A stretch of 64,000 nucleotides of DNA, taken from NCBI GenBank assembly GCA_016169945.1, contig JADLSH010000216.1:650501-714500 (forward strand). The letters are read 5' to 3'. Positions 1-64,000 of this stretch are shown here, in pieces; position 1 is the stretch's first letter, and every line of letters starts with the position of its first letter. The position numbers were made by a program, and so were the translations under genes. The notes under the pieces were generated by a model. It was given only the letters and a program-made list of their open reading frames with translations, was not told the origin of the DNA and searched no databases. The stretch is from Trachythela sp. YZ-2020 (Eukaryota > Cnidaria > Anthozoa > Malacalcyonacea > Clavulariidae).

Positions 1-158
<158 letters not shown>

Positions 159-508
159 GCAACACATAAAAGAACACATACTGGAGACAAACCTTGAAAA
201 TCATATGGATGCCCATGACAATTCAATGTTAAATATCAAAATGTTCGTAATTAACACATCCTAACAGGGTTCATTACTGCATCAAAACTAACACATTTCA
301 CCAAAATATCAACAACATTATCAACATGTAACAGTAAAAATCTCCAAACAAATATCAACCTATCTCTGTGGTCAGTCCCAGCCAATGTACTTGTAGGTAT
401 TTGAATAAGTTTAATAATTGTTTGGTGCGGCGAATTTTGTAAAATAAAATAAAATAAAATAAAAATAAAAAATAAAATATCTCCCAAAATATCTACAATT
501 TATCCTAC
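159..508. other. Tail-to-tail junction between convergent zinc-finger genes
   Basis: There is no gene here. Bases 195-222 match the C-terminal coding segment of the gene family in plus orientation (residues ENHMDAHDN). From about 223 the sequence matches the 3' untranslated region of the minus-strand gene. The plus copy was therefore truncated and joined directly to the 3' end of the minus copy. A short AAAAT-type microsatellite lies at 437-478; its length differs in unit 2. Confidence 0.6.
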
Positions 509-1750
509 TTAGTGAGCCATCATATTGTCATGGGTATCCATATGATTTTCAAGTTCACTTACAATAAATGCCAAACTCAACATCACAGACACAACAAATA
601 TACCCAATACCAGTTGGTTCTCTTGATTCTAATTCTTGACAGACATCACATTCGTAGATGGTGCCATGGTCGTTTGCCTTGTGCGGTTTTAAACTTTCAA
701 GATCAGGGAACTGTTTGTAATGCTTGTCATAATCATAATGATTGCCACTAGATTTTCATCAAGATACCCTTGCACATCTTGTGATGGAATTTCTCTGCCA
801 CAAGTGACACACAATAACAAGCCATCTTTTAAATGTGATCTTCTGTGTCATATCTTATTCATAAGGTTTGTCTCGAGTATGTGTTCGTTTATGTGTTTCC
901 AAATTATTTGACTTAGAAAATTTCTTCTTGCAAACATCACATTCATAAGGTTTGTCTCCAGTATGTGTTCGTTTATGTGTTGCCAAAGTATATGACTGAG
1001 AAAATGTCTTCTTGCAAACATCACATTCATAAGGTTTGTCTCCAGTGTGTCTTCTTTTATGTGTTGCTAAGCTGCTTAATTGAGAAAATCTTTGATTGCA
1101 AACATCACATTCATAAGGTTTGTCTCAGTATGTGTTCGTTTATGTGTTACAAAATATTCGACTGAGAAAATTTCTTCTTGCAAACATAACATTCATAAGG
1201 TTTGTCTCCAGTGTGTGTTCTTTTGTGTCTTACTAAGTTGCATGATTGAGAAAACTTTTCTGCAAACATCACATTCATAAGGTTTGTCTCCAGTATGTGT
1301 TCGTTTATGTGTTTCCAAATTATTTGACTTAGAAAATGTCTTCTTGCAAACATCACATTCATAAGGTTTGTCTCCAGCATATGTTTGTTTATGTGTTGCC
1401 AAAGTATATGACTGAGAAAATTTCTTCTTGCAAACATCACATTCATAAAGTTTGTCTCCAGTATGTGTTCGTTTATGTGTTACTAAGTTGCTTGAACGTG
1501 AAAATCTTTGATGGCAAACATCACATTCATAACGTTTGTCTCCAGTGTGTCTTTTTTATGTCTTGCTAAGGTGCTTGGATGAGAAAATCTTTGATTGCAA
1601 ATATCACATTCATGAGCTTTGTCCCTAGTGTGTGTTCTTCTTTCAACAAGTTTCTGACCGCCAGTAGAAGGCCGAAGGTTTGGGAGACGTTTGCTTCTCA
1701 CGCCCTTCAAATAACGACAAACTTGAGAAGGACGAATCGTCAGATTTGGT
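509..1750 (-). pseudogene. Gene X, unit 1: terminal exon of C2H2 zinc-finger gene (degraded)
   Basis: This is the second coding exon of a two-exon C2H2 protein. It begins after a minus-strand acceptor (TTAATTTTCAG, read from 1761 to 1751). A Ser-rich lead of about 40 codons is followed by about nine 84-bp fingers of the form C-x2-C-x12-H-x3-H joined by TGDKPY linkers. An in-frame TAA (855-857) follows the last TRDKPYE linker. Beyond it, down to a TAA at 509-511, decayed coding sequence continues with atypical pairs (CDVCQELESRE, ICCVCDVE). Frameshifts are visible near 1126 (CC to C in a linker), near 1258 (shortened KKTF codons) and in the lead. The matching first exon (3851-4009) has a stop at codon 5. 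A pseudogene is the likeliest reading, with the caveat that some indels may be sequencing errors. Confidence 0.75.
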
Positions 1751-3185
1751 CTGAAAATTAACAAGGTTAATAAATAATGTTCAAATACGGTACATTAAAT
1801 GTCCAATATCAAAATCCTTCTTCAATATCTATATATTAAACTATATCCATGTATATAATGAAGGGAAAAGGGACAAGCCGTGCTTCAATCAGGACCGTAG
1901 TGAAGGGATGTCGATTGGGGGGCGTTGAAGGCCGAATTGCCGGGTAATAATATAATTTGCCGAGTTTCTCAATATTCCAACACACGTTTTAATTTGATCT
2001 TACGGACTTGCCATAAATTACCAGGGGACGAGGGGAGGTGGAAATTTTCAATGGACAATGAATTGATGAAAATAATATGACCTCCCCAACGTACGAGTTG
2101 GAAAATTTGTGACCTAACCTGGGGCTCGTCTGACCCCCCCTAGCCTATATAATACCCCATAGTTGTTTTACTGCAGTAGTATGAAAACGTTTCGAAGAAG
2201 AGAACAATAAGCAGCAGCATAGGCAGGGTTTTAACTGTGGAACAGCACAAATGGTAGGGGTCCAGGGTTTGAATTTCTACGGTCATTAAAACAGCATTTC
2301 TCGCATTCTGAGACGAGTTCTGAAGAAAAATCACCCTCCTGCAACCAGCGCAAATTATTTCAAAAATGCCATAGATTGTGAAAATTTCAGTATCAACTTG
2401 TTGATGTAATTTGTGTATTCAATTGTGTATTCAACTTGTTGATTCTGACTTTTTGTGGGGGGGTGCTGACGTTTTCTAGGGGGGTGCGCACCCCCGCCTA
2501 TGATAAAAAGCATAAAGCCATTTGTTTTTCCCTATCAATCCATGTTGCAGATATTTGTTTTTTTGCGTCGCACAAACAAATTCGCCTATAGTGGTAAACC
2601 AACCTTTCAGCCTCGCTTCACCTATTGATGATAGAGAGAGAATGCTGTGGAGATGCCTGTGTACGAGGCATATATTTTTGACAAAATGCTGTTTACATAT
2701 AGCCATTGGCAAAACATAAACAAAATATTCTGATGAAATATTATAAATTGAGTAATATATCAAACTTCCAATCCGATGTTCTGATCACAAGATTTTCCTC
2801 ACACCTACGCTGTCCCACTAATCCGAATATCATTCTTAGCTTTTACAATTTTGACGATTTCACAATTTTCCGACTGGTTCGGACCAATTTGCCGACTGAT
2901 GTAAATTTATTTGGTGCGTGACGCACTCCCCCCCCGCTCGCTACGGCCCTGACTTCAATTTTTATTCCGTTCATGTATTATATATATCGAAAGTACATAT
3001 TTCCTTGTAAAAATCCATTCTATTTTTGTCCCAAGTTAGACCAATTATTAGAAAAGTTCAACTCATGAATTAAAATTGTCCTGGATACATACAGCTGGAT
3101 TTATTAAAGATCGAGGCAGTTCAGTAGAGTAGTATTAGAGGTCGTAAACTTCGATCTATCAAAAAGCTTTTATCGTTCCGCGTGG

Positions 3186-3822
3186 TAGCCTGAGACAGAC
3201 GAATAACGAAAAATATTCGTCTGAGAACATTCGTCACTAATCTTGCCTGGTGACGTTAGAGCGTTAGTCGAGATTTAGATAACAGATTGTCATTGGTCAC
3301 ACTAAAATTGCATGTATTGTGCGTTTTTATTGGTTCGTTAGACATGTCGGAAAAAAAAAGATGGCGGAATTTAAAGATCGAAATATTTTATGGAAAACGT
3401 GCAATTAATAAGGTATTAAATGTTTTTCAAGTACCTTCTTTGTATAAAGAACAGGAAGAGGCCCTTGCTCAATTGTTTTCGAAGCGAGATGTTTTCATTA
3501 ATCTCCCTACATCGTATGGGAAATCGCTCAAATTTCAAGCTGCACCCGTAATGGCCGATATTCTCTTTCGAAGAAGCACGGGAACCAGCATAGTAGTGGT
3601 TATTTCTCCACTGAAAGCCCTCATGGAAGATCAAGTAAGATCACATGGTCGTTCGATACTTCGATAGTTCGATACATTGTCGCTCATAGCAAACGCCATT
3701 TTGTTTTTCTCAGATACGTAATTATGCAAATATTTATGATAAATTATGATAATTAGACCGGGCAAGATTAGTGACGAATGTTCTCAGACGAATATTTTTC
3801 GTTATTCGTCTGTCTCAGGCTA
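3186..3822 (+). mobile_element. Gene-fragment-carrying TIR element (Pack-type), unit 1 copy
   Basis: The element has inverted ends of about 60 bp starting TAGCCTGAGACAGACG and finishing with the reverse complement. It is flanked by a perfect 9-bp direct repeat, TCCGCGTGG (3177-3185 and 3823-3831). The gene Y introns hold the same site with a single TCCGCGTGG and no insert (16855-16863, 42254-42262), so the boundaries are exact. A 9-bp duplication with long inverted ends is typical of Mutator-like (MULE) elements. Host exon capture is the hallmark of Pack-MULEs. There is no transposase, so it is non-autonomous. The superfamily assignment is inferred from duplication length. Confidence 0.75.
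3361..3634 (+). pseudogene. Captured RecQ-like helicase first exon, unit 1
   Basis: An ATG (ATGGCGGAATTT) is followed by sequence typical of the N-terminal helicase region of RecQ-family enzymes. The segment QEEALAQLFSKRDVF is followed by a Walker A-like motif I (LPTSYGKSLKFQ) and motif Ia (VVVISPLKALMEDQ). The coding sequence stops at a splice donor, CAA|GTAAGA (3634/3635), as expected for one exon of a larger gene. An extra A near 3394 shifts the frame between the ATG and the motifs. DEAH box, motifs III-VI and the RQC domain are absent, so it cannot be an active helicase. It lies wholly inside the TIR element. Confidence 0.75.
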
Positions 3823-3850
3823 TCCGCGTGGCTGTATTTAAATTACTCAC

Positions 3851-4009
3851 CTTTGTGTCTTTTAACAGCGACTTCGATTTGCTACTTTCGTCTGATTTCC
3901 CGACGGTTTTCACGGGCCTTCTTGGAGAATACACAAGTTTCGTTGCTTTAGATTGCTCGCTCATGTTTTCTGCGAATGTAAAACTTGAACAGGATTAGTT
4001 ATCTTCCAT
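3851..4009 (-). pseudogene. Gene X, unit 1: first coding exon with early stop
   Basis: The first coding exon is 53 codons long, from the ATG complement at 4007-4009 to a donor GTGAGT. In gene Y the exon begins MEDNLSCSSFIFAENTRE and is rich in Ser and Lys. Here codon 5 is TAA instead of TTA, so translation from this ATG would end after four residues. The body of the exon is otherwise conserved and phase 0 at its 3' end. No domain is recognised. The exon is separated from its finger exon by an intron enlarged by the helicase-bearing insertion. A ~0.9 kb insertion sits about 40 bp upstream of the ATG, probably in the 5' untranslated region. Confidence 0.65.
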
Positions 4010-4048
4010 TTTCGTCCTTCTAAAATCTAAAGTCGAAAAGTCCTTCTT

Positions 4049-4932
4049 AGTGCTTTCCACTTGGCAAAGTAAAATTTCTCGTTTTGTCCTTTTTTCGCAG
4101 AATTTCCTTCCCAAAATCCTAAATTTCCTTCCATTTTCCTTCCAATTTTTTTTAAAACAGTATAATAAATTTTGTATTGTACTGTACCTGATGTAAATTG
4201 AAGGTGTACTGCAGTATTCAAATAGTGAATCTCTAATTTAATATTAGAAAAATAATTAACCATTGCGTATGGTACAAAATTCAAGTATCCAACATTAGTG
4301 TTCCAGATCACTACAGAGTAGAGTAGTATATAGTCATTAGTCTATACCGTTCAAAATTAATTTGAATAAGGATAATTAACCTGAAAAACATGTTCTGTTG
4401 TCTGTTTTCTCAAACGACATTTTACTTAAACGAGTTTTTATGAATTTTCTCGAGATTCTTATGCTTCATCTTCTGATGAGCTTGACTCAGAAGTTGACTC
4501 AATATAAGCCATCATAATTGACAAATTTTTGGTTTAGAAATTACAGTTTCCCTTTTTCGACTGTTTGTTTTAGTTTATAAAAACCCGCGAAAAAAAGTGA
4601 GCCCACGTTATTTATGTACAAGTATTTCTACTCACCCACAGCTCTCACCCACTGAAGACCTGTTAAGTCCCAAATTATTACCCCCATTCATCCTTGATGG
4701 TTATGTAAATATTCGATGTATTATTTAACTCAAAAGTTCATAATAAAGTGTTTAACAATTATTAAATTACTAGAAATTACTGAAAAGTTTAAATTGTAAA
4801 ATTTCCTTCCCTTTTCCTTCGAAATGGCCAAATTTCTTCCAATTTCCTTCCAAATCTCATTTCCTCTTATTTTTCCTTCCAAATGCCAAAATATCCTTTT
4901 GAAGGAAATTTCCTTCAGTGGAAGCTCTTAAA
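4049..4932. mobile_element. hAT-like non-autonomous insertion upstream of gene X, unit 1
   Basis: This block is absent from the gene Y loci, which read straight through (near 17065 and 42465). Its ends carry an inverted GCTTCCACT motif, clearest in the unit 2 copy (TAGTGCTTCCACT). Inside, AATTTCCTTCC is repeated many times near both ends, as expected for subterminal transposase-binding sites. The direct repeat at the edges is imperfect (CTTGC-like). The TAGTG start fits the loose hAT terminal pattern, but the class assignment is tentative. No ORF of note is present. Confidence 0.5.
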
Positions 4933-5029
4933 ATCTTGCGGCTAAATAAAGGTTGCACATTTGCCCGCATAGCCTGACTCTAAGTCTCTAACCCTTACAT
5001 CAAACCTAGCCTGCTGCAGTTCTCATACT

Positions 5030-5125
5030 CAACTGGTACTCATAAAAAAGTCATAATCCTAATTAACCCTAACCCCAAAGGCCCAAACTAACCTAACTCC
5101 CAAACTAACCCTAACCAACCTAATA
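5030..5125. repeat. Degenerate CTAACC-rich repeat
   Basis: Interrupted AACCCTAACC-like words occur among AACTCCCAAACTAACC variants. They resemble telomere repeats but are irregular, short and present at the same place in every unit, so this is an interstitial low-complexity repeat. Confidence 0.5.
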
Positions 5126-5450
5126 AACGTTTACAAATTACAAATAGAAAAATAATAAGAATAATTTATTCCATTACACCAATATTGGTACATAGGATAA
5201 TACAAAAACAAAACTATTATGCATATAACATAGCAACCATGTATAAACTATAACTAATTTCTTATTTACATGTGGTACACTCAGTGAAGATTTTAGTTAG
5301 TTCATAAATGAATCTGGCTGTACAACTTGTTATGCTCTTGTCATTCATGGATATACAATAAAGAAATATGTCGTATTTACCTAGTGAACCGTAAAACGAC
5401 TATTGATTTCATTGAGATTTTTAACTTGTAATTTTGACAGTTTGAAAAGT
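5126..5450. other. No gene recognised
   Basis: AT-rich sequence shared with units 2 and 3 (24245-24565, 53100-53405). I see no coding signal, RNA gene or clear repeat. Confidence 0.5.
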
Positions 5451-5560
5451 AATGATATTCGTCACCTACAGCTATTTCAATTAAGGTTGTCCCCGAGCAA
5501 AGCGGAAAAGTCGAATACGAGCGCGAAAGGCTTGCTGGGAATTGCTAAGAAATTAAGAAT
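5451..5560 (+). pseudogene. LINE C-terminal tail fragment, inverted copy, unit 1
   Basis: The plus strand reads SNDIRHLQLFQLRLSPSKAE and onward, the same C-terminal tail found on the minus strand at 5978-6085. The two tails face each other across about 400 bp, making a hairpin of retrotransposon 3' ends. It is not a complete gene. Confidence 0.5.
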
Positions 5561-5977
5561 TTGACAAACCTCAGTGGATTCCTAAGACATTAACGTATTG
5601 TTCTTAAGTGCAAGATTTTATGCTACTCATACGATTAGAAGGCATTTTAAATTCCCAAAGGGTATAAAATCTTATGGTTAATAAGAATATGTTAATTTCG
5701 AAAGGTTTCGTTTTTATACACCCTGTATACCAATTCGCAATTAAACGTGCTGCAAAACTTATGATTATTATGTGACCTATGTGACCTGTCGCTATAACGT
5801 AGTGGAAAATGCCAGGAACTTGTTCCATCACAAAATTGTATGTCAGCAATAAATGCCACCTTGATTCATTCACAGCTCTGAGCCACTGATGCATAAAAAC
5901 GTCTCAAAGGAATTATCCACAAAGAACAGCCCACAAAACATTTAATAGGTTCCTACTTTGAAATTATTATTGCTAAT
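5561..5977. other. Spacer between inverted LINE tails
   Basis: Nothing recognisable; AT-rich, shared by all three units. Confidence 0.4.
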
Positions 5978-6785
5978 TTCTTAGAATCCACTGAGGTTTG
6001 TCAAATTCTTGGTCCATTCCCAGCAAGCCTTTCGCGCTCGTATTCGACTTTTCCGCTGCTCGGGACAACCTTAATTGAAATAGCTGTATACATTTGAATC
6101 ACAAATAGGACATAGACGTGACTTATGGTCAATATTAGCATATCTACGGCTTCAACTGGAAATCTATGTGCAGAGATCCTAAACCTTGTAACCGCTTGAC
6201 GGTGTTTAACATTTTTGACCGTGGACAAATAACTTTCAAAATCCAAGTTTGGTTTTACAAGGTTTAAGATTCGTAATTTGTTACACTGTTGAATCTGATC
6301 TTTCCATGTGGTATTATATCTCTTACATAATTCCTTTTTAATAACTTTAGCTAAATTATTAATATCACTTTTAGATTGAATCTCATTATCGTACAAAGGC
6401 TCGAAATTACACATATCTAACAAGCAATCAGAGAATTTCACACCCTGTTGCTTCGATTGAAGGCACACATGAGCTGCCTTTTCTACTAATTGACTTTCGT
6501 AAACTGAACTATTAACTCTTAGCCAGTATTTGATAACTGAGGTTGAAACTTGCACAATCATCGGCATTCTGCCTAGTTCAGTCAACACTGCTACATTGGT
6601 AGATTTAGAATGGACCCCTAAGATACGTTTACGGAACTTTAAATGTAGTTTATCAATATCTGAAACCACCCTGAACATATCGGTCGTTGTCAATCTACCT
6701 AAAGTATACACTCCCATATCTCACAACAATATAATAGAATCGGGGAAACGAGAGTTGAAAATAGTTTTAACAGCACCTTAACTGG
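5978..6785 (-). pseudogene. Non-LTR retrotransposon reverse transcriptase C-terminal fragment, unit 1
   Basis: The minus-strand frame encodes the region after the polymerase core of a LINE ORF2. It has a thumb segment (VKVLLKLFSTLVSPILLY, clearest in unit 2), a connecting segment KLHLKFRKRILGVHSKSTN followed by ELGRMP, and a terminal RFRISAHRFPVEA...CPIC motif. This arrangement is typical of CR1/RTE-like reverse transcriptases. Catalytic motifs, endonuclease and 5' part are missing, so this is a 5'-truncated dead copy. A single-base loss near 6115 shifts the frame just before the CPIC motif here. The uninterrupted TCTCACAAC at 6719-6727 is the empty state of a site occupied in unit 3. Confidence 0.75.
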
Positions 6786-7380
6786 AACCCTACCACATTG
6801 GAAAACTTTTGAAAAATTGTGAGAAAATTTCGTGAATGAAAAGAACGAGGAATCGAACCCAAGAACACGTGCGTACTTGCCAGAGACACTGACCTGGATA
6901 TAGACTGATAACGCATCTATTGTTGAAAAGTGAATTGCCGCACCCGACTCAGAGGTCCCAGTTTACTATAGATTTGTATTACAGAATCATAGTTTTCGCG
7001 GGTTTTTTCGTTATTTTCTTATCACATGGATAGATGTACACGAGAAGTATTTTGAGCAAAAAATTCCGGTTGTTTTGGCTTCAATAACGTTGGAAAACGG
7101 GATTTGAAAGTTTGAAAGAGTGAACATGCACTGCTTAGCTTTAATAAACAAAGGTTGTTCTGAAACAGATAACAGGACATTCTCATTCAAAATCCACTCA
7201 AGACATGGAGTAACTGCTACACAAATCAAGTAGTCTGGACGTTTGATGAAATGAACCAACTACACTGTGAACAAAAGCGAAATTGAGATAAGTCTTACAT
7301 GCATTATTCAGCTCACTCCCCATTGGGGCTTTTCAGTGACCGATTACATCAGGTACCTAGCTTACCTATAATAATATACT
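6786..7380. other. No gene; tRNA-like B-box on minus strand
   Basis: A minus-strand GGGTTCGATTCCTCG (about 6848-6862) matches the RNA polymerase III B box. Upstream sequence could be a worn tRNA-derived SINE head, but I find no convincing A box or cloverleaf. The remainder shows nothing recognisable. Confidence 0.3.
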
Positions 7381-7605
7381 TACGGCGGTCAACTTCAAAA
7401 ATGTTGACACTTAACGAGAAGTTACATCCCTCGCAGACAGTACTCAGTAAAACCCAGCTATTCTAAATGATCCTGATCTTCCAGTACAGCGACTCCTTAA
7501 AGTTGCATATTGCATAGGAAATAGTAAATATAAGATTTATTTTAACAAAATTTTAAATATATATTTACATTTAAAGAATGCGTTTCAGCTTAATAAATAT
7601 TGGTA
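7381..7605. repeat. Unit-boundary repeat (copy 1)
   Basis: A segment of about 220 bp starting GGTCAACTTCAAAAATGTTG and ending AATAAATAT recurs at 18180-18395, 26537-26740, 46024-46241 and 57435-57638. Two of those copies abut the plus-strand zinc-finger arrays exactly, so this sequence marks a recombination junction of the tandem unit. Confidence 0.7.
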
Positions 7606-7780
7606 TTGTTTATCTTAACGGAATAAGTATTGTTTTGTCAGTTCTATTTTTGTTCTGAATTTCAACCGAACTATTTAACTAAATATAAATCTATACTCTT
7701 ATAATAATTAATTATCTGTGCGTATCTTTTTATTTGGCGCTTTCATTTCCTCACTTCGTTTACGTTTCTCGTATTCGTCA

Positions 7781-7786
7781 GGTATA
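7781..7786. other. Empty target site of the Polinton-like element
   Basis: A single GGTATA lies in the same flanks that in unit 2 are separated by a 6.6 kb element with GGTATA on both sides. It defines the 6-bp target duplication. Confidence 0.85.
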
Positions 7787-7789
7787 TCT

Positions 7790-8290
7790 AAAAAAAGAAT
7801 ATCAGTTAGCAAGTATCAGAGATTAATGAACTTCTAAACTGAACTAACTTTATTTATACTAGATAGCTCTAACATGCAGTTCTAAACTGTTCCCCCTTAA
7901 GATCGAGTAACAGCCATCTCTTATTTTAATGCAGGAGCAACCCCAAACTAAACTAACTCTATTTTAAATATAATATATTTGATGGTACGTTCTATCACCA
8001 CTGTTCTTCCTAGAGGTACAGTAACGTAAATCTCTTATTGGTGGGCAGGTGTAGTTTTGCTACAGGAAGACAACTAAACTATCTATATTTTTACTGGATA
8101 GTTCTATCAATTCTATAAACTGCTTTTCCTAGAGGTCCAGTAAGGGTCATCTCTTCTTGGTGTAGTTTTACGACAAGAGGAAACCGAAACTAACTTCATT
8201 CATACTGGATAACCCTATCAGTTCTACGCTATATCAGTTTCAAACTATTTTCCTAGAGGTCAAGTAAGGTTAAATTAAAAAACAAACGTT
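7790..8290. repeat. Degenerate ~110-130 bp tandem repeat
   Basis: The words ACTAACTTTATTTATACT, GGATAGTTCTATCA, TCTAAACTGTT, TCCTAGAGGTCCAGTAA and GTCATCTCTT recur in this order four to five times. The same family appears at 11930-12235 and in unit 2. No coding potential. Confidence 0.7.
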
Positions 8291-8394
8291 GCTGACCTTC
8301 GCCAGTAATATCTGAGTATTTTTGAATATATATTTTTCTCTTTGATTCTGGCAGATGAGGAGTAAAACCTGTATGAAAAACCGAACTTTTGAAC

Positions 8395-8700
8395 AACTTT
8401 TTACTTCAAACACATATCTCGCAACAGACTTATAGCAAGATTGTCAACAAGTTGTAACAATGTTGTCATTTTATCTAGTTGCTACAAGGATGTCATTCGC
8501 AACTTGTTAACAAGTTGTTGAATTGCAGGACAATAACAACTTGACCTAAACAAGTCTGTTGAGTCAACAACTTTGTAGCATGTTGCCAACAAGACGTTGA
8601 CGACTTGTCAACAAGCTGGGAACAAGCAGTGCGAACACATTCTGATAACAAGTTGACAGCATTGGGGCAAGTCTGCTGCGGGTTTGTTACAACTTGTGCG
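8395..8700. repeat. AACAAGTTGT-rich degenerate repeat
   Basis: Many overlapping CAACTTGTT, AACAAGTTG and TTGTTGACAA words on both strands give an imperfect palindromic low-complexity block. Unit 2 carries it at 34150-34445 with scattered substitutions. Confidence 0.7.
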
Positions 8701-8857
8701 TTTTTACGTGACGGTGTAGATGATAACGTTTGAAATGAAATGAATTATAAAGGAAGATGCGGTTAGCGTATGAGTTAAACTGGCTATACAGCAGGTCGAG
8801 GGCGGGAGTTGACTTCGGTTAGGTCATTTCTCTGCACTTGTGTATTTGTGTGATAAA

Positions 8858-9099
8858 ATCACAGAATACATACTATACCAGAAGTGTCATTCCTATGTGT
8901 TCTGGCTTGGGAAAAACGTCCGAAATGTTTTACGTGCTGACGTGAAAATACGCCATCAAAATGGGTACAAAGTGCCGTGTGCACCCCAGGATGGCGTAGA
9001 AATTGAGTCATATGACGCCATCCTGGGGTGCACACGGCGCTTCGTACCCATGAAAAATTCGTCTAAATGACACTTCTGGTCTAGTATGTATTCTGTGAT
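8858..9099. mobile_element. Hairpin MITE, unit 1
   Basis: The ends are inverted (ATCACAGAATACATACTA ... TAGTATGTATTCTGTGAT). The centre forms a second perfect stem of about 24 bp around CACCCCAGGATGGCGT, with a 17-nt loop near 8999-9015. No protein. Unit 2 holds it at 34615-34856. Confidence 0.7.
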
Positions 9100-10384
9100 A
9101 AACTCAGGTTTTCCTCCATCGCTAAAAACTAGCCCTTAGAGATTATCAACCATAACTAACCATTAACACTCGAAGACTTGGGTCAGCAAAACCTGTTAAG
9201 CCTTAAAGTGGTTCCCTGCAGTTATTATTAAAACAAGGGTTGAAAATGCTCTCCCTATTGCAACACATATCTTCATGTTTGTAAAATATATAGTTGCTTT
9301 TTGGGTAATAACTAATAATATAACTGTTATGTGTCCAACCTATGGGTTCTAAATATACCACAGTCGCGTTGCTATGGCAACAATAGCGTATGAACTATAG
9401 TAGTCATATCCTATAAATGGGACAAAAATTAAAATTACTTGAGTTTCCTTCATGAATTTTTTTAAAAAAATGCAAGTAAATTTGGAATACTAAACGGAAC
9501 ATTATATCAAAAATTAAGGTAGGTTGTAGGATAAGTTTTTAGAGATTTGCACATTTCGATTCTGAGAAAACTTATCAATAAATTTTTCTAAAATTTGGAC
9601 ATATTAAAAAAGGCGACTTGTAAGTTCACTATACAAAAATTAAAAAAATTTCACCGAAGGAAATTAAAACTAAAGCCATTAAGCCACGCACAAAACTTAC
9701 GCGGGCCAAACAGAATTTCAATTCGACAAGAACGGCATCTGCGCATGTCCTTGTCTTTCGCGTGACTCGCTGGCTGTAAAACAGGCTGGTTTTTCCGAAA
9801 TGGTGTACAATGGCGAGCACAATTCTCTTCGTTTTCGTTACCCTTGGCTTGTTGGACACAAGATTGTTTGTTGGTGGTCTTTTTCTGGTCTGGTTTGTCA
9901 GTGATGTACCCATTGAATTAATCCAACATCTCTTAAATTTGTTTTTATTGTTGAAATCGGTATGAAAACTTTTCAAAATATTCAAACAATTCCAAATTTT
10001 CGAAAGACAACTCGTAAGTCGTAACTGTCTGTACTGTAGTTGTATGCAGTAGTTTTTAAACTTTTGATTGTTTTAAAGAATTATATTACTCTGACAGTTC
10101 TAGACTGCCTTGAGCAGAGTATAAAATATCATTTTAGAATTTTTAGTCTGCAACAAGTCGAAGATTTTGAACATTATAAAAGATAATACTGAACTTAAAT
10201 ACGTAAAACATACTAAAATAAAGCTTAGAAACTGGTTAACAACATACGTACTGTTTGAATTTCAAAGATTTACGATTATAATGAAAAGGTTGTGGTTTCT
10301 TCGCAGAAAAATCTCGAAAATAACTTCCCGCGGCTTGTTTCAAAATTTTGCCGGGTCACGAAGATTCCACGCGAGGATGACATC
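9100..10384. other. No gene recognised
   Basis: Unique-looking AT-rich sequence shared with unit 2. Short open frames around 9630-9985 have no recognisable domain and are broken differently in the two units, so I do not call them genes. Confidence 0.45.
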
Positions 10385-10467
10385 TGATTTATATCACAGA
10401 TTAATTATATAATTAATCTGTGTTCATATCACAGATTAATAGATAATTAATCTGTGTTCCAGCAGAT
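10385..10467. repeat. Twin short palindromes, unit 1 only
   Basis: Two palindromes in tandem (CACAGATTAATT...AATTAATCTGTG and CACAGATTAATAGATAATTAATCTGTG-like) sit where unit 2 simply reads CTGATCTATATAGATCG (near 36246). This is a small insertion of a self-complementary sequence, possibly a minimal MITE duplicated in place. Confidence 0.55.
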
Positions 10468-10966
10468 CGTGTTTCAAACTGTACTAACTGTAGGGAACCA
10501 CCTTAAGGCTTTCCGTCCACCTCAGAGTAAGTAAACACACAATAATTAGACAACAGGGGCCGGTTGTACGAAGTCCGTTTAGCCTATCCGGTGGATAAAT
10601 CGAATATATCGATCAAGTATATATATTAATCGAAGTATCGAACATGCAACCAAGCCACTCTCCTCCGCAGAGGCTTCTTTGTTTTTTCACAGTTAAAATT
10701 GTTTTTCACAGTAATAAAATCAAAGGAAATATATAGTTTTCATGGCGGAAGTAATAATGGCATTTTTCGTAGTGGAGGGTAATAATGGTAAAGTAGGGAC
10801 AGTAGAGCCATCTTCCCGTCATACTTAACGTCCCTAAAAATTTATTTTATTTTTTTACTTTATTTTTTACGTATAAAGGCTCTGCGGAGGAGAGTGCAAC
10901 CAAGCTGAAATTTTTCTTGAATAGAACAATTATGTTTGCCACTACATATTAAATACACAAGATTTA

Positions 10967-11739
10967 TAGTGCCTATGCAACGAAATTTTTGCCTCATTTT
11001 TTATTGTTTTGTTAAAAATTACAGCTCCAATGATGAAGAATGGCGTTTACAGTTTATTCATATCTCATCTCATTCCACAAGTTATCGCACTTTGTATATT
11101 TTGATTTGTGACGTCACTAGTTGTGCTTGAGATAGTGGCAATAACAAGAAAATCTGATATCTTAGTGATAATTTAATAAAATTCAATAAAACTTGGCACA
11201 CTCAGTTGGGTGCACCCACGTGAGTATTTTGGAGTGGTCATGTGGTTGTCATGGCAACACACTAGTCCCCAGTCTCTTCACTTCCTTTTTCCAAATTTCC
11301 TCCTCTAAACTTCGTGCAGAGGACGTTTGCTTATTTCATGGGTTTAAACTTGTCACAACACCTGTACATACTATAGTAATAAGCGCAAATTGCAGAAATT
11401 GGTTTTGATTTCGTTGGAGACAGATCATATAGCAAATGCACGAGAACTCGAGAAGAGACTAGTGCATTGCCATGACAACGATAGAAACAACCCAAAATGG
11501 TCACTTAGGTGCACCAACTAAGTGTGCCAAGTTTCATTGAATTCTACTAAATCATCACCAAGATATCAGACTTTCTTGTTATTGCCACTATCTCAAGCAC
11601 AACCAATGACGTCACAAATCAAAATGTACAAAGTGCGATAACTTGGGAATGAGATGAGATATGTCATTCTTCGTCATTCCAGGTGTACTTTTTAACAAAA
11701 CAATAAAAAATCAGGCAAAAATTTCGTTGCATAGGCACT
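10967..11739. mobile_element. Foldback element with ~300 bp arms, unit 1
   Basis: Long imperfect inverted arms begin TAGTGCCTATGCAACGAAAT and end ATTTCGTTGCATAGGCACT, flanked by TTA on both sides. A TTA/TAA duplication would suit PIF/Harbinger-type elements. The arms also share a TGACGTCA-like core (near 11111 and 11609). No transposase. Present at the same place in unit 2 (36760-37530). Confidence 0.6.
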
Positions 11740-11929
11740 TTAAGTTAAATTTGTGAGTTAAATTTCCGTATTTTACAAACCTAGATATAATTCGTAGTAC
11801 TCTTTCTCCGCCAGAAGCACAGTTATCATACACAGTAGCAGTGGTTCAAAGTCATTGTCCTGTTGAAAATAGAATAGCAAATACTTTTCTTATTTGGAAT
11901 GACAAAATTATAAATTCTAAAAAACATAC

Positions 11930-12235
11930 ACTGGATAGTGGATAGCACTCTAACTGTTCTTCCTAAAGATCAAGCAAGCGTCATCTCTTATCGCTCCAGT
12001 GTCACTATACTGGAGGAAATTTAAACTAAACTAACTTTATTTATACTGGATAACTCTATCAGTTCTGCCTAGAGGTCTAGTAAGGGTCATTCTTATTCGG
12101 TCTAGCAGCAAGTTTTCTAATTCATCCCTATGTCAAAACTAAACTAACTTTATTTATACTGGATAAATCTATCAGTTCGTAGTTAATCAGTTCTAAACTG
12201 TTTTAATATAAAGCTCCAATGTAAGGGTCATCTTT
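11930..12235. repeat. Degenerate ~110-130 bp tandem repeat (second block)
   Basis: Same family as 7790-8290, with repeated CTGGATAACTCTATCAGTTC and AACTAACTTTATTTATACTG words. Confidence 0.65.
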
Positions 12236-12854
12236 CACTATGATCATGGTTAAATACTACGTGAGAAAACGGTAGCATGTGCAAGACGTTACTCTCACGT
12301 AAACTAGAAAACGGGAGCTAGTACGAAGAGAAAACAGGACGAATGAGGGAAGATATTATTTACTCAGGTTCTCGCCATCCGCACCCCTCTCCCCTACCCG
12401 ACAGGTTATAGAGAGCAGGGCTTATTTGAGGGGGGGTTAATAAGTGACTTACAATAAGTATTATGGCGTCATACTAAGCTAAACTGTTCGCTGCTGCAAA
12501 TATTTCAAATTTCAAAATACATAATATTGACATGACAAAATAAAGTACTATTGAATAAGTATATAATTTATACGGCAAGACCGAGGTTTAATATTTTACC
12601 GTAAAGACAAAATGTTTGAGGTTAATAAGTAGTTATTATTCCAATCAACAGTTTATTATGCAAATAATTCAATGTTAAACATCAAAATGTTCGTAACTAA
12701 CACATCCTAACAGTGTTCCAACCTCGACAGTGTTCATTACTGCATCAAAACTAACAAATTTCACCAAAATATCAACAACTTTATCAACATGTAACAGTCA
12801 AAATCTCCAAACAAATATCAACCTATCTTCCAAAATATTTACAATTTATCCTAC
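12236..12854 (-). other. 3' region of gene Y, unit 1
   Basis: No gene to about 12640. From 12854 down to about 12650 lies the minus-strand 3' untranslated region of gene Y, with an AATAAA polyadenylation signal on the minus strand at 12651-12656. The same sequence in inverted orientation follows the plus-strand array in unit 3. Confidence 0.5.
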
Positions 12855-15463
<2,609 letters not shown>

Positions 15464-16885
15464 CTGAAAATTAACAAGGTTAATAAATAATGTTCAAATA
15501 CGGTACATTAAATGTCCAATATCAAAATCCTTCTTCAATATCTATATATTAAACTATATCCATGTATATAATGAAGGGAAAAGGGACAAGCCGTGCTTCA
15601 TGCGATCAATCAGGACCGTAGTGAAGGGATGTCGATTGGGGGGCGTTGAAGGCCGAATTGCCGGGTAATAATATAATTTGCCGATATTCGCAATATTCCA
15701 ACACATGTTTTAATTTTACCTTAGGGATTTGCCATAAATTAGCAGGGGATGGGAGTGGAAATTTTCAATGGACAATGAATTGAGGAAAATAATATGACCT
15801 CCCCATGTACGAGTTGGAAAATTTGTGACCTAACCTGGGGCTCGTCTGACCCCCCCTAGCCTATATAATACCCCATAGTTGTTTTACTGCAGTAGTATGA
15901 AAACGTTTCGAAGAAGAGAACAATAAGCAGCAGCATAGGCAGGGTTTTAACTGTGGAACAGCACAAATGGTAGGGGTCCAGGGTTTGAATTTCTACGGTC
16001 ATTAAAACAGCATTTCTCGCATTCTGAGACGAGTTCTGAAGAAAATCACCCTCCTGCAACCAGCGCAAATTATTTCAAAAATGCCATAGATTGTGAAAAT
16101 TTCAGTATCAACTTGTTGATGTAATTTGTGTATTCAATTGTGTATTCAACTTGTTGATTCTGACTTTTTGTGGGGGGGTGCTGACGTTTTCTAGGGGGGT
16201 GCGCACCCCCGCCTATGATAAAAAGCATAAAGCCATTTGTTTTTCCCTATCAATCCATGTTGCAGATATTTGTTTTTTTGCGTCGCACAAACAAATTCGC
16301 CTATAGTGGTAAACCAACCTTTCAGCCTCGCTTCACCTATTGATGATAGAGAGAGAATGCTGTGGAGATGCCTGTGTACGAGGCATATATTTTTGACAAA
16401 ATGCTGTTTACATATAGCCATTGGCAAAACATAAACAAAATATAAATTGAGTAATATATCAAACTTCCAATCCGATGTTCTGATCACAAGATTTTCCTCA
16501 CACCTACGCTGTCCCACTAATCCGAATATCATTCTTAGCTTTTACAATTTTGACGATTTCACAATTTTCCGACTGGTTCGGACCAATTTGCCGACTGATG
16601 TAAATTTATTTGGTGCGTGACGCACTCCCCCCCCGCTCGCTACGGCCCTGACTTCAATTTTTATTCCGTTCATGTATTATATATATCGAAAGTATATATT
16701 GAGATGATTCCTTGTAAAAATCCATTATATTTTTGTCCCAAGTCACGAATCAAAATTCCCTGGATACATACAGCTGGATTTATTAAAGATCGAGGCAGTT
16801 CAGTACAGTAGTATTAGGGGTCGTATACTTCGATCTATCAAAAGCTTTTATCGTTCCGCGTGGCTGTATTTAAATTAATACTCAC
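15464..16885 (-). other. Intron 1 of gene Y, unit 1
   Basis: About 1.42 kb between a consensus donor (GTGAGT) and the TTAATTTTCAG acceptor, phase 0 at both ends. Homologous to the gene X intron but without the helicase-bearing insert; the intact target TCCGCGTGG lies at 16855-16863. Confidence 0.65.
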
Positions 16886-17044
16886 CTTTGTGTCTTTTAA
16901 CAGCGACTTCGATTTGCTACTTTCGTCTGATTTCCCGACGGTTTTCACGGGCCTTCTTGGAGAATACACAAGTTTCGTTGCTTTAGATTGCTCTCTCGTG
17001 TTTTCTGCGAATATAAAACTTGAACAGGATAAGTTATCTTCCAT
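16886..17044 (-). CDS. Gene Y, unit 1: first coding exon
   Basis: A 53-codon exon starts MEDNLSCSSFIFAENTRE and runs through KATKLVYSPRRPVKT to SLLKDTK, followed by a consensus donor AAG|GTGAGT. The ATG context (GACGAAAATGGAAG) is acceptable. Phase 0 at the donor matches phase 0 at the acceptor of the finger exon 1.42 kb downstream, giving KDTK|TKSDD across the junction. The exon is open here and in unit 2, unlike gene X where codon 5 is a stop. The segment is basic and Ser-rich with no known domain, and may be a disordered N-terminus. Calling it coding rests on conservation and splice signals, not on transcript data. Confidence 0.6.
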
Positions 17045-17280
17045 TTTCGTCCTTCTAAAAGTCGAAAAGTCCTCCTTGTGGCTAAATAAAGATAAAAGAT
17101 TGCACATTTGCCCGCATAGCCTCACTCGGCTAACCTTACAACAAACCCAGCCTGCGTGCAGTTCTCCCAAACGTAAGCATAATTATAATTCTATTTAACC
17201 CTAACTCCCAAACTAACCCTAACCAACCTAATAAACGTTTACAAATTACAAATAGACAATTAACTGAATAATTGAATAAA
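17045..17280. other. Upstream region of gene Y, unit 1
   Basis: Probable 5' untranslated region and promoter of gene Y on the minus strand, followed by CTAACC-rich repeat (17200-17235). No TATA box is convincing. Confidence 0.35.
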
Positions 17281-17640
17281 CAATGTTTCCTGGTTTACCT
17301 TTGGGAAACATGGCTAGGAAACAATGTTTCCTGGTTTAACCCACCTTCGGGAAAGATGGGGAAACAATGTTTCCCACCTTTGGGAGACATGGCTAGGAAA
17401 CAAGATTTTCTGGTTTGCCACCTTCGGGAAACATGGCTAAAAAACAATGTTTCCTAGTTTGCAAGCTACGGTTTCCTGGTTTGCCACCTTCGGAAAACAA
17501 TGGCTAAAAACATGCTCCTGGTTTGCCCATCTTTGAGAAACATGGTTAGGCGAAAATATTGATTAGTTTGCCCACCTTCGGGAAACATGGCTAGCCGCCT
17601 TCGGGAAACATGGTTTAAAGAATTAATTCGGAAATAACGT
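17281..17640. repeat. GGAAACATGG/AACAATGTTTCC minisatellite, unit 1
   Basis: Degenerate tandem copies of roughly 45-60 bp are built from AACAATGTTTCCTGGTTT, GCCCACCTTCGGGAAACATGG and GCTAGG. In unit 2 a 2.4 kb foldback element has inserted into its first copy. Confidence 0.75.
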
Positions 17641-17700
17641 TTCCGCAAGAATGTATTCTAGTAATTTTCCGCGGCTTAAATTTCGTCTTTAATAACCTAG

Positions 17701-17811
17701 GTGACTGTGTGTTTCAAGTCTGGCAGTCAAAATAAAAGTCAAAACAAAAGTTGCGTTCAAGACAACAGCGCTAATCTACCAGAAGAGGACGAAATTCCTG
17801 AATCCAAAACA
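17701..17811 (+). CDS. Orphan exon-like segment, unit 1
   Basis: A 111-nt open segment (VTVCFKSGSQNKSQNKSCVQ, then NLPEEDEIPESKT) is bounded by an acceptor-like TTTAATAACCTAG and a perfect donor ACA|GTAAGT at 17812. It is conserved without frameshift in unit 2 (45544-45654). It is hydrophilic with no recognised domain. It lies upstream of the plus-strand zinc-finger array in the same orientation, so it could be an N-terminal exon of that gene, but no linking exon is visible. Confidence 0.35.
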
Positions 17812-17819
17812 GTAAGTTG

Positions 17820-18025
17820 TGTGATGGTGGTCATAGTAATCATGGTGGTAATGGTGGTGGGTGATGATGACGTTGGTGATGATGGTATTGGTGAGGATGG
17901 TGGTGATGATGATGGATTTTAATGGTATTAGTGATGGACCTTTGATGGTATTGGTGATGATGGACCGTTGATGGTATTGGTGATGATGGACCGTTGATGG
18001 TATTGGTGATGATGTTATTCAGTAC
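17820..18025. repeat. GGTGATGAT minisatellite
   Basis: GATGGTGGT-type triplets lead into tandem copies of a 26-bp unit, GGTATTGGTGATGATGG followed by ACCGTTGAT. Copy number is the same in unit 2 (45665-45860). Confidence 0.8.
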
Positions 18026-18179
18026 ACATCAGATGGTTTAAAACTTCTGAAAATGTATATACAAACCTTGAACAGAACTATACGTTATGGCAATATTCCT
18101 CAAGATTCGATCAAGATTCCTTAGTTTAGACGTTTTCCATTGGTGGGTTTTAGTATATAAGCGTCACGGGGCTGAGATG

Positions 18180-18395
18180 GTGGTCAACTTCAAAAATGTT
18201 GACACTTAACGAGAAGTTACATCCTCGCAGACAGTACTCAGTAAAACCCAGCTATTCTAAATGATCCTGATCTTCCAGTACAGCGACTCCTTAAAGTTGC
18301 ATATTGCATAGGAAATAGTAAATATGAGATTTATTTTAACAAAATTTTAAATATATATTTACATTTAAAGAATGCGTTTCAGCTTAATAAATATG
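18180..18395. repeat. Unit-boundary repeat (copy 2), joined to plus-strand array
   Basis: Same sequence as 7381-7605. It breaks off at AATAAATAT and is fused directly to zinc-finger coding sequence, which marks the start of unit 2. Confidence 0.7.
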
Positions 18396-19306
18396 GTTCA
18401 AATACGAACACATACTGGAGACAAACCTTATGAATGTGATGTTTGCAAGAAGAAATTTTCTAAGTCAAATAATTTGGAAACACATAAACGATCACATACT
18501 GGAGACAAACCTTATGAATGTGTTTGCAAGAAAAAGTTTTCTCAATCATGCAACTTAGGAAGACATAAGAGAAGACATACTGGAGACAGACCTTATAAAT
18601 GTGACGTTTGTGACAAACGATTTTCAAGTTCAAGCACCTTGGCAACACACAAAAGAACACACACTGGAGACAAACCTTATGAATGTGATGTTTGCAAGAA
18701 GAAATTTTCTCAGTCGAATATTTTGGCAACACATAAACGAACACATAGTGGAGACAAACCTTATGGATGTGATGTTTGCAATCAAAGATTTTCTCAATTA
18801 AGCAGCTTAGCAACACATAAAAGAACACACACTGGAGAAAAACCTTATGAATGTGATGTTTGCAAGAAGACATTTTCTCAGTCATATACTTTGACAACAC
18901 ATAAACGAACACATACTGGAGACAAACCTTATGAATGTGATGTTTGTGACAAACGATTTTCTCATTCAAGCACCTTAGCAAGACACAAAAGAACACACAC
19001 TGGAGACAAACCTTATGAATGTGATGTTTGCAGAAGAAATTTTCTAAGTCAAATAATTTGGAAACACATAAACGATCACATACTGGAGACAAACCTTATG
19101 AATGTGTTTGCAAGAAAAAGTTTTCTCAATCATGCAACTTAGGAAGACATAAGAGAAGACATACTGGAGACAGACCTTATAAATGTGACGTTTGTGACAA
19201 ACGATTTTCAAGTTCAAGCACCTTGGCAACACACAAAACACATACTGGAGACAAACCTTATGGATGTGATGTTTGCAATCAAAGATTTTCTCAATCAAGC
19301 AGCTGA
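18396..19306 (+). pseudogene. Plus-strand C2H2 zinc-finger array, unit 2
   Basis: Eleven finger repeats with THTGDKPY linkers (one THTGEKPY) run without a 5' exon or splice acceptor; the frame continues out of the boundary repeat from an ATG at 18372 that is probably not native. Fingers 2 and 9 read ECVCKKKF, a codon deletion that turns the C-x2-C knuckle into C-x-C and should abolish zinc binding. Fingers 8-10 duplicate 1-3, including that defect, so the array grew by a recent three-finger duplication. One base is missing near 19031, shifting frame at finger 8. The array ends at TGA 19304-19306 inside finger 11. I read it as a promoterless, truncated copy placed tail-to-tail with gene X. Confidence 0.75.
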
Positions 19307-19641
19307 GCAACACATAAAAGAACACATACTGGAGACAAACCTTGAAAATCATATGGATGCCCATGACAATTCAATGTTAAATATCAAAATGTTCGTAATT
19401 AACACATCCTAACAGGGTTCATTACTGCATCAAAACTAACACATTTCACCAAAATATCAACAACATTATCAACATGTAACAGTAAAAATAAACAAATATC
19501 AACCTATCTCTGTGGTCAGTCCCAGCCAATGTACTTGTAGGTATTTGAATAAGTTTAATAATTGTTTGGTGCGGCGAATCTTGTAAAATAAAATAAAATA
19601 AAAAATAAAATATCTCCCAAAATATCTACAATTTATCCTAC
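19307..19641. other. Tail-to-tail junction, unit 2
   Basis: Same structure as 159-508: a fragment of C-terminal coding sequence in plus orientation runs into the minus-strand 3' untranslated region, with a shorter AAAAT microsatellite. Confidence 0.55.
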
Positions 19642-20887
19642 TTAGTGAGCCATCATATTGTCATGGGTATCCATATGATTTTCAAGTTCACTTACAATAA
19701 ATGCCAAACTCAACATCACAGACACAACAAATATACCCAATACCAGTTGGTTCTCTTGATTCTAATTCTTGACAGACATCACATTCGTAGATGGTGCCAT
19801 GGTCGTTTGCCTTGTGCGGTTTTAAACTTTCAAGATCAGGGAACTGTTTGTAATGCTTGTCATAATCATAATGATTGCCACTAGATTTTCATCAAGATAC
19901 CCTTGCACATCTTGTGATGGAATTTCTCTGCCACAAGTGAAACACAATAACAAGCCATCTTTTAAATGTGATCTTCTGTGTCATATCTTATTCATAAGGT
20001 TTGTCTCGAGTATGTGTTCGTTTATGTGTTTCCAAATTATTTGACTTAGAAAATTTCTTCTTGCAAACATCACATTCATAAGGTTTGTCTCCAGTATGTG
20101 TTCGTTTATGTGTTGCCAAAGTATATGACTGAGAAAATGTCTTCTTGCAAACATCACATTCATAAGGTTTGTCTCCAGTGTGTCTTCTTTTATGTGTTGC
20201 TAAGCTGCTTAATTGAGAAAATCTTTGATTGCAAACATCACATTCATAAGGTTTGTCTCCAGTATGTGTTCGTTTATGTGTTGCCAAAATATTCGACTGA
20301 GAAAATTTCTTCTTGCAAACATAACATTCATAAGGTTTGTCTCCAGTGTGTGTTCTTTTGTGTCTTACTAAGTTGCATGATTGAGAAAACGTTTTCTTGC
20401 AAACATCACATTCATAAGGTTTGTCTCCAGTATGTGTTCGTTTATGTGTTTCCAAATTATTTGACTTAGAAAATGTCTTCTTGCAAACATCACATTCATA
20501 AGGTTTGTCTCCAGCATATGTTTGTTTATGTGTTGCCAAAGTATATGACTGAGAAAATTTCTTCTTGCAAACATCACATTCATAAAGTTTGTCTCCAGTA
20601 TGTGTTCGTTTATGTGTTACTAAGTTGCTTGAACGTGAAAATCTTTGATGGCAAACATCACATTCATAACGTTTGTCTCCAGTGTGTCTTTTTATGTCTT
20701 GCTAAGGTGCTTGGATGAGAAAATCTTTGATTGCAAATATCACATTCATGAGCTTTGTCCTAGTGTGTGTTCTTCTTTCAACAAGTTTCTGACCGCCAGT
20801 AGAAGGCCGAAGGGTTTGGGGAGACGTTTGCTTCTCACGCCCTTCAAATAACGACAAACTTGAGGAGGACGAATCGTCAGATTTGGT
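19642..20887 (-). pseudogene. Gene X, unit 2: terminal exon of C2H2 zinc-finger gene
   Basis: About nine fingers in the same order as unit 1, but the array is cleaner: 183 codons are open from 20539 to the TAA at 19988-19990 and cover six complete fingers. One finger reads YECYVC, keeping the Cys spacing. Upstream, indels near 20690 and 20760 disturb the first finger and its linker. The C-terminal atypical pairs (CDVCQELESRE, ICCVCDVE) follow the stop as in unit 1. The first exon (22956-23113) has both a codon-5 stop and a 1-nt loss. Confidence 0.75.
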
Positions 20888-22294
20888 CTGAAAATTAACA
20901 AGGTTAATAAATAATGTTCAAATACGGTACATTAAATGTCCAATATCAAAATCCTTCTTCAATATCTATATATTAAACTATATCCATGTATATAATGAAG
21001 GGAAAAGGGACAAGCCGTGCTTCAATCAGGACCGTAGTGAAGGGATGTCGATTGGGGGGCGTTGAAGGCCGAATTGCCGGGTAATAATATAATTTGCCGA
21101 GTTTCTCAATATTCCAACACACGTTTTAATTTGATCTTAGGGACTTGCCATAAATTACCAGGGGACGAGGGAGGTGGAAATTTTCAATGGACAATGAATT
21201 GATGAAAATAATATGACCTCCCAATGTACGAGTTGGAAAATTTGTGACCTAACCTGGGGCTCGTCTGACCCCTAGCCTATATAATACCCCATAGTTGTTT
21301 TACTGCAGTAGTATGAAAACGTTTCGAAGAAGAGAACAATAAGCAGCAGCATAGGCAGGGTTTTAACTGTGGAACAGCACAAATGGTAGGGGTCCAGGGT
21401 TTGAATTTCTACGGTCATTAAAACAGCATTTCTCGCATTCTGAGACGAGTTCTGAAGAAAAATCACCCTCCTGCAACCAGCGCAAATTATTTCAAAAATG
21501 CCATAGATTGTGAAAATTTCAGTATCAACTTGTTGATGTAATTTGTGTATTCAATTGTGTATTCAACTTGTTGATTCTGACTTTTTGTGGGGGGGTGCTG
21601 ACGTTTTCTAGGGGTGCACCCCGCCTATGATAAAAAGCATAAAGCCATTTGTTTTTCCCTATCAATCCATGTTGGAGATATTTGTTTTTGCGTCGCACAA
21701 ACAAATTCGCCTATAGTGGTAAACCAACCTTTCAGCCTCGCTTCACCTATTGATGATAGAGAGAGAATGCTGTGGAGATGCCTGTGTACGAGGCATATAT
21801 TTTTGACAAAATGCTGTTTACATATAGCCATTGGCAAAACATAAACAAAATATAAATTGAGTAATATATCAAACTTCCAATCCGATGTTCTGATCACAAG
21901 ATTTTCCTCACACCTACGCTGTCCCACTAATCCGAATATCATTCTTAGCTTTTACAATTTTGACGATTTCACAATTTTCCGACTGGTTCGGACCAATTTG
22001 CCGACTGATGTAAATTTATTTGGTGCGTGACGCACTCCCCCCCCCGCTCGCTACGGCCCTGACTTCAATTTTTATTCCGTTCATGTATTATATATATCGA
22101 AAGTACATATTTCCTTGTAAAAATCCATTCTATTTTTGTCCCAAGTTAGACCAATTATTAGAAAAGTTCAACTCATGAATTAAAATTGTCCTGGATACAT
22201 ACAGCTGGATTTATTAAAGATCGAGGCAGTTCAGTAGAGTAGTATTAGAGGTCGTATACTTCGATCTATCAAAAGCTTTTATCGTTCCGCGTGG

Positions 22295-22927
22295 TAGCCT
22301 GAGACAGACGAATAACGAAAAATATTCGTCTGAGAACATTCGTCACTAATCTTGCCTGGTGACGTTAGAGCGTTAGTCGAGATTTAGATAACAGATTGTC
22401 ATTGGTCACACTAAAATTGCATGTATTGTGCGTTTTTATTGGTTCGTTAGACATGTCGGAAAAATAAAAGATGGCGGAATTTAAAGATCGAAATATTTTA
22501 TGAAACGTGCAATTAATAAGGTATTAAATGTTTTTCAAGTACCTTCTTTGTATAAAGAACAGGAAGAGGCCCTTGCTCAATTGTTTTCGAAGCGAGATGT
22601 TTTCATTAATCTCCTACATCGTATGAAATCGCTCAAATTTCAAGCTGCACCCGTAATGGCCGATATTCTCTTTCGAAGAAGCACGGGAACCAGCATAGTA
22701 GTGGTTATTTCTCCACTGAAAGCCCTCATGGAAGATCAAGTAAGATCACATGGTCGTTCGATACTTCGATAGTTCGATACATTGTCGCTCATAGCAAACG
22801 CCATTTTGTTTTTCTCAGATACGTAATTATGCAAATATTTATGATAAATTATGATAATTAGACCGGGCAAGATTAGTGACGAATGTTCTCAGACGAATAT
22901 TTTTCGTTATTCGTCTGTCTCAGGCTA
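22295..22927 (+). mobile_element. Gene-fragment-carrying TIR element, unit 2 copy
   Basis: Same ends and same 9-bp duplication TCCGCGTGG (22286-22294, 22928-22936) as the unit 1 copy. It sits at the orthologous site, so it was copied by the unit duplication and not by a new insertion. Confidence 0.75.
22471..22739 (+). pseudogene. Captured RecQ-like exon, unit 2 (motif I destroyed)
   Basis: Motif Ia (VVVISPLKALMEDQ) and the donor CAA|GTAAGA are intact. Deletions near 22500, 22614 and 22626 shift the frame and replace the Walker A-like motif with LLHRMKSLKFQ. It cannot encode a nucleotide-binding site. Confidence 0.7.
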
Positions 22928-22955
22928 TCCGCGTGGCTGTATTTAAATTACTCAC

Positions 22956-23113
22956 CTTTGTGTCTTTTAACAGCGACTTCGATTTGCTACTTTCGTCTGA
23001 TTTCCGACGGTTTTCACGGGCCTTCTTGGAGAATACACAAGTTTCGTTGCTTTAGATTGCTCGCTCATGTTTTCTGCGAATGTAAAACTTGAACAGGATT
23101 AGTTATCTTCCAT
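22956..23113 (-). pseudogene. Gene X, unit 2: first coding exon (stop and deletion)
   Basis: Same exon as 3851-4009 with TAA at codon 5 and, in addition, one base lost from a CCC run near 23004, so the phase at the donor no longer matches the finger exon. Confidence 0.6.
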
Positions 23114-23154
23114 TTTCGTCCTTCTAAAATCTAAAGTCGAAAAGTCCTTCTTGC

Positions 23155-24047
23155 TAGTGCTTCCACTTTGGCAAAGTAAAATTTCTCGTTTTTGTCCTTT
23201 TTTTTCGCAGAATTTCCTTCCCAAAATCCTAAATTTCCTTCCATTTTTCCTTCCAATTTTTTTTAAAACAGTATAATAAATTTTGTATTGTACTGTACTC
23301 CTGATGTAAATTGAAGGTGTACTGCAGTATTCAAATAGTGAATCTCTAATTTAATATTAGAAAATAATTAACCATTGCGTATGGTACAAAATTCAAGTAT
23401 CCAACATTAGTGTTCCAGATCACTACAGAGTAGAGTAGTATATAGTCATTAGTCTATACCGTTCAAAATTAATTTGAATAAGGATAATTAACCTGAAAAA
23501 CATGTTCTGTTGTCTGTTTTCTCAAACGACATTTTACTTAAACGAGTTTTTTATGAATTTTCTCGAGATTCTTATGCTTCATCTTCTGATGAGCTTGACT
23601 CAGAAGTTGACTCAATATAAGCCATCATAATTGACAAATTTTTTTTGGTTTAGAAATTACAGTTTCCTTTTTTCGACTGTTTGTTTTTAGTTTATAAAAC
23701 CCGCGAAAAAGTGAGCCCACGTTATTTATGTACAAGTACTCTACTCACCCACAGCTCTCACCCACTGAAGACCTGTTAAGTCCCAAATTACCCCCATTCA
23801 TCCTTGATGGTTATGTAAATATTCGATGTATTATTTAACTCAAAAGTTCATAATAAAGTGTTTAACAATTATTAAATTACTAGAAATTACTGAAAAAGTT
23901 TAAATTGTAAAATTTCCTTCCCTTTTCCTTCGAAATGGCCAAATTTCCTTCAATTTCTTCCAAATCTCATTTCCTCTTATTTTTCCTTCCAAATGCCAAA
24001 ATATCCTTTTGGAAGGAAATTTCCTTCCGAGTGGAAGCTCTTAAAAT
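23155..24047. mobile_element. hAT-like non-autonomous insertion, unit 2
   Basis: Best-preserved copy of the 4049-4932 element: it starts TAGTGCTTCCACTTTGG and ends TTCCTTCCGAGTGGAAGCTC, with many TTTCCTTCC repeats near both ends. Confidence 0.5.
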
Positions 24048-24559
24048 CTTGCGGCTAAATAAAGGTTGCACATTTGCCCGCATAGCCTGACTCTAAGTCT
24101 CTAACCCTTACATCAAACCTAGCCTGCTGCAGTTCTCATACTCAACTGGTACTCATAAAAAAGTCATAATCCTAATTAACCTAACCCCAAAGGCCCAAAC
24201 TAACCCTAACTCCCAAACTAACCCTAACCAACCTAATAAACGTTTACAAATTACAAATAGAAAAAAATAATAAGAATAATTTATTCCATTACACCAATAT
24301 TGGTACATAGGATAATACAAAACAAAACTATTATGCATATAACATAGCAACCATGTATAAACTATAACTAATTTCTTATTTACATGTGGTACACTCAGTG
24401 AAGATTTTAGTTAGTTCATAAATGAATCTGGCTGTACAACTTGTTATGCTCTTGTCATTCATGGATATACAATAAAGAAATATGTCGTATTTACCTAGTG
24501 AACCGTAAAACGACTATTGATTTCCATTGGAGATTTTTAACTTGTAATTTTGACAGTTT

Positions 24560-24680
24560 GAAAAGTAATGATATTCGTCACCTACAGCTATTTCAATTAA
24601 GGTTGTCCCCGAGCAAAGCGGAAAAGTCGAATACGAGCGCGAAAGGCTTGCTGGGAATTGCTAAGAAATTAAGAATTTGA
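24560..24680 (+). pseudogene. LINE C-terminal tail fragment, inverted copy, unit 2
   Basis: Same inverted tail as 5451-5560; the frame ends shortly after KGLLGIAKKLRI. Confidence 0.5.
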
Positions 24681-25094
24681 CAAACCTCAGTGGATTCCTA
24701 AGACATTAACGTATTGTTCTTAAGTACAAGATTTTATGCTACTCATACGATTAGAAGGCATTTTAAATTCCCAAGGGTATAAAATCTTATGGTTAATAAG
24801 AATATGTTAATTTCGAAAGGTTTCGTTTTTTATACACCCTGTATACCAATTCGCAATTAAACGTGCTGCAAAACTTATGATTATTATGTGACTCATGTGA
24901 CCTGTCGCTATAACGTAGTGGAAAATGCCAGGAACTTGTTCCATCACAAAATTGTATGTCAGCAATAAATGCCACCTTGATTCATTCACAGCTCTGAGCC
25001 ACTGATGCATAAAAACGTCTCAAAGGAATTATCCACAAAGAACAGCCCACAAAACATTTAATAGGTTCCTACTTTGAAATTATTATTGCTAATT

Positions 25095-25990
25095 TCTTAG
25101 GAATCCACTGAGGTTTGTCAAATTCTTGGTCCATTCCCAGCAAGCCTTTCGCGCTCGTATTCGACTTTTCCGCTTTGCTCGGGGACAACCTTAATTGAAA
25201 TAGCTGTATACATTTGAATCACAAATAGGACATAGACGTGACTTATGGTCAATATTAGCATATCTACCGGCTTCAACTGGAAATCTATGTGCAGAGATCC
25301 TAAACCTTGTAACCGCTTGACGGTGTTTAACATTTTTGACCGTGGACAAATAACTTTCAAAATCCAAGTTTGGTTTTACAAGGTTTAAGATTCGTAATTT
25401 GTTACACTGTTGAATCTGATCTTTCCATGTGGTATTATATCTCTTACATAATTCCTTTTTAATAACTTTAGCTAAATTATTAATATCACTTTTAGATTGA
25501 ATCTCATTATCGTACAAAGGCTCGAAATTACACATATCTAACAAGCAATCAGAGAATTTCACACCCTGTTGCTTCGATTGAAGGCACACATGAGCTGCCT
25601 TTTCTACTAATTGACTTTCGTAAACTGAACTATTAACTCTTAGCCAGTATTTGATAACTAAGGTTGAAACTTGCACAATCATCGGCATTCTGCCTAGTTC
25701 AGTCAACACTGCTACATTGGTAGATTTAGAATGGACCCCTAAGATACGTTTACAGAACTTAAATGTAGTTTATCAATATCTGAAACCACCCTGAACATAT
25801 CGGTCGTTGTCAATCTACCTAAAGTATACACTCCCCATATCTCACAACCACCTCTCACAACAATATAATAGAATCGGGGAAACGAGAGTTGAAAATAGTT
25901 TTAACAGCACCTTAACTGGAACCCTACCACATTGGAAAACTTTTTGAAAAAATTGTGAGAAAATTTCGTGAATGAAAAGAACGAGGAATC
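25095..25990 (-). pseudogene. LINE reverse transcriptase C-terminal fragment, unit 2
   Basis: Same domain order as the unit 1 copy, with the thumb segment VPVKVLLKLFSTLVSPILLY open just upstream. Between LLYCCE and the GVYTLGRL segment the sequence is interrupted by a 13-bp scar (25849-25861) left by an excised hAT-like element. A frameshift is also present near 25757. Confidence 0.7.
25840..25861. other. Transposon excision footprint
   Basis: TCTCACAAC, then CACC, then TCTCACAAC again. Unit 1 has one TCTCACAAC (6719-6727), and unit 3 has two with a 2055 bp element between them. A duplicated target with 4 extra bases is what cut-and-paste excision leaves behind. Confidence 0.85.
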
Positions 25991-26919
25991 GAACCCAAGA
26001 ACACGTGCGTACTTGCCAGAGACACTGACCTGGATATAGACTGGATAACGCATCTATTGTTGAAAAGTGAAGCCGCAAGTGAATTGCCGCCACCCGACTC
26101 AGAGGTCCCAGTTTACTATAGATTTGTATTACAGAATCATAGTTTTCGCGGGTTTTTTCGTTATTTTCTTATCACATGGATAGATGTACACGAGAAGTAT
26201 TTTGAGCAAAAAATTCCGGTTGTTTTGGCTTCGATAACGTTGGAAAACGGGATTTGAAAGTTTGAAAGAGTGAACATGCACTGCTTAGCTTTAATAAACA
26301 AAGGTTGTTCTGAAACAGATAACAGGACATTCTCATTCAAAATCCACTCAAGACATGGAGTAACTGCTACACAAATCAAGTAGTCTGGACGTTTGATGAA
26401 ATGAACCAACTACACTGTGAACAAAAGCGAAATTGAGATAAGTCTTACATACATTATTCAGCTCACTCCCCATTGGGGCTTTTCAGTGACCGATTACATC
26501 AGGTATCTAGCTTACCTATAATAATGTACTTACGGCGGTCAACTTCAAAAATGTTGCCACTTAACGAGAAGTTACATCCCTCGCAGTAAAACCCAGCTAT
26601 TCTAAATGATCCTGATCTTCCAGTACAGCGACTCCTTAAAGTTGCATATTGCATAGGAAATAGTAAATATAAGACTTATTTTAACAAAATTTTAAATATA
26701 TATTTACATTTAGAGAATGCGTTTCAGCTTAATAAATATTACTATTGTTTATCTTAACGGAATAAGTATTGTTTTTGTCACTTCTATTTTTGTTCTGAAT
26801 TTCAACCGAACTATTTAACTAAATATAAATCTATACTTTTATAATAATTAACTATCTGTGCGTATCTTTTTATTTGGCGCTTTCATTTCCTCACTCGTTT
26901 ACGTTTCTCGTATTCGTCA
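25991..26919. other. No gene recognised
   Basis: Matches 6800-7780 of unit 1, including the B-box-like motif and the boundary repeat (26537-26740). Confidence 0.45.
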
Positions 26920-27170
26920 GGTATAAGTAGTATGGAGCGGGGCTTAATGGAGCCCAGTTTTATGCGTAAAATTTAACGAGTTAACCCTGCATAATTCATG
27001 AGTTAATTATGTTAATGATCTGAATTAATTAATTCATTTCCGAGGATAATCCGAACAAATCCGAACAAATCCGGTATGAGTTATGAATATTAATGAGCAT
27101 TTATAATTAGATTCATTCCGACGACGTTAAAACAACGAGAGGTTTCCGACAGTTCGCCATTTGTTCCAAG

Positions 27171-27536
27171 ATGGCAGAACAGCTAATTCTGGATGTTTTT
27201 AAGGAAAATAATGTAGAATTAACGCAGGATACTTTACGGTTTTATATAAAACTGCTTTTAGAAAAGCATGAACATACATATAACTCCATGATATGTAGTA
27301 TTGTAAGAGATAATGTGTTTGAAAATTTATGTCAAACATATGAAGACTAAGCCTTTAAATTCTGGTAGAATTATGGCTTACTTGGCTTTAGTTTACAAAG
27401 TGAGCGATTTTTGTGACACTGAAACAGTGCGAGAAGCCGTTCGAATATGTGTAGACGATTTAAAACAATTTGATTTGCGAGCTATGAAATTAAACTGTCT
27501 TGGTTTCAACGCTTAATTTCATGGTTGGTGGGTTAG
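27171..27536 (+). pseudogene. Bcl-2-like gene, E1 left arm (frameshifted)
   Basis: Same gene as 32898-33266 but with two bases lost near 27345 (GAAGACTAAG for GAAGAGACTAAG) and one near 27475, so the reading frame is lost between the N-terminal half and the BH1-like segment and again before the C-terminus. The start ATG and the final TAG are kept. Confidence 0.6.
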
Positions 27537-27548
27537 TGTTACAGCTAA

Positions 27549-27999
27549 CAGGGGCCGGAGCCCCCGGGGGGGGGACAAGGGGGCCCCCCCCCCGCCGCTA
27601 TAATAGCAGGGAGCACGCCAAGGCAACTTTTCTTGTTTTTTTAGTGCAATAATGTGAATTATAATATATAAATTGTTTATACTAGCCGGACACTTATTAA
27701 TTGGAAATATATTAAACCTAAATATACGCTACCTTTTATGAAATCTGGAAACTTGATTTATATGTATATGATCTGGATAAATGTGATGAAAAAAAAACAT
27801 TTTGTGTTTTTTATATTGCGTTATATTTATATTGTAATTTATCAAAATCTCCACTAAAATAATAAGGAAAGAAAATTCATTGAGTGGAGTGTTGAGAGTG
27901 TTTAATTTTAATTTTATTTTATCCCGGACCCCTATACCCCATTTATCATGGGCTTCCTCATGGTTTCCCCGTCAGTTTGGCTACCTTCCGGCGCCCCTG
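27549..27999. mobile_element. hAT-type MITE inserted in E1 left arm
   Basis: It has inverted ends (CAGGGGCCGGA and the reverse complement of TTCCGGCGCCCCTG). An 8-bp duplication CAGCTTAA follows on the right (28000-28007); the left copy has lost one T. The other three arms read GTGTTACAGCTTAACCGCG without an insert. No transposase in its 451 bp; long G and C runs lie near the left end. Confidence 0.7.
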
Positions 28000-28085
28000 C
28001 AGCTTAACCGCGTGTAATTTGAATATCACTAATTGGAATTGAATAGCGAAAGTCATTAAGAAGTCATTAACTGTTGTACATGGGT

Positions 28086-28199
28086 GAACACATTGTACTT
28101 TAACGACATTGCCCAAACCATTAATTTTCCTCATTGACTTTAAATTGCTTAAGCAGGACAGAAAGACTGAACACATTGTACTTTAACGACAGTGCCCAA
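28086..28199. repeat. Direct 31-bp repeats in E arm
   Basis: GAACACATTGTACTTTAACG followed by ACATTGCCCAA (or ACAGTGCCCAA) occurs twice, 83 bp apart, between the Bcl-2-like gene and the UAG-split ORF. All four arms have it. It may be a promoter element or iteron; the function is unknown. Confidence 0.5.
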
Positions 28200-28367
28200 G
28201 CTTGATTTTGCTGAGCTTGTACAAAAAGGTTGTTAACGACTGGACTAGCCTGATCTTGTAGTTCTCTACACGGCGAAGTAGGGAGCACACATAGATAGCA
28301 CAAATTGAAAACTTTCGCTTTGGAGCAACGACGTAAAATCGTCGAAGTTGTACTTTAAAAAAAAAAT

Positions 28368-28756
28368 ATGTTGCAAGATGATATTTACATTGTTGACGAA
28401 AGTCGATTATGTCGGAACCCCCCTCAAATTGTTGGAAGCAATTTACGCTGATACAGTTGCAAATGAAATTACGCAGTTGTGCCAGGAAAACGAATGTAAT
28501 ATAGACGAAGGATGGCAGACGTACGGTATAGAAGCTATAGAACGTGTTAATAGCAAGCATTTGGTTTAGGACTCGTTTGTCGAGGCTGCAAGAATACTGA
28601 AAATCAATTGCCACGAAAACGTCCTTGAGCGTTTAAGAGAGTTAAAAAAGGCACCAGAACACATGTTCGTTTACGACTTGGAAGAATCGTATCACTATAG
28701 AAAGAGCCACCAATTTCAATGCATCCCAAATTATTTATCTTTTGGAGGAAAAGTAA
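28368..28756 (+). pseudogene. UAG-split ORF, E1 left arm (frameshifted)
   Basis: Same ORF as 58802-59191. Here an extra C in a C-run near 28420 shifts the frame after about 17 codons, and the 3' end differs by small indels. The internal TAG lies at 28567-28569. Confidence 0.5.
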
Positions 28757-29067
28757 ACAAGTCAAGGATATCGAATGCTCATATCCGTACGTGGTCAGGC
28801 AATATTTCTATAGTAAAAAGTAGTTGACGTGTTATTATAATTATAAAGAGGTTAAGGCGATAAACTTTTAATTCCACCTTTGGGATAACTTTACTTTACA
28901 TTAAAAGTTATACGTAAAGCATACTGTAACTAAACATTCAGTTATATTACGTGTGCATGCGCAATTGAAAATAGAGAAAATATACGTCTTGTGTACAATT
29001 TTATTAAAATATTATTACACTTCGCATAGAGTATATTATATCTGTTTATATAATGTAGTTGAGAAGT

Positions 29068-29649
29068 CTAGTCTGAATCAGTATTTTCGCCCTCTTCAAT
29101 ATAAGCATTGTCTTTTAAAAGACGTTTCAGAAGAAACTTTCTTTTATCAACGGCTGCTTCAAAAGCCTCATCATGATCAAAGTCGTCACTGTTTATAAAC
29201 ACATCTCTCGTGTTCATTACTTTTTTATGTACATGATTCCTCCTAAGCTGTCTCATCCACAATAGACGTTCCAGATAAACACTTTCGAGCTCTTTTTGTA
29301 GCTTAGGTAATATCAACGCGTACGCTTGCTTGTTGGAAGTTTCGTCATCAAGACCGTTTTCGATAAGATTCTGTTTTATTTCTTCGTACTCGCTGGCATA
29401 TCTTTGTTTTGCTTCTTCTATTAATGGTTTCCAAGGATCACTTTCATCTTCTAATTCAGATCCTGATTCATTTCCATCTACCTCAGAATTTTGTGCATTA
29501 TCACTATTTGACGCTTCGTCATCTGACTCCATGGGTACGGAATTGTGATCTGTATCCGACTCTTCCTCTCGGAATGGGCAGTATTCGTTTTCGTGTCTGC
29601 GCAAATTAAAGCGACGATTAAAAGATTTACCACAAAACTTGCAGCTCAT
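29068..29649 (-). CDS. C2H2/acidic protein, E1 left arm
   Basis: A 193-codon protein starts MSCKFCGKSFNRRFNLRRHE, a single zinc finger whose second histidine is replaced by a Cys (C-x2-C-x12-H-x4-C). An acidic Ser/Asp/Glu-rich stretch (about residues 25-70) and a helical C-terminal half with the basic segment RQLRRNHVHKK follow, ending in an acidic tail. I chose the ATG of MSCK; a GTG precedes it by one codon. The right arm encodes a near-identical copy. It is transcribed outward from the spacer toward the left end. Single-finger proteins occur in Polinton-like elements, but the family cannot be named from sequence alone. A DNA-binding or regulatory role is inferred. Confidence 0.7.
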   Translation of the reverse strand: MSCKFCGKSFNRRFNLRRHENEYCPFREEESDTDHNSVPMESDDEASNSDNAQNSEVDGNESGSELEDESDPWKPLIEEAKQRYASEYEEIKQNLIENGLDDETSNKQAYALILPKLQKELESVYLERLLWMRQLRRNHVHKKVMNTRDVFINSDDFDHDEAFEAAVDKRKFLLKRLLKDNAYIEEGENTDSD

Positions 29650-29699
29650 CACTCTAGCACTGTTAGTAGCAAATGAGGGATTTTAAGAAAATTATTGCC

Positions 29700-29830
29700 T
29701 CATGAGCACTTGCTCTGTTGTATAGCTCATGAATGAGCGTTGACGTAGACAAGCTCACGACGACCACTCATAATTACTCATACCCCATGAGCACTCTGAA
29801 ATGCTCATTTTCGTTGAGCAGAGATAAAAG
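29700..29830. promoter_or_regulatory. TGAGC/GCTCA-rich inverted repeat cluster, E1 left arm
   Basis: Short palindromes (GCTCATGAATGAGC, ACTCATAATTACTCAT, TGAGCACTCTGAAATGCTCA) are packed between the divergently placed C2H2/acidic gene and the small basic ORF. The same words recur in the spacer and at the inner arm edge. The position suggests a bidirectional promoter or a replication/recombination site; this is inference. Confidence 0.4.
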
Positions 29831-29899
29831 ATGGCCCGAGCAAGACGAAAACATGACAGATGTCCCGTAACTCATTCAGACTGGCTACCAGACCTGTAA
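29831..29899 (+). CDS. Small basic ORF, E1 left arm
   Basis: A 22-codon ORF (MARARRKHDRCPVTHSDWLP, then DL and TAA) is found in all four arms. Its end overlaps a donor-like CT|GTAAGA, so it may instead be a first exon; downstream frames encode a CQQCSKRLL segment. Too short for confidence. Confidence 0.3.
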   Translation: MARARRKHDRCPVTHSDWLPDL

Positions 29900-30032
29900 G
29901 AATTTTCATGCCCTATCTACTTTGCCAACAATGCTCCAAACGACTGCTGGCTGCTGGAAGCCGAGTTGAAAAGTACGAAGATATAGTATTTTCAACACTT
30001 TTGTGGACAAGCTCACGACGACCACTCATGAT

Positions 30033-30858
30033 ATAGGGCCCGCAGTAATTGGCCTATACGCTGTTGCGGATTCCCTGCCATTCTGTTATAAATTTACAAG
30101 GCAAATTAAATAAATAAATGATTACTCATGCCTCATGCATGAGTAGTTGGTCTGTATAGCTCATGAATGAGCATTGACGTAGACAAGCTCACGACAACCA
30201 CTCATAATTACTCATACCCCATGAGCTGACTTTGAGTGACTTGGTCCTTATGTCTGTTCAACATCCCACTTAGCCGCATACTAGATTAGACAGAAAGGAT
30301 ATTCATGTCTGCTACGGATAGTATAGGCTCAAAAACCAAGCGGTCTTTTTGGAAGACACCAAATAGATTAACCTGAAAATAGGCCTGTTCTCAACTCTTG
30401 GCGTAAAATGATTTTCGCTTTGCGGTATTGCTTTGTATTGCCAATCAACCCTGTTGACTTTACATTAACTGCTTTTTGGCTCGCTCGGAAGGGATCGATT
30501 GAGCACGGTTGAACTACGCTCACGATATGTTATTGAACTTATTCATACAGAACTCATAAAAATACTGGGCTTACAATGTTCATTTACGTTGAGCATATAT
30601 GAGTAGTGGCCCAAGCTGAACGAAAATAATGTATAGAAGAATAATATAGAAGTTATTGGTGAGAGATGTATGCAACATCACAAGTGTTAAATAGAACATT
30701 ACTTATATCCGCAAGTTAATTTCGCTATAGTCGCATCTTGAGAGATTGTATTTTCGTATAATTAAGTCAATTAATGGATCATGTTTTCGTCTTGCTCGGG
30801 CCATCTATTATGTGCTCAACGAAAATGAGCATTTCAGAGTGCTCGTGAAGCATGAGTA
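30033..30858 (+). other. E1 central spacer
   Basis: The only non-palindromic part of the element. It contains two extra partial copies of the TGAGC-rich cluster (30150-30235 and 30590-30620) and no ORF above about 60 codons that I would defend. It is the reverse complement of the E2 spacer. The plus sign is arbitrary. Confidence 0.7.
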
Positions 30859-30991
30859 ATCATGAGTGGTCGTCGTGAGCTTGTCCACAAAAGTGTTGAA
30901 AATACTATATCTTCGTACTTTTCAACTCGGCTTCCAGCAGCCAGCAGTCGTTTGGAGCATTGTTGGCAAAGTAGATAGGGCATGAAAATTC

Positions 30992-31060
30992 TTACAGGTC
31001 TGGTAGCCAGTCTGAATGAGTTACGGGACATCTGTCATGTTTTCGTCTTGCTCGGGCCAT
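30992..31060 (-). CDS. Small basic ORF, E1 right arm
   Basis: Mirror copy of 29831-29899. Confidence 0.3.
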   Translation of the reverse strand: MARARRKHDRCPVTHSDWLPDL

Positions 31061-31241
31061 CTTTTATCTCTGCTCAACGAAAATGAGCATTTCAGAGTGC
31101 TCATGGGGTATGAGTAATTATGAGTGGTCGTCGTGAGCTTGTCTACGTCAACGCTCATTCATGAGCTATACAACAGAGCAAGTGCTCATGAGGCAATAAT
31201 TTTCTTAAAATCCCTCATTTGCTACTAACAGTGCTAGAGTG

Positions 31242-31823
31242 ATGAGCTGCAAGTTTTGTGGTAAATCTTTTAATCGTCGCTTTAATTTGCGCAGACACGA
31301 AAACGAATACTGCCCATTCCGAGAGGAAGAGTCGGAGACAGATCACAATTCCGTACCCATGGAGTCAGATGACGAAGCGTCAAATAGTGATAATGCACAA
31401 AATTCTGAGGTAGATGGAAATGAATCAGGATCTGAATTAGAAGATGAAAGTGATCCTTGGAAACCATTAATAGAAGAAGCAAAACAAAGATATGCCAGCG
31501 AGTACGAAGAAATAAAACAGAATCTTATCGAAAACGGTCTTGATGACGAAACTTCCAACAAGCAAGCGTACGCGTTGATATTACCTAAGCTACAAAAAGA
31601 GCTCGAAAGTGTTTATCTGGAACGTCTATTGTGGATGAGACAGCTTAGGAGGAATCATGTACATAAAAAAGTAATGAACACGAGAGATGTGTTTATAAAC
31701 AGTGACGACTTTGATCATGATGAGGCTTTGGAAGCAGCCGTTGATAAAAGAAAATTTCTTCTGAAACGTCTTTTAAAAGACAATGCTTATATTGAAGAGG
31801 GCGAAAATACTGATTCAGACTAG
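31242..31823 (+). CDS. C2H2/acidic protein, E1 right arm
   Basis: Mirror copy of the left-arm gene, 193 codons, intact. It differs from the left copy at two residues or so (for example Asp to Glu in the acidic stretch). Both copies of E1 are open while both copies of E2 are frameshifted, so E1 is the better preserved element for this gene. Read outward toward the right end. Confidence 0.7.
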   Translation: MSCKFCGKSFNRRFNLRRHENEYCPFREEESETDHNSVPMESDDEASNSDNAQNSEVDGNESGSELEDESDPWKPLIEEAKQRYASEYEEIKQNLIENGLDDETSNKQAYALILPKLQKELESVYLERLLWMRQLRRNHVHKKVMNTRDVFINSDDFDHDEALEAAVDKRKFLLKRLLKDNAYIEEGENTDSD

Positions 31824-32135
31824 ACTTCCTCAACTACATTATATAAACAGATATAATATACTCTATGCGAAGTGTAATAATATTTTAATAAAATTGTACA
31901 CAAGACGTATATTTTCTCTATTTTCAATTGCGCATGCACACGTAATATAACTGAATGTTTAGTTACAGTATGCTTTACGTATAACTTTTAATGTAAAGTA
32001 AAGTTATCCCAAAGGTGGAATTAAAAGTTTATCGCCTTAACCTCTTTATAATTATAATAACACGTCAACTACTTTTTACTATAGAAATATTGCCTGACCA
32101 CGTACGGATATGAGCATTCGATATCCTTGACTTGT

Positions 32136-32526
32136 TTACTTTTCCCTCCAAAAAGATAAATAATTTAGGATGCATTGAAATTGGTGGCTCTTTCTATAGT
32201 GATACGATTCTTCCAAGTCGTAAACGAACATGTGTTCTGGTGCCTTTTTTAATTCTCTTAAACGCTCAAGGACGTTTTCGTGGCAATTGATTTTCAGTAT
32301 TCTTGCAGCCTCGACAAACGAGTCCTAAACCAAATGCTTGCTATTAACACGTTCTATAGCTTCTATACCGTACGTCTGCCATCCTTCGTCTATATTACAT
32401 TCGTTTTCCTGGCACAACTGCGTAATTTCATTTGCAACTGTATCAGCGTAAATTGCTTCCAACAATTTGAGGGGGGTTCCGACATAATCGACTTTCGTCA
32501 ACAATGTAAATATCATCTTGCAACAT
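32136..32526 (-). pseudogene. UAG-split ORF, E1 right arm
   Basis: Mirror of the left-arm ORF, sharing the extra C near the start and the internal TAG (complement at 32328-32330). The part after the TAG is open to its TAA. Confidence 0.5.
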
Positions 32527-32897
32527 ATTTTTTTTTTAAAGTACAACTTCGACGATTTTACGTCGTTGCTCCAAAGCGAAAGTTTTCAATTTGTGCTATC
32601 TATGTGTGCTCCCTACTTCGCCGTGTGAGAACTACAAGATCAGGCTAGTCCAGTCGTTAACAACCTTTTGTACAACCTCAGCAAAATCAAGCTTGGGCAC
32701 TGTCGTTAAAGTACAATGTGTTCAGTCTTTCTGTCCTGCTTAAGCAATTTAAAGTCAATGAGGAAAATTAATGGTTTGGGCAATGTCGTTAAAGTACAAT
32801 GTGTTCACCCATGTACAACAGTTAATGACTTCTTAATGACTTTCGCTATTCAATTCCAATTAGTGATATTCAAATTACACGCGGTTAAGCTGTAACA

Positions 32898-33266
32898 CTA
32901 ACCCACCAACCATGAAATTAAGCGTTGAAACCAAGACAGTTTAATTTCATAGCTCGCTAAATCAAATTGTTTTAAATCGTCTACACATATTCGAACGGCT
33001 TCTCGCACTGTTTCAGTGTCACAAAAATCGCTCACTTTGTAAACTAAAGCCAAGTAAGCCATAATTCTACCAGAATTTAAAGGCTTAGTCTCTTCATATG
33101 TTTGACATAAATTTTCAAACACATTATCTCTTACAATACTACATATCATGGAGTTATATGTATGTTCATGCTTTTCTAAAAGCAGTTTTATATAAAACCG
33201 TAAAGTATCCTGCGTTAATTCTACATTATTTTCCTTAAAAACATCCAGAATTAGCTGTTCTGCCAT
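32898..33266 (-). CDS. Bcl-2-like protein, E1 right arm
   Basis: A 122-residue helical protein starts MAEQLILDVFKENN. Residues about 63-80 (PLNSGRIMAYLALVYKVS) match the Bcl-2 BH1 pattern around the conserved Gly-Arg, with Ser in place of the usual Trp. About 48 residues later, SWFQRLISWLVG matches BH2 in spacing and Trp content. The N-terminal helix with LRFYIKLLLEKH may cover BH3/BH4-equivalent helices. There is no C-terminal membrane anchor. Bcl-2-fold proteins block or promote mitochondrial apoptosis, and anti-apoptotic versions are known from several animal DNA viruses and reported from Polinton-related adintoviruses. The role here is inferred. The gene lies near the end of the arm and reads inward's opposite neighbour arrangement is mirrored at 27171. 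Confidence 0.6.
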   Translation of the reverse strand: MAEQLILDVFKENNVELTQDTLRFYIKLLLEKHEHTYNSMICSIVRDNVFENLCQTYEETKPLNSGRIMAYLALVYKVSDFCDTETVREAVRICVDDLKQFDLASYEIKLSWFQRLISWLVG

Positions 33267-33507
33267 CTTGGAACAAAATGGCGAACTGTCGGAAACCTCT
33301 CGTTGTTTTAACGTCGTCGGAATGAATCTAATTATAAATGCTCATTAATATGCATAACTCATACTCGGATTTGTTCGGATTATCCTCGGAAATGAATTAA
33401 TTAATTCAGATCATTAACATAATTAACTCATGAATTATGCAGGGTTACCCGTTAAATTTTACGCATAAAACTGGGTCCATTAAGCCCCGCTCCATACTAC
33501 TGGTATA

Positions 33508-34020
33508 ACTAAAAAAAGAATATCAGTTAGCAAGTATCAGAGATTAATGAACTTCTAAACTGAACTAACTTTATTTATGCTAGATAGCTCATACATGCAG
33601 TTCTAAACTGTTCCCTCTTAAGATCGAGTAACAGCCATCTCTTATTTTAAGGCAGTAGTAAACCTAAACTAAACTAACTCTATATTTTAAATATAATATA
33701 TTTGATGGTACGTTCTATCACTCTTATCAGTTCTAAACTGTTCTTCCTAGAGGTACAGTAACGTAAATCTCTTATTGGTGGGCAGGTGTAGTTTTGCTAC
33801 AGGAAGACAACTAAACTATCTATATTTTTACTGGATAGTTCTATCAATTCTATAAACTGCTTTTCCTAGAGGTCCAGTAAGGGTCATCTCTTCTTGGTGT
33901 AGTTTTACGACAAGAGGAAACCGAAACTAACTTCATTCATACTGGATAACCTTATCAGTTCTACGCTATATCAGTTTCAAACTATTTTCCTAGAGGTCAA
34001 GTAAGGTTAAATTAAAAAAC
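33508..34020. repeat. Degenerate ~110-130 bp tandem repeat, unit 2
   Basis: Continuation of unit 2 after the E1 insertion; equals 7787-8290 with one extra TCAGTTCTAAACTG segment near 33725. Confidence 0.65.
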
Positions 34021-34149
34021 AAACGTTGCTGACCTTCGCCAGTAATATCTGAGTATTTTTGAATATATATTTTTCTCTTTGATTCTGGCAGATGAGGAGT
34101 AAAACCTGTATGAAAAACCGAACTTTTGAACAACTTTTTACTTCAAACA

Positions 34150-34445
34150 CATATCTCGCAACAGACTTATAGCAAGATTGTCAACAAGTTGTAACAATGT
34201 TGTCATTTTATCTAGTTGCTACAAGGTTGTCATTCGCAACTTGTTAACAAGTTGTTGAATTGCGGGACAATAACAACTTGACCTAAACAAGTCTGTTGAG
34301 TCAACAACTTTGTAGCATGTTGTCAACAAGACGTTGATGATCTGTCAACAAGCTGGGAACAAGCAGTGCGAACACATTCTGATAACAAGTTGACAGCATT
34401 GGGGCGAATCTGCTGCGGGTTTGTTACAACTTGTGCGTTTTTACG
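34150..34445. repeat. AACAAGTTGT-rich repeat, unit 2
   Basis: Counterpart of 8395-8700. Confidence 0.65.
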
Positions 34446-34614
34446 TGATGGTGTAGATGATAACGTTTGAAATGAAATGAATTATAAAGGAAGATGCGGT
34501 TAGCGTATGAGTTAAACTGGTTATACAGCAGGTCGAGGGCGGGAGTTGACTTCGGTTAGGTCATTTCTCTGCACTTGTGTATTTGTGTGATAAAATCACA
34601 GAATACATACTATA

Positions 34615-34856
34615 CCAGAAGTGTCATCCCTATGTGTTCTGGCTTGGGAAAAACGTCCGAAATGTTTTACGGGCTGACGTGAAAATACGCCATCAAAATG
34701 GGTAGAAAGTGCCGTGTGCATCCCAGGATGGCGTAGAAATTGAGTCATATGACGCCATCCTGGGGTGCACACGGCGCTTCGTACCCATGAAAAATTCGTC
34801 TAAATGACACTTCTGGTCTAGTATGTATTCTGTGATAAACTCAGGTTTTCCTCCAT
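34615..34856. mobile_element. Hairpin MITE, unit 2
   Basis: Counterpart of 8858-9099. Substitutions in one arm of the inner stem (for example GTGTGCATCCCAGG for GTGTGCACCCCAGG) slightly weaken the hairpin. Confidence 0.65.
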
Positions 34857-34881
34857 CGCTAAAAACTAGCCCTTAGAGATC

Positions 34882-35070
34882 AGTTTCAAACTATTTTCCT
34901 AGAGGTCAAGTAAGGTTAAATTAAAAAACAAACGTTGCTGACCTTCGCCAGTAATATCTGAGTATTTTTGAATATATATTTTTCTCTTTGATTCTGGCAG
35001 ATGAGGAGTAAAACCTGTATGAAAAACCGAACTTTTGAACAACTTTTTACTTCAAACACATATCTCGCAA
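34882..35070. repeat. Local direct duplication of 33973-34161
   Basis: About 190 bp from ATCAGTTTCAAACTATTTTC to ACATATCTCGCAA is repeated after the MITE and replaces 9143-9215 of unit 1. Confidence 0.7.
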
Positions 35071-36759
35071 TTGTTATTATTAAAACAAGGGTTGAAAATG
35101 TGCTCTCCCTATTGCAACACATATCTTCATGTTTGTAAAATATATAGTTGCTTTTTGGGTAATAACTAATAATATAACTGTTATGTGTCCAACCTATGGG
35201 TTCTAAATATACCACAGTCGCGTTGCTATGGCAACAATAGCGTATGAACTATAGTAGTCATATCCTATAAATGGGACAAAAATTAAAATTACTTGAGTTT
35301 CCTTCGGTGAATTTTTTAAAAAAAATGCAAGTAAATTTGGAATACTAAACGGAACATTATATCAAAAAATTAAGGTAGGTTGTAGGATAAGTTTTTTAGA
35401 TATTTGCAAATTTCTATTCTGAGAAAACTTATCAATAAATTTTTCTAAAATTTGGACATATTAAAAAAGGCGACTTGTAAGTTCACTATACAAAAATTAA
35501 AAAAATTTCACCGAAGGAAATTAAAACTAAAGCCATTAAGCCACGCACAAAACTTACGCGGGCAAACAGAATTTCAATTCGACAAGAACGGCATCTGCGC
35601 ATGTCCTTGTCTTTCGCGTGACTCGCTGGCTGTAAAACAGGCTGGTTTTTTTCCGAAATGGTGTACAATTGCGAGCAAAATTCTCTTCGTTTTCGTTACC
35701 CTTGGCTTGTTGGACACAAGATTGTTTGTTGGTGGTCTTTTTCTGGTCTGGTTTGTCAGTGATGTACCCATTGAATTAATCCAACATCTCTTAAATTTGT
35801 TTTTATTGTTGAAATCGGTATGAAAACTTTTCAAAATATTCAAACAATTCCAAATTTTCGAAAGACAACTCGTAAGTCGTAACTGTCTGTACTGTAGTTG
35901 TATGCAGTAGTTTTTAAACTTTTGATTGTTTTAAAGAATTATATTACTCTGACAGTTCTAGACTGCCTTGAGCAGAGTATAAAATATCATTTTAGAATTT
36001 TTAGTCTGCAACAAGTCGAAGATTTTGAACATTATAAAAGATAATACTGAACTTAAATACGTAAAAAACATACTAAAATAAAGCTTAGAAACTGGTTAAC
36101 AACATACGTACTGTTTGAATTTCAAAGATTTACGATTATAATGAAAAGGTTGTGGTTTCTTCGCAGAAAAATCTCGAAAATAACTTCCCGCGGCTTGTTT
36201 CAAAATTTTGCCGGGTCACGAAGATTCCACGCGAGGATGACATCTGATCTATATAGATCGTGTTTCAAACTGTACTAACTGTAGGGAACCACCTTAAGGC
36301 TTTCCGTCCACCTCAGAGTAAGTAAACACACAATAATTAGTCAACAGGGGCCGGTTGTACGAAGTCCGTTTAGCCTATCCGGTGGATAAATCGAATATAT
36401 CGATCAAGTATATATATTAATCGAAGTATCGAACATGCAACCAAGCCACTCTCCTCCGCAGAGGCTTCTTTGTTTTTTTCACAGTTAAAATTGTTTTTTC
36501 ACAGTAATAAAATCAAAGGAAATATATAGTTTTCGTAGCGGAAGTAATAATGGCATTTTTCGTAGTGGAGGGTAATAATGGTAAAGTAGGGACAGTAGAG
36601 CCATCTTCCCGTCATACTTAGCGCCCCTAAAAATTTATTTTATTTTTTTACTTTATTTTTTACGTATAAAGGCTCTGCGGAGGAGAGTGCAACCAAGCTG
36701 AAATTTTTCTTGAATAGAACAATTATGTTTGCCACTACATATTAAATACACAAGATTTA
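35071..36759. other. No gene recognised
   Basis: Unit 2 counterpart of 9225-10966, without the twin palindromes. No coding region I can support. Confidence 0.4.
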
Positions 36760-37530
36760 TAGTGCCTATGCAACGAAATTTTTGCCTCATTTTTTATTGT
36801 TTTGTTAAAAATTACAGCTCCAATGATGAAGAATGGCGTTTACAGTTTATTCATATATCATCTCATTCCCAAGTTATCGCACTTTGTATATTTTGATTTG
36901 TGACGTCACTAGTTGTGCTTGAGATAGTGGCAATAACAAGAAAATCTGATATCTTAGTGATAATTTAATAAAATTCAATAAAACTTGGCACACTCAGTTG
37001 GGTGCACCCACGTGAGTATTTTGGAGTGGTCATGTGGTTGTCATGGCAACACACTAGTCCCCAGTCTCTTCACTTCCTTTTTCCAAATTTCCTCCTCTAA
37101 ACTTCGTGCAGAGGACGTTTGCTTATTTCATGGGTTTAAACTTGTCACAACACCTGTACATACTATAGTAATAAGCGCAAATTGCAGAAATTGGTTTTGA
37201 TTTCGTTGGAGACAGATCATATAGCAAATGCACGAGAACTCGAGAAGAGACTAGTGCATTGCCATGACAACGATAGAAACAACCCAAAATGGTCACTTAG
37301 GTGCACCAACTAAGTGTGCCAAGTTTCATTGAATTCTACTAAATCATCACCAAGATATCAGACTTTCTTGTTATTGCCACTATCTCAAGCACAACCAATG
37401 ACGTCACAAATCAAAATGTACAAAGTGCGATAACTTGGGAATGAGATGAGATATGTCATTCTTCGTCATTCCAGGTGTACTTTTTAACAAAACAATAAAA
37501 ATCAGGCAAAAATTTCGTTGCATAGGCACT
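36760..37530. mobile_element. Foldback element, unit 2
   Basis: Counterpart of 10967-11739, with the same TTA flanks (36757-36759, 37531-37533). Confidence 0.6.
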
Positions 37531-37719
37531 TTAAGTTAAATTTGTGAGTTAAATTTCCGTATTTTACAAACCTAGATATAATTCGTAGTACTCTTTCTCC
37601 GCCAGAAGCACAGTTATCATACACAGTAGCAGTGGTTCAAAGTCATTGTCCTGTTGAAAATAGAATAGCAAATACTTTTCTTATTTGGAATGACAAAATT
37701 ATAAATTCTAAAAAACATA

Positions 37720-38035
37720 CACTGGATAGTGGATAGCACTCTAACTGTTCTTCCTAAAGATCAAGTAAGCGTCATCTCTTATCGGTCCAGTGTCACTACA
37801 CTGGAGGAAATTTAAACTAAACTAACTTTATTTATACTGGATAACTCTATCAGTTCTGCCTAGAGGTCTAGTAAGGGTCATTCTTATTCGGTCTAGCAGC
37901 AAGTTTTCTAATTCATCCCTATGTCAAAACTAAACTAACTTTATTTATACTGGATAAATCTATCAGTTCGTAGTTAATCAGTTCTAAACTGTTTTAATAT
38001 AAAGCTCCAATGTAAGGGTCATCTTTCACTATGAT
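37720..38035. repeat. Degenerate tandem repeat (second block), unit 2
   Basis: Counterpart of 11930-12235. Confidence 0.6.
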
Positions 38036-38648
38036 CATGGTTAAATACTACGTGAGAAAACGGTAGCATGTGCAAGACGTTACTCTCACGTAAACTAGAA
38101 AACGGGAGCTAGTACGAAGAGAAAACAGGACGAATGAGGGAAGGTATTATTTACTCAGGTTCTCGCCATCCGCACCCCTCTCCCCTACCCGACAGGTTAT
38201 AGAGAGCAGGGCTTATTTGAGGGGGGGGGGTTAATAAGTGACTTACAATAAGTATTATGGCGTCATACTAAGCTAAACTGTTCGCTGCTGCAAATATTTC
38301 AAATTTCAAAATACATAATATTGACATGACAAAATAAAGTACTATTGAATAAGTATATAATTTATACGGCAAGACCGAGGTTTAATATTTTACCGTAAAG
38401 ACAAAATGTTTGAGGTTAATAAGTAGTTATTATTCCAATCAACAGTTTATTATGCAAATAATTCAATGTTAAACATCAAAATGTTCGTAACTAACACATC
38501 CTAACAGTGTTCCAACCTCGACAGTGTTCATTACTGCATCAAAACTAACAAATTTCACCAAAATATCAACAACATTATCAACATGTAACAGTCAAAATCT
38601 CCAAACAAATATCAACCTATCTTCCAAAATATTTACAATTTATCCTAC
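38036..38648 (-). other. 3' region of gene Y, unit 2
   Basis: Counterpart of 12236-12854 with the minus-strand polyadenylation signal. A G-run near 38221 is longer than in unit 1. Confidence 0.45.
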
Positions 38649-40847
38649 TTAGTGAGTCATCATATTGTCATGGGTATCCATATGATTTTCAAGTTCACTT
38701 ACAATGTCCAACTCAACATCACAGACACAACAAATATAGCCAATACCAATACCAGTTGGTTCTCTTGATTCTAATTCTTGACAGACATCACATTTGTAGA
38801 AGGTGCCATGGTGCTTGCCTTGCAGTGCTGTGTTAAACTTTCAAGATCAGGGAACTGTTTGTCACACTTGTCACAATCATAATGATTGCCACTAGATTAT
38901 TCATTAAACCGCGGCTACACGGGCGATTTTTTACTCGCGATTTTTGAAATCGTCAACAAACTTCTTCGTCAAAAATCTTTCGTCTAGCCACCCATGAACG
39001 CGCGATTTGACAGCCTGGAAAAATCGTCAAAGTTAATCGCGATAATTTCAATAAGTTGAATATTTCTCGATGAGTCGACAAAATTTTCTCTCGTGTAGCC
39101 ACCATCATGTGTTGACGATTTCAAAAAAATCGCGAGTAAAAAATCGCCTGTGTATCGGCGCCTTTAATATACCCTTGCACATCTTGTGATGGAATTTCTC
39201 TGCCACGAGTGATGCACAATAACAAGCCATCTATTAAATATGATCTTCTGTGTTGTGTCTTTTCTTGAAAACATCATATTCATAAGGTTTGTCTCCAGTA
39301 TGTCTTCTTTTATGTCTTGTTAAGATGCTTCAACATTAAAATTTCTTCTTGCAAACATCACATCCATAAGGTTTGTCTCCAGTATGTGTTCGTTTATGTT
39401 TTGTTAGGCTGCTTGATTGAGAAAATTTCTTGTTGCAAACATCACATCCATAAGGTTTGTCTCCAGTATGTGTTCGTTTATGTTTTGCTAAGGTGCTTGA
39501 ACATGAAATTCGTTGACTGCAAACATCACATCCATAAGGTTTGTCTCCAGTGTGTGTTCTTTTGTGTGATGCTAAGGTGCTTGACTGCAAAAATATTTTC
39601 TTGCAAACATCACATCCATAAGGTTTGTCTCCTGTGTGTGTTCGTTTATGTGTTGCCAAATTATTTGACTTAGAAAATTTCTTGTTGCAAACATCACATT
39701 CATAAGGTCTGTCTCCAGTGTGTGTTCTTTTGTGTGTTGCCAAGGCACTTGAATGAGAAAATCGTTTGTCACAAACATCACATCCATAAGGTTTGTCTCC
39801 AGTATGTGTTCTTTTATGTGTTACTAAGTTGCATGATTGAGAAAACTTTTTGTTGCAAACATCACATTCATAATGTCTGTCTCCAGTATGTGTTCTTTTA
39901 TGTGTTACTAAGTTGCATGATTGAGAAAACGTTTTCTTGCAAACATCACATCCATAAGGTTTGTCTCCAGTATGTGTTCGTTTATGTTTTGCTAAGTTGC
40001 TTGATTGAGAAAATCTTCGATTGCAAACATCACATCCATAAGGTTTGTCTCCAGTATGTGTTCGTTTATGTTTTGTTAGGCTGCTTGATTGAGAAAATTT
40101 CTTGTTGCAAACATCACATCCATAAGGTTTGTCTCCAGTATGTGTTCGTTTATGTTTTGCTAAGGTGCTTCAACATGAAATTCGTTGACTGCAAACATCA
40201 CATCCATAAGGTTTGTCTCCAGTGTGTGTTCTTTTGTGTGATGCTAAGGTGCTTGACTGCAAAAATATTTTCTTGCAAACATCACATTCATAAGGTTTGT
40301 CTCCAGTATGTGTTCGTTTATGTTTTGCTAAGCTGCTTGATTGAGAAAATCTTTGATTGCAAACATCACATCCACAAGGTTTGTCTCAGTATGTGTTCGT
40401 TTATGTTTTGCTAAGCTGCTTGATTGAGAAAATCTTTTATTGCAAACATCACATCCACAAGGTTTGTCTCAGTATGTGTTCTTTTATGATTTGCTAAGGT
40501 GCTTGAATGTGAAAACTTTTTCTTGCACGTATCACATTCAGAAGGTCGGTCTCCAGTGTGGGGTCTTTTATGTGTTACTAAGTTGCGTGAATGAAAAACT
40601 TTTTCTTGCAAACATCACATTCATAAGGTTTGTCTCCAGTATGTCTTCTTTTATGTCTTGCTAAGGAGCTTGAATGAGAAAATCTTTGATTGCAAATATC
40701 ACATTCATGAGCTTTGTCCCCAGTGTGTGTTCTTCTTTCAACAAGTTTCTGACCGCCAGTAGAAGGCCGAAGGGTTTGGGGAGACGTTTGCTTCTCACGC
40801 CCTTCAAATAACGACAAACTTGAGGAGGACAAATCGTCAGATTTGGT
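38649..40847 (-). pseudogene. Gene Y, unit 2: terminal exon of C2H2 zinc-finger gene
   Basis: The exon opens with [19 protein letters not shown] and runs cleanly through the first finger ([17 protein letters not shown]) to finger 2. There a lost C near 40603 shifts frame. About 17 fingers follow, five fewer than unit 1. Linker indels occur at 40387 and 40467. Long open runs include 39336-39743 on this strand (complete fingers such as CDVCSQRISCSSTLAKH). The array ends at TAA 39234-39236 and the decayed C-terminal segment at TAA 38649-38651. With only about four visible indels, this is the least damaged copy and might be intact in the animal if those are consensus errors. Confidence 0.75.
38904..39169. 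mobile_element. MITE inside the gene Y terminal exon, unit 2
   Basis: Counterpart of 13110-13374. Confidence 0.6.
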
Positions 40848-42284
40848 CTGAAAATTAACAAGGTTAATAAATAATGTTCAAATACGGTACATTAAATGTC
40901 CAATATCAAAATCCTTCTTCAATATCTATATATTAAACTATATCCATGTATATAATGAAGGGAAAAGGGACAAGCCGTGCTTCATGCGATCAATCAGGAC
41001 CGTAGTGAAGGGATGTCGATTGGGGGGCGTTGAAGGCCGAATTGCCGGGTAATAATATAATTTGCCGAGTTTCTCAATATTCCAACACACGTTTTAATTT
41101 GATCTTAGGGACTTGCCATAAATTACCAGGGGACGAGGGGAGGTGGAAATTTTCAATGGACAATGAATTGATGAAAATAATATGACCTCCCCAATGTACG
41201 AGTTGGAAAATTTGTGACCTAACCTGGGGCTCGTCTGACCCCCCCTAGCCTATATAATACCCCATAGTTGTTTTACTGCAGTAGTATGAAAACGTTTCGA
41301 AGAAGAGAACAATAAGCAGCAGCATAGGCAGGGTTTTAACTGTGGAACAGCACAAATGGTAGGGGTCCAGGGTTTGAATTTCTACGGTCATTAAAACAGC
41401 ATTTCTCGCATTCTGAGACGAGTTCTGAAGAAAAATCACCCTCCTGCAACCAGCGCAAATTATTTCAAAAATGCCATAGATTGTGAAAATTTCAGTATCA
41501 ACTTGTTGATGTAATTTGTGTATTCAATTGTGTATTCAACTTGTTGATTCTGACTTTTTGTGGGGGGGTGCTGACGTTTTCTAGGGGGGTGCGCACCCCC
41601 GCCTATGATAAAAAGCATAAAGCCATTTGTTTTTCCCTATCAATCCATGTTGCAGATATTTGTTTTTTTGCGTCGCACAAACAAATTCGCCTATAGTGGT
41701 AAACCAACCTTTCAGCCTCACTTCACCTATTGATGATAGAGAGAGTGGAGATGCCTGTGTACGAGGCATATATTTTTGACAAAATGCTGTTTACATATAG
41801 CCATTGGCAAAACATAAACAAAATATTCTGATGAAATATTATAAATTGAGTAATATATCAAACTTCCAATCCGATGTTCTGATCACAAGATTTTCCTTAC
41901 ACCTACGCTGTCCCACTAATCCGAATATCATTCTTAGCTTTTACAATTTTGACGATTTCACAATTTTCCGACTGGTTCGGACCAATTTGCCGACTGATGT
42001 AAATTTATTTGGTGCGTGACGCACTCCCCCCCCGCTCGCTACGGCCCTGACTTCAATTTTTATTCCGTTCATGTATTATATATATCGAAAGTAGATATTG
42101 AGATGATTCCTTGTAAAAATCCATTATATTTTTGTCCCAAGTCACGAATCAAAATTCCCTGGATACATACAGCTGGATTTATTAAAGATCGAGGCAGTTC
42201 AGTACAGTAGTATTAGGGGTCGTATACTTCGATCTATCAAAAGCTTTTATCGTTCCGCGTGGCTGTATTTAAATTAATACTCAC
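40848..42284 (-). other. Intron 1 of gene Y, unit 2
   Basis: Same phase-0 intron as in unit 1, without the helicase-bearing insert (empty target at 42254-42262). Confidence 0.65.
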
Positions 42285-42443
42285 CTTTGTGTCTTTTAAC
42301 AGCGACTTCGATTTGCTACTTTCGTCTGATTTCCCGACGGTTTTCACGGGCCTTCTTGGAGAATACACAAGTTTCGTTGCTTTAGATTGCTCTCTCGTGT
42401 TTTCTGCGAATATAAAACTTGAACAGGATAAGTTATCTTCCAT
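42285..42443 (-). CDS. Gene Y, unit 2: first coding exon
   Basis: Identical in predicted protein to 16886-17044: 53 open codons, MEDNLSCSS start, donor AAG|GTGAGT. Together with 38649-40847 it makes the best candidate for an expressed zinc-finger gene in the window. Confidence 0.6.
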
Positions 42444-43189
42444 TTTCGTCCTTCTAAAAGTCGAAAAGTCCTCCTTGTGGCTAAATAAAGATAAAAGATT
42501 GCACATTTGCCCGCATAGCCTCACTCGGCTAACCTTACAACAAACCCAGCCTGCGTGCAGTTCTCCCAAACGTAAGCATAATTATAATTCTATTTAACCC
42601 TAACTCCCAAACTAACCCTAACCAACCTAATAAACGTTTACAAATTACAAATAGACAATTAACTGAATAATTGAATAAACAATGTTTCCTGGTTTACCTT
42701 TAGTCCAGGACCTGTATATGAGTTTGTATGCATTTCATTTAGGACAGATAATCTCAACTGTTTTAGGGCAAGTTGACCATGGCGGTCAACATGGTAACGC
42801 TGCCCGAACCCCAATCCGGGGCGAAACGTCCGAAACGGACCACACCCAAAAATGACGCTTTCACCATGGAGCTATCTACCAAACCATAAAAGCTTTGGCT
42901 ATTCTGAGGTGATTATATGGTTCAGAGATAGTGCTTTTAGGGGGGTCATTGGTAAGTGTGAAATGCCTAGCACTGATATTTCACAAGAAAATGACCATAC
43001 AATACTCATGGTCAAACGTCAATTTGTGGCTTACAACTTCAGATAAACAGCATTGGACCTACATTACCTTTTTCCCTAAATCTTTTTGATAGAAACATAA
43101 TTGGTACTTATTTAAGTATATTACCACTGTTTTGGTGTAAAATAGTAAATATTTTGTGACCGAAATAATAATTTGAAATGTACCCACCT

Positions 43190-43290
43190 CCTGCAAATGG
43201 ACGTATTTGGCCAAATTCGCCACTTTACTCCGCTGTTTATCACCGATACTCGTTGAAATCCTTCCAAATATGTAAGTCAGTTCAGACATA
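43190..43290 (-). pseudogene. Captured first-exon-like segment, left arm
   Basis: Mirror of 44552-44652; the donor here reads GAG|GTGGGT. Confidence 0.4.
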
Positions 43291-44551
43291 ATGGTATCAA
43301 GCACATTTTAAACAAGTTTTAACTAGGTTTCAAGTATATCCTAGCTGTTTAACCATCGACAAGGTAAAACCTCAACTTTGTCCAAATTCGGCGCCATTGT
43401 GTCATCCCGTGTCGGTTGTCAACAATTCGGCCTCGTTATTCTTCCTTCAAGCCATTTCGATTACACTAGTAACAAATTTAACCCTTTATTATGGGTATGA
43501 AGATAAAAATATGAATAAAAGATACGAAATGCAGCATTTTACCTCCCTGTAAAATGTTGCTTACGAGTCTTTCAAAACATTCCGTACAAATCTCGCGTGG
43601 TCAAAGTGACAGGGCCGTGCAGGGGGGTGATGTTTTTCACGAAGATATAAGAAGGCTGCGTGTGACAACAGGAACCCAAGCTGACTTAATTAACTTTAGT
43701 TGAATATAGACTAAAAACTGAACTATTAGTGCAAGCTAACTCTAAAATACATCCTAAACTATACTGTTATTTACGGAATACTACTTTTTTAAACTAATAA
43801 CATTTTTTTTACATTTTTTGTCCAAATATATTATATAAAGTTCATATTTTAACGTCAAGTATAAACTGCAACTCTGACTTGTTATTTTTAGAATGTTACT
43901 AATATTATATTAATGAAAATAACTACAGGTATATATTATCAAACATTTATATTATTGGTTAGTAGTGTTGAACTTTTTCCTGTTTATACTTTTACAAAAC
44001 TGAGGACAGAAATTTAGAAAAAAATATGTTATTAATTTAAAAAAGTAGTATTCAGTAAATAACAGTATAGTTTAGGGTATTTTAGAGTTAGCTTTCACTA
44101 ATAGTTCAGTTTTTAGTCTGTATTCAACTAAAGTTAAGTCAGCTTGGGTTCCTGTTGTCACACGCAGCCTTCTTCCAGAGGCCTTCTTCTATCTTCGTGA
44201 AAAACATTCACCCCCCCTGTCACGGCCTGTCACTTTGCCCACGTGAGATTTGTACGGAATGTTTTGAAAGACTCGTAAGCAACATTTTACAGGGAGTTAA
44301 AATGCTGCATTTCGTATCTTTTATTCATATTTTTATCTTCATACCCATAATAAAGGGTTAAATTTGTTACTAGTGTAATCGAAATGGCTTGGATGGAAGA
44401 ATAACGAGGCCGAATTGTTGACAACCGACACGGGATGACACAATGGCGCCGAATTTGGACAAAGTTGAGGTTTTACCTTGTCGATGGTTAAACAGCTAGG
44501 ATATACTTGAAACCTAGTTAAAACTTGTTTAAAATGTGCTTGATACCATTA

Positions 44552-44652
44552 TGTCTGAACTGACTTACATATTTGGAAGGATTTCAACGAGTATCGGTGA
44601 TAAACAGCGGAGTAAAGTGGCGAATTTGGCCAAATACGTCCATTTGCAGGAG
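44552..44652 (+). pseudogene. Captured first-exon-like segment, right arm
   Basis: The reading frame MSELTYIFGRISTSIGDKQR continues to HLQE and stops at a donor GAG|GTAGGT. Upstream sequence resembles a 5' untranslated region, including ATGGCGCCGAATTTGG. Both arms carry it, so the exon was captured and then mirrored. The source gene is not recognised. Confidence 0.45.
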
Positions 44653-45140
44653 GTAGGTACATTTCAAATTATTTCGGTCACAAAATATTTACTATTTTAC
44701 ACCAAAACAGTGGTAATATACTTAAATAAGTACCAATTATGTTTCTATCAAAAAGATTTAGGGAAAAAGGTAATGTAGGTCCAATGCTGTTTATCTGAAG
44801 TTGTAAGCCACAAATTGACGTTTGACCATGAGTATTGTATGGTCATTTTCTTGTGAAATATCAGTGCTAGGCATTTCACACTTACCAATGACCCCCCATG
44901 AAAGCACTATCTCTGAACCATATAAGCACCTCAGAATAGCCAAAGCTTTTATGGTTTGGTAGATAGAACCATGGTGAAAGCGTCGTTTTTGGGTGTGGTC
45001 AGTTTCGGATGTTTCGCCCCGGATTGGGGTTCGGGCAGCGTTACCATGTTGACCGTCATGGTCAACTTGCCCTAAAACAGTTGAGATTATCTGTCCTAAA
45101 TGAAATGCATACAAACTCATATACAGGTCCTAGACTACTT

Positions 45141-45485
45141 TGGGAAACATGGCTAGGAAACAATGTTTCCTGGTTTAACCCACCTTCGGGAAAGATGGGG
45201 AAACAATGTTTCCCACCTTTGGGAGACATGGCTAGGAAACAAGATTTTCTGGTTTGCCACCTTCGGGAAACATGGCTAAAAAACAATGTTTCCTAGTTTG
45301 CAAGCTACGGTTTCCTGGTTTGCCACCTTCGGAAAACAATGGCTAAAAAAACATGCTCCCTGGTTTGCCCATCTTTGAGAAACATGGTTAGGCGAAAATA
45401 TTGATTAGTTTGCCCACCTTCGGGGAAACATGGCTAGCCGCCTTCGGGAAACATGGTTTAAAGAATTAATTCGGAAATAACGTTT
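45141..45485. repeat. GGAAACATGG minisatellite, unit 2
   Basis: Remainder of the array that begins before the foldback insertion; equals 17303-17645. Confidence 0.7.
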
Positions 45486-45543
45486 CCGCAAGAATGTATT
45501 CTAGTAATTTTCCGCGGCTTAAATTTCGTCTTTAATAACCTAG

Positions 45544-45654
45544 GTGACTGTGTGTTTCAAGTCTGGCAGTCAAAATAAAAGTCAAAACAAAAGTTGCGTT
45601 CAAGACAACAGCGCTAATCTACCAGAAGAGGACGAAATTCCTGAATCCAAAACA
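45544..45654 (+). CDS. Orphan exon-like segment, unit 2
   Basis: Same 37 codons, acceptor and GTAAGT donor as 17701-17811. Lack of any indel between units contrasts with the zinc-finger exons. Confidence 0.35.
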
Positions 45655-45661
45655 GTAAGTT

Positions 45662-45865
45662 GTGTGATGGTGGTCATAGTAATCATGGTGGTAATGGTGG
45701 TGGGTGATGATGACGTTGGTGATGATGGTATTGGTGAGGATGGTGGTGATGATGATGGATTTTAATGGTATTAGTGATGGACCTTTGATGGTATTGGTGA
45801 TGATGGACCGTTGATGGTATTGGTGATGATGGACCGTTGATGGTATTGGTGATGATGTTATTCAG
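45662..45865. repeat. GGTGATGAT minisatellite, unit 2
   Basis: Counterpart of 17820-18025. Confidence 0.75.
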
Positions 45866-46023
45866 TACACATCAGATGGTTTAAAACTTCTGAAAATGTA
45901 TATACAAACCTTGAACAGAACTATACGTTATGGCAATATTCCTCAAGATTCGATCAAGATTCCTTAGTTTAGACGTTTTTCCATTGGTGGGTTTTAGTAT
46001 ATAAGCGTCACGGGGGCTGAGAT

Positions 46024-46526
<503 letters not shown>

Positions 46527-48583
46527 AAATCATATGGATGCCCATGACAATATGATGGCTCACTAAGTAGGATAAATTGTAAATATTTTGGGAGATAGGT
46601 TGATATTTGTTTGGAGATTTTGACTGTTACATGTTGATAATGTTGTTATTTTGGTGAAATTTGTTAGTTCTGATGCAGTGATGAACACTGTTAGGATACA
46701 TGTGTTAATTACGAACATTTTGATATTTAACATTGAATTATTTGCGTAATAAACTGTGTGATTGGAATAATAATTAACAATTATTGGATGAGGTTTTTGT
46801 GATATCCGGAATTATCAAGGTCAAGGTAAGTGTTATCAGGCGAAGGCTGAGACTGATAACACTTACCGAGACCTTGATAATTCCGGATATAACAAAAACC
46901 GAATTCAATAATTGTTTTATTATACATTGCATTGTCATGAATCTCCTTCGATGAACAACGATTTAAATTCTGTCGCATAAAACAACGTTTGGTTCTAAAA
47001 TATTGGGGTAATTGGGTAAAAACCAAATATTAGAAATCTAATTTACTTACTATAGTTCTGATAAAAGTTTCAAAATAGTGTATTTTTTGCGCAAAAACTT
47101 TCAAAAAGACATCGTTTTTTCATGGGTTTTTATTCTTGTATGTACAGCTGCCGCTCGCTAAAAAAGTACGTACTGCTGGCTCAACCTACAGATAACTGTA
47201 AGCAATTAGCCAATCAGAAGACACGCAGTGACTACAATGTATAATAATACAAATAAAATTACATAGGTGATTATTGAAAATTCTCATTGATGATTGGTTG
47301 CGCTACCTCAGATTAAAACGCGATAATCACCTTTACTAAAACAATTATTCACCTCAGGCTCGGTGGTGAATAAAAACCTCGACTTCGTCTTGGTTTTTAT
47401 TCACCTCGCCTTCGGTGAATAATTGTTAATTATTCAATTGTACTTTATTTTTTCATGTCAATATTATGTATTTTGAAATATTTGCAGCAGCGAACAGTTT
47501 AGCTTAGTATGAGACCATAATACGTATTGTAAATAATTTATTAACCCCCCTCCCCCTCAAATAAGCCCTGCTCTCTATAACCTGTCTGGTGGGGGAGAGA
47601 GTGGGGGGGGGGGAGGGATGCGTTGGCGAGAACCTGAGTAGAGTGTTTCCATTTGACTCGACCTGTTTTCTCTTCGTACTCCCGTTTTCTAGTTTACGTG
47701 AGAGTAACGTCTGTGCACATGCTACCGTTTTCTCACGTAGTATTTAACCACGAAGCAGTGAAAGATGGCCCTTATATTGGAGATTTATATAGAAAACAGT
47801 TTAGAACTGAGTAACTACGAACTGATAGAGTTATCCAGTATAAATAAAGTTAGTTTAGTTTTGACATAGTGATGAATTAGAAGACTTGCTTCTGGACGCT
47901 TACTTGATCTTTAGAAAGAACAGTTGGAGTACTATCCACTATCCAGTGTAGGGTTTTTAGAATTTATAATGCTGTCATTCCACATAAGAAAAGCATTTGC
48001 TATTCTATTTTCAACAGGACAATGACTTTGAACCACTGCTACTGTGTATGATAACTGTGCTTCTGGCGGAGAAAGAGTACTACGAATTATATCTAGGTTT
48101 GTAAAAAACGGAAATTTAACTCACAGTGCCACTGGTTTGTGCAATTGTGCAGGTGTCTCTTTCACCTCTGTACCGATCGTGAGGTTCCAGTCCTGAAATG
48201 TACGAAGGCCGTTTAGCTTAAACGGTGGATAAGCCAAAATTAAATAACACTTTCGCACATTTCGTGAATGACTGAACTTAAATATTGTGTATTTTTTAAT
48301 ATGTAGTAGCAAACATAATTGTTCTATTCAAGTTGAAAAATTTCAGCTTGGTTGCATGTTCGATAAATGTATAGACTTTATCGATATATTCGATTTATCC
48401 ACCGGATAGACTAAATATGGGGCTTCGTACACCCGGCCCCTAGCTGTTGTCTAATTATTGTGTGTTTACTCACTCTGAGGTGGACGGAAAGCCTTAAGGC
48501 TTAACAGGTTTTACTGACCCAAGTCTTCGAGTGTTAATAGTTAGTTATGGTAATAATCTCTAAGGGCTAGTTTTTAGCGATGG
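46527..48583 (+). other. Inverted copy of the gene Y downstream region
   Basis: This is the reverse complement of parts of 9120-12890: the C-terminal codons and 3' untranslated region first, then the minisatellite words, then sequence near 10500-10640 and 9120-9200. It continues naturally from the plus-strand array, so it is the true downstream flank of that gene. It ends abruptly inside the gene X-type intron at 48584. Confidence 0.65.
46776..47428. mobile_element. Inverted-repeat insertion with ACAATTATT ends
   Basis: The inner ends are ATAATTAACAATTATT and AATAATTGTTAATTAT, replacing about 150 bp of the parental sequence. It includes a long hairpin (GGAATTATCAAGGTC ... GACCTTGATAATTCC, 46809-46885) and a second near 47341-47425 (CACCTCGCCTTCGGTG). 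No ORF recognised. Confidence 0.5.
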
Positions 48584-49157
48584 ATAAGGTTAATAAATAA
48601 TGTTCAAATACGGTACATTAAATGTCCAATATCAAAATCCTTCTTCAATATCTATATATTTAACTATATCCATGTATATAATGAAGGGAAAAGGGACAAG
48701 CTGTGCTTCAATCAGGGCCGTAGTGAAGGGATGTCCATTGGGGGGGCGTTGAAGGCCGAATTGCCAAGTAATAATATAATTTGCTGAGTTTCTCAATATT
48801 CCAACACACGTTTTAATTTGATCTTAGGGACTTGCCATAAATTACCAGGGGACGAGGGGAGGTGGAAATTTTCAATGGACAATGAATTGATGAAAATAAT
48901 ATGACCTCCCCAATGTACGAGTTGGAAAATTTGTGATCTAACTTGGGGCTCGTCTGACCCCCCTGGCCTATATAATACCCCATAGTTGTTTTACTGCAGT
49001 AGTATGAAAACGTTTAAAAGAAGAGAACAATAAGCAGCAGCATAGGCAGGGTTTTAACTGTGGAACAGCACAAATGGTAGGGGGTCCAGGGTTTGAATTT
49101 CTACGGTCTTTAAAACAGCATTTCTCGCATTCTGAGACGAGTTCTGAAGAAAAATCA

Positions 49158-49752
49158 TAACCATCAAGAAGAGAAATTTAAGTAGTTTAATTTTGTTAGA
49201 TCAACCAAAACACTCGAGCATGGAAACGTCAGAGTATCTTGACATTCGAGACAATGTAGGCTTGTAGCCACATTCATTCTGGATGTGTACAGTAATATAA
49301 TATTTTTGTTCAATGCTTGTCTTCATTCATGGTTGTTGTTTTGCATTCTAGTCATACATCTTTTTGACTTTATGATCACATTGGCATAATTTTTGTGACC
49401 CTCCCAGCTTTTCTGTCTATCTTTTTCATGACTTTTGAAGGGCTTAAAATCTTGTGACCCTCCCCTGTTTTTCACCTCCCCTCTCCACCTGTTAACTTAT
49501 GGCAAGTCCCTAATAGGTCATATGGCATGGTATTTGCCATTAATAATGTTGTATATAAGATATTAGGATACAGTATCCAGTACATCCAGGAATTAATTAG
49601 CTTAGTAACTGGATTAGTTATTGCACGAGAAGGATTTTCAAATCTTAAAGATAAATGTACATAGATATCGTTCAAAATTCGAGAATGTTTACTGGTAAGT
49701 ATTTTAGACCATACGTTTTTTCTTTAACGAGCATTTGTGAGGTCTTTCTCAC
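49158..49752. other. Unit 3-specific block in the intron
   Basis: About 595 bp replaces the 2329-2502 segment of unit 1. Part of it (about 49440-49515) is an inverted match to the GGGACTTGCCATAAATTA / GGGGAGGTGG region nearby. No gene. Confidence 0.45.
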
Positions 49753-49841
49753 AGATAAAAAGCATAAAGCCATTTGTTTTCCTATCAATCCATGTTGCAG
49801 ATATTTGTTTTTCGCATAGCACAAACAAATTTGCCTATAGT

Positions 49842-50520
49842 CAGGCCTTAAAATATCGATCGGTCCCAGACATTGTCTGACGCATTCGTGAAATTCTCTG
49901 ACATAGAGAGGAAAGCACAGGACATTCTGTCTGACCCAAGTGAAACTGAGGTTTATTGTTTGTCCGAACTGATTGTATTATGGATTGGATATTATGGACT
50001 GATATCCATTGTCCAAATCTTAACAATGGTTTAGGGCGAGAGAAGCAATGAATAAGTATGAATGACAGTTATGACACAACTTATTCAATATTGGCACAAC
50101 ATTTACTGTTCAAAATTTAGTTAATTTTAATACATTGTGCTGATATTAATTCAGGGGCGTAATTTTTTTTAAATTTGAAGCCCCCAGATCGCCGGAAATG
50201 GCCGTTTCAGAGTCTTATCTACCTCTTTTAGTAAGCTTGTTCAGGGAACTAAGCTGTTTCCATAATTTTCATGAAAATTATTTGATTTCCGACTATTTGA
50301 AACGAAAGATATTCCGGCCCCCCCTCATATAATATTGGGGGGCCGCGGCCCCCCAGCGCCCCCGCTTCTTACGCCACTGTATTAATTTGTGTCATTTTTA
50401 CTTATTCCGAGCCAAACTGACCTCAAGATCGTCGGACATCATCATACATATGTCCGACCCAAACTCAAAGTCATCGGACATTTTGTCAGGCGACTATACC
50501 GACCGATATTTAAAGGCTTG
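49842..50520. mobile_element. CAGGCCTT-ended insertion, unit 3
   Basis: Inverted ends (CAGGCCTTAAAATATCGATCGGT ... related to ACCGACCGATATTTAAAGGCTTG) are flanked by ATAGT (49837-49841, 50521-50525), where other units read CCTATAGTGGTAAACC. Repeated GTCGGACA/TGTCTGAC words lie inside. Probably a non-autonomous DNA transposon. Confidence 0.55.
50152..50379. mobile_element. hAT MITE nested in the previous element
   Basis: A 228 bp element has ends CAGGGGCGTA ... TACGCCACTG and a perfect 8-bp duplication TATTAATT (50144-50151, 50380-50387), the hAT signature. GC-rich centre (GGGGGGCCGCGGCCCCCC-like). Confidence 0.75.
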
Positions 50521-51132
50521 ATAGTGGTAAACCGACCTTTCAGCCTCGCTTCGCCTATTCATGAGAGAGAGAGAATGCTGTGGAGATGCCTGTGTATGAG
50601 GCATATATTTTTGACAAAACGCTGTTTACAGATATTGCCATAATGACAAATGTAAACAAAATATTCTGATGAAATATTATAAATCGAGTAATATATCAAA
50701 CTTCCAATCCGATGTTCTGATCACAAGATTTTCCTCACACCTACGCTGTCCCACTGACTGCCTAATCCGAATATCATTCTTAGCTTTTATAATTTTGCCG
50801 ATTTCACAATTTTCCAACTGGTTCGGACCAATTTGCCAACTGATGTAAATTTATTTGGTGCGTGACGCACCCCCACAGCCCCCCGCTCGCTACGGCCCTG
50901 ACTACAATTTTTATTCCGTTCATGTATTATATATATCGAAAGTACATATTTCCTTGTAAAATCCATTCTATTTTTGTCCCAAGTCAGACCAATTATTAGA
51001 AAAGTTCAACTCATGAATTAAAATTGTCCTGGATACATACAGCTGGATTTATTAAAGATCGAGGCAGTTCAGTAGAGTAGTATTAGAGGTCGTATACTTC
51101 GATCTATCAAAAGCTTTTATCGTTCCGCGTGG

Positions 51133-51770
51133 TAGCCTGAGACAGACGAATAACGAAAAATATTCGTCTGAGAACATTCGTCACTAATCTTGCCTGGTGA
51201 CGTTAGAGCGTTAGTCGAGATTTAGATAACAGATTGTCATTGGTCACACTAAAATTGCATGTATTGTGCGTTTTTATTGGTTCGTTAGACATGTCGGAAA
51301 AAATAAAAGATGGCGGAATTTAAAGATCGAAATATTTTATGGAAACGTGCAATTAATAAGGTATTAAATGTTTTTCAAGTACCTTCTTTGTATAAAGAAC
51401 AGGAAGAGGCCCTTGCTCAATTGTTTTCGAAGCGAGATGTTTTCATTAATCTCCCTACATTGTATGGGAAATCGCTCAAATTTCAAGCTGCACTCGTAAT
51501 GGCCGATATTCTCTTTCGAAGAAGCACGGGAACCAGCATAGTAGTGGTTATTTCTCCACTGAAAGCCCTCATGGAAGATCAAGTAAGATCACATGGTCGT
51601 TCGATACTTCGATAGTTCGATACATTGTCGCTCATAGCAAACGCCATTTTGTTTTTCTCAGATACGTAATTATGCAAATATTTATGATAAATTATGATAA
51701 TTAGACCGGGCAAGATTAGTGACGAATGTTCTCAGACGAATATTTTTCGTTATTCGTCTGTCTCAGGCTA
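51133..51770 (+). mobile_element. Gene-fragment-carrying TIR element, unit 3 copy
   Basis: Same ends and 9-bp duplication TCCGCGTGG (51124-51132, 51771-51779). Confidence 0.75.
51310..51582 (+). pseudogene. Captured RecQ-like exon, unit 3 (longest open copy)
   Basis: Open from ATG (MAEFKDRNILWKRAINKVLN) to the donor CAA|GTAAGA, 91 codons. Motif I reads LPTLYGKSLKFQ: the residue before Tyr is Leu where unit 1 has Ser, while Gly-Lys-Ser is kept. Motif Ia is intact. It is the best witness of the captured exon's original frame. No further exon lies inside the element. Confidence 0.7.
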
Positions 51771-51798
51771 TCCGCGTGGCTGTATTTAAATTACTCAC

Positions 51799-51957
51799 CT
51801 TTGTGTCTTTTAACAGCGACTTCGATTTGCTACTTTCGTCTGATTTCCCGACGGTTTTCACGGGCCTTCTTGGAGAATACACAAGTTTCGTTGCTTTAGA
51901 TTGCTCGCTCATGTTTTCTGCGAATGTAAAACTTGAACAGGATTAGTTATCTTCCAT
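51799..51957 (-). pseudogene. Gene X, unit 3: orphan first exon
   Basis: Full-length 53-codon exon with the same TAA at codon 5 as the other gene X copies. Its finger exon is missing because the intron is truncated at 48584. Confidence 0.6.
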
Positions 51958-51991
51958 TTTCGTCCTTCTAAAGTCGAAAAGTCCTTCTTGC

Positions 51992-52890
51992 TAGTGCTTC
52001 CACTTTGGCAAAGTAAAATTTCTCGTTTTTGTCCTTTTTTTTCGCAGAATTTCCTTCCCAAAATCCTAAATTTCCTTCCATTTTTCCTTCCAATTTTTTT
52101 TAAAACAGTATAATAAATTTTGTATTGTACTGTACTCCCGATGTAAATTGAAGGTGTACTGCAGTATTCAAATAGTGAATCTCTAATTTAATATTAGAAA
52201 AATAATTAACCATTGCGTATGGTACAAAATTCAAGTATCCAACATTAGTGTTCCAGATCACTACAGAGTAGAGTAGTATATAGTCATTAGTCTATACCGT
52301 TCAAAATTAATTTGAATAAGGATAATTAACCTGAAAAAACATGTTCTGTTGTCTGTTTTCTCAAACGACATTTTACTTAAACGAGTTTTTTATGAATTTT
52401 CTCGAGATTCTTATGCTTCATCTTCTGATGAGCTTGACTCAGAAGTTGACTCAATATAAGCCATCATAATTGACAAATTTTTTTTGGTTTAGAAATTACA
52501 GTTTCCCTTTTTTCGACTGTTTGTTTTTAGTTTATAAAAACCCGCGAAAAAAAGTGAGCCCGCGTTATTTATGTACAAGTACTCTACTCACCCACAGCTC
52601 TCACCCACTGAAGACCTGTTAAGTCCCAAATTACCCCCATTCATCCTTGATGGTTATGTAAATATTCGATGTATTATTTAACTCAAAAGTTCATAATAAA
52701 GTGTTTAACAATTATTAAATTACTAGAAATTACTGAAAAAGTTTAAATTGTAAAATTTCCTTCCCTTTCCTTCGAAATGGCCAAATTTCCTTCCAATTTC
52801 CTTCCAAATCTCATTTCCTCTTATTTTTCCTTCCAAATGCCAAAATATCCTTTTGGAAGGAAATTTCCTTCCGAGTGGAAGCTCTTAAAA
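51992..52890. mobile_element. hAT-like non-autonomous insertion, unit 3
   Basis: Counterpart of 23155-24047. Confidence 0.5.
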
Positions 52891-53404
52891 TCTTGCGGCT
52901 AAATAAAGGTTGCACATTTGCCCGCATAGCCTGACTCTAAGTCTCTAACCCTTACATCAAACCTAGCCTGCTGCAGTTCTCATACTCAACTGGTACTCAT
53001 AAAAAAGTCATAATCCTAATTAACCCTAACCCCAAAGGCCCAAACTAACCCTAACTCCCAAACTAACCCTAACCAACCTAATAAACGTTTACAAATTACA
53101 AATAGAAAAAAATAATAAGAATAATTTATTCCATTACACCAATATTGGTACATAGGATAATACAAAACAAAACTATTATGCATATAACATAGCAACCATG
53201 TATAAACTATAACTAATTTCTTATTTACATGTGGTACACTCAGTGAAGATTTTAGTTAGTTCATAAATGAATCTGGCTGTACAACTTGTTATGCTCTTGT
53301 CATTCATGGATATACAATAAAGAAATATGTCGTATTTACCTAGTGAACCGTAAAACGACTATTGATTTCCATTGGAGATTTTTTAACTTGTAATTTTGAC
53401 AGTT

Positions 53405-53525
53405 TGAAAAGTAATGATATTCGTCACCTACAGCTATTTCAATTAAGGTTGTCCCCGAGCAAAGCGGAAAAGTCGAATACGAGCGCGAAAGGCTTGCTGG
53501 GAATTGCTAAGAAATTAAGAATTTG
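53405..53525 (+). pseudogene. LINE C-terminal tail fragment, inverted copy, unit 3
   Basis: Counterpart of 24560-24680. Confidence 0.5.
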
Positions 53526-53914
53526 ACAAACCTCAGTGGATTCCTAAGACATTAACGTATTGTTCTTAAGTACAAGATTTTATGCTACTCATACGATTAG
53601 AAGGCATTTTAAATTCCCAAGGGTATAAAATCTTATGGTTAATAAGAATATGTTAATTTCGAAAGGTTTCGTTTTTTATACACCCTGTATACCAATTCGC
53701 AATTAAACGTGCTGCAAAACTTATGATTATTATGTGACTCATGTGACCTGTCGCTATAACGTAGTGGAAAATGCCAGGAACTTGTTCCATCACAAAATTG
53801 TATGTCAGCAATAAATGCCACCTTGATTCATTCACAACTCTGAGCCACTGATGCATAAAAACGTCTCAAAGGAATTATCCACAAAGAACAGCCCACAAAA
53901 CATTTAATAGGTTC

Positions 53915-54686
53915 CTACTTTGAAATTATTATTGCTAATTTCTTAGGAATCCACTGAGGTTTGTCAAATTCTTGGTCCATTCCCAGCAAGCCTTTCGCGC
54001 TCGTATTCGACTTTTCCGCTTTGCTCGGGGACAACCTTAATTGAAATAGCTGTATATCATTTGAATCACAAATAGGACATAGACGTGACTTATGGTCAAT
54101 ATTAGCATATCTACCGGCTTCAACTGGAAATCTATGTGCAGAGATCCTAAACCTTGTAACCGCTTGACGGTGTTTAACATTTTTGACCGTGGACAAATAA
54201 CTTTCAAAATCCAAGTTTGGTTTTACAAGGTTTAAGATTCGTAATTTGTTACACTGTTGAATCTGATCTTTCCATGTGGTATCACATCTCTTACATAATT
54301 CCTTTTTAATAACTTTAGCTAAATTATTAATATCACTTTTAGATTGAATCTCATTATCGCACAAAGGCTCGAAATTACACATATCTAACAAGCAATCAGA
54401 GAATTTCACACCCTGTTGCTTCGATTGAAGGCACACATGAGCTGCCTTTCCTACTAATTGACTTTCGTAAACTGAACTATTAACTCTTAGCCAGTATTTG
54501 ATAACTAAGGTTGAAACTTGCACAATCATCGGCATTCTGCCTAGTTCAGTCAACACTGCTACATTGGTAGATTTAGAATGGACCCCTAAGATACGTTTAC
54601 AGAACTTAAATGTAGTTTATCAATATCTGAAACCACCCTGAACATATCGGTCGTTGTCAATCTACCTAAAGTATACACTCCCCATA
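53915..54686 (-). pseudogene. LINE reverse transcriptase C-terminal fragment, unit 3
   Basis: The frame is open to the natural C-terminus: SAHRFPVEAGRYANIDHKSR, CPICDSN, then LFQLRLSPSKAE and a final IPKKLAIIISK. Its upstream part is split off by the 2055 bp insertion and resumes at 56751 with the LLYCCE thumb segment. Confidence 0.75.
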
Positions 54687-54695
54687 TCTCACAAC

Positions 54696-56750
54696 CAGAG
54701 GAGGGTGGACAGCTGTCACATGATATTTTTCGACCAATGAGGAGACGCTATTTTCTCAGCGCTCGCAAGAAGAAAGTGGACTGTGAAATTTGCATTGGTC
54801 TCATAAATACGGAAATATTTCGCTTTGTTATTCAAATTTGCAATTAAATTCGATGCACACCCGTTCAATGAATATTAATCTACTCCCAAGCGAAGAATTT
54901 TGGAAGGTAAACGTCGTTTTGTACTATATTTTTATATTTTATGCAGGCACTTATGCGTCACGTGGAAATACGAGGCTGTTTCAACTATCAACTTTTGAAA
55001 TAGAAAATATCGAATTTCCATGGTTCGATTTCGCTAATTTTCGCATAATGTGATAGATTAAAGCCTAATCTTTCGTTTTAACTGCCCCCACCTATCCGCG
55101 CCACTCACCGTTTTCGAGATATTCGCTGCTGAATTTTCAATACGATTTTGCACTTTCTAAAAATAACTATCTCCAAGTTTTGAAGTTTCCCTTCTTATCA
55201 TTTGCATTTTATTAAAATATTTTAAACTTTTTGTAATATCAATGAATTATATGTTTAAACGCATTTGCTTGATCAGTTTTTGATGGATATTTTAGAAATT
55301 ATGAAACGTGTTTTCGTTTGTTTTCATGATTGAAGTTAGTCGTGTCTTGGCGACGTGTTGACTAAAGTCCGCGTCTGTTTACAATTTTCAAACTAAAGTA
55401 TCTAGAATTTCCATGGTTCGATTTTCGTAATTTTTGTATAATGATGAAGACAAATGTATAAACTTTAAATCTGCTGGAATGATCCCGGTGATCCCTGGCA
55501 GTTTTCGAGATATTAGGCATCGAAGTGATCATAGTCATTTCGACGTTTGCCAAAATGGCATCTAATAGTTTAGGAAGATATTGAGCCACCAAAGCTTGTT
55601 TTTCCCAATGAATCTTGAAACCTCTTTAATAGAAAGAGCGTTATTCTTTAGAGCAAGCGTTAAAGTACTTTTGAATGAATTTTAGGAGATTTAGGAGTTA
55701 TTTGCGTGTTTAGAGATTTTATATCTGGGCTAGTGTCTGGCTCTGTCTGCAATTTTGTTGTCTGATGGCCCGCTTGACTCGCAAATATGGAATATTTTGT
55801 CGTTGTTATTCAATTTTTTTTCTGGAATGCACCCATGCTATTTCAATAACTATTGATCTACCTATGTGAGCAGTATTTTGTAAGGTAAACGTTATTTTGA
55901 TCTTTTTTGTAGGCTGTACGTCGTCATATTGTATTAATCCGATGCCATCTCTGTCAACAATCTTTGAAGTTGAACACCTCGAATTTCCACAATTGACGCA
56001 GTGATTGCTCGTTTTTTCTGAAGAAGTGGACTTTACTGTTTAAAATAAGTGCTGAGTTTTAGAAGAAAATTTTAGAAGTAAAATTTGTTGTTTATTTACA
56101 GATTTGTATTTTGGGTTGAATTCTATCATTGTATTGTTAATTTGCCTTCTTGGTGAATATTTGCTTTCTTTAATATTTATTTATATATGTAGAGAATATG
56201 TATGTGCTATGTATTTTCAATAAAAATGAAACTGTATATTACTGTAAAGTTTGTTTTGTCTACATTTCACCCGTAATTTCTGTTACAAAAAAGTATATAG
56301 AAGTTCTTTGACAACCTCAATATGCGGGTTTTCAGTAGTCACAATGTGCTATTGGGTAAATAAATAACTAAATACATATTAAAAGTCGAATCCTTTGATG
56401 CCAGCAGAATCAATCTGGCCAATAAATATTTAGTTAACTGTCTGTACTGCACTCCTCACTAGTTGCACAATGTACATTACAAATACAGACGATCACTCGC
56501 AGCCTTTGAGATTTCTGCACAAATAAATCCTCAGAGAGACTCAAAGAGCCTTGTTATACCTCCATTACAAAACACTAAACACATCCATAATGATGGCATT
56601 GAGTCTCCGTAACAATAGCGTCTATTTTCGCAGAATTTGCTATGGCCAGAGATGTTGACTTCACGGCAGTCAACGCATAAATGAGGCCGCACGTGGAAAC
56701 ATACGCTCATTACCCATGATGCTTTGCGGCCTGCTGTCCAACCTCCTCTG
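54696..56750. mobile_element. hAT-like element occupying the LINE fragment (2055 bp)
   Basis: Ends CAGAGGAGGGTGGACAGC and GCTGTCCAACCTCCTCTG are flanked by TCTCACAAC on both sides (54687-54695, 56751-56759). The CAGAG start suits hAT; the duplication is 8 or 9 bp depending on where the end is drawn. The interior contains two diverged copies of a segment (about 54800-54930 and 55785-55910: AAATAYGGAAWATTT ... TTATTCAA ... GGTAAACGT). No transposase ORF is visible, so it is non-autonomous. Confidence 0.75.
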
Positions 56751-56759
56751 TCTCACAAC

Positions 56760-57818
56760 AATATAATAGAATCGGGGAAACGAGAGTTGAAAATAGTTTT
56801 AACAGCACCTTAACTGGAACCCTACCACATTGGAAAACTTTTTGAAAAAATTGTGAGAAAATTTCGTGAATGAAAAGAACGAGGAATCGAACCCAAGAAC
56901 ACGTGCGTACTTGCCAGAGACACTGACCTGGATATAGACTGGATAACGCATCTATTGTTGAAAAGTGAAGCCGCAAGTGAATTGCCGCCACCCGACTCAG
57001 AGGTCCCAGTTTACTATAGATTTGTATTACAGAATCATAGTTTTCGCGGGTTTTTTCGTTATTTTCTTATCACATGGATAGATGTACACGAGAAGTATTT
57101 TGAGCAAAAAATTCCGGTTGTTTTGGCTTCGATAACGTTGGAAAACGGGATTTGAAAGTTTGAAAGAGTGAACATGCACTGCTTAGCTTTAATAAACAAA
57201 GGTTGTTCTGAAACAGATAACAGGACATTCTCATTCAAAATCCACTCAAGACATGGAGTAACTGCTACACAAATCAAGTAGTCTGGACGTTTGATGAAAT
57301 GAACCAACTACACTGTGAACAAAAGCGAAATTGAGATAAGTCTTACATACATTATTCAGCTCACTCCCCATTGGGGCTTTTCAGTGACCGATTACATCAG
57401 GTATCTAGCTTACCTATAATAATGTACTTACGGCGGTCAACTTCAAAAATGTTGCCACTTAACGAGAAGTTACATCCCTCGCAGTAAAACCCAGCTATTC
57501 TAAATGATCCTGATCTTCCAGTACAGCGACTCCTTAAAGTTGCATATTGCATAGGAAATAGTAAATATAAGACTTATTTTAACAAAATTTTAAATATATA
57601 TTTACATTTAGAGAATGCGTTTCAGCTTAATAAATATTACTATTGTTTATCTTAACGGAATAAGTATTGTTTTTGTCACTTCTATTTTTGTTCTGAATTT
57701 CAACCGAACTATTTAACTAAATATAAATCTATACTTTTATAATAATTAACTATCTGTGCGTATCTTTTTATTTGGCGCTTTCATTTCCTCACTTCGTTTA
57801 CGTTTCTCGTATTCGTCA
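56760..57818. other. No gene recognised
   Basis: Same sequence as 25862-26919, including the remaining LINE thumb codons at its left edge (to about 56850), the B-box-like motif and the boundary repeat. Confidence 0.45.
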
Positions 57819-58061
57819 GGTATAAGTAGTATGGAGCGGGGCTTAATGGGGCCCAGTTTTATGCGTAAAATTTAACGAGTTAACCCTGCATAATTCATGA
57901 GTTAATTATGTTAATGATCTGAATTAATTAATTCATTTCCGAGGATAATCCGAACAAATCCGAGTATGAGTTATGCATATTAATGAGCATTTATAATTAT
58001 ATTCATTCCGACGACGTTAAAACAACGAGAGGTTTCCGACAGTTCGCCATTTTGTTCCAAG

Positions 58062-58430
58062 ATGGCAGAACAGCTAATTCTGGATGTTTTTAAGGAAAAT
58101 AATGTAGAATTAACGCAGGATACTTTACGGTTTTATATAAAACTGCTTTTAGAAAAGCATGAACATACATATAACTCCATGATATGTAGTATTGTAAGAG
58201 ATAATGTGTTTGAAAATTTATGTCAAACATATGAAGAGACTAAGCCTTTAAATTCTGGTAGAATTATGGCTTACTTGGCTTTAGTTTACAAAGTGAGCGA
58301 TTTTTGTGACACTGAAACAGTGCGAGAAGCCGTTCGAATATGTGTAGACGATTTAAAACAATTTGATTTAGCGAGCTATGAAATTAAACTGTCTTGGTTT
58401 CAACGCTTAATTTCATGGTTGGTGGGTTAG
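58062..58430 (+). CDS. Bcl-2-like protein, E2 left arm
   Basis: Intact 122-codon copy, same predicted protein as 32898-33266 with the BH1-like NSGRIMAYLA and the BH2-like SWFQRLISWL. The ATG follows CCAAG (CCAAGATGGCAG), a good initiation context. The ORF lies 237 bp inside the element end, so its promoter may be in the terminal repeat itself. Confidence 0.6.
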   Translation: MAEQLILDVFKENNVELTQDTLRFYIKLLLEKHEHTYNSMICSIVRDNVFENLCQTYEETKPLNSGRIMAYLALVYKVSDFCDTETVREAVRICVDDLKQFDLASYEIKLSWFQRLISWLVG

Positions 58431-58801
58431 TGTTACAGCTTAACCGCGTGTAATTTGAATATCACTAATTGGAATTGAATAGCGAAAGTCATTAAGAAGT
58501 CATTAACTGTTGTACATGGGTGAACACATTGTACTTTAACGACATTGCCCAAACCATTAATTTTCCTCATTGACTTTAAATTGTAAGCAGGACAGAAAGA
58601 CTGAACACATTGTACTTTAACGACAGTGCCCAAGCTTGATTTTGCTGAGCTTGTACAAAAAGGTTGTTAACGACTGGACTAGCCTGATCTTGTAGTTCTC
58701 TACACGGCGAAGTAGGGAGCACACATAGATAGCACAAATTGAAAACTTTCGCTTTGGAGCAACGACGTAAAATCGTCGAAGTTGTACTTTAAAAAAAAAA
58801 T

Positions 58802-59191
58802 ATGTTGCAAGATGATATTTACATTGTTGACGAAAGTCGATTATGTCGGAACCCCCTCAAATTGTTGGAAGCAATTTACGCTGATACAGTTGCAAATGAA
58901 ATTACGCAGTTGTGCCAGGAAAACGAATGTAATATAGACGAAGGATGGCAGACGTACGGTATAGAAGCTATAGAACGTGTTAATAGCAAGCATTTGGTTT
59001 AGGACTCGTTTGTCGAGGCTGCAAGAATACTGAAAATCAATTGCCACGAAAACGTCCTTGAGCGTTTAAGAGAATTAAAAAAGGCACCAGAACACATGTT
59101 CGTTTACGACTTGGAAGAATCGTATCACTGTAGAAAGAGCCACCAATTTCAATGCATCCTAAATTATTTATCTTTTTGGAGGGAAAAGTAA
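58802..59191 (+). CDS. UAG-split ORF, E2 left arm (best copy)
   Basis: The frame opens MLQDDIYIVDESRLCRNPLK and runs 66 codons to TAG (58999-59001; context TTG GTT TAG GAC TCG). It then stays open another 62 codons (DSFVEAARILKINCHENVLE onward) to TAA at 59189-59191. The protein is helical and charged with several Cys. No family recognised. The continued open frame suggests either a recent nonsense mutation or read-through; all four arms share the TAG. Confidence 0.5.
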
Positions 59192-59503
59192 ACAAGTCAA
59201 GGATATCGAATGCTCATATCCGTACGTGGTCAGGCAATATTTCTATAGTAAAAAGTAGTTGACGTGTTATTATAATTATAAAGAGGTTAAGGCGATAAAC
59301 TTTTAATTCCACCTTTGGGATAACTTTACTTTACATTAAAAGTTATACGTAAAGCATACTGTAACTAAACATTCAGTTATATTACGTGTGCATGCGCAAT
59401 TGAAAATAGAGAAAATATACGTCTTGTGTACAATTTTATTAAAATATTATTACACTTCGCATAGAGTATATTATATCTGTTTATATAATGTAGTTGAGGA
59501 AGT

Positions 59504-60084
59504 CTAGTCTGAATCAGTATTTTCGCCCTCTTCAATATAAGCATTGTCTTTTAAAAGACGTTTCAGAAGAAATTTCTTTTATCAACGGCTGCTTCCAAAG
59601 CCTCATCATGATCAAAGTCGTCACTGTTTATAAACACATCTCTCGTGTTCATTACTTTTTTATGTACATGATTCCTCCTAAGCTGTCTCATCCACAATAG
59701 ACGTTCCAGATAAACACTTTCGAGCTCTTTTTGTAGCTTAGGTAATATCAACGCGTACGCTTGCTTGTTGGAAGTTTCGTCATCAAGACCGTTTTCGATA
59801 AGATTCTGTTTTATTTCTTCGTACTCGCTGGCATATCTTTGTTTTGCTTCTTCTATTAATGGTTTCCAAGGATCACTTTCATCTTCTAATTCAGATCCTG
59901 ATTCATTTCCATCTACCTCAGAATTTTGTGCATTATCACTATTTGACGCTTCGTCATCTGACTCCATGGGTACGGAATTGTGATCTGTCTCCGACTCTTC
60001 CTCTCGGAATGGGCAGTATTCGTTTTCGTGTCTGCGCAAATTAAAGCGACGATTAAAAGATTTACCACAAAACTTGCAGCTCAT
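59504..60084 (-). pseudogene. C2H2/acidic protein, E2 left arm (frameshifted)
   Basis: Same gene as 29068-29649. One base is missing near 59573 (GAAATTTC for GAAACTTTC-like), which shifts the last ~25 codons. The finger, acidic stretch and basic segment are intact. Confidence 0.6.
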
Positions 60085-60265
60085 CACTCTAGCACTGTTA
60101 GTAGCAAATGAGGGATTTTAAGAAAATTATTGCCTCATGAGCACTTGCTCTGTTGTATAGCTCATGAATGAGCGTTGACGTAGACAAGCTCACGACGACC
60201 ACTCATAATTACTCATACCCCATGAGCACTCTGAAATGCTCATTTTCGTTGAGCAGAGATAAAAG

Positions 60266-60334
60266 ATGGCCCGAGCAAGACGAAAACATGACAGATGTCC
60301 CGTAACTCATTCAGACTGGCTACCAGACCTGTAA
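60266..60334 (+). CDS. Small basic ORF, E2 left arm
   Basis: Copy of 29831-29899, identical in sequence. Confidence 0.3.
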   Translation: MARARRKHDRCPVTHSDWLPDL

Positions 60335-60467
60335 GAATTTTCATGCCCTATCTACTTTGCCAACAATGCTCCAAACGACTGCTGGTTGCTGGAAGCCGAG
60401 TTGAAAAGTACGAAGATATAGTATTTTCAACACTTTTGTGGACAAGCTCACGACGACCACTCATGAT

Positions 60468-61292
60468 TACTCATGCTTCACGAGCACTCTGAAATGCTCA
60501 TTTTCGTTGAGCACACATAATAGATGGCCCGAGCAAGACGAAAACATGATCCATTAATTGACTTAATTATACGAAAATACAATCTCTCAAGATGCGACTA
60601 TAGCGAAATTAACTTGCGGATATAAGTAATGTTCTATTTAACACTTGTGATGTTGCATACATCTCTCACCAATAACTTCTATATTATTCTTCTATACATT
60701 ATTTTCGTTCAGCTTGGGCCACTACTCATATATGCTCAACGTAAATGAACATTGTAAGCCCAGTATTTTTATGAGTTCTGTATGAATAAGTTCAATAACA
60801 TATCGTGAGCGTAGTTCAACCGTGCTCAATCGATCCCTTCGAGCAGGCAAAAAGCAGTTAATGTAAAGTCAACAGGGTTGATTGGCAATACAAAGCAATA
60901 CCGCAAAGCGAAAATCATTTTACGCCAAGAGTTGAGAACAGGCCTATTTTCAGGTTAATCTATTTGGTGTCTTCCAAAAAGACCGCTTGGTTTTTGAGCC
61001 TATACTATCCGTAGCAGACATGAATATCCTTTCTGTCTAATCTAGTATGCGGCTAAGTGGGATGTTGAACAGACATAAGGACCAAGTCACTCAAAGTCAG
61101 CTCATGGGGTATGAGTAATTATGAGTGGTTGTCGTGAGCTTGTCTACGTCAATGCTCATTCATGAGCTATACAGACCAACTACTCATGCATGAGGCATGA
61201 GTAATCATTTATTTATTTAATTTGCCTTGTAAATTTATAACAGAATGGCAGGAATCCGCAACAGCGTATAGGCCAATTACTGCGGGCCCTAT
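60468..61292 (-). other. E2 central spacer (inverted relative to E1)
   Basis: Starts TACTCATGCTTCACGAGC and ends GCGGGCCCTAT; the E1 spacer starts ATAGGGCCCGC and ends GCTCGTGAAGCATGAGTA. It is therefore the reverse complement of the E1 spacer, while flanks and arms keep their orientation. Confidence 0.75.
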
Positions 61293-61425
61293 ATCATGAG
61301 TGGTCGTCGTGAGCTTGTCCACAAAAGTGTTGAAAATACTATATCTTCGTACTTTTCAACTCGGCTTCCAGCAGCCAGCAGTCGTTTGGAGCATTGTTGG
61401 CAAAGTAGATAGGGCATGAAAATTC

Positions 61426-61494
61426 TTACAGGTCTGGTAGCCAGTCTGAATGAGTTACGGGACATCTGTCATGTTTTCGTCTTGCTCGGGCCAT
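61426..61494 (-). CDS. Small basic ORF, E2 right arm
   Basis: Mirror copy of 60266-60334. Confidence 0.3.
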   Translation of the reverse strand: MARARRKHDRCPVTHSDWLPDL

Positions 61495-61674
61495 CTTTTA
61501 TCTCTGCTCAACGAAAATGAGCATTTCAGAGTGCTCATGGGGTATGAGTAATTATGAGTGGTCGTCGTGAGCTTGTCTACGTCAACGCTCATTCATGAGC
61601 TATACAACAGAGCAAGTGCTCATGAGGCAATAATTTTCTTAAAATCCTCATTTGCTACTAACAGTGCTAGAGTG

Positions 61675-62255
61675 ATGAGCTGCAAGTTTTGTGGTAAATC
61701 TTTTAATCGTCGCTTTAATTTGCGCAGACACGAAAACGAATACTGCCCATTCCGAGAGGAAGAGTCGGATACAGATCACAATTCCGTACCCATGGAGTCA
61801 GATGACGAAGCGTCAAATAGTGATAATGCACAAAATTCTGAGGTAGATGGAAATGAATCAGGATCTGAATTAGAAGATGAAAGTGATCCTTGAAACCATT
61901 AATAGAAGAAGCAAAACAAAGATATGCCAGCGAGTACGAAGAAATAAAACAGAATCTTATCGAAAACGGTCTTGATGACGAAACTTCCAACAAGCAAGCG
62001 TACGCGTTGATATTACCTAAGCTACAAAAAGAGCTCGAAAGTGTTTATCTGGAACGTCTATTGTGGATGAGACAGCTTAGGAGGAATCATGTACATAAAA
62101 AAGTAATGAACACGAGAGATGTGTTTATAAACAGTGACGACTTTGATCATGATGAGGCTTTGGAAGCAGCCGTTGATAAAAGAAAGTTTCTTCTGAAACG
62201 TCTTTTAAAAGACAATGCTTATATTGAAGAGGGCGAAAATACTGATTCAGACTAG
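61675..62255 (+). pseudogene. C2H2/acidic protein, E2 right arm (frameshifted)
   Basis: Same gene; a G is missing near 61891 (CCTTGAAACC for CCTTGGAAACC), which creates a TGA after the acidic stretch. The C-terminal half is open in the neighbouring frame. Confidence 0.6.
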
Positions 62256-62568
62256 ACTTCCTCAACTACATTATATAAACAGATATAATATACTCTATGC
62301 GAAGTGTAATAATATTTTAATAAAATTGTACACAAGACGTATATTTTCTCTATTTTCAATTGCGCATGCACACGTAATATAACTGAATGTTTAGTTACAG
62401 TATGCTTTACGTATAACTTTTAATGTAAAGTAAAGTTATCCCAAAGGTGGAATTAAAAGTTTATCGCCTTAACCTCTTTATAATTATAATAACACGTCAC
62501 AACTACTTTTACTATAGAAATATTGCCTGACCACGTACGGATATGAGCATTCGATATCCTTGACTTGT

Positions 62569-62958
62569 TTACTTTTCCTCCAAAAAGATAAATAATTTAG
62601 GATGCATTGAAATTGGTGGCTCTTTCTATAGTGATACGATTCTTCCAAGTCGTAAACGAACATGTGTTCTGGTGCCTTTTTTAACTCTCTTAAACGCTCA
62701 AGGACGTTTTCGTGGCAATTGATTTTCAGTATTCTTGCAGCCTCGACAAACGAGTCCTAAACCAAATGCTTGCTATTAACACGTTCTATAGCTTCTATAC
62801 CGTACGTCTGCCATCCTTCGTCTATATTACATTCGTTTTCCTGGCACAACTGCGTAATTTCATTTGCAACTGTATCAGCGTAAATTGCTTAAAAAAATTT
62901 GAGTGTGGTTCAGATATAATCGACTTTCGTCAACAATGTAAATATCATCTTGCAACAT
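62569..62958 (-). pseudogene. UAG-split ORF, E2 right arm
   Basis: Carries the shared TAG (complement near 62757-62759). Around 62887-62915 it differs strongly from the other arms (AAAAAAATTTGAGTGTGG instead of CCAACAATTTGAGGGGGG), so the arms are not perfect copies. Confidence 0.5.
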
Positions 62959-63326
62959 ATTTTTTTAAAGTACAACTTCGACGATTTTACGTCGTTGCTC
63001 CAAAGCGAAAGTTTTCAATTTGTGCTATCTATGTGTGCTCCCTACTTCGCCGTGTGAGAACTACAAGATCAGGCTAGTCAGTCGTTAACAACCTTTTTGT
63101 ACAAGCTCAGCAAAATCAAGCTTGGGCACTGTCGTTAAAGTACAATGTGTTCAGTCTTTCTGTCCTGCTTAAGCAATTTAAAGTCAATGAGGAAAATTAA
63201 TGGTTTGGGCAATGTCGTTAAAGTACAATGTGTTCACCCATGTACAACAGTTAATGACTTCTTAATGACTTTCGCTATTCAATTCCAATTAGTGATATTC
63301 AAATTACACGCGGTTAAGCTGTAACA

Positions 63327-63695
63327 CTAACCCACCAACCATGAAATTAAGCGTTGAAACCAAGACAGTTTAATTTCATAGCTCGCTAAATCAAATTGTT
63401 TTAAATCGTCTACACATATTCGAACGGCTTCTCGCACTGTTTCAGTGTCACAAAAATCGCTCACTTTGTAAACTAAAGCCAAGTAAGCCATAATTCTACC
63501 AGAATTTAAAGGCTTAGTCTCTTCATATGTTTGACATAAATTTTCAAACACATTATCTCTTACAATACTACATATCATGGAGTTATATGTATGTTCATGC
63601 TTTTCTAAAAGCAGTTTTATATAAAACCGTAAAGTATCCTGCGTTAATTCTACATTATTTTCCTTAAAAACATCCAGAATTAGCTGTTCTGCCAT
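63327..63695 (-). CDS. Bcl-2-like protein, E2 right arm
   Basis: Third intact copy of the 122-codon gene, mirror of 58062-58430. Three of four arms keep this frame open, the best preservation of any gene in the elements. Confidence 0.6.
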   Translation of the reverse strand: MAEQLILDVFKENNVELTQDTLRFYIKLLLEKHEHTYNSMICSIVRDNVFENLCQTYEETKPLNSGRIMAYLALVYKVSDFCDTETVREAVRICVDDLKQFDLASYEIKLSWFQRLISWLVG

Positions 63696-63931
63696 CTTGG
63701 AACAAAATGGCGAACTGTCGGAAACCTCTCGTTGTTTTAACGTCGTCGGAATGAATATAATTATAAATGCTCATTAATATGCATAACTCATACTCGGATT
63801 TGTTCGGATTATCCTCGAAATGAATTAATTAATTCAGATCATTAACATAATTAACTCATGAATTATGCAGGGTTAACTCGTTAAATTTTACGCATAAAAC
63901 TGGGCCCCATTAAGCCCCGCTCCATACTACT

Positions 63932-64000
63932 TATACCTGACGAATACGAGAAACGTAAACGAAGTGAGGAAATGAAAGCGCCAAATAAAAAGATACGCAC
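63932..64000. repeat. Inverted copy of the E2 left flank
   Basis: The 69 bases to the window end are the reverse complement of 57756-57824, host sequence outside the element. Confidence 0.85.

Follow-up and report, generated by a model that had tools for sequence, protein, structure and literature searches.

The palindrome at 26926..33501 of the window (i.e., the whole stretch of 64,000 nucleotides analysed here) probably belongs to a non-autonomous family, present in multiple copies, of Polinton/Maverick-like elements that are moved by a helper and whose arms are renewed by fold-back copying. A small gene, very probably Bcl-2-like, is placed in both arms of this DNA element. With such a gene-bearing mobile palindrome, the formation and maintenance of palindromes by protein-primed elements become open to test, as do, with the family, the questions whether viruses of this type have resident satellites and how satellites reshape chromosomes.

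The element and its second copy in the window

The element lies in the second of the tandem units of the window (unit 2) between two copies of GGTATA (26920..26925 and 33502..33507), identified by flank comparison as a 6-bp target duplication, and the empty target site in unit 1 holds a single, uninterrupted GGTATA (7781..7786). AGTAGTATGGAGCGGGGCTTAATGG is read inward at either end, the termini being AGTAGT...ACTACT, and the window contains four matches to the 25-base end motif (0.00 expected by chance), two of which belong to this element. An inserted element with exactly these coordinates, inverted ends, target duplication and empty site had been predicted from the sequence, and all of these features were confirmed.

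Self-comparison resolves the element into a left arm of 2.65 kb plus a 457-bp insert (26926..30032), a right arm of 2,643 bp (30859..33501) and a non-palindromic centre of 826 bp (30033..30858). The insert (27546..28002) is found only in the left arm of the unit-2 copy. Alignment of the two arms shows 12 substitutions, which corresponds to 99.5% identity, and a further 11 indel events. A second copy occupies the same target site in unit 3 (57825..63931), where the centre is inverted relative to that of unit 2 (99.3% identity). Once reverse-complemented, the left flank of this copy (57756-57824) matches its right flank (63932..64000, minus strand) perfectly over 69 bases, as far as the window reaches, which marks an inversion junction. 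Two junctions are compatible with a single inversion, and about 32 kb beside the window were apparently inverted through recombination between two copies of the element.

Genes carried by the arms

In unit 2, the right arm encodes an intact protein of 122 residues (32898..33266, minus strand); because the frame of its left-arm counterpart (27171..27536, plus strand) is broken, this copy of the element has an intact Bcl-2-like gene in the right arm only. Both genes of the unit-3 copy are intact (58062..58430, plus strand; 63327..63695, minus strand). Each arm of the unit-2 copy also encodes a 194-residue protein with a single C2H2 zinc finger (29068..29649, minus strand; 31242..31823, plus strand) and a middle ORF, P2 (28368..28824, plus strand; 32041..32526, minus strand, low end approximate), broken by an internal stop that is identical in all four arms of the window. 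The prediction that arms of about 2.64 kb each carry all genes of the element therefore holds for the arms themselves and fails for the broken left-arm Bcl-2-like frame. The longest ORF of the element spans 204 residues from stop to stop, and ORFs of the centre reach at most 59 residues, or 66 for one extending into an arm. Neither a PolB nor an integrase, protease, ATPase or capsid gene was seen in the element, as judged from ORF sizes and from Pfam searches covering its three genes in four pieces. Since no ORF exceeds 204 residues, the element contains no replication or capsid gene, in agreement with the predicted loss of these genes.

Structural matches make it very probable that the protein of 122 residues is Bcl-2-like, despite its weak Pfam score. 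Its predicted structure adopts the Bcl-2 helical fold anticipated from the sequence, and the best 50 matches listed in a structure search all belong to the Bcl-2 family; in Foldseek, no match was found at E <0.001. The Pfam Bcl-2 score (17 bits, E 0.0087) is below the family cut-off of 31.4. Among 11 aligned proteins, 5 match Pfam Bcl-2 and 2 match Pfam E1B 19K, and Pfam detects Bcl-2 in one of two divergent natural Bcl-2-like ORFs (E 0.072). Bcl-2-like genes are a classic viral tool against cell death. Gammaherpesvirus vBcl-2 and adenovirus E1B 19K are among the top viral structure matches, all at E >0.1, and the first viral matches share about 7-16% identity with the element protein, which has just 122 residues. 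Variants of the coding sequence comprise 4 synonymous and 13 non-synonymous changes (ratio to opportunity, 0.82). Purifying selection was considered as the cause of this low divergence and was not demonstrated; synonymous variants are just as scarce, so recent spread or conversion of the block fits equally well.

We know of no Bcl-2-like cargo in Galileo/Foldback elements. A BCL2-like motif is reported, in the description available, from the Burro giant Gypsy-like retrotransposons of planarians (PMC6431247), and the presence of a Bcl-2-like domain in a mobile element would therefore not be new in itself. Burro elements, however, are LTR retrotransposons in which the motif forms part of a huge polyprotein, whereas the DNA palindrome has a small gene of its own in either arm. 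Zinc-finger “Ziftr” genes are described from some adintoviruses, and those associated with mammals apparently encode anti-apoptotic homologs (PMC11071296). At the level of these descriptions, both types of gene resemble those of the element. However, adintoviruses are defined in the same source by a PolB with an OTU-like domain, a hexon and a chromodomain integrase, which are absent here, no ORF of the element being that large.

A genome-wide family with Polinton-type ends

A search of the genome (578 Mb) with the element end gave 40 scored matches, which resolve into 27 elements (2 in the window and 25 fetched); because elements were selected for resembling the end found in the window, members of the same family are favoured. 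All 27 are palindromic, with lengths of about 3.7-11.2 kb. Perfect 6-bp duplications flank 21 of the 25 fetched copies, at 20 sites besides that of the window, while one copy stands at an inversion junction and three, whose left end was not found, are untestable. Both window copies and all ends found in the fetched copies read AGTAGT...ACTACT, except the left end of one element (L021), which reads TTTAGT. Because palindromes with 6-bp duplications recur at separate sites, the palindrome appears to be the mobile form and not a local accident.

Polintons/Mavericks are asymmetric elements of 15-20 kb. The family shares with them 6-bp target duplications, long terminal inverted repeats and the published (AGT)2//(ACT)2 end motif (PMC8097293), so that the Polinton-type ends and duplications first proposed for the window element extend to 20 further sites. 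It differs from them in consisting of palindromes, in which genes for PolB, integrase, protease, ATPase or capsid were not seen. The literature searched yielded no account of Polintons that are palindromic or non-autonomous. Ginger2, with its 4-5-bp duplications and TGTNR ends, was rejected on comparison with the 6 bp and AGTAGT observed here.

Long inverted arms are also typical of Foldback-type elements such as Galileo, in which they would have grown by recombination or repair in a cut-and-paste transposon whose DDE transposase is unrelated to Polintons. Galileo is moreover described as causing chromosomal inversions by ectopic recombination, as the window family does, but its duplications are of 7 bp, rarely 8 bp, and its transposase is of P type (PMC4168063). 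The 6-bp duplications, present at all 21 fetched copies that could be tested, the Maverick-type ends and the lack of any transposase-sized ORF make such an origin unlikely.

As a non-autonomous family of Polinton/Maverick-like elements, these palindromes are presumably moved by a helper. No full-length or autonomous relative, and no element combining PolB and integrase with AGTAGTATGGAGC ends, occurs among the 27 elements. The genome has at least about 76 PolB places, and none of those listed falls within 128 kb of a listed family copy; one PolB locus has no inverted ends in the 9 kb on either side. The originally predicted derivation from a full-length Polinton that has these ends thus finds no backing in these searches, although a PolB element bearing such ends or the Bcl-2-like gene may lie outside the listed matches. 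A group of zinc-finger sequences 53-61% identical was rejected as a marker of an autonomous parent: the one place examined (C322), read on the sequence around the 699-base stretch that holds its zinc-finger gene, has inverted ends and measures 3.0 kb as an element, and no PolB is among the matches listed on that contig.

Proposed renewal of the palindromes

Arms diverge by 0.31% within elements vs. 1.14% between elements, a pattern that fits fold-back copying or arm conversion. The nearest arm is the element's own partner for 28 of 52 arms, ties counted, and another arm for the remaining 24; in one element (L019), the arms differ by 1.15% over 782 compared columns. On the favoured reading, each examined element contains a single end of a linear element twice, the second time as the reverse complement, and the two meet near the centre. 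A helper of Polinton or adintovirus type would provide protein-primed PolB and integrase, both ends of the palindrome serving as origins and as integrase sites. The displaced strand would fold back and be copied, thereby regenerating two near-identical arms in a way that resembles the symmetric defective genomes of adenovirus, and the helper integrase would insert the product. The Bcl-2-like gene would probably restrain host cell death during replication of the helper or of the element. Repeated palindromes and homogenisation of arms within elements favour such a copying mechanism over the poxvirus-like placement of terminal accessory genes after simple gene loss that was first suggested, although gene conversion between chromosomal inverted repeats is also expected to homogenise arms.

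A Polinton deprived of its core genes could instead have become palindromic only once, e.g., by repair of a break after insertion, and then have spread by copying of that lineage alone. One class of centre junctions (~X=732/Y=194) is found in 10 of the 27 elements, as a founder predicts, and the differing junctions might all derive by deletion from a single older one. At least four other classes exist, however, and arms are closer within than between elements, with the partner nearest for just over half of them, so that a single formation is insufficient without added conversion and trimming and is, on balance, improbable.

If the palindromes are renewed by fold-back copying in each cycle, they might tentatively be regarded as self-perpetuating satellites of Polinton-type viruses, with arm-borne genes and a resident helper. 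Death-suppressing and DNA-binding genes would then sit in both arms as modules swapped by recombination, the helper would be a resident virus or Polinton, and chromosomal inversions would be a side effect. Adenovirus gives rise to defective symmetric genomes (symmetric recombinants), inverted duplications that include an end, of which no description was found in the literature searched. Snapback genomes of AAV are likewise described as a part of the genome, including an end, that is inverted and duplicated (PMC8235507). Such genomes are by-products of infection, whereas the palindromes studied here form a family with integrated members at many sites.

Palindromes are also a known artefact of long reads that fold back, which the unit-3 flank resembles, but the 20 other sites with 6-bp duplications in differing host flanks, the arm differences, the one-arm insert, the empty site and the two junctions fitting one inversion render an assembly artefact scarcely credible.

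Structure and mobility of the palindromic element

The element at window positions 26926 to 33501 is real, and its coordinates are exact. Its ends are perfect inverted copies of each other (AGTAGTATGGAGCGGGGCTTAATGG), GGTATA stands on either side, and unit 1 of the tandem array has an empty counterpart of its insertion site, so that the perfect inverted ends and the 6-bp target duplication with an empty site of the original prediction are both borne out. Arms of ~2.64 kb surround an 826-bp centre; 12 substitutions and 11 indel events separate one arm from the other. An insert of 457 bp (27546 to 28002), with a GC-rich stretch at its start, is confined to the left arm. The end motif was found four times in the window (0.00 expected), twice in this element and twice in a second copy in unit 3 (57825 to 63931).

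The original prediction had proposed a genome search with the element's end. A search of the 578-Mb genome, in which the window occupies G000:C198:650501-714500, with the first 300 bases brought up 188 candidates, 40 of them as scored matches. These 40 correspond to the two window copies and 25 other elements, all of them fetched; chosen by similarity to the window element's own end, this sample represents one family only. All 25 are palindromic; in the first ten, the main inverted arms measure 1.8–3.9 kb and share 97.8–99.8% identity. Perfect 6-bp duplications surround 21 of the 25: GAGGTG, AATGTT, TCTATA, GCTGTG, TACATA, TATGCC, GAAATG, TATGTC, GGTATA and TACGAA in the first ten, and TAGTGG, TAGGTC, ACCAGT, ATCCCC, TCCCTG, AATATC, CATATT, TTTCTT, AATGTT, TTCTTA and CCCAGG in eleven further elements. 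Here GGTATA is the main element's site in another tandem unit, and AATGTT occurs at two different places. The left end of three elements (L025, L028, L033) was not found within the fetched stretches, and one (L034) is an inversion junction, the sole fetched element of that kind. The palindrome itself is therefore mobile and moves as such.

Construction and rearrangement of the palindrome

With window 30033–33501 as reference and X and Y as start points running to the end, each element can be read as two stretches that both reach the end, the one from X, as reverse complement, being joined to the one from Y; the centres of some are nested or rearranged. The X/Y junction lies at ~732/194 in 10 of 27 elements and at 827/1 in seven, four of which are copies on the window's contig (C198); others include 1064/86–106, 734/381 and 747/86. 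Either one and the same end has given rise to palindromes several times, or a single older junction has been trimmed again and again. The mean substitution difference is 0.31% between partner arms (25 pairs with enough columns) and 1.14% between elements (1,324 pairs, excluding those inside the C198 array). Over all aligned columns partner arms differ by 0–0.90%, with the exception of one element (L019, 1.15% over 782 columns), and the nearest arm is the arm's own partner for 28 of 52 arms (ties counted) and another arm for 24. Such homogenisation can be explained by fold-back copying in each cycle or by gene conversion; the palindrome may be replicated by protein priming and may be renewed by fold-back.

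The right flank of the unit-3 copy is the exact reverse complement of its left flank across the 69 available bases, and its centre runs opposite to that of the unit-2 copy. The inversion junction ~32 kb further on (L034) has two right flanks, identical in 192 of 202 aligned columns. Two such reciprocal junctions would be expected if two elements of the tandem array had recombined through their inverted arms. An apparent ~32-kb inversion between two palindromic copies (G000:C198:708325-752443) is seen from its two junctions.

Arm genes and probable exchange of modules

From end to centre, each arm carries a Bcl-2-like gene, a middle ORF called P2 and a single-C2H2 zinc-finger gene. The predicted presence of the gene set in each arm holds for this layout but not for intact frames: the Bcl-2-like frame is intact in three of four window arms, and P2 has an identical internal stop in all four. 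An open P2 copy exists outside the window; searches with it and with a piece of the window's P2 found no recognisable relatives. For the zinc-finger protein, 239 relatives have an E value of 0.01 or lower, and 28 of these were taken into the alignment. Counting the window's own copies, 57 Bcl-2-like copies reach at least 90% of full length (122 aa in 31, 127–128 aa in 20, 118 aa in two, four broken), and 26 of 54 zinc-finger copies are intact. Different loci diverge least in the Bcl-2-like gene (0.31%), followed by the zinc-finger gene (0.85%); the values for P2 and for intergenic DNA are 1.48% and 1.3–1.8%. Protein-level selection on the Bcl-2-like gene is not demonstrated as the cause of its low divergence, because synonymous changes are as scarce as other changes. 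Variants in this gene (window 32898–33266 and copies) are far fewer than in the flanks, synonymous sites included (0.0154 against 0.037–0.057 per site-allele).

The zinc-finger gene gave at least 154 genome matches (150 of 1,435 candidates scored). The analysis of places took the 123 at 72–99% identity and left out a group at 53–61%; it yielded 66 places. Of these, 45 show one divergent inverted pair and no more, five show multiple matches in some other pattern (in one case '++', with no inverted pair) and 16 are single. Palindromic DNA is present in all eight single places fetched, six of which came from the family fetches and two (L039 and L040, 4 kb of each read) were picked deliberately. 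The outer modules of these two are swapped. In L039, a family member, P2's position is taken by a GRF zinc-ribbon protein (Pfam E 4.5e-23; L039:715-1440, 242 aa stop to stop), with the inner arm on one side and a divergent Bcl-2-like ORF (75.8% DNA identity) on the other; the outer arm of L040 is at 79.4% identity. One of the two divergent Bcl-2-like ORFs has a Pfam Bcl-2 match (E 0.072) and the other none. Cargo is probably exchanged by recombination. A 3.0-kb element (L035/L036, G000:C322:1605305-1608318) with inverted ends of at least 396 bp, other than AGTAGT, and a possible 6-bp duplication (TGCGGC) sits at the place of a 57%-identical zinc-finger relative.

Mobilisation and neighbouring insertions

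The ends and duplication fit Polinton/Maverick elements, in agreement with the predicted assignment. The search for PolB scored 76 of 783 candidates and gave at least 209 matches, of which nearly all are free of stops. Among the about 76 listed PolB (PF03175) places are many genes with long open frames, and the genome appears rich in Polinton/adintovirus-like elements. The original prediction had also proposed looking for relatives with PolB between the same ends; among the matches listed, no PolB lies within 128 kb of the family (77 PolB entries, two being parts of one gene, against 77 family entries, several from one element). Around one PolB locus, on contig C141, the 9 kb on each side contain neither inverted ends nor DNA of the family, and both proteins are absent there. 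The simplest reading would be mobilisation in trans by a helper, presumably of Polinton/adintovirus type, and the Bcl-2-like protein would have a putative anti-death function.

Across the window as a whole (1–64000), units of ~19 kb that contain C2H2 zinc-finger arrays are repeated in tandem; unit 2 begins near 19149 and is 97.7% like unit 1 across 7.9 kb. Together with the size of the genome, these units and arrays point to an animal host. A second near-palindromic insertion (42701–45137; 2.4 kb, its own reverse complement at 92%) lies in unit 2, is missing from unit 1 at 17299–17302 and has ends unlike those of the main family.
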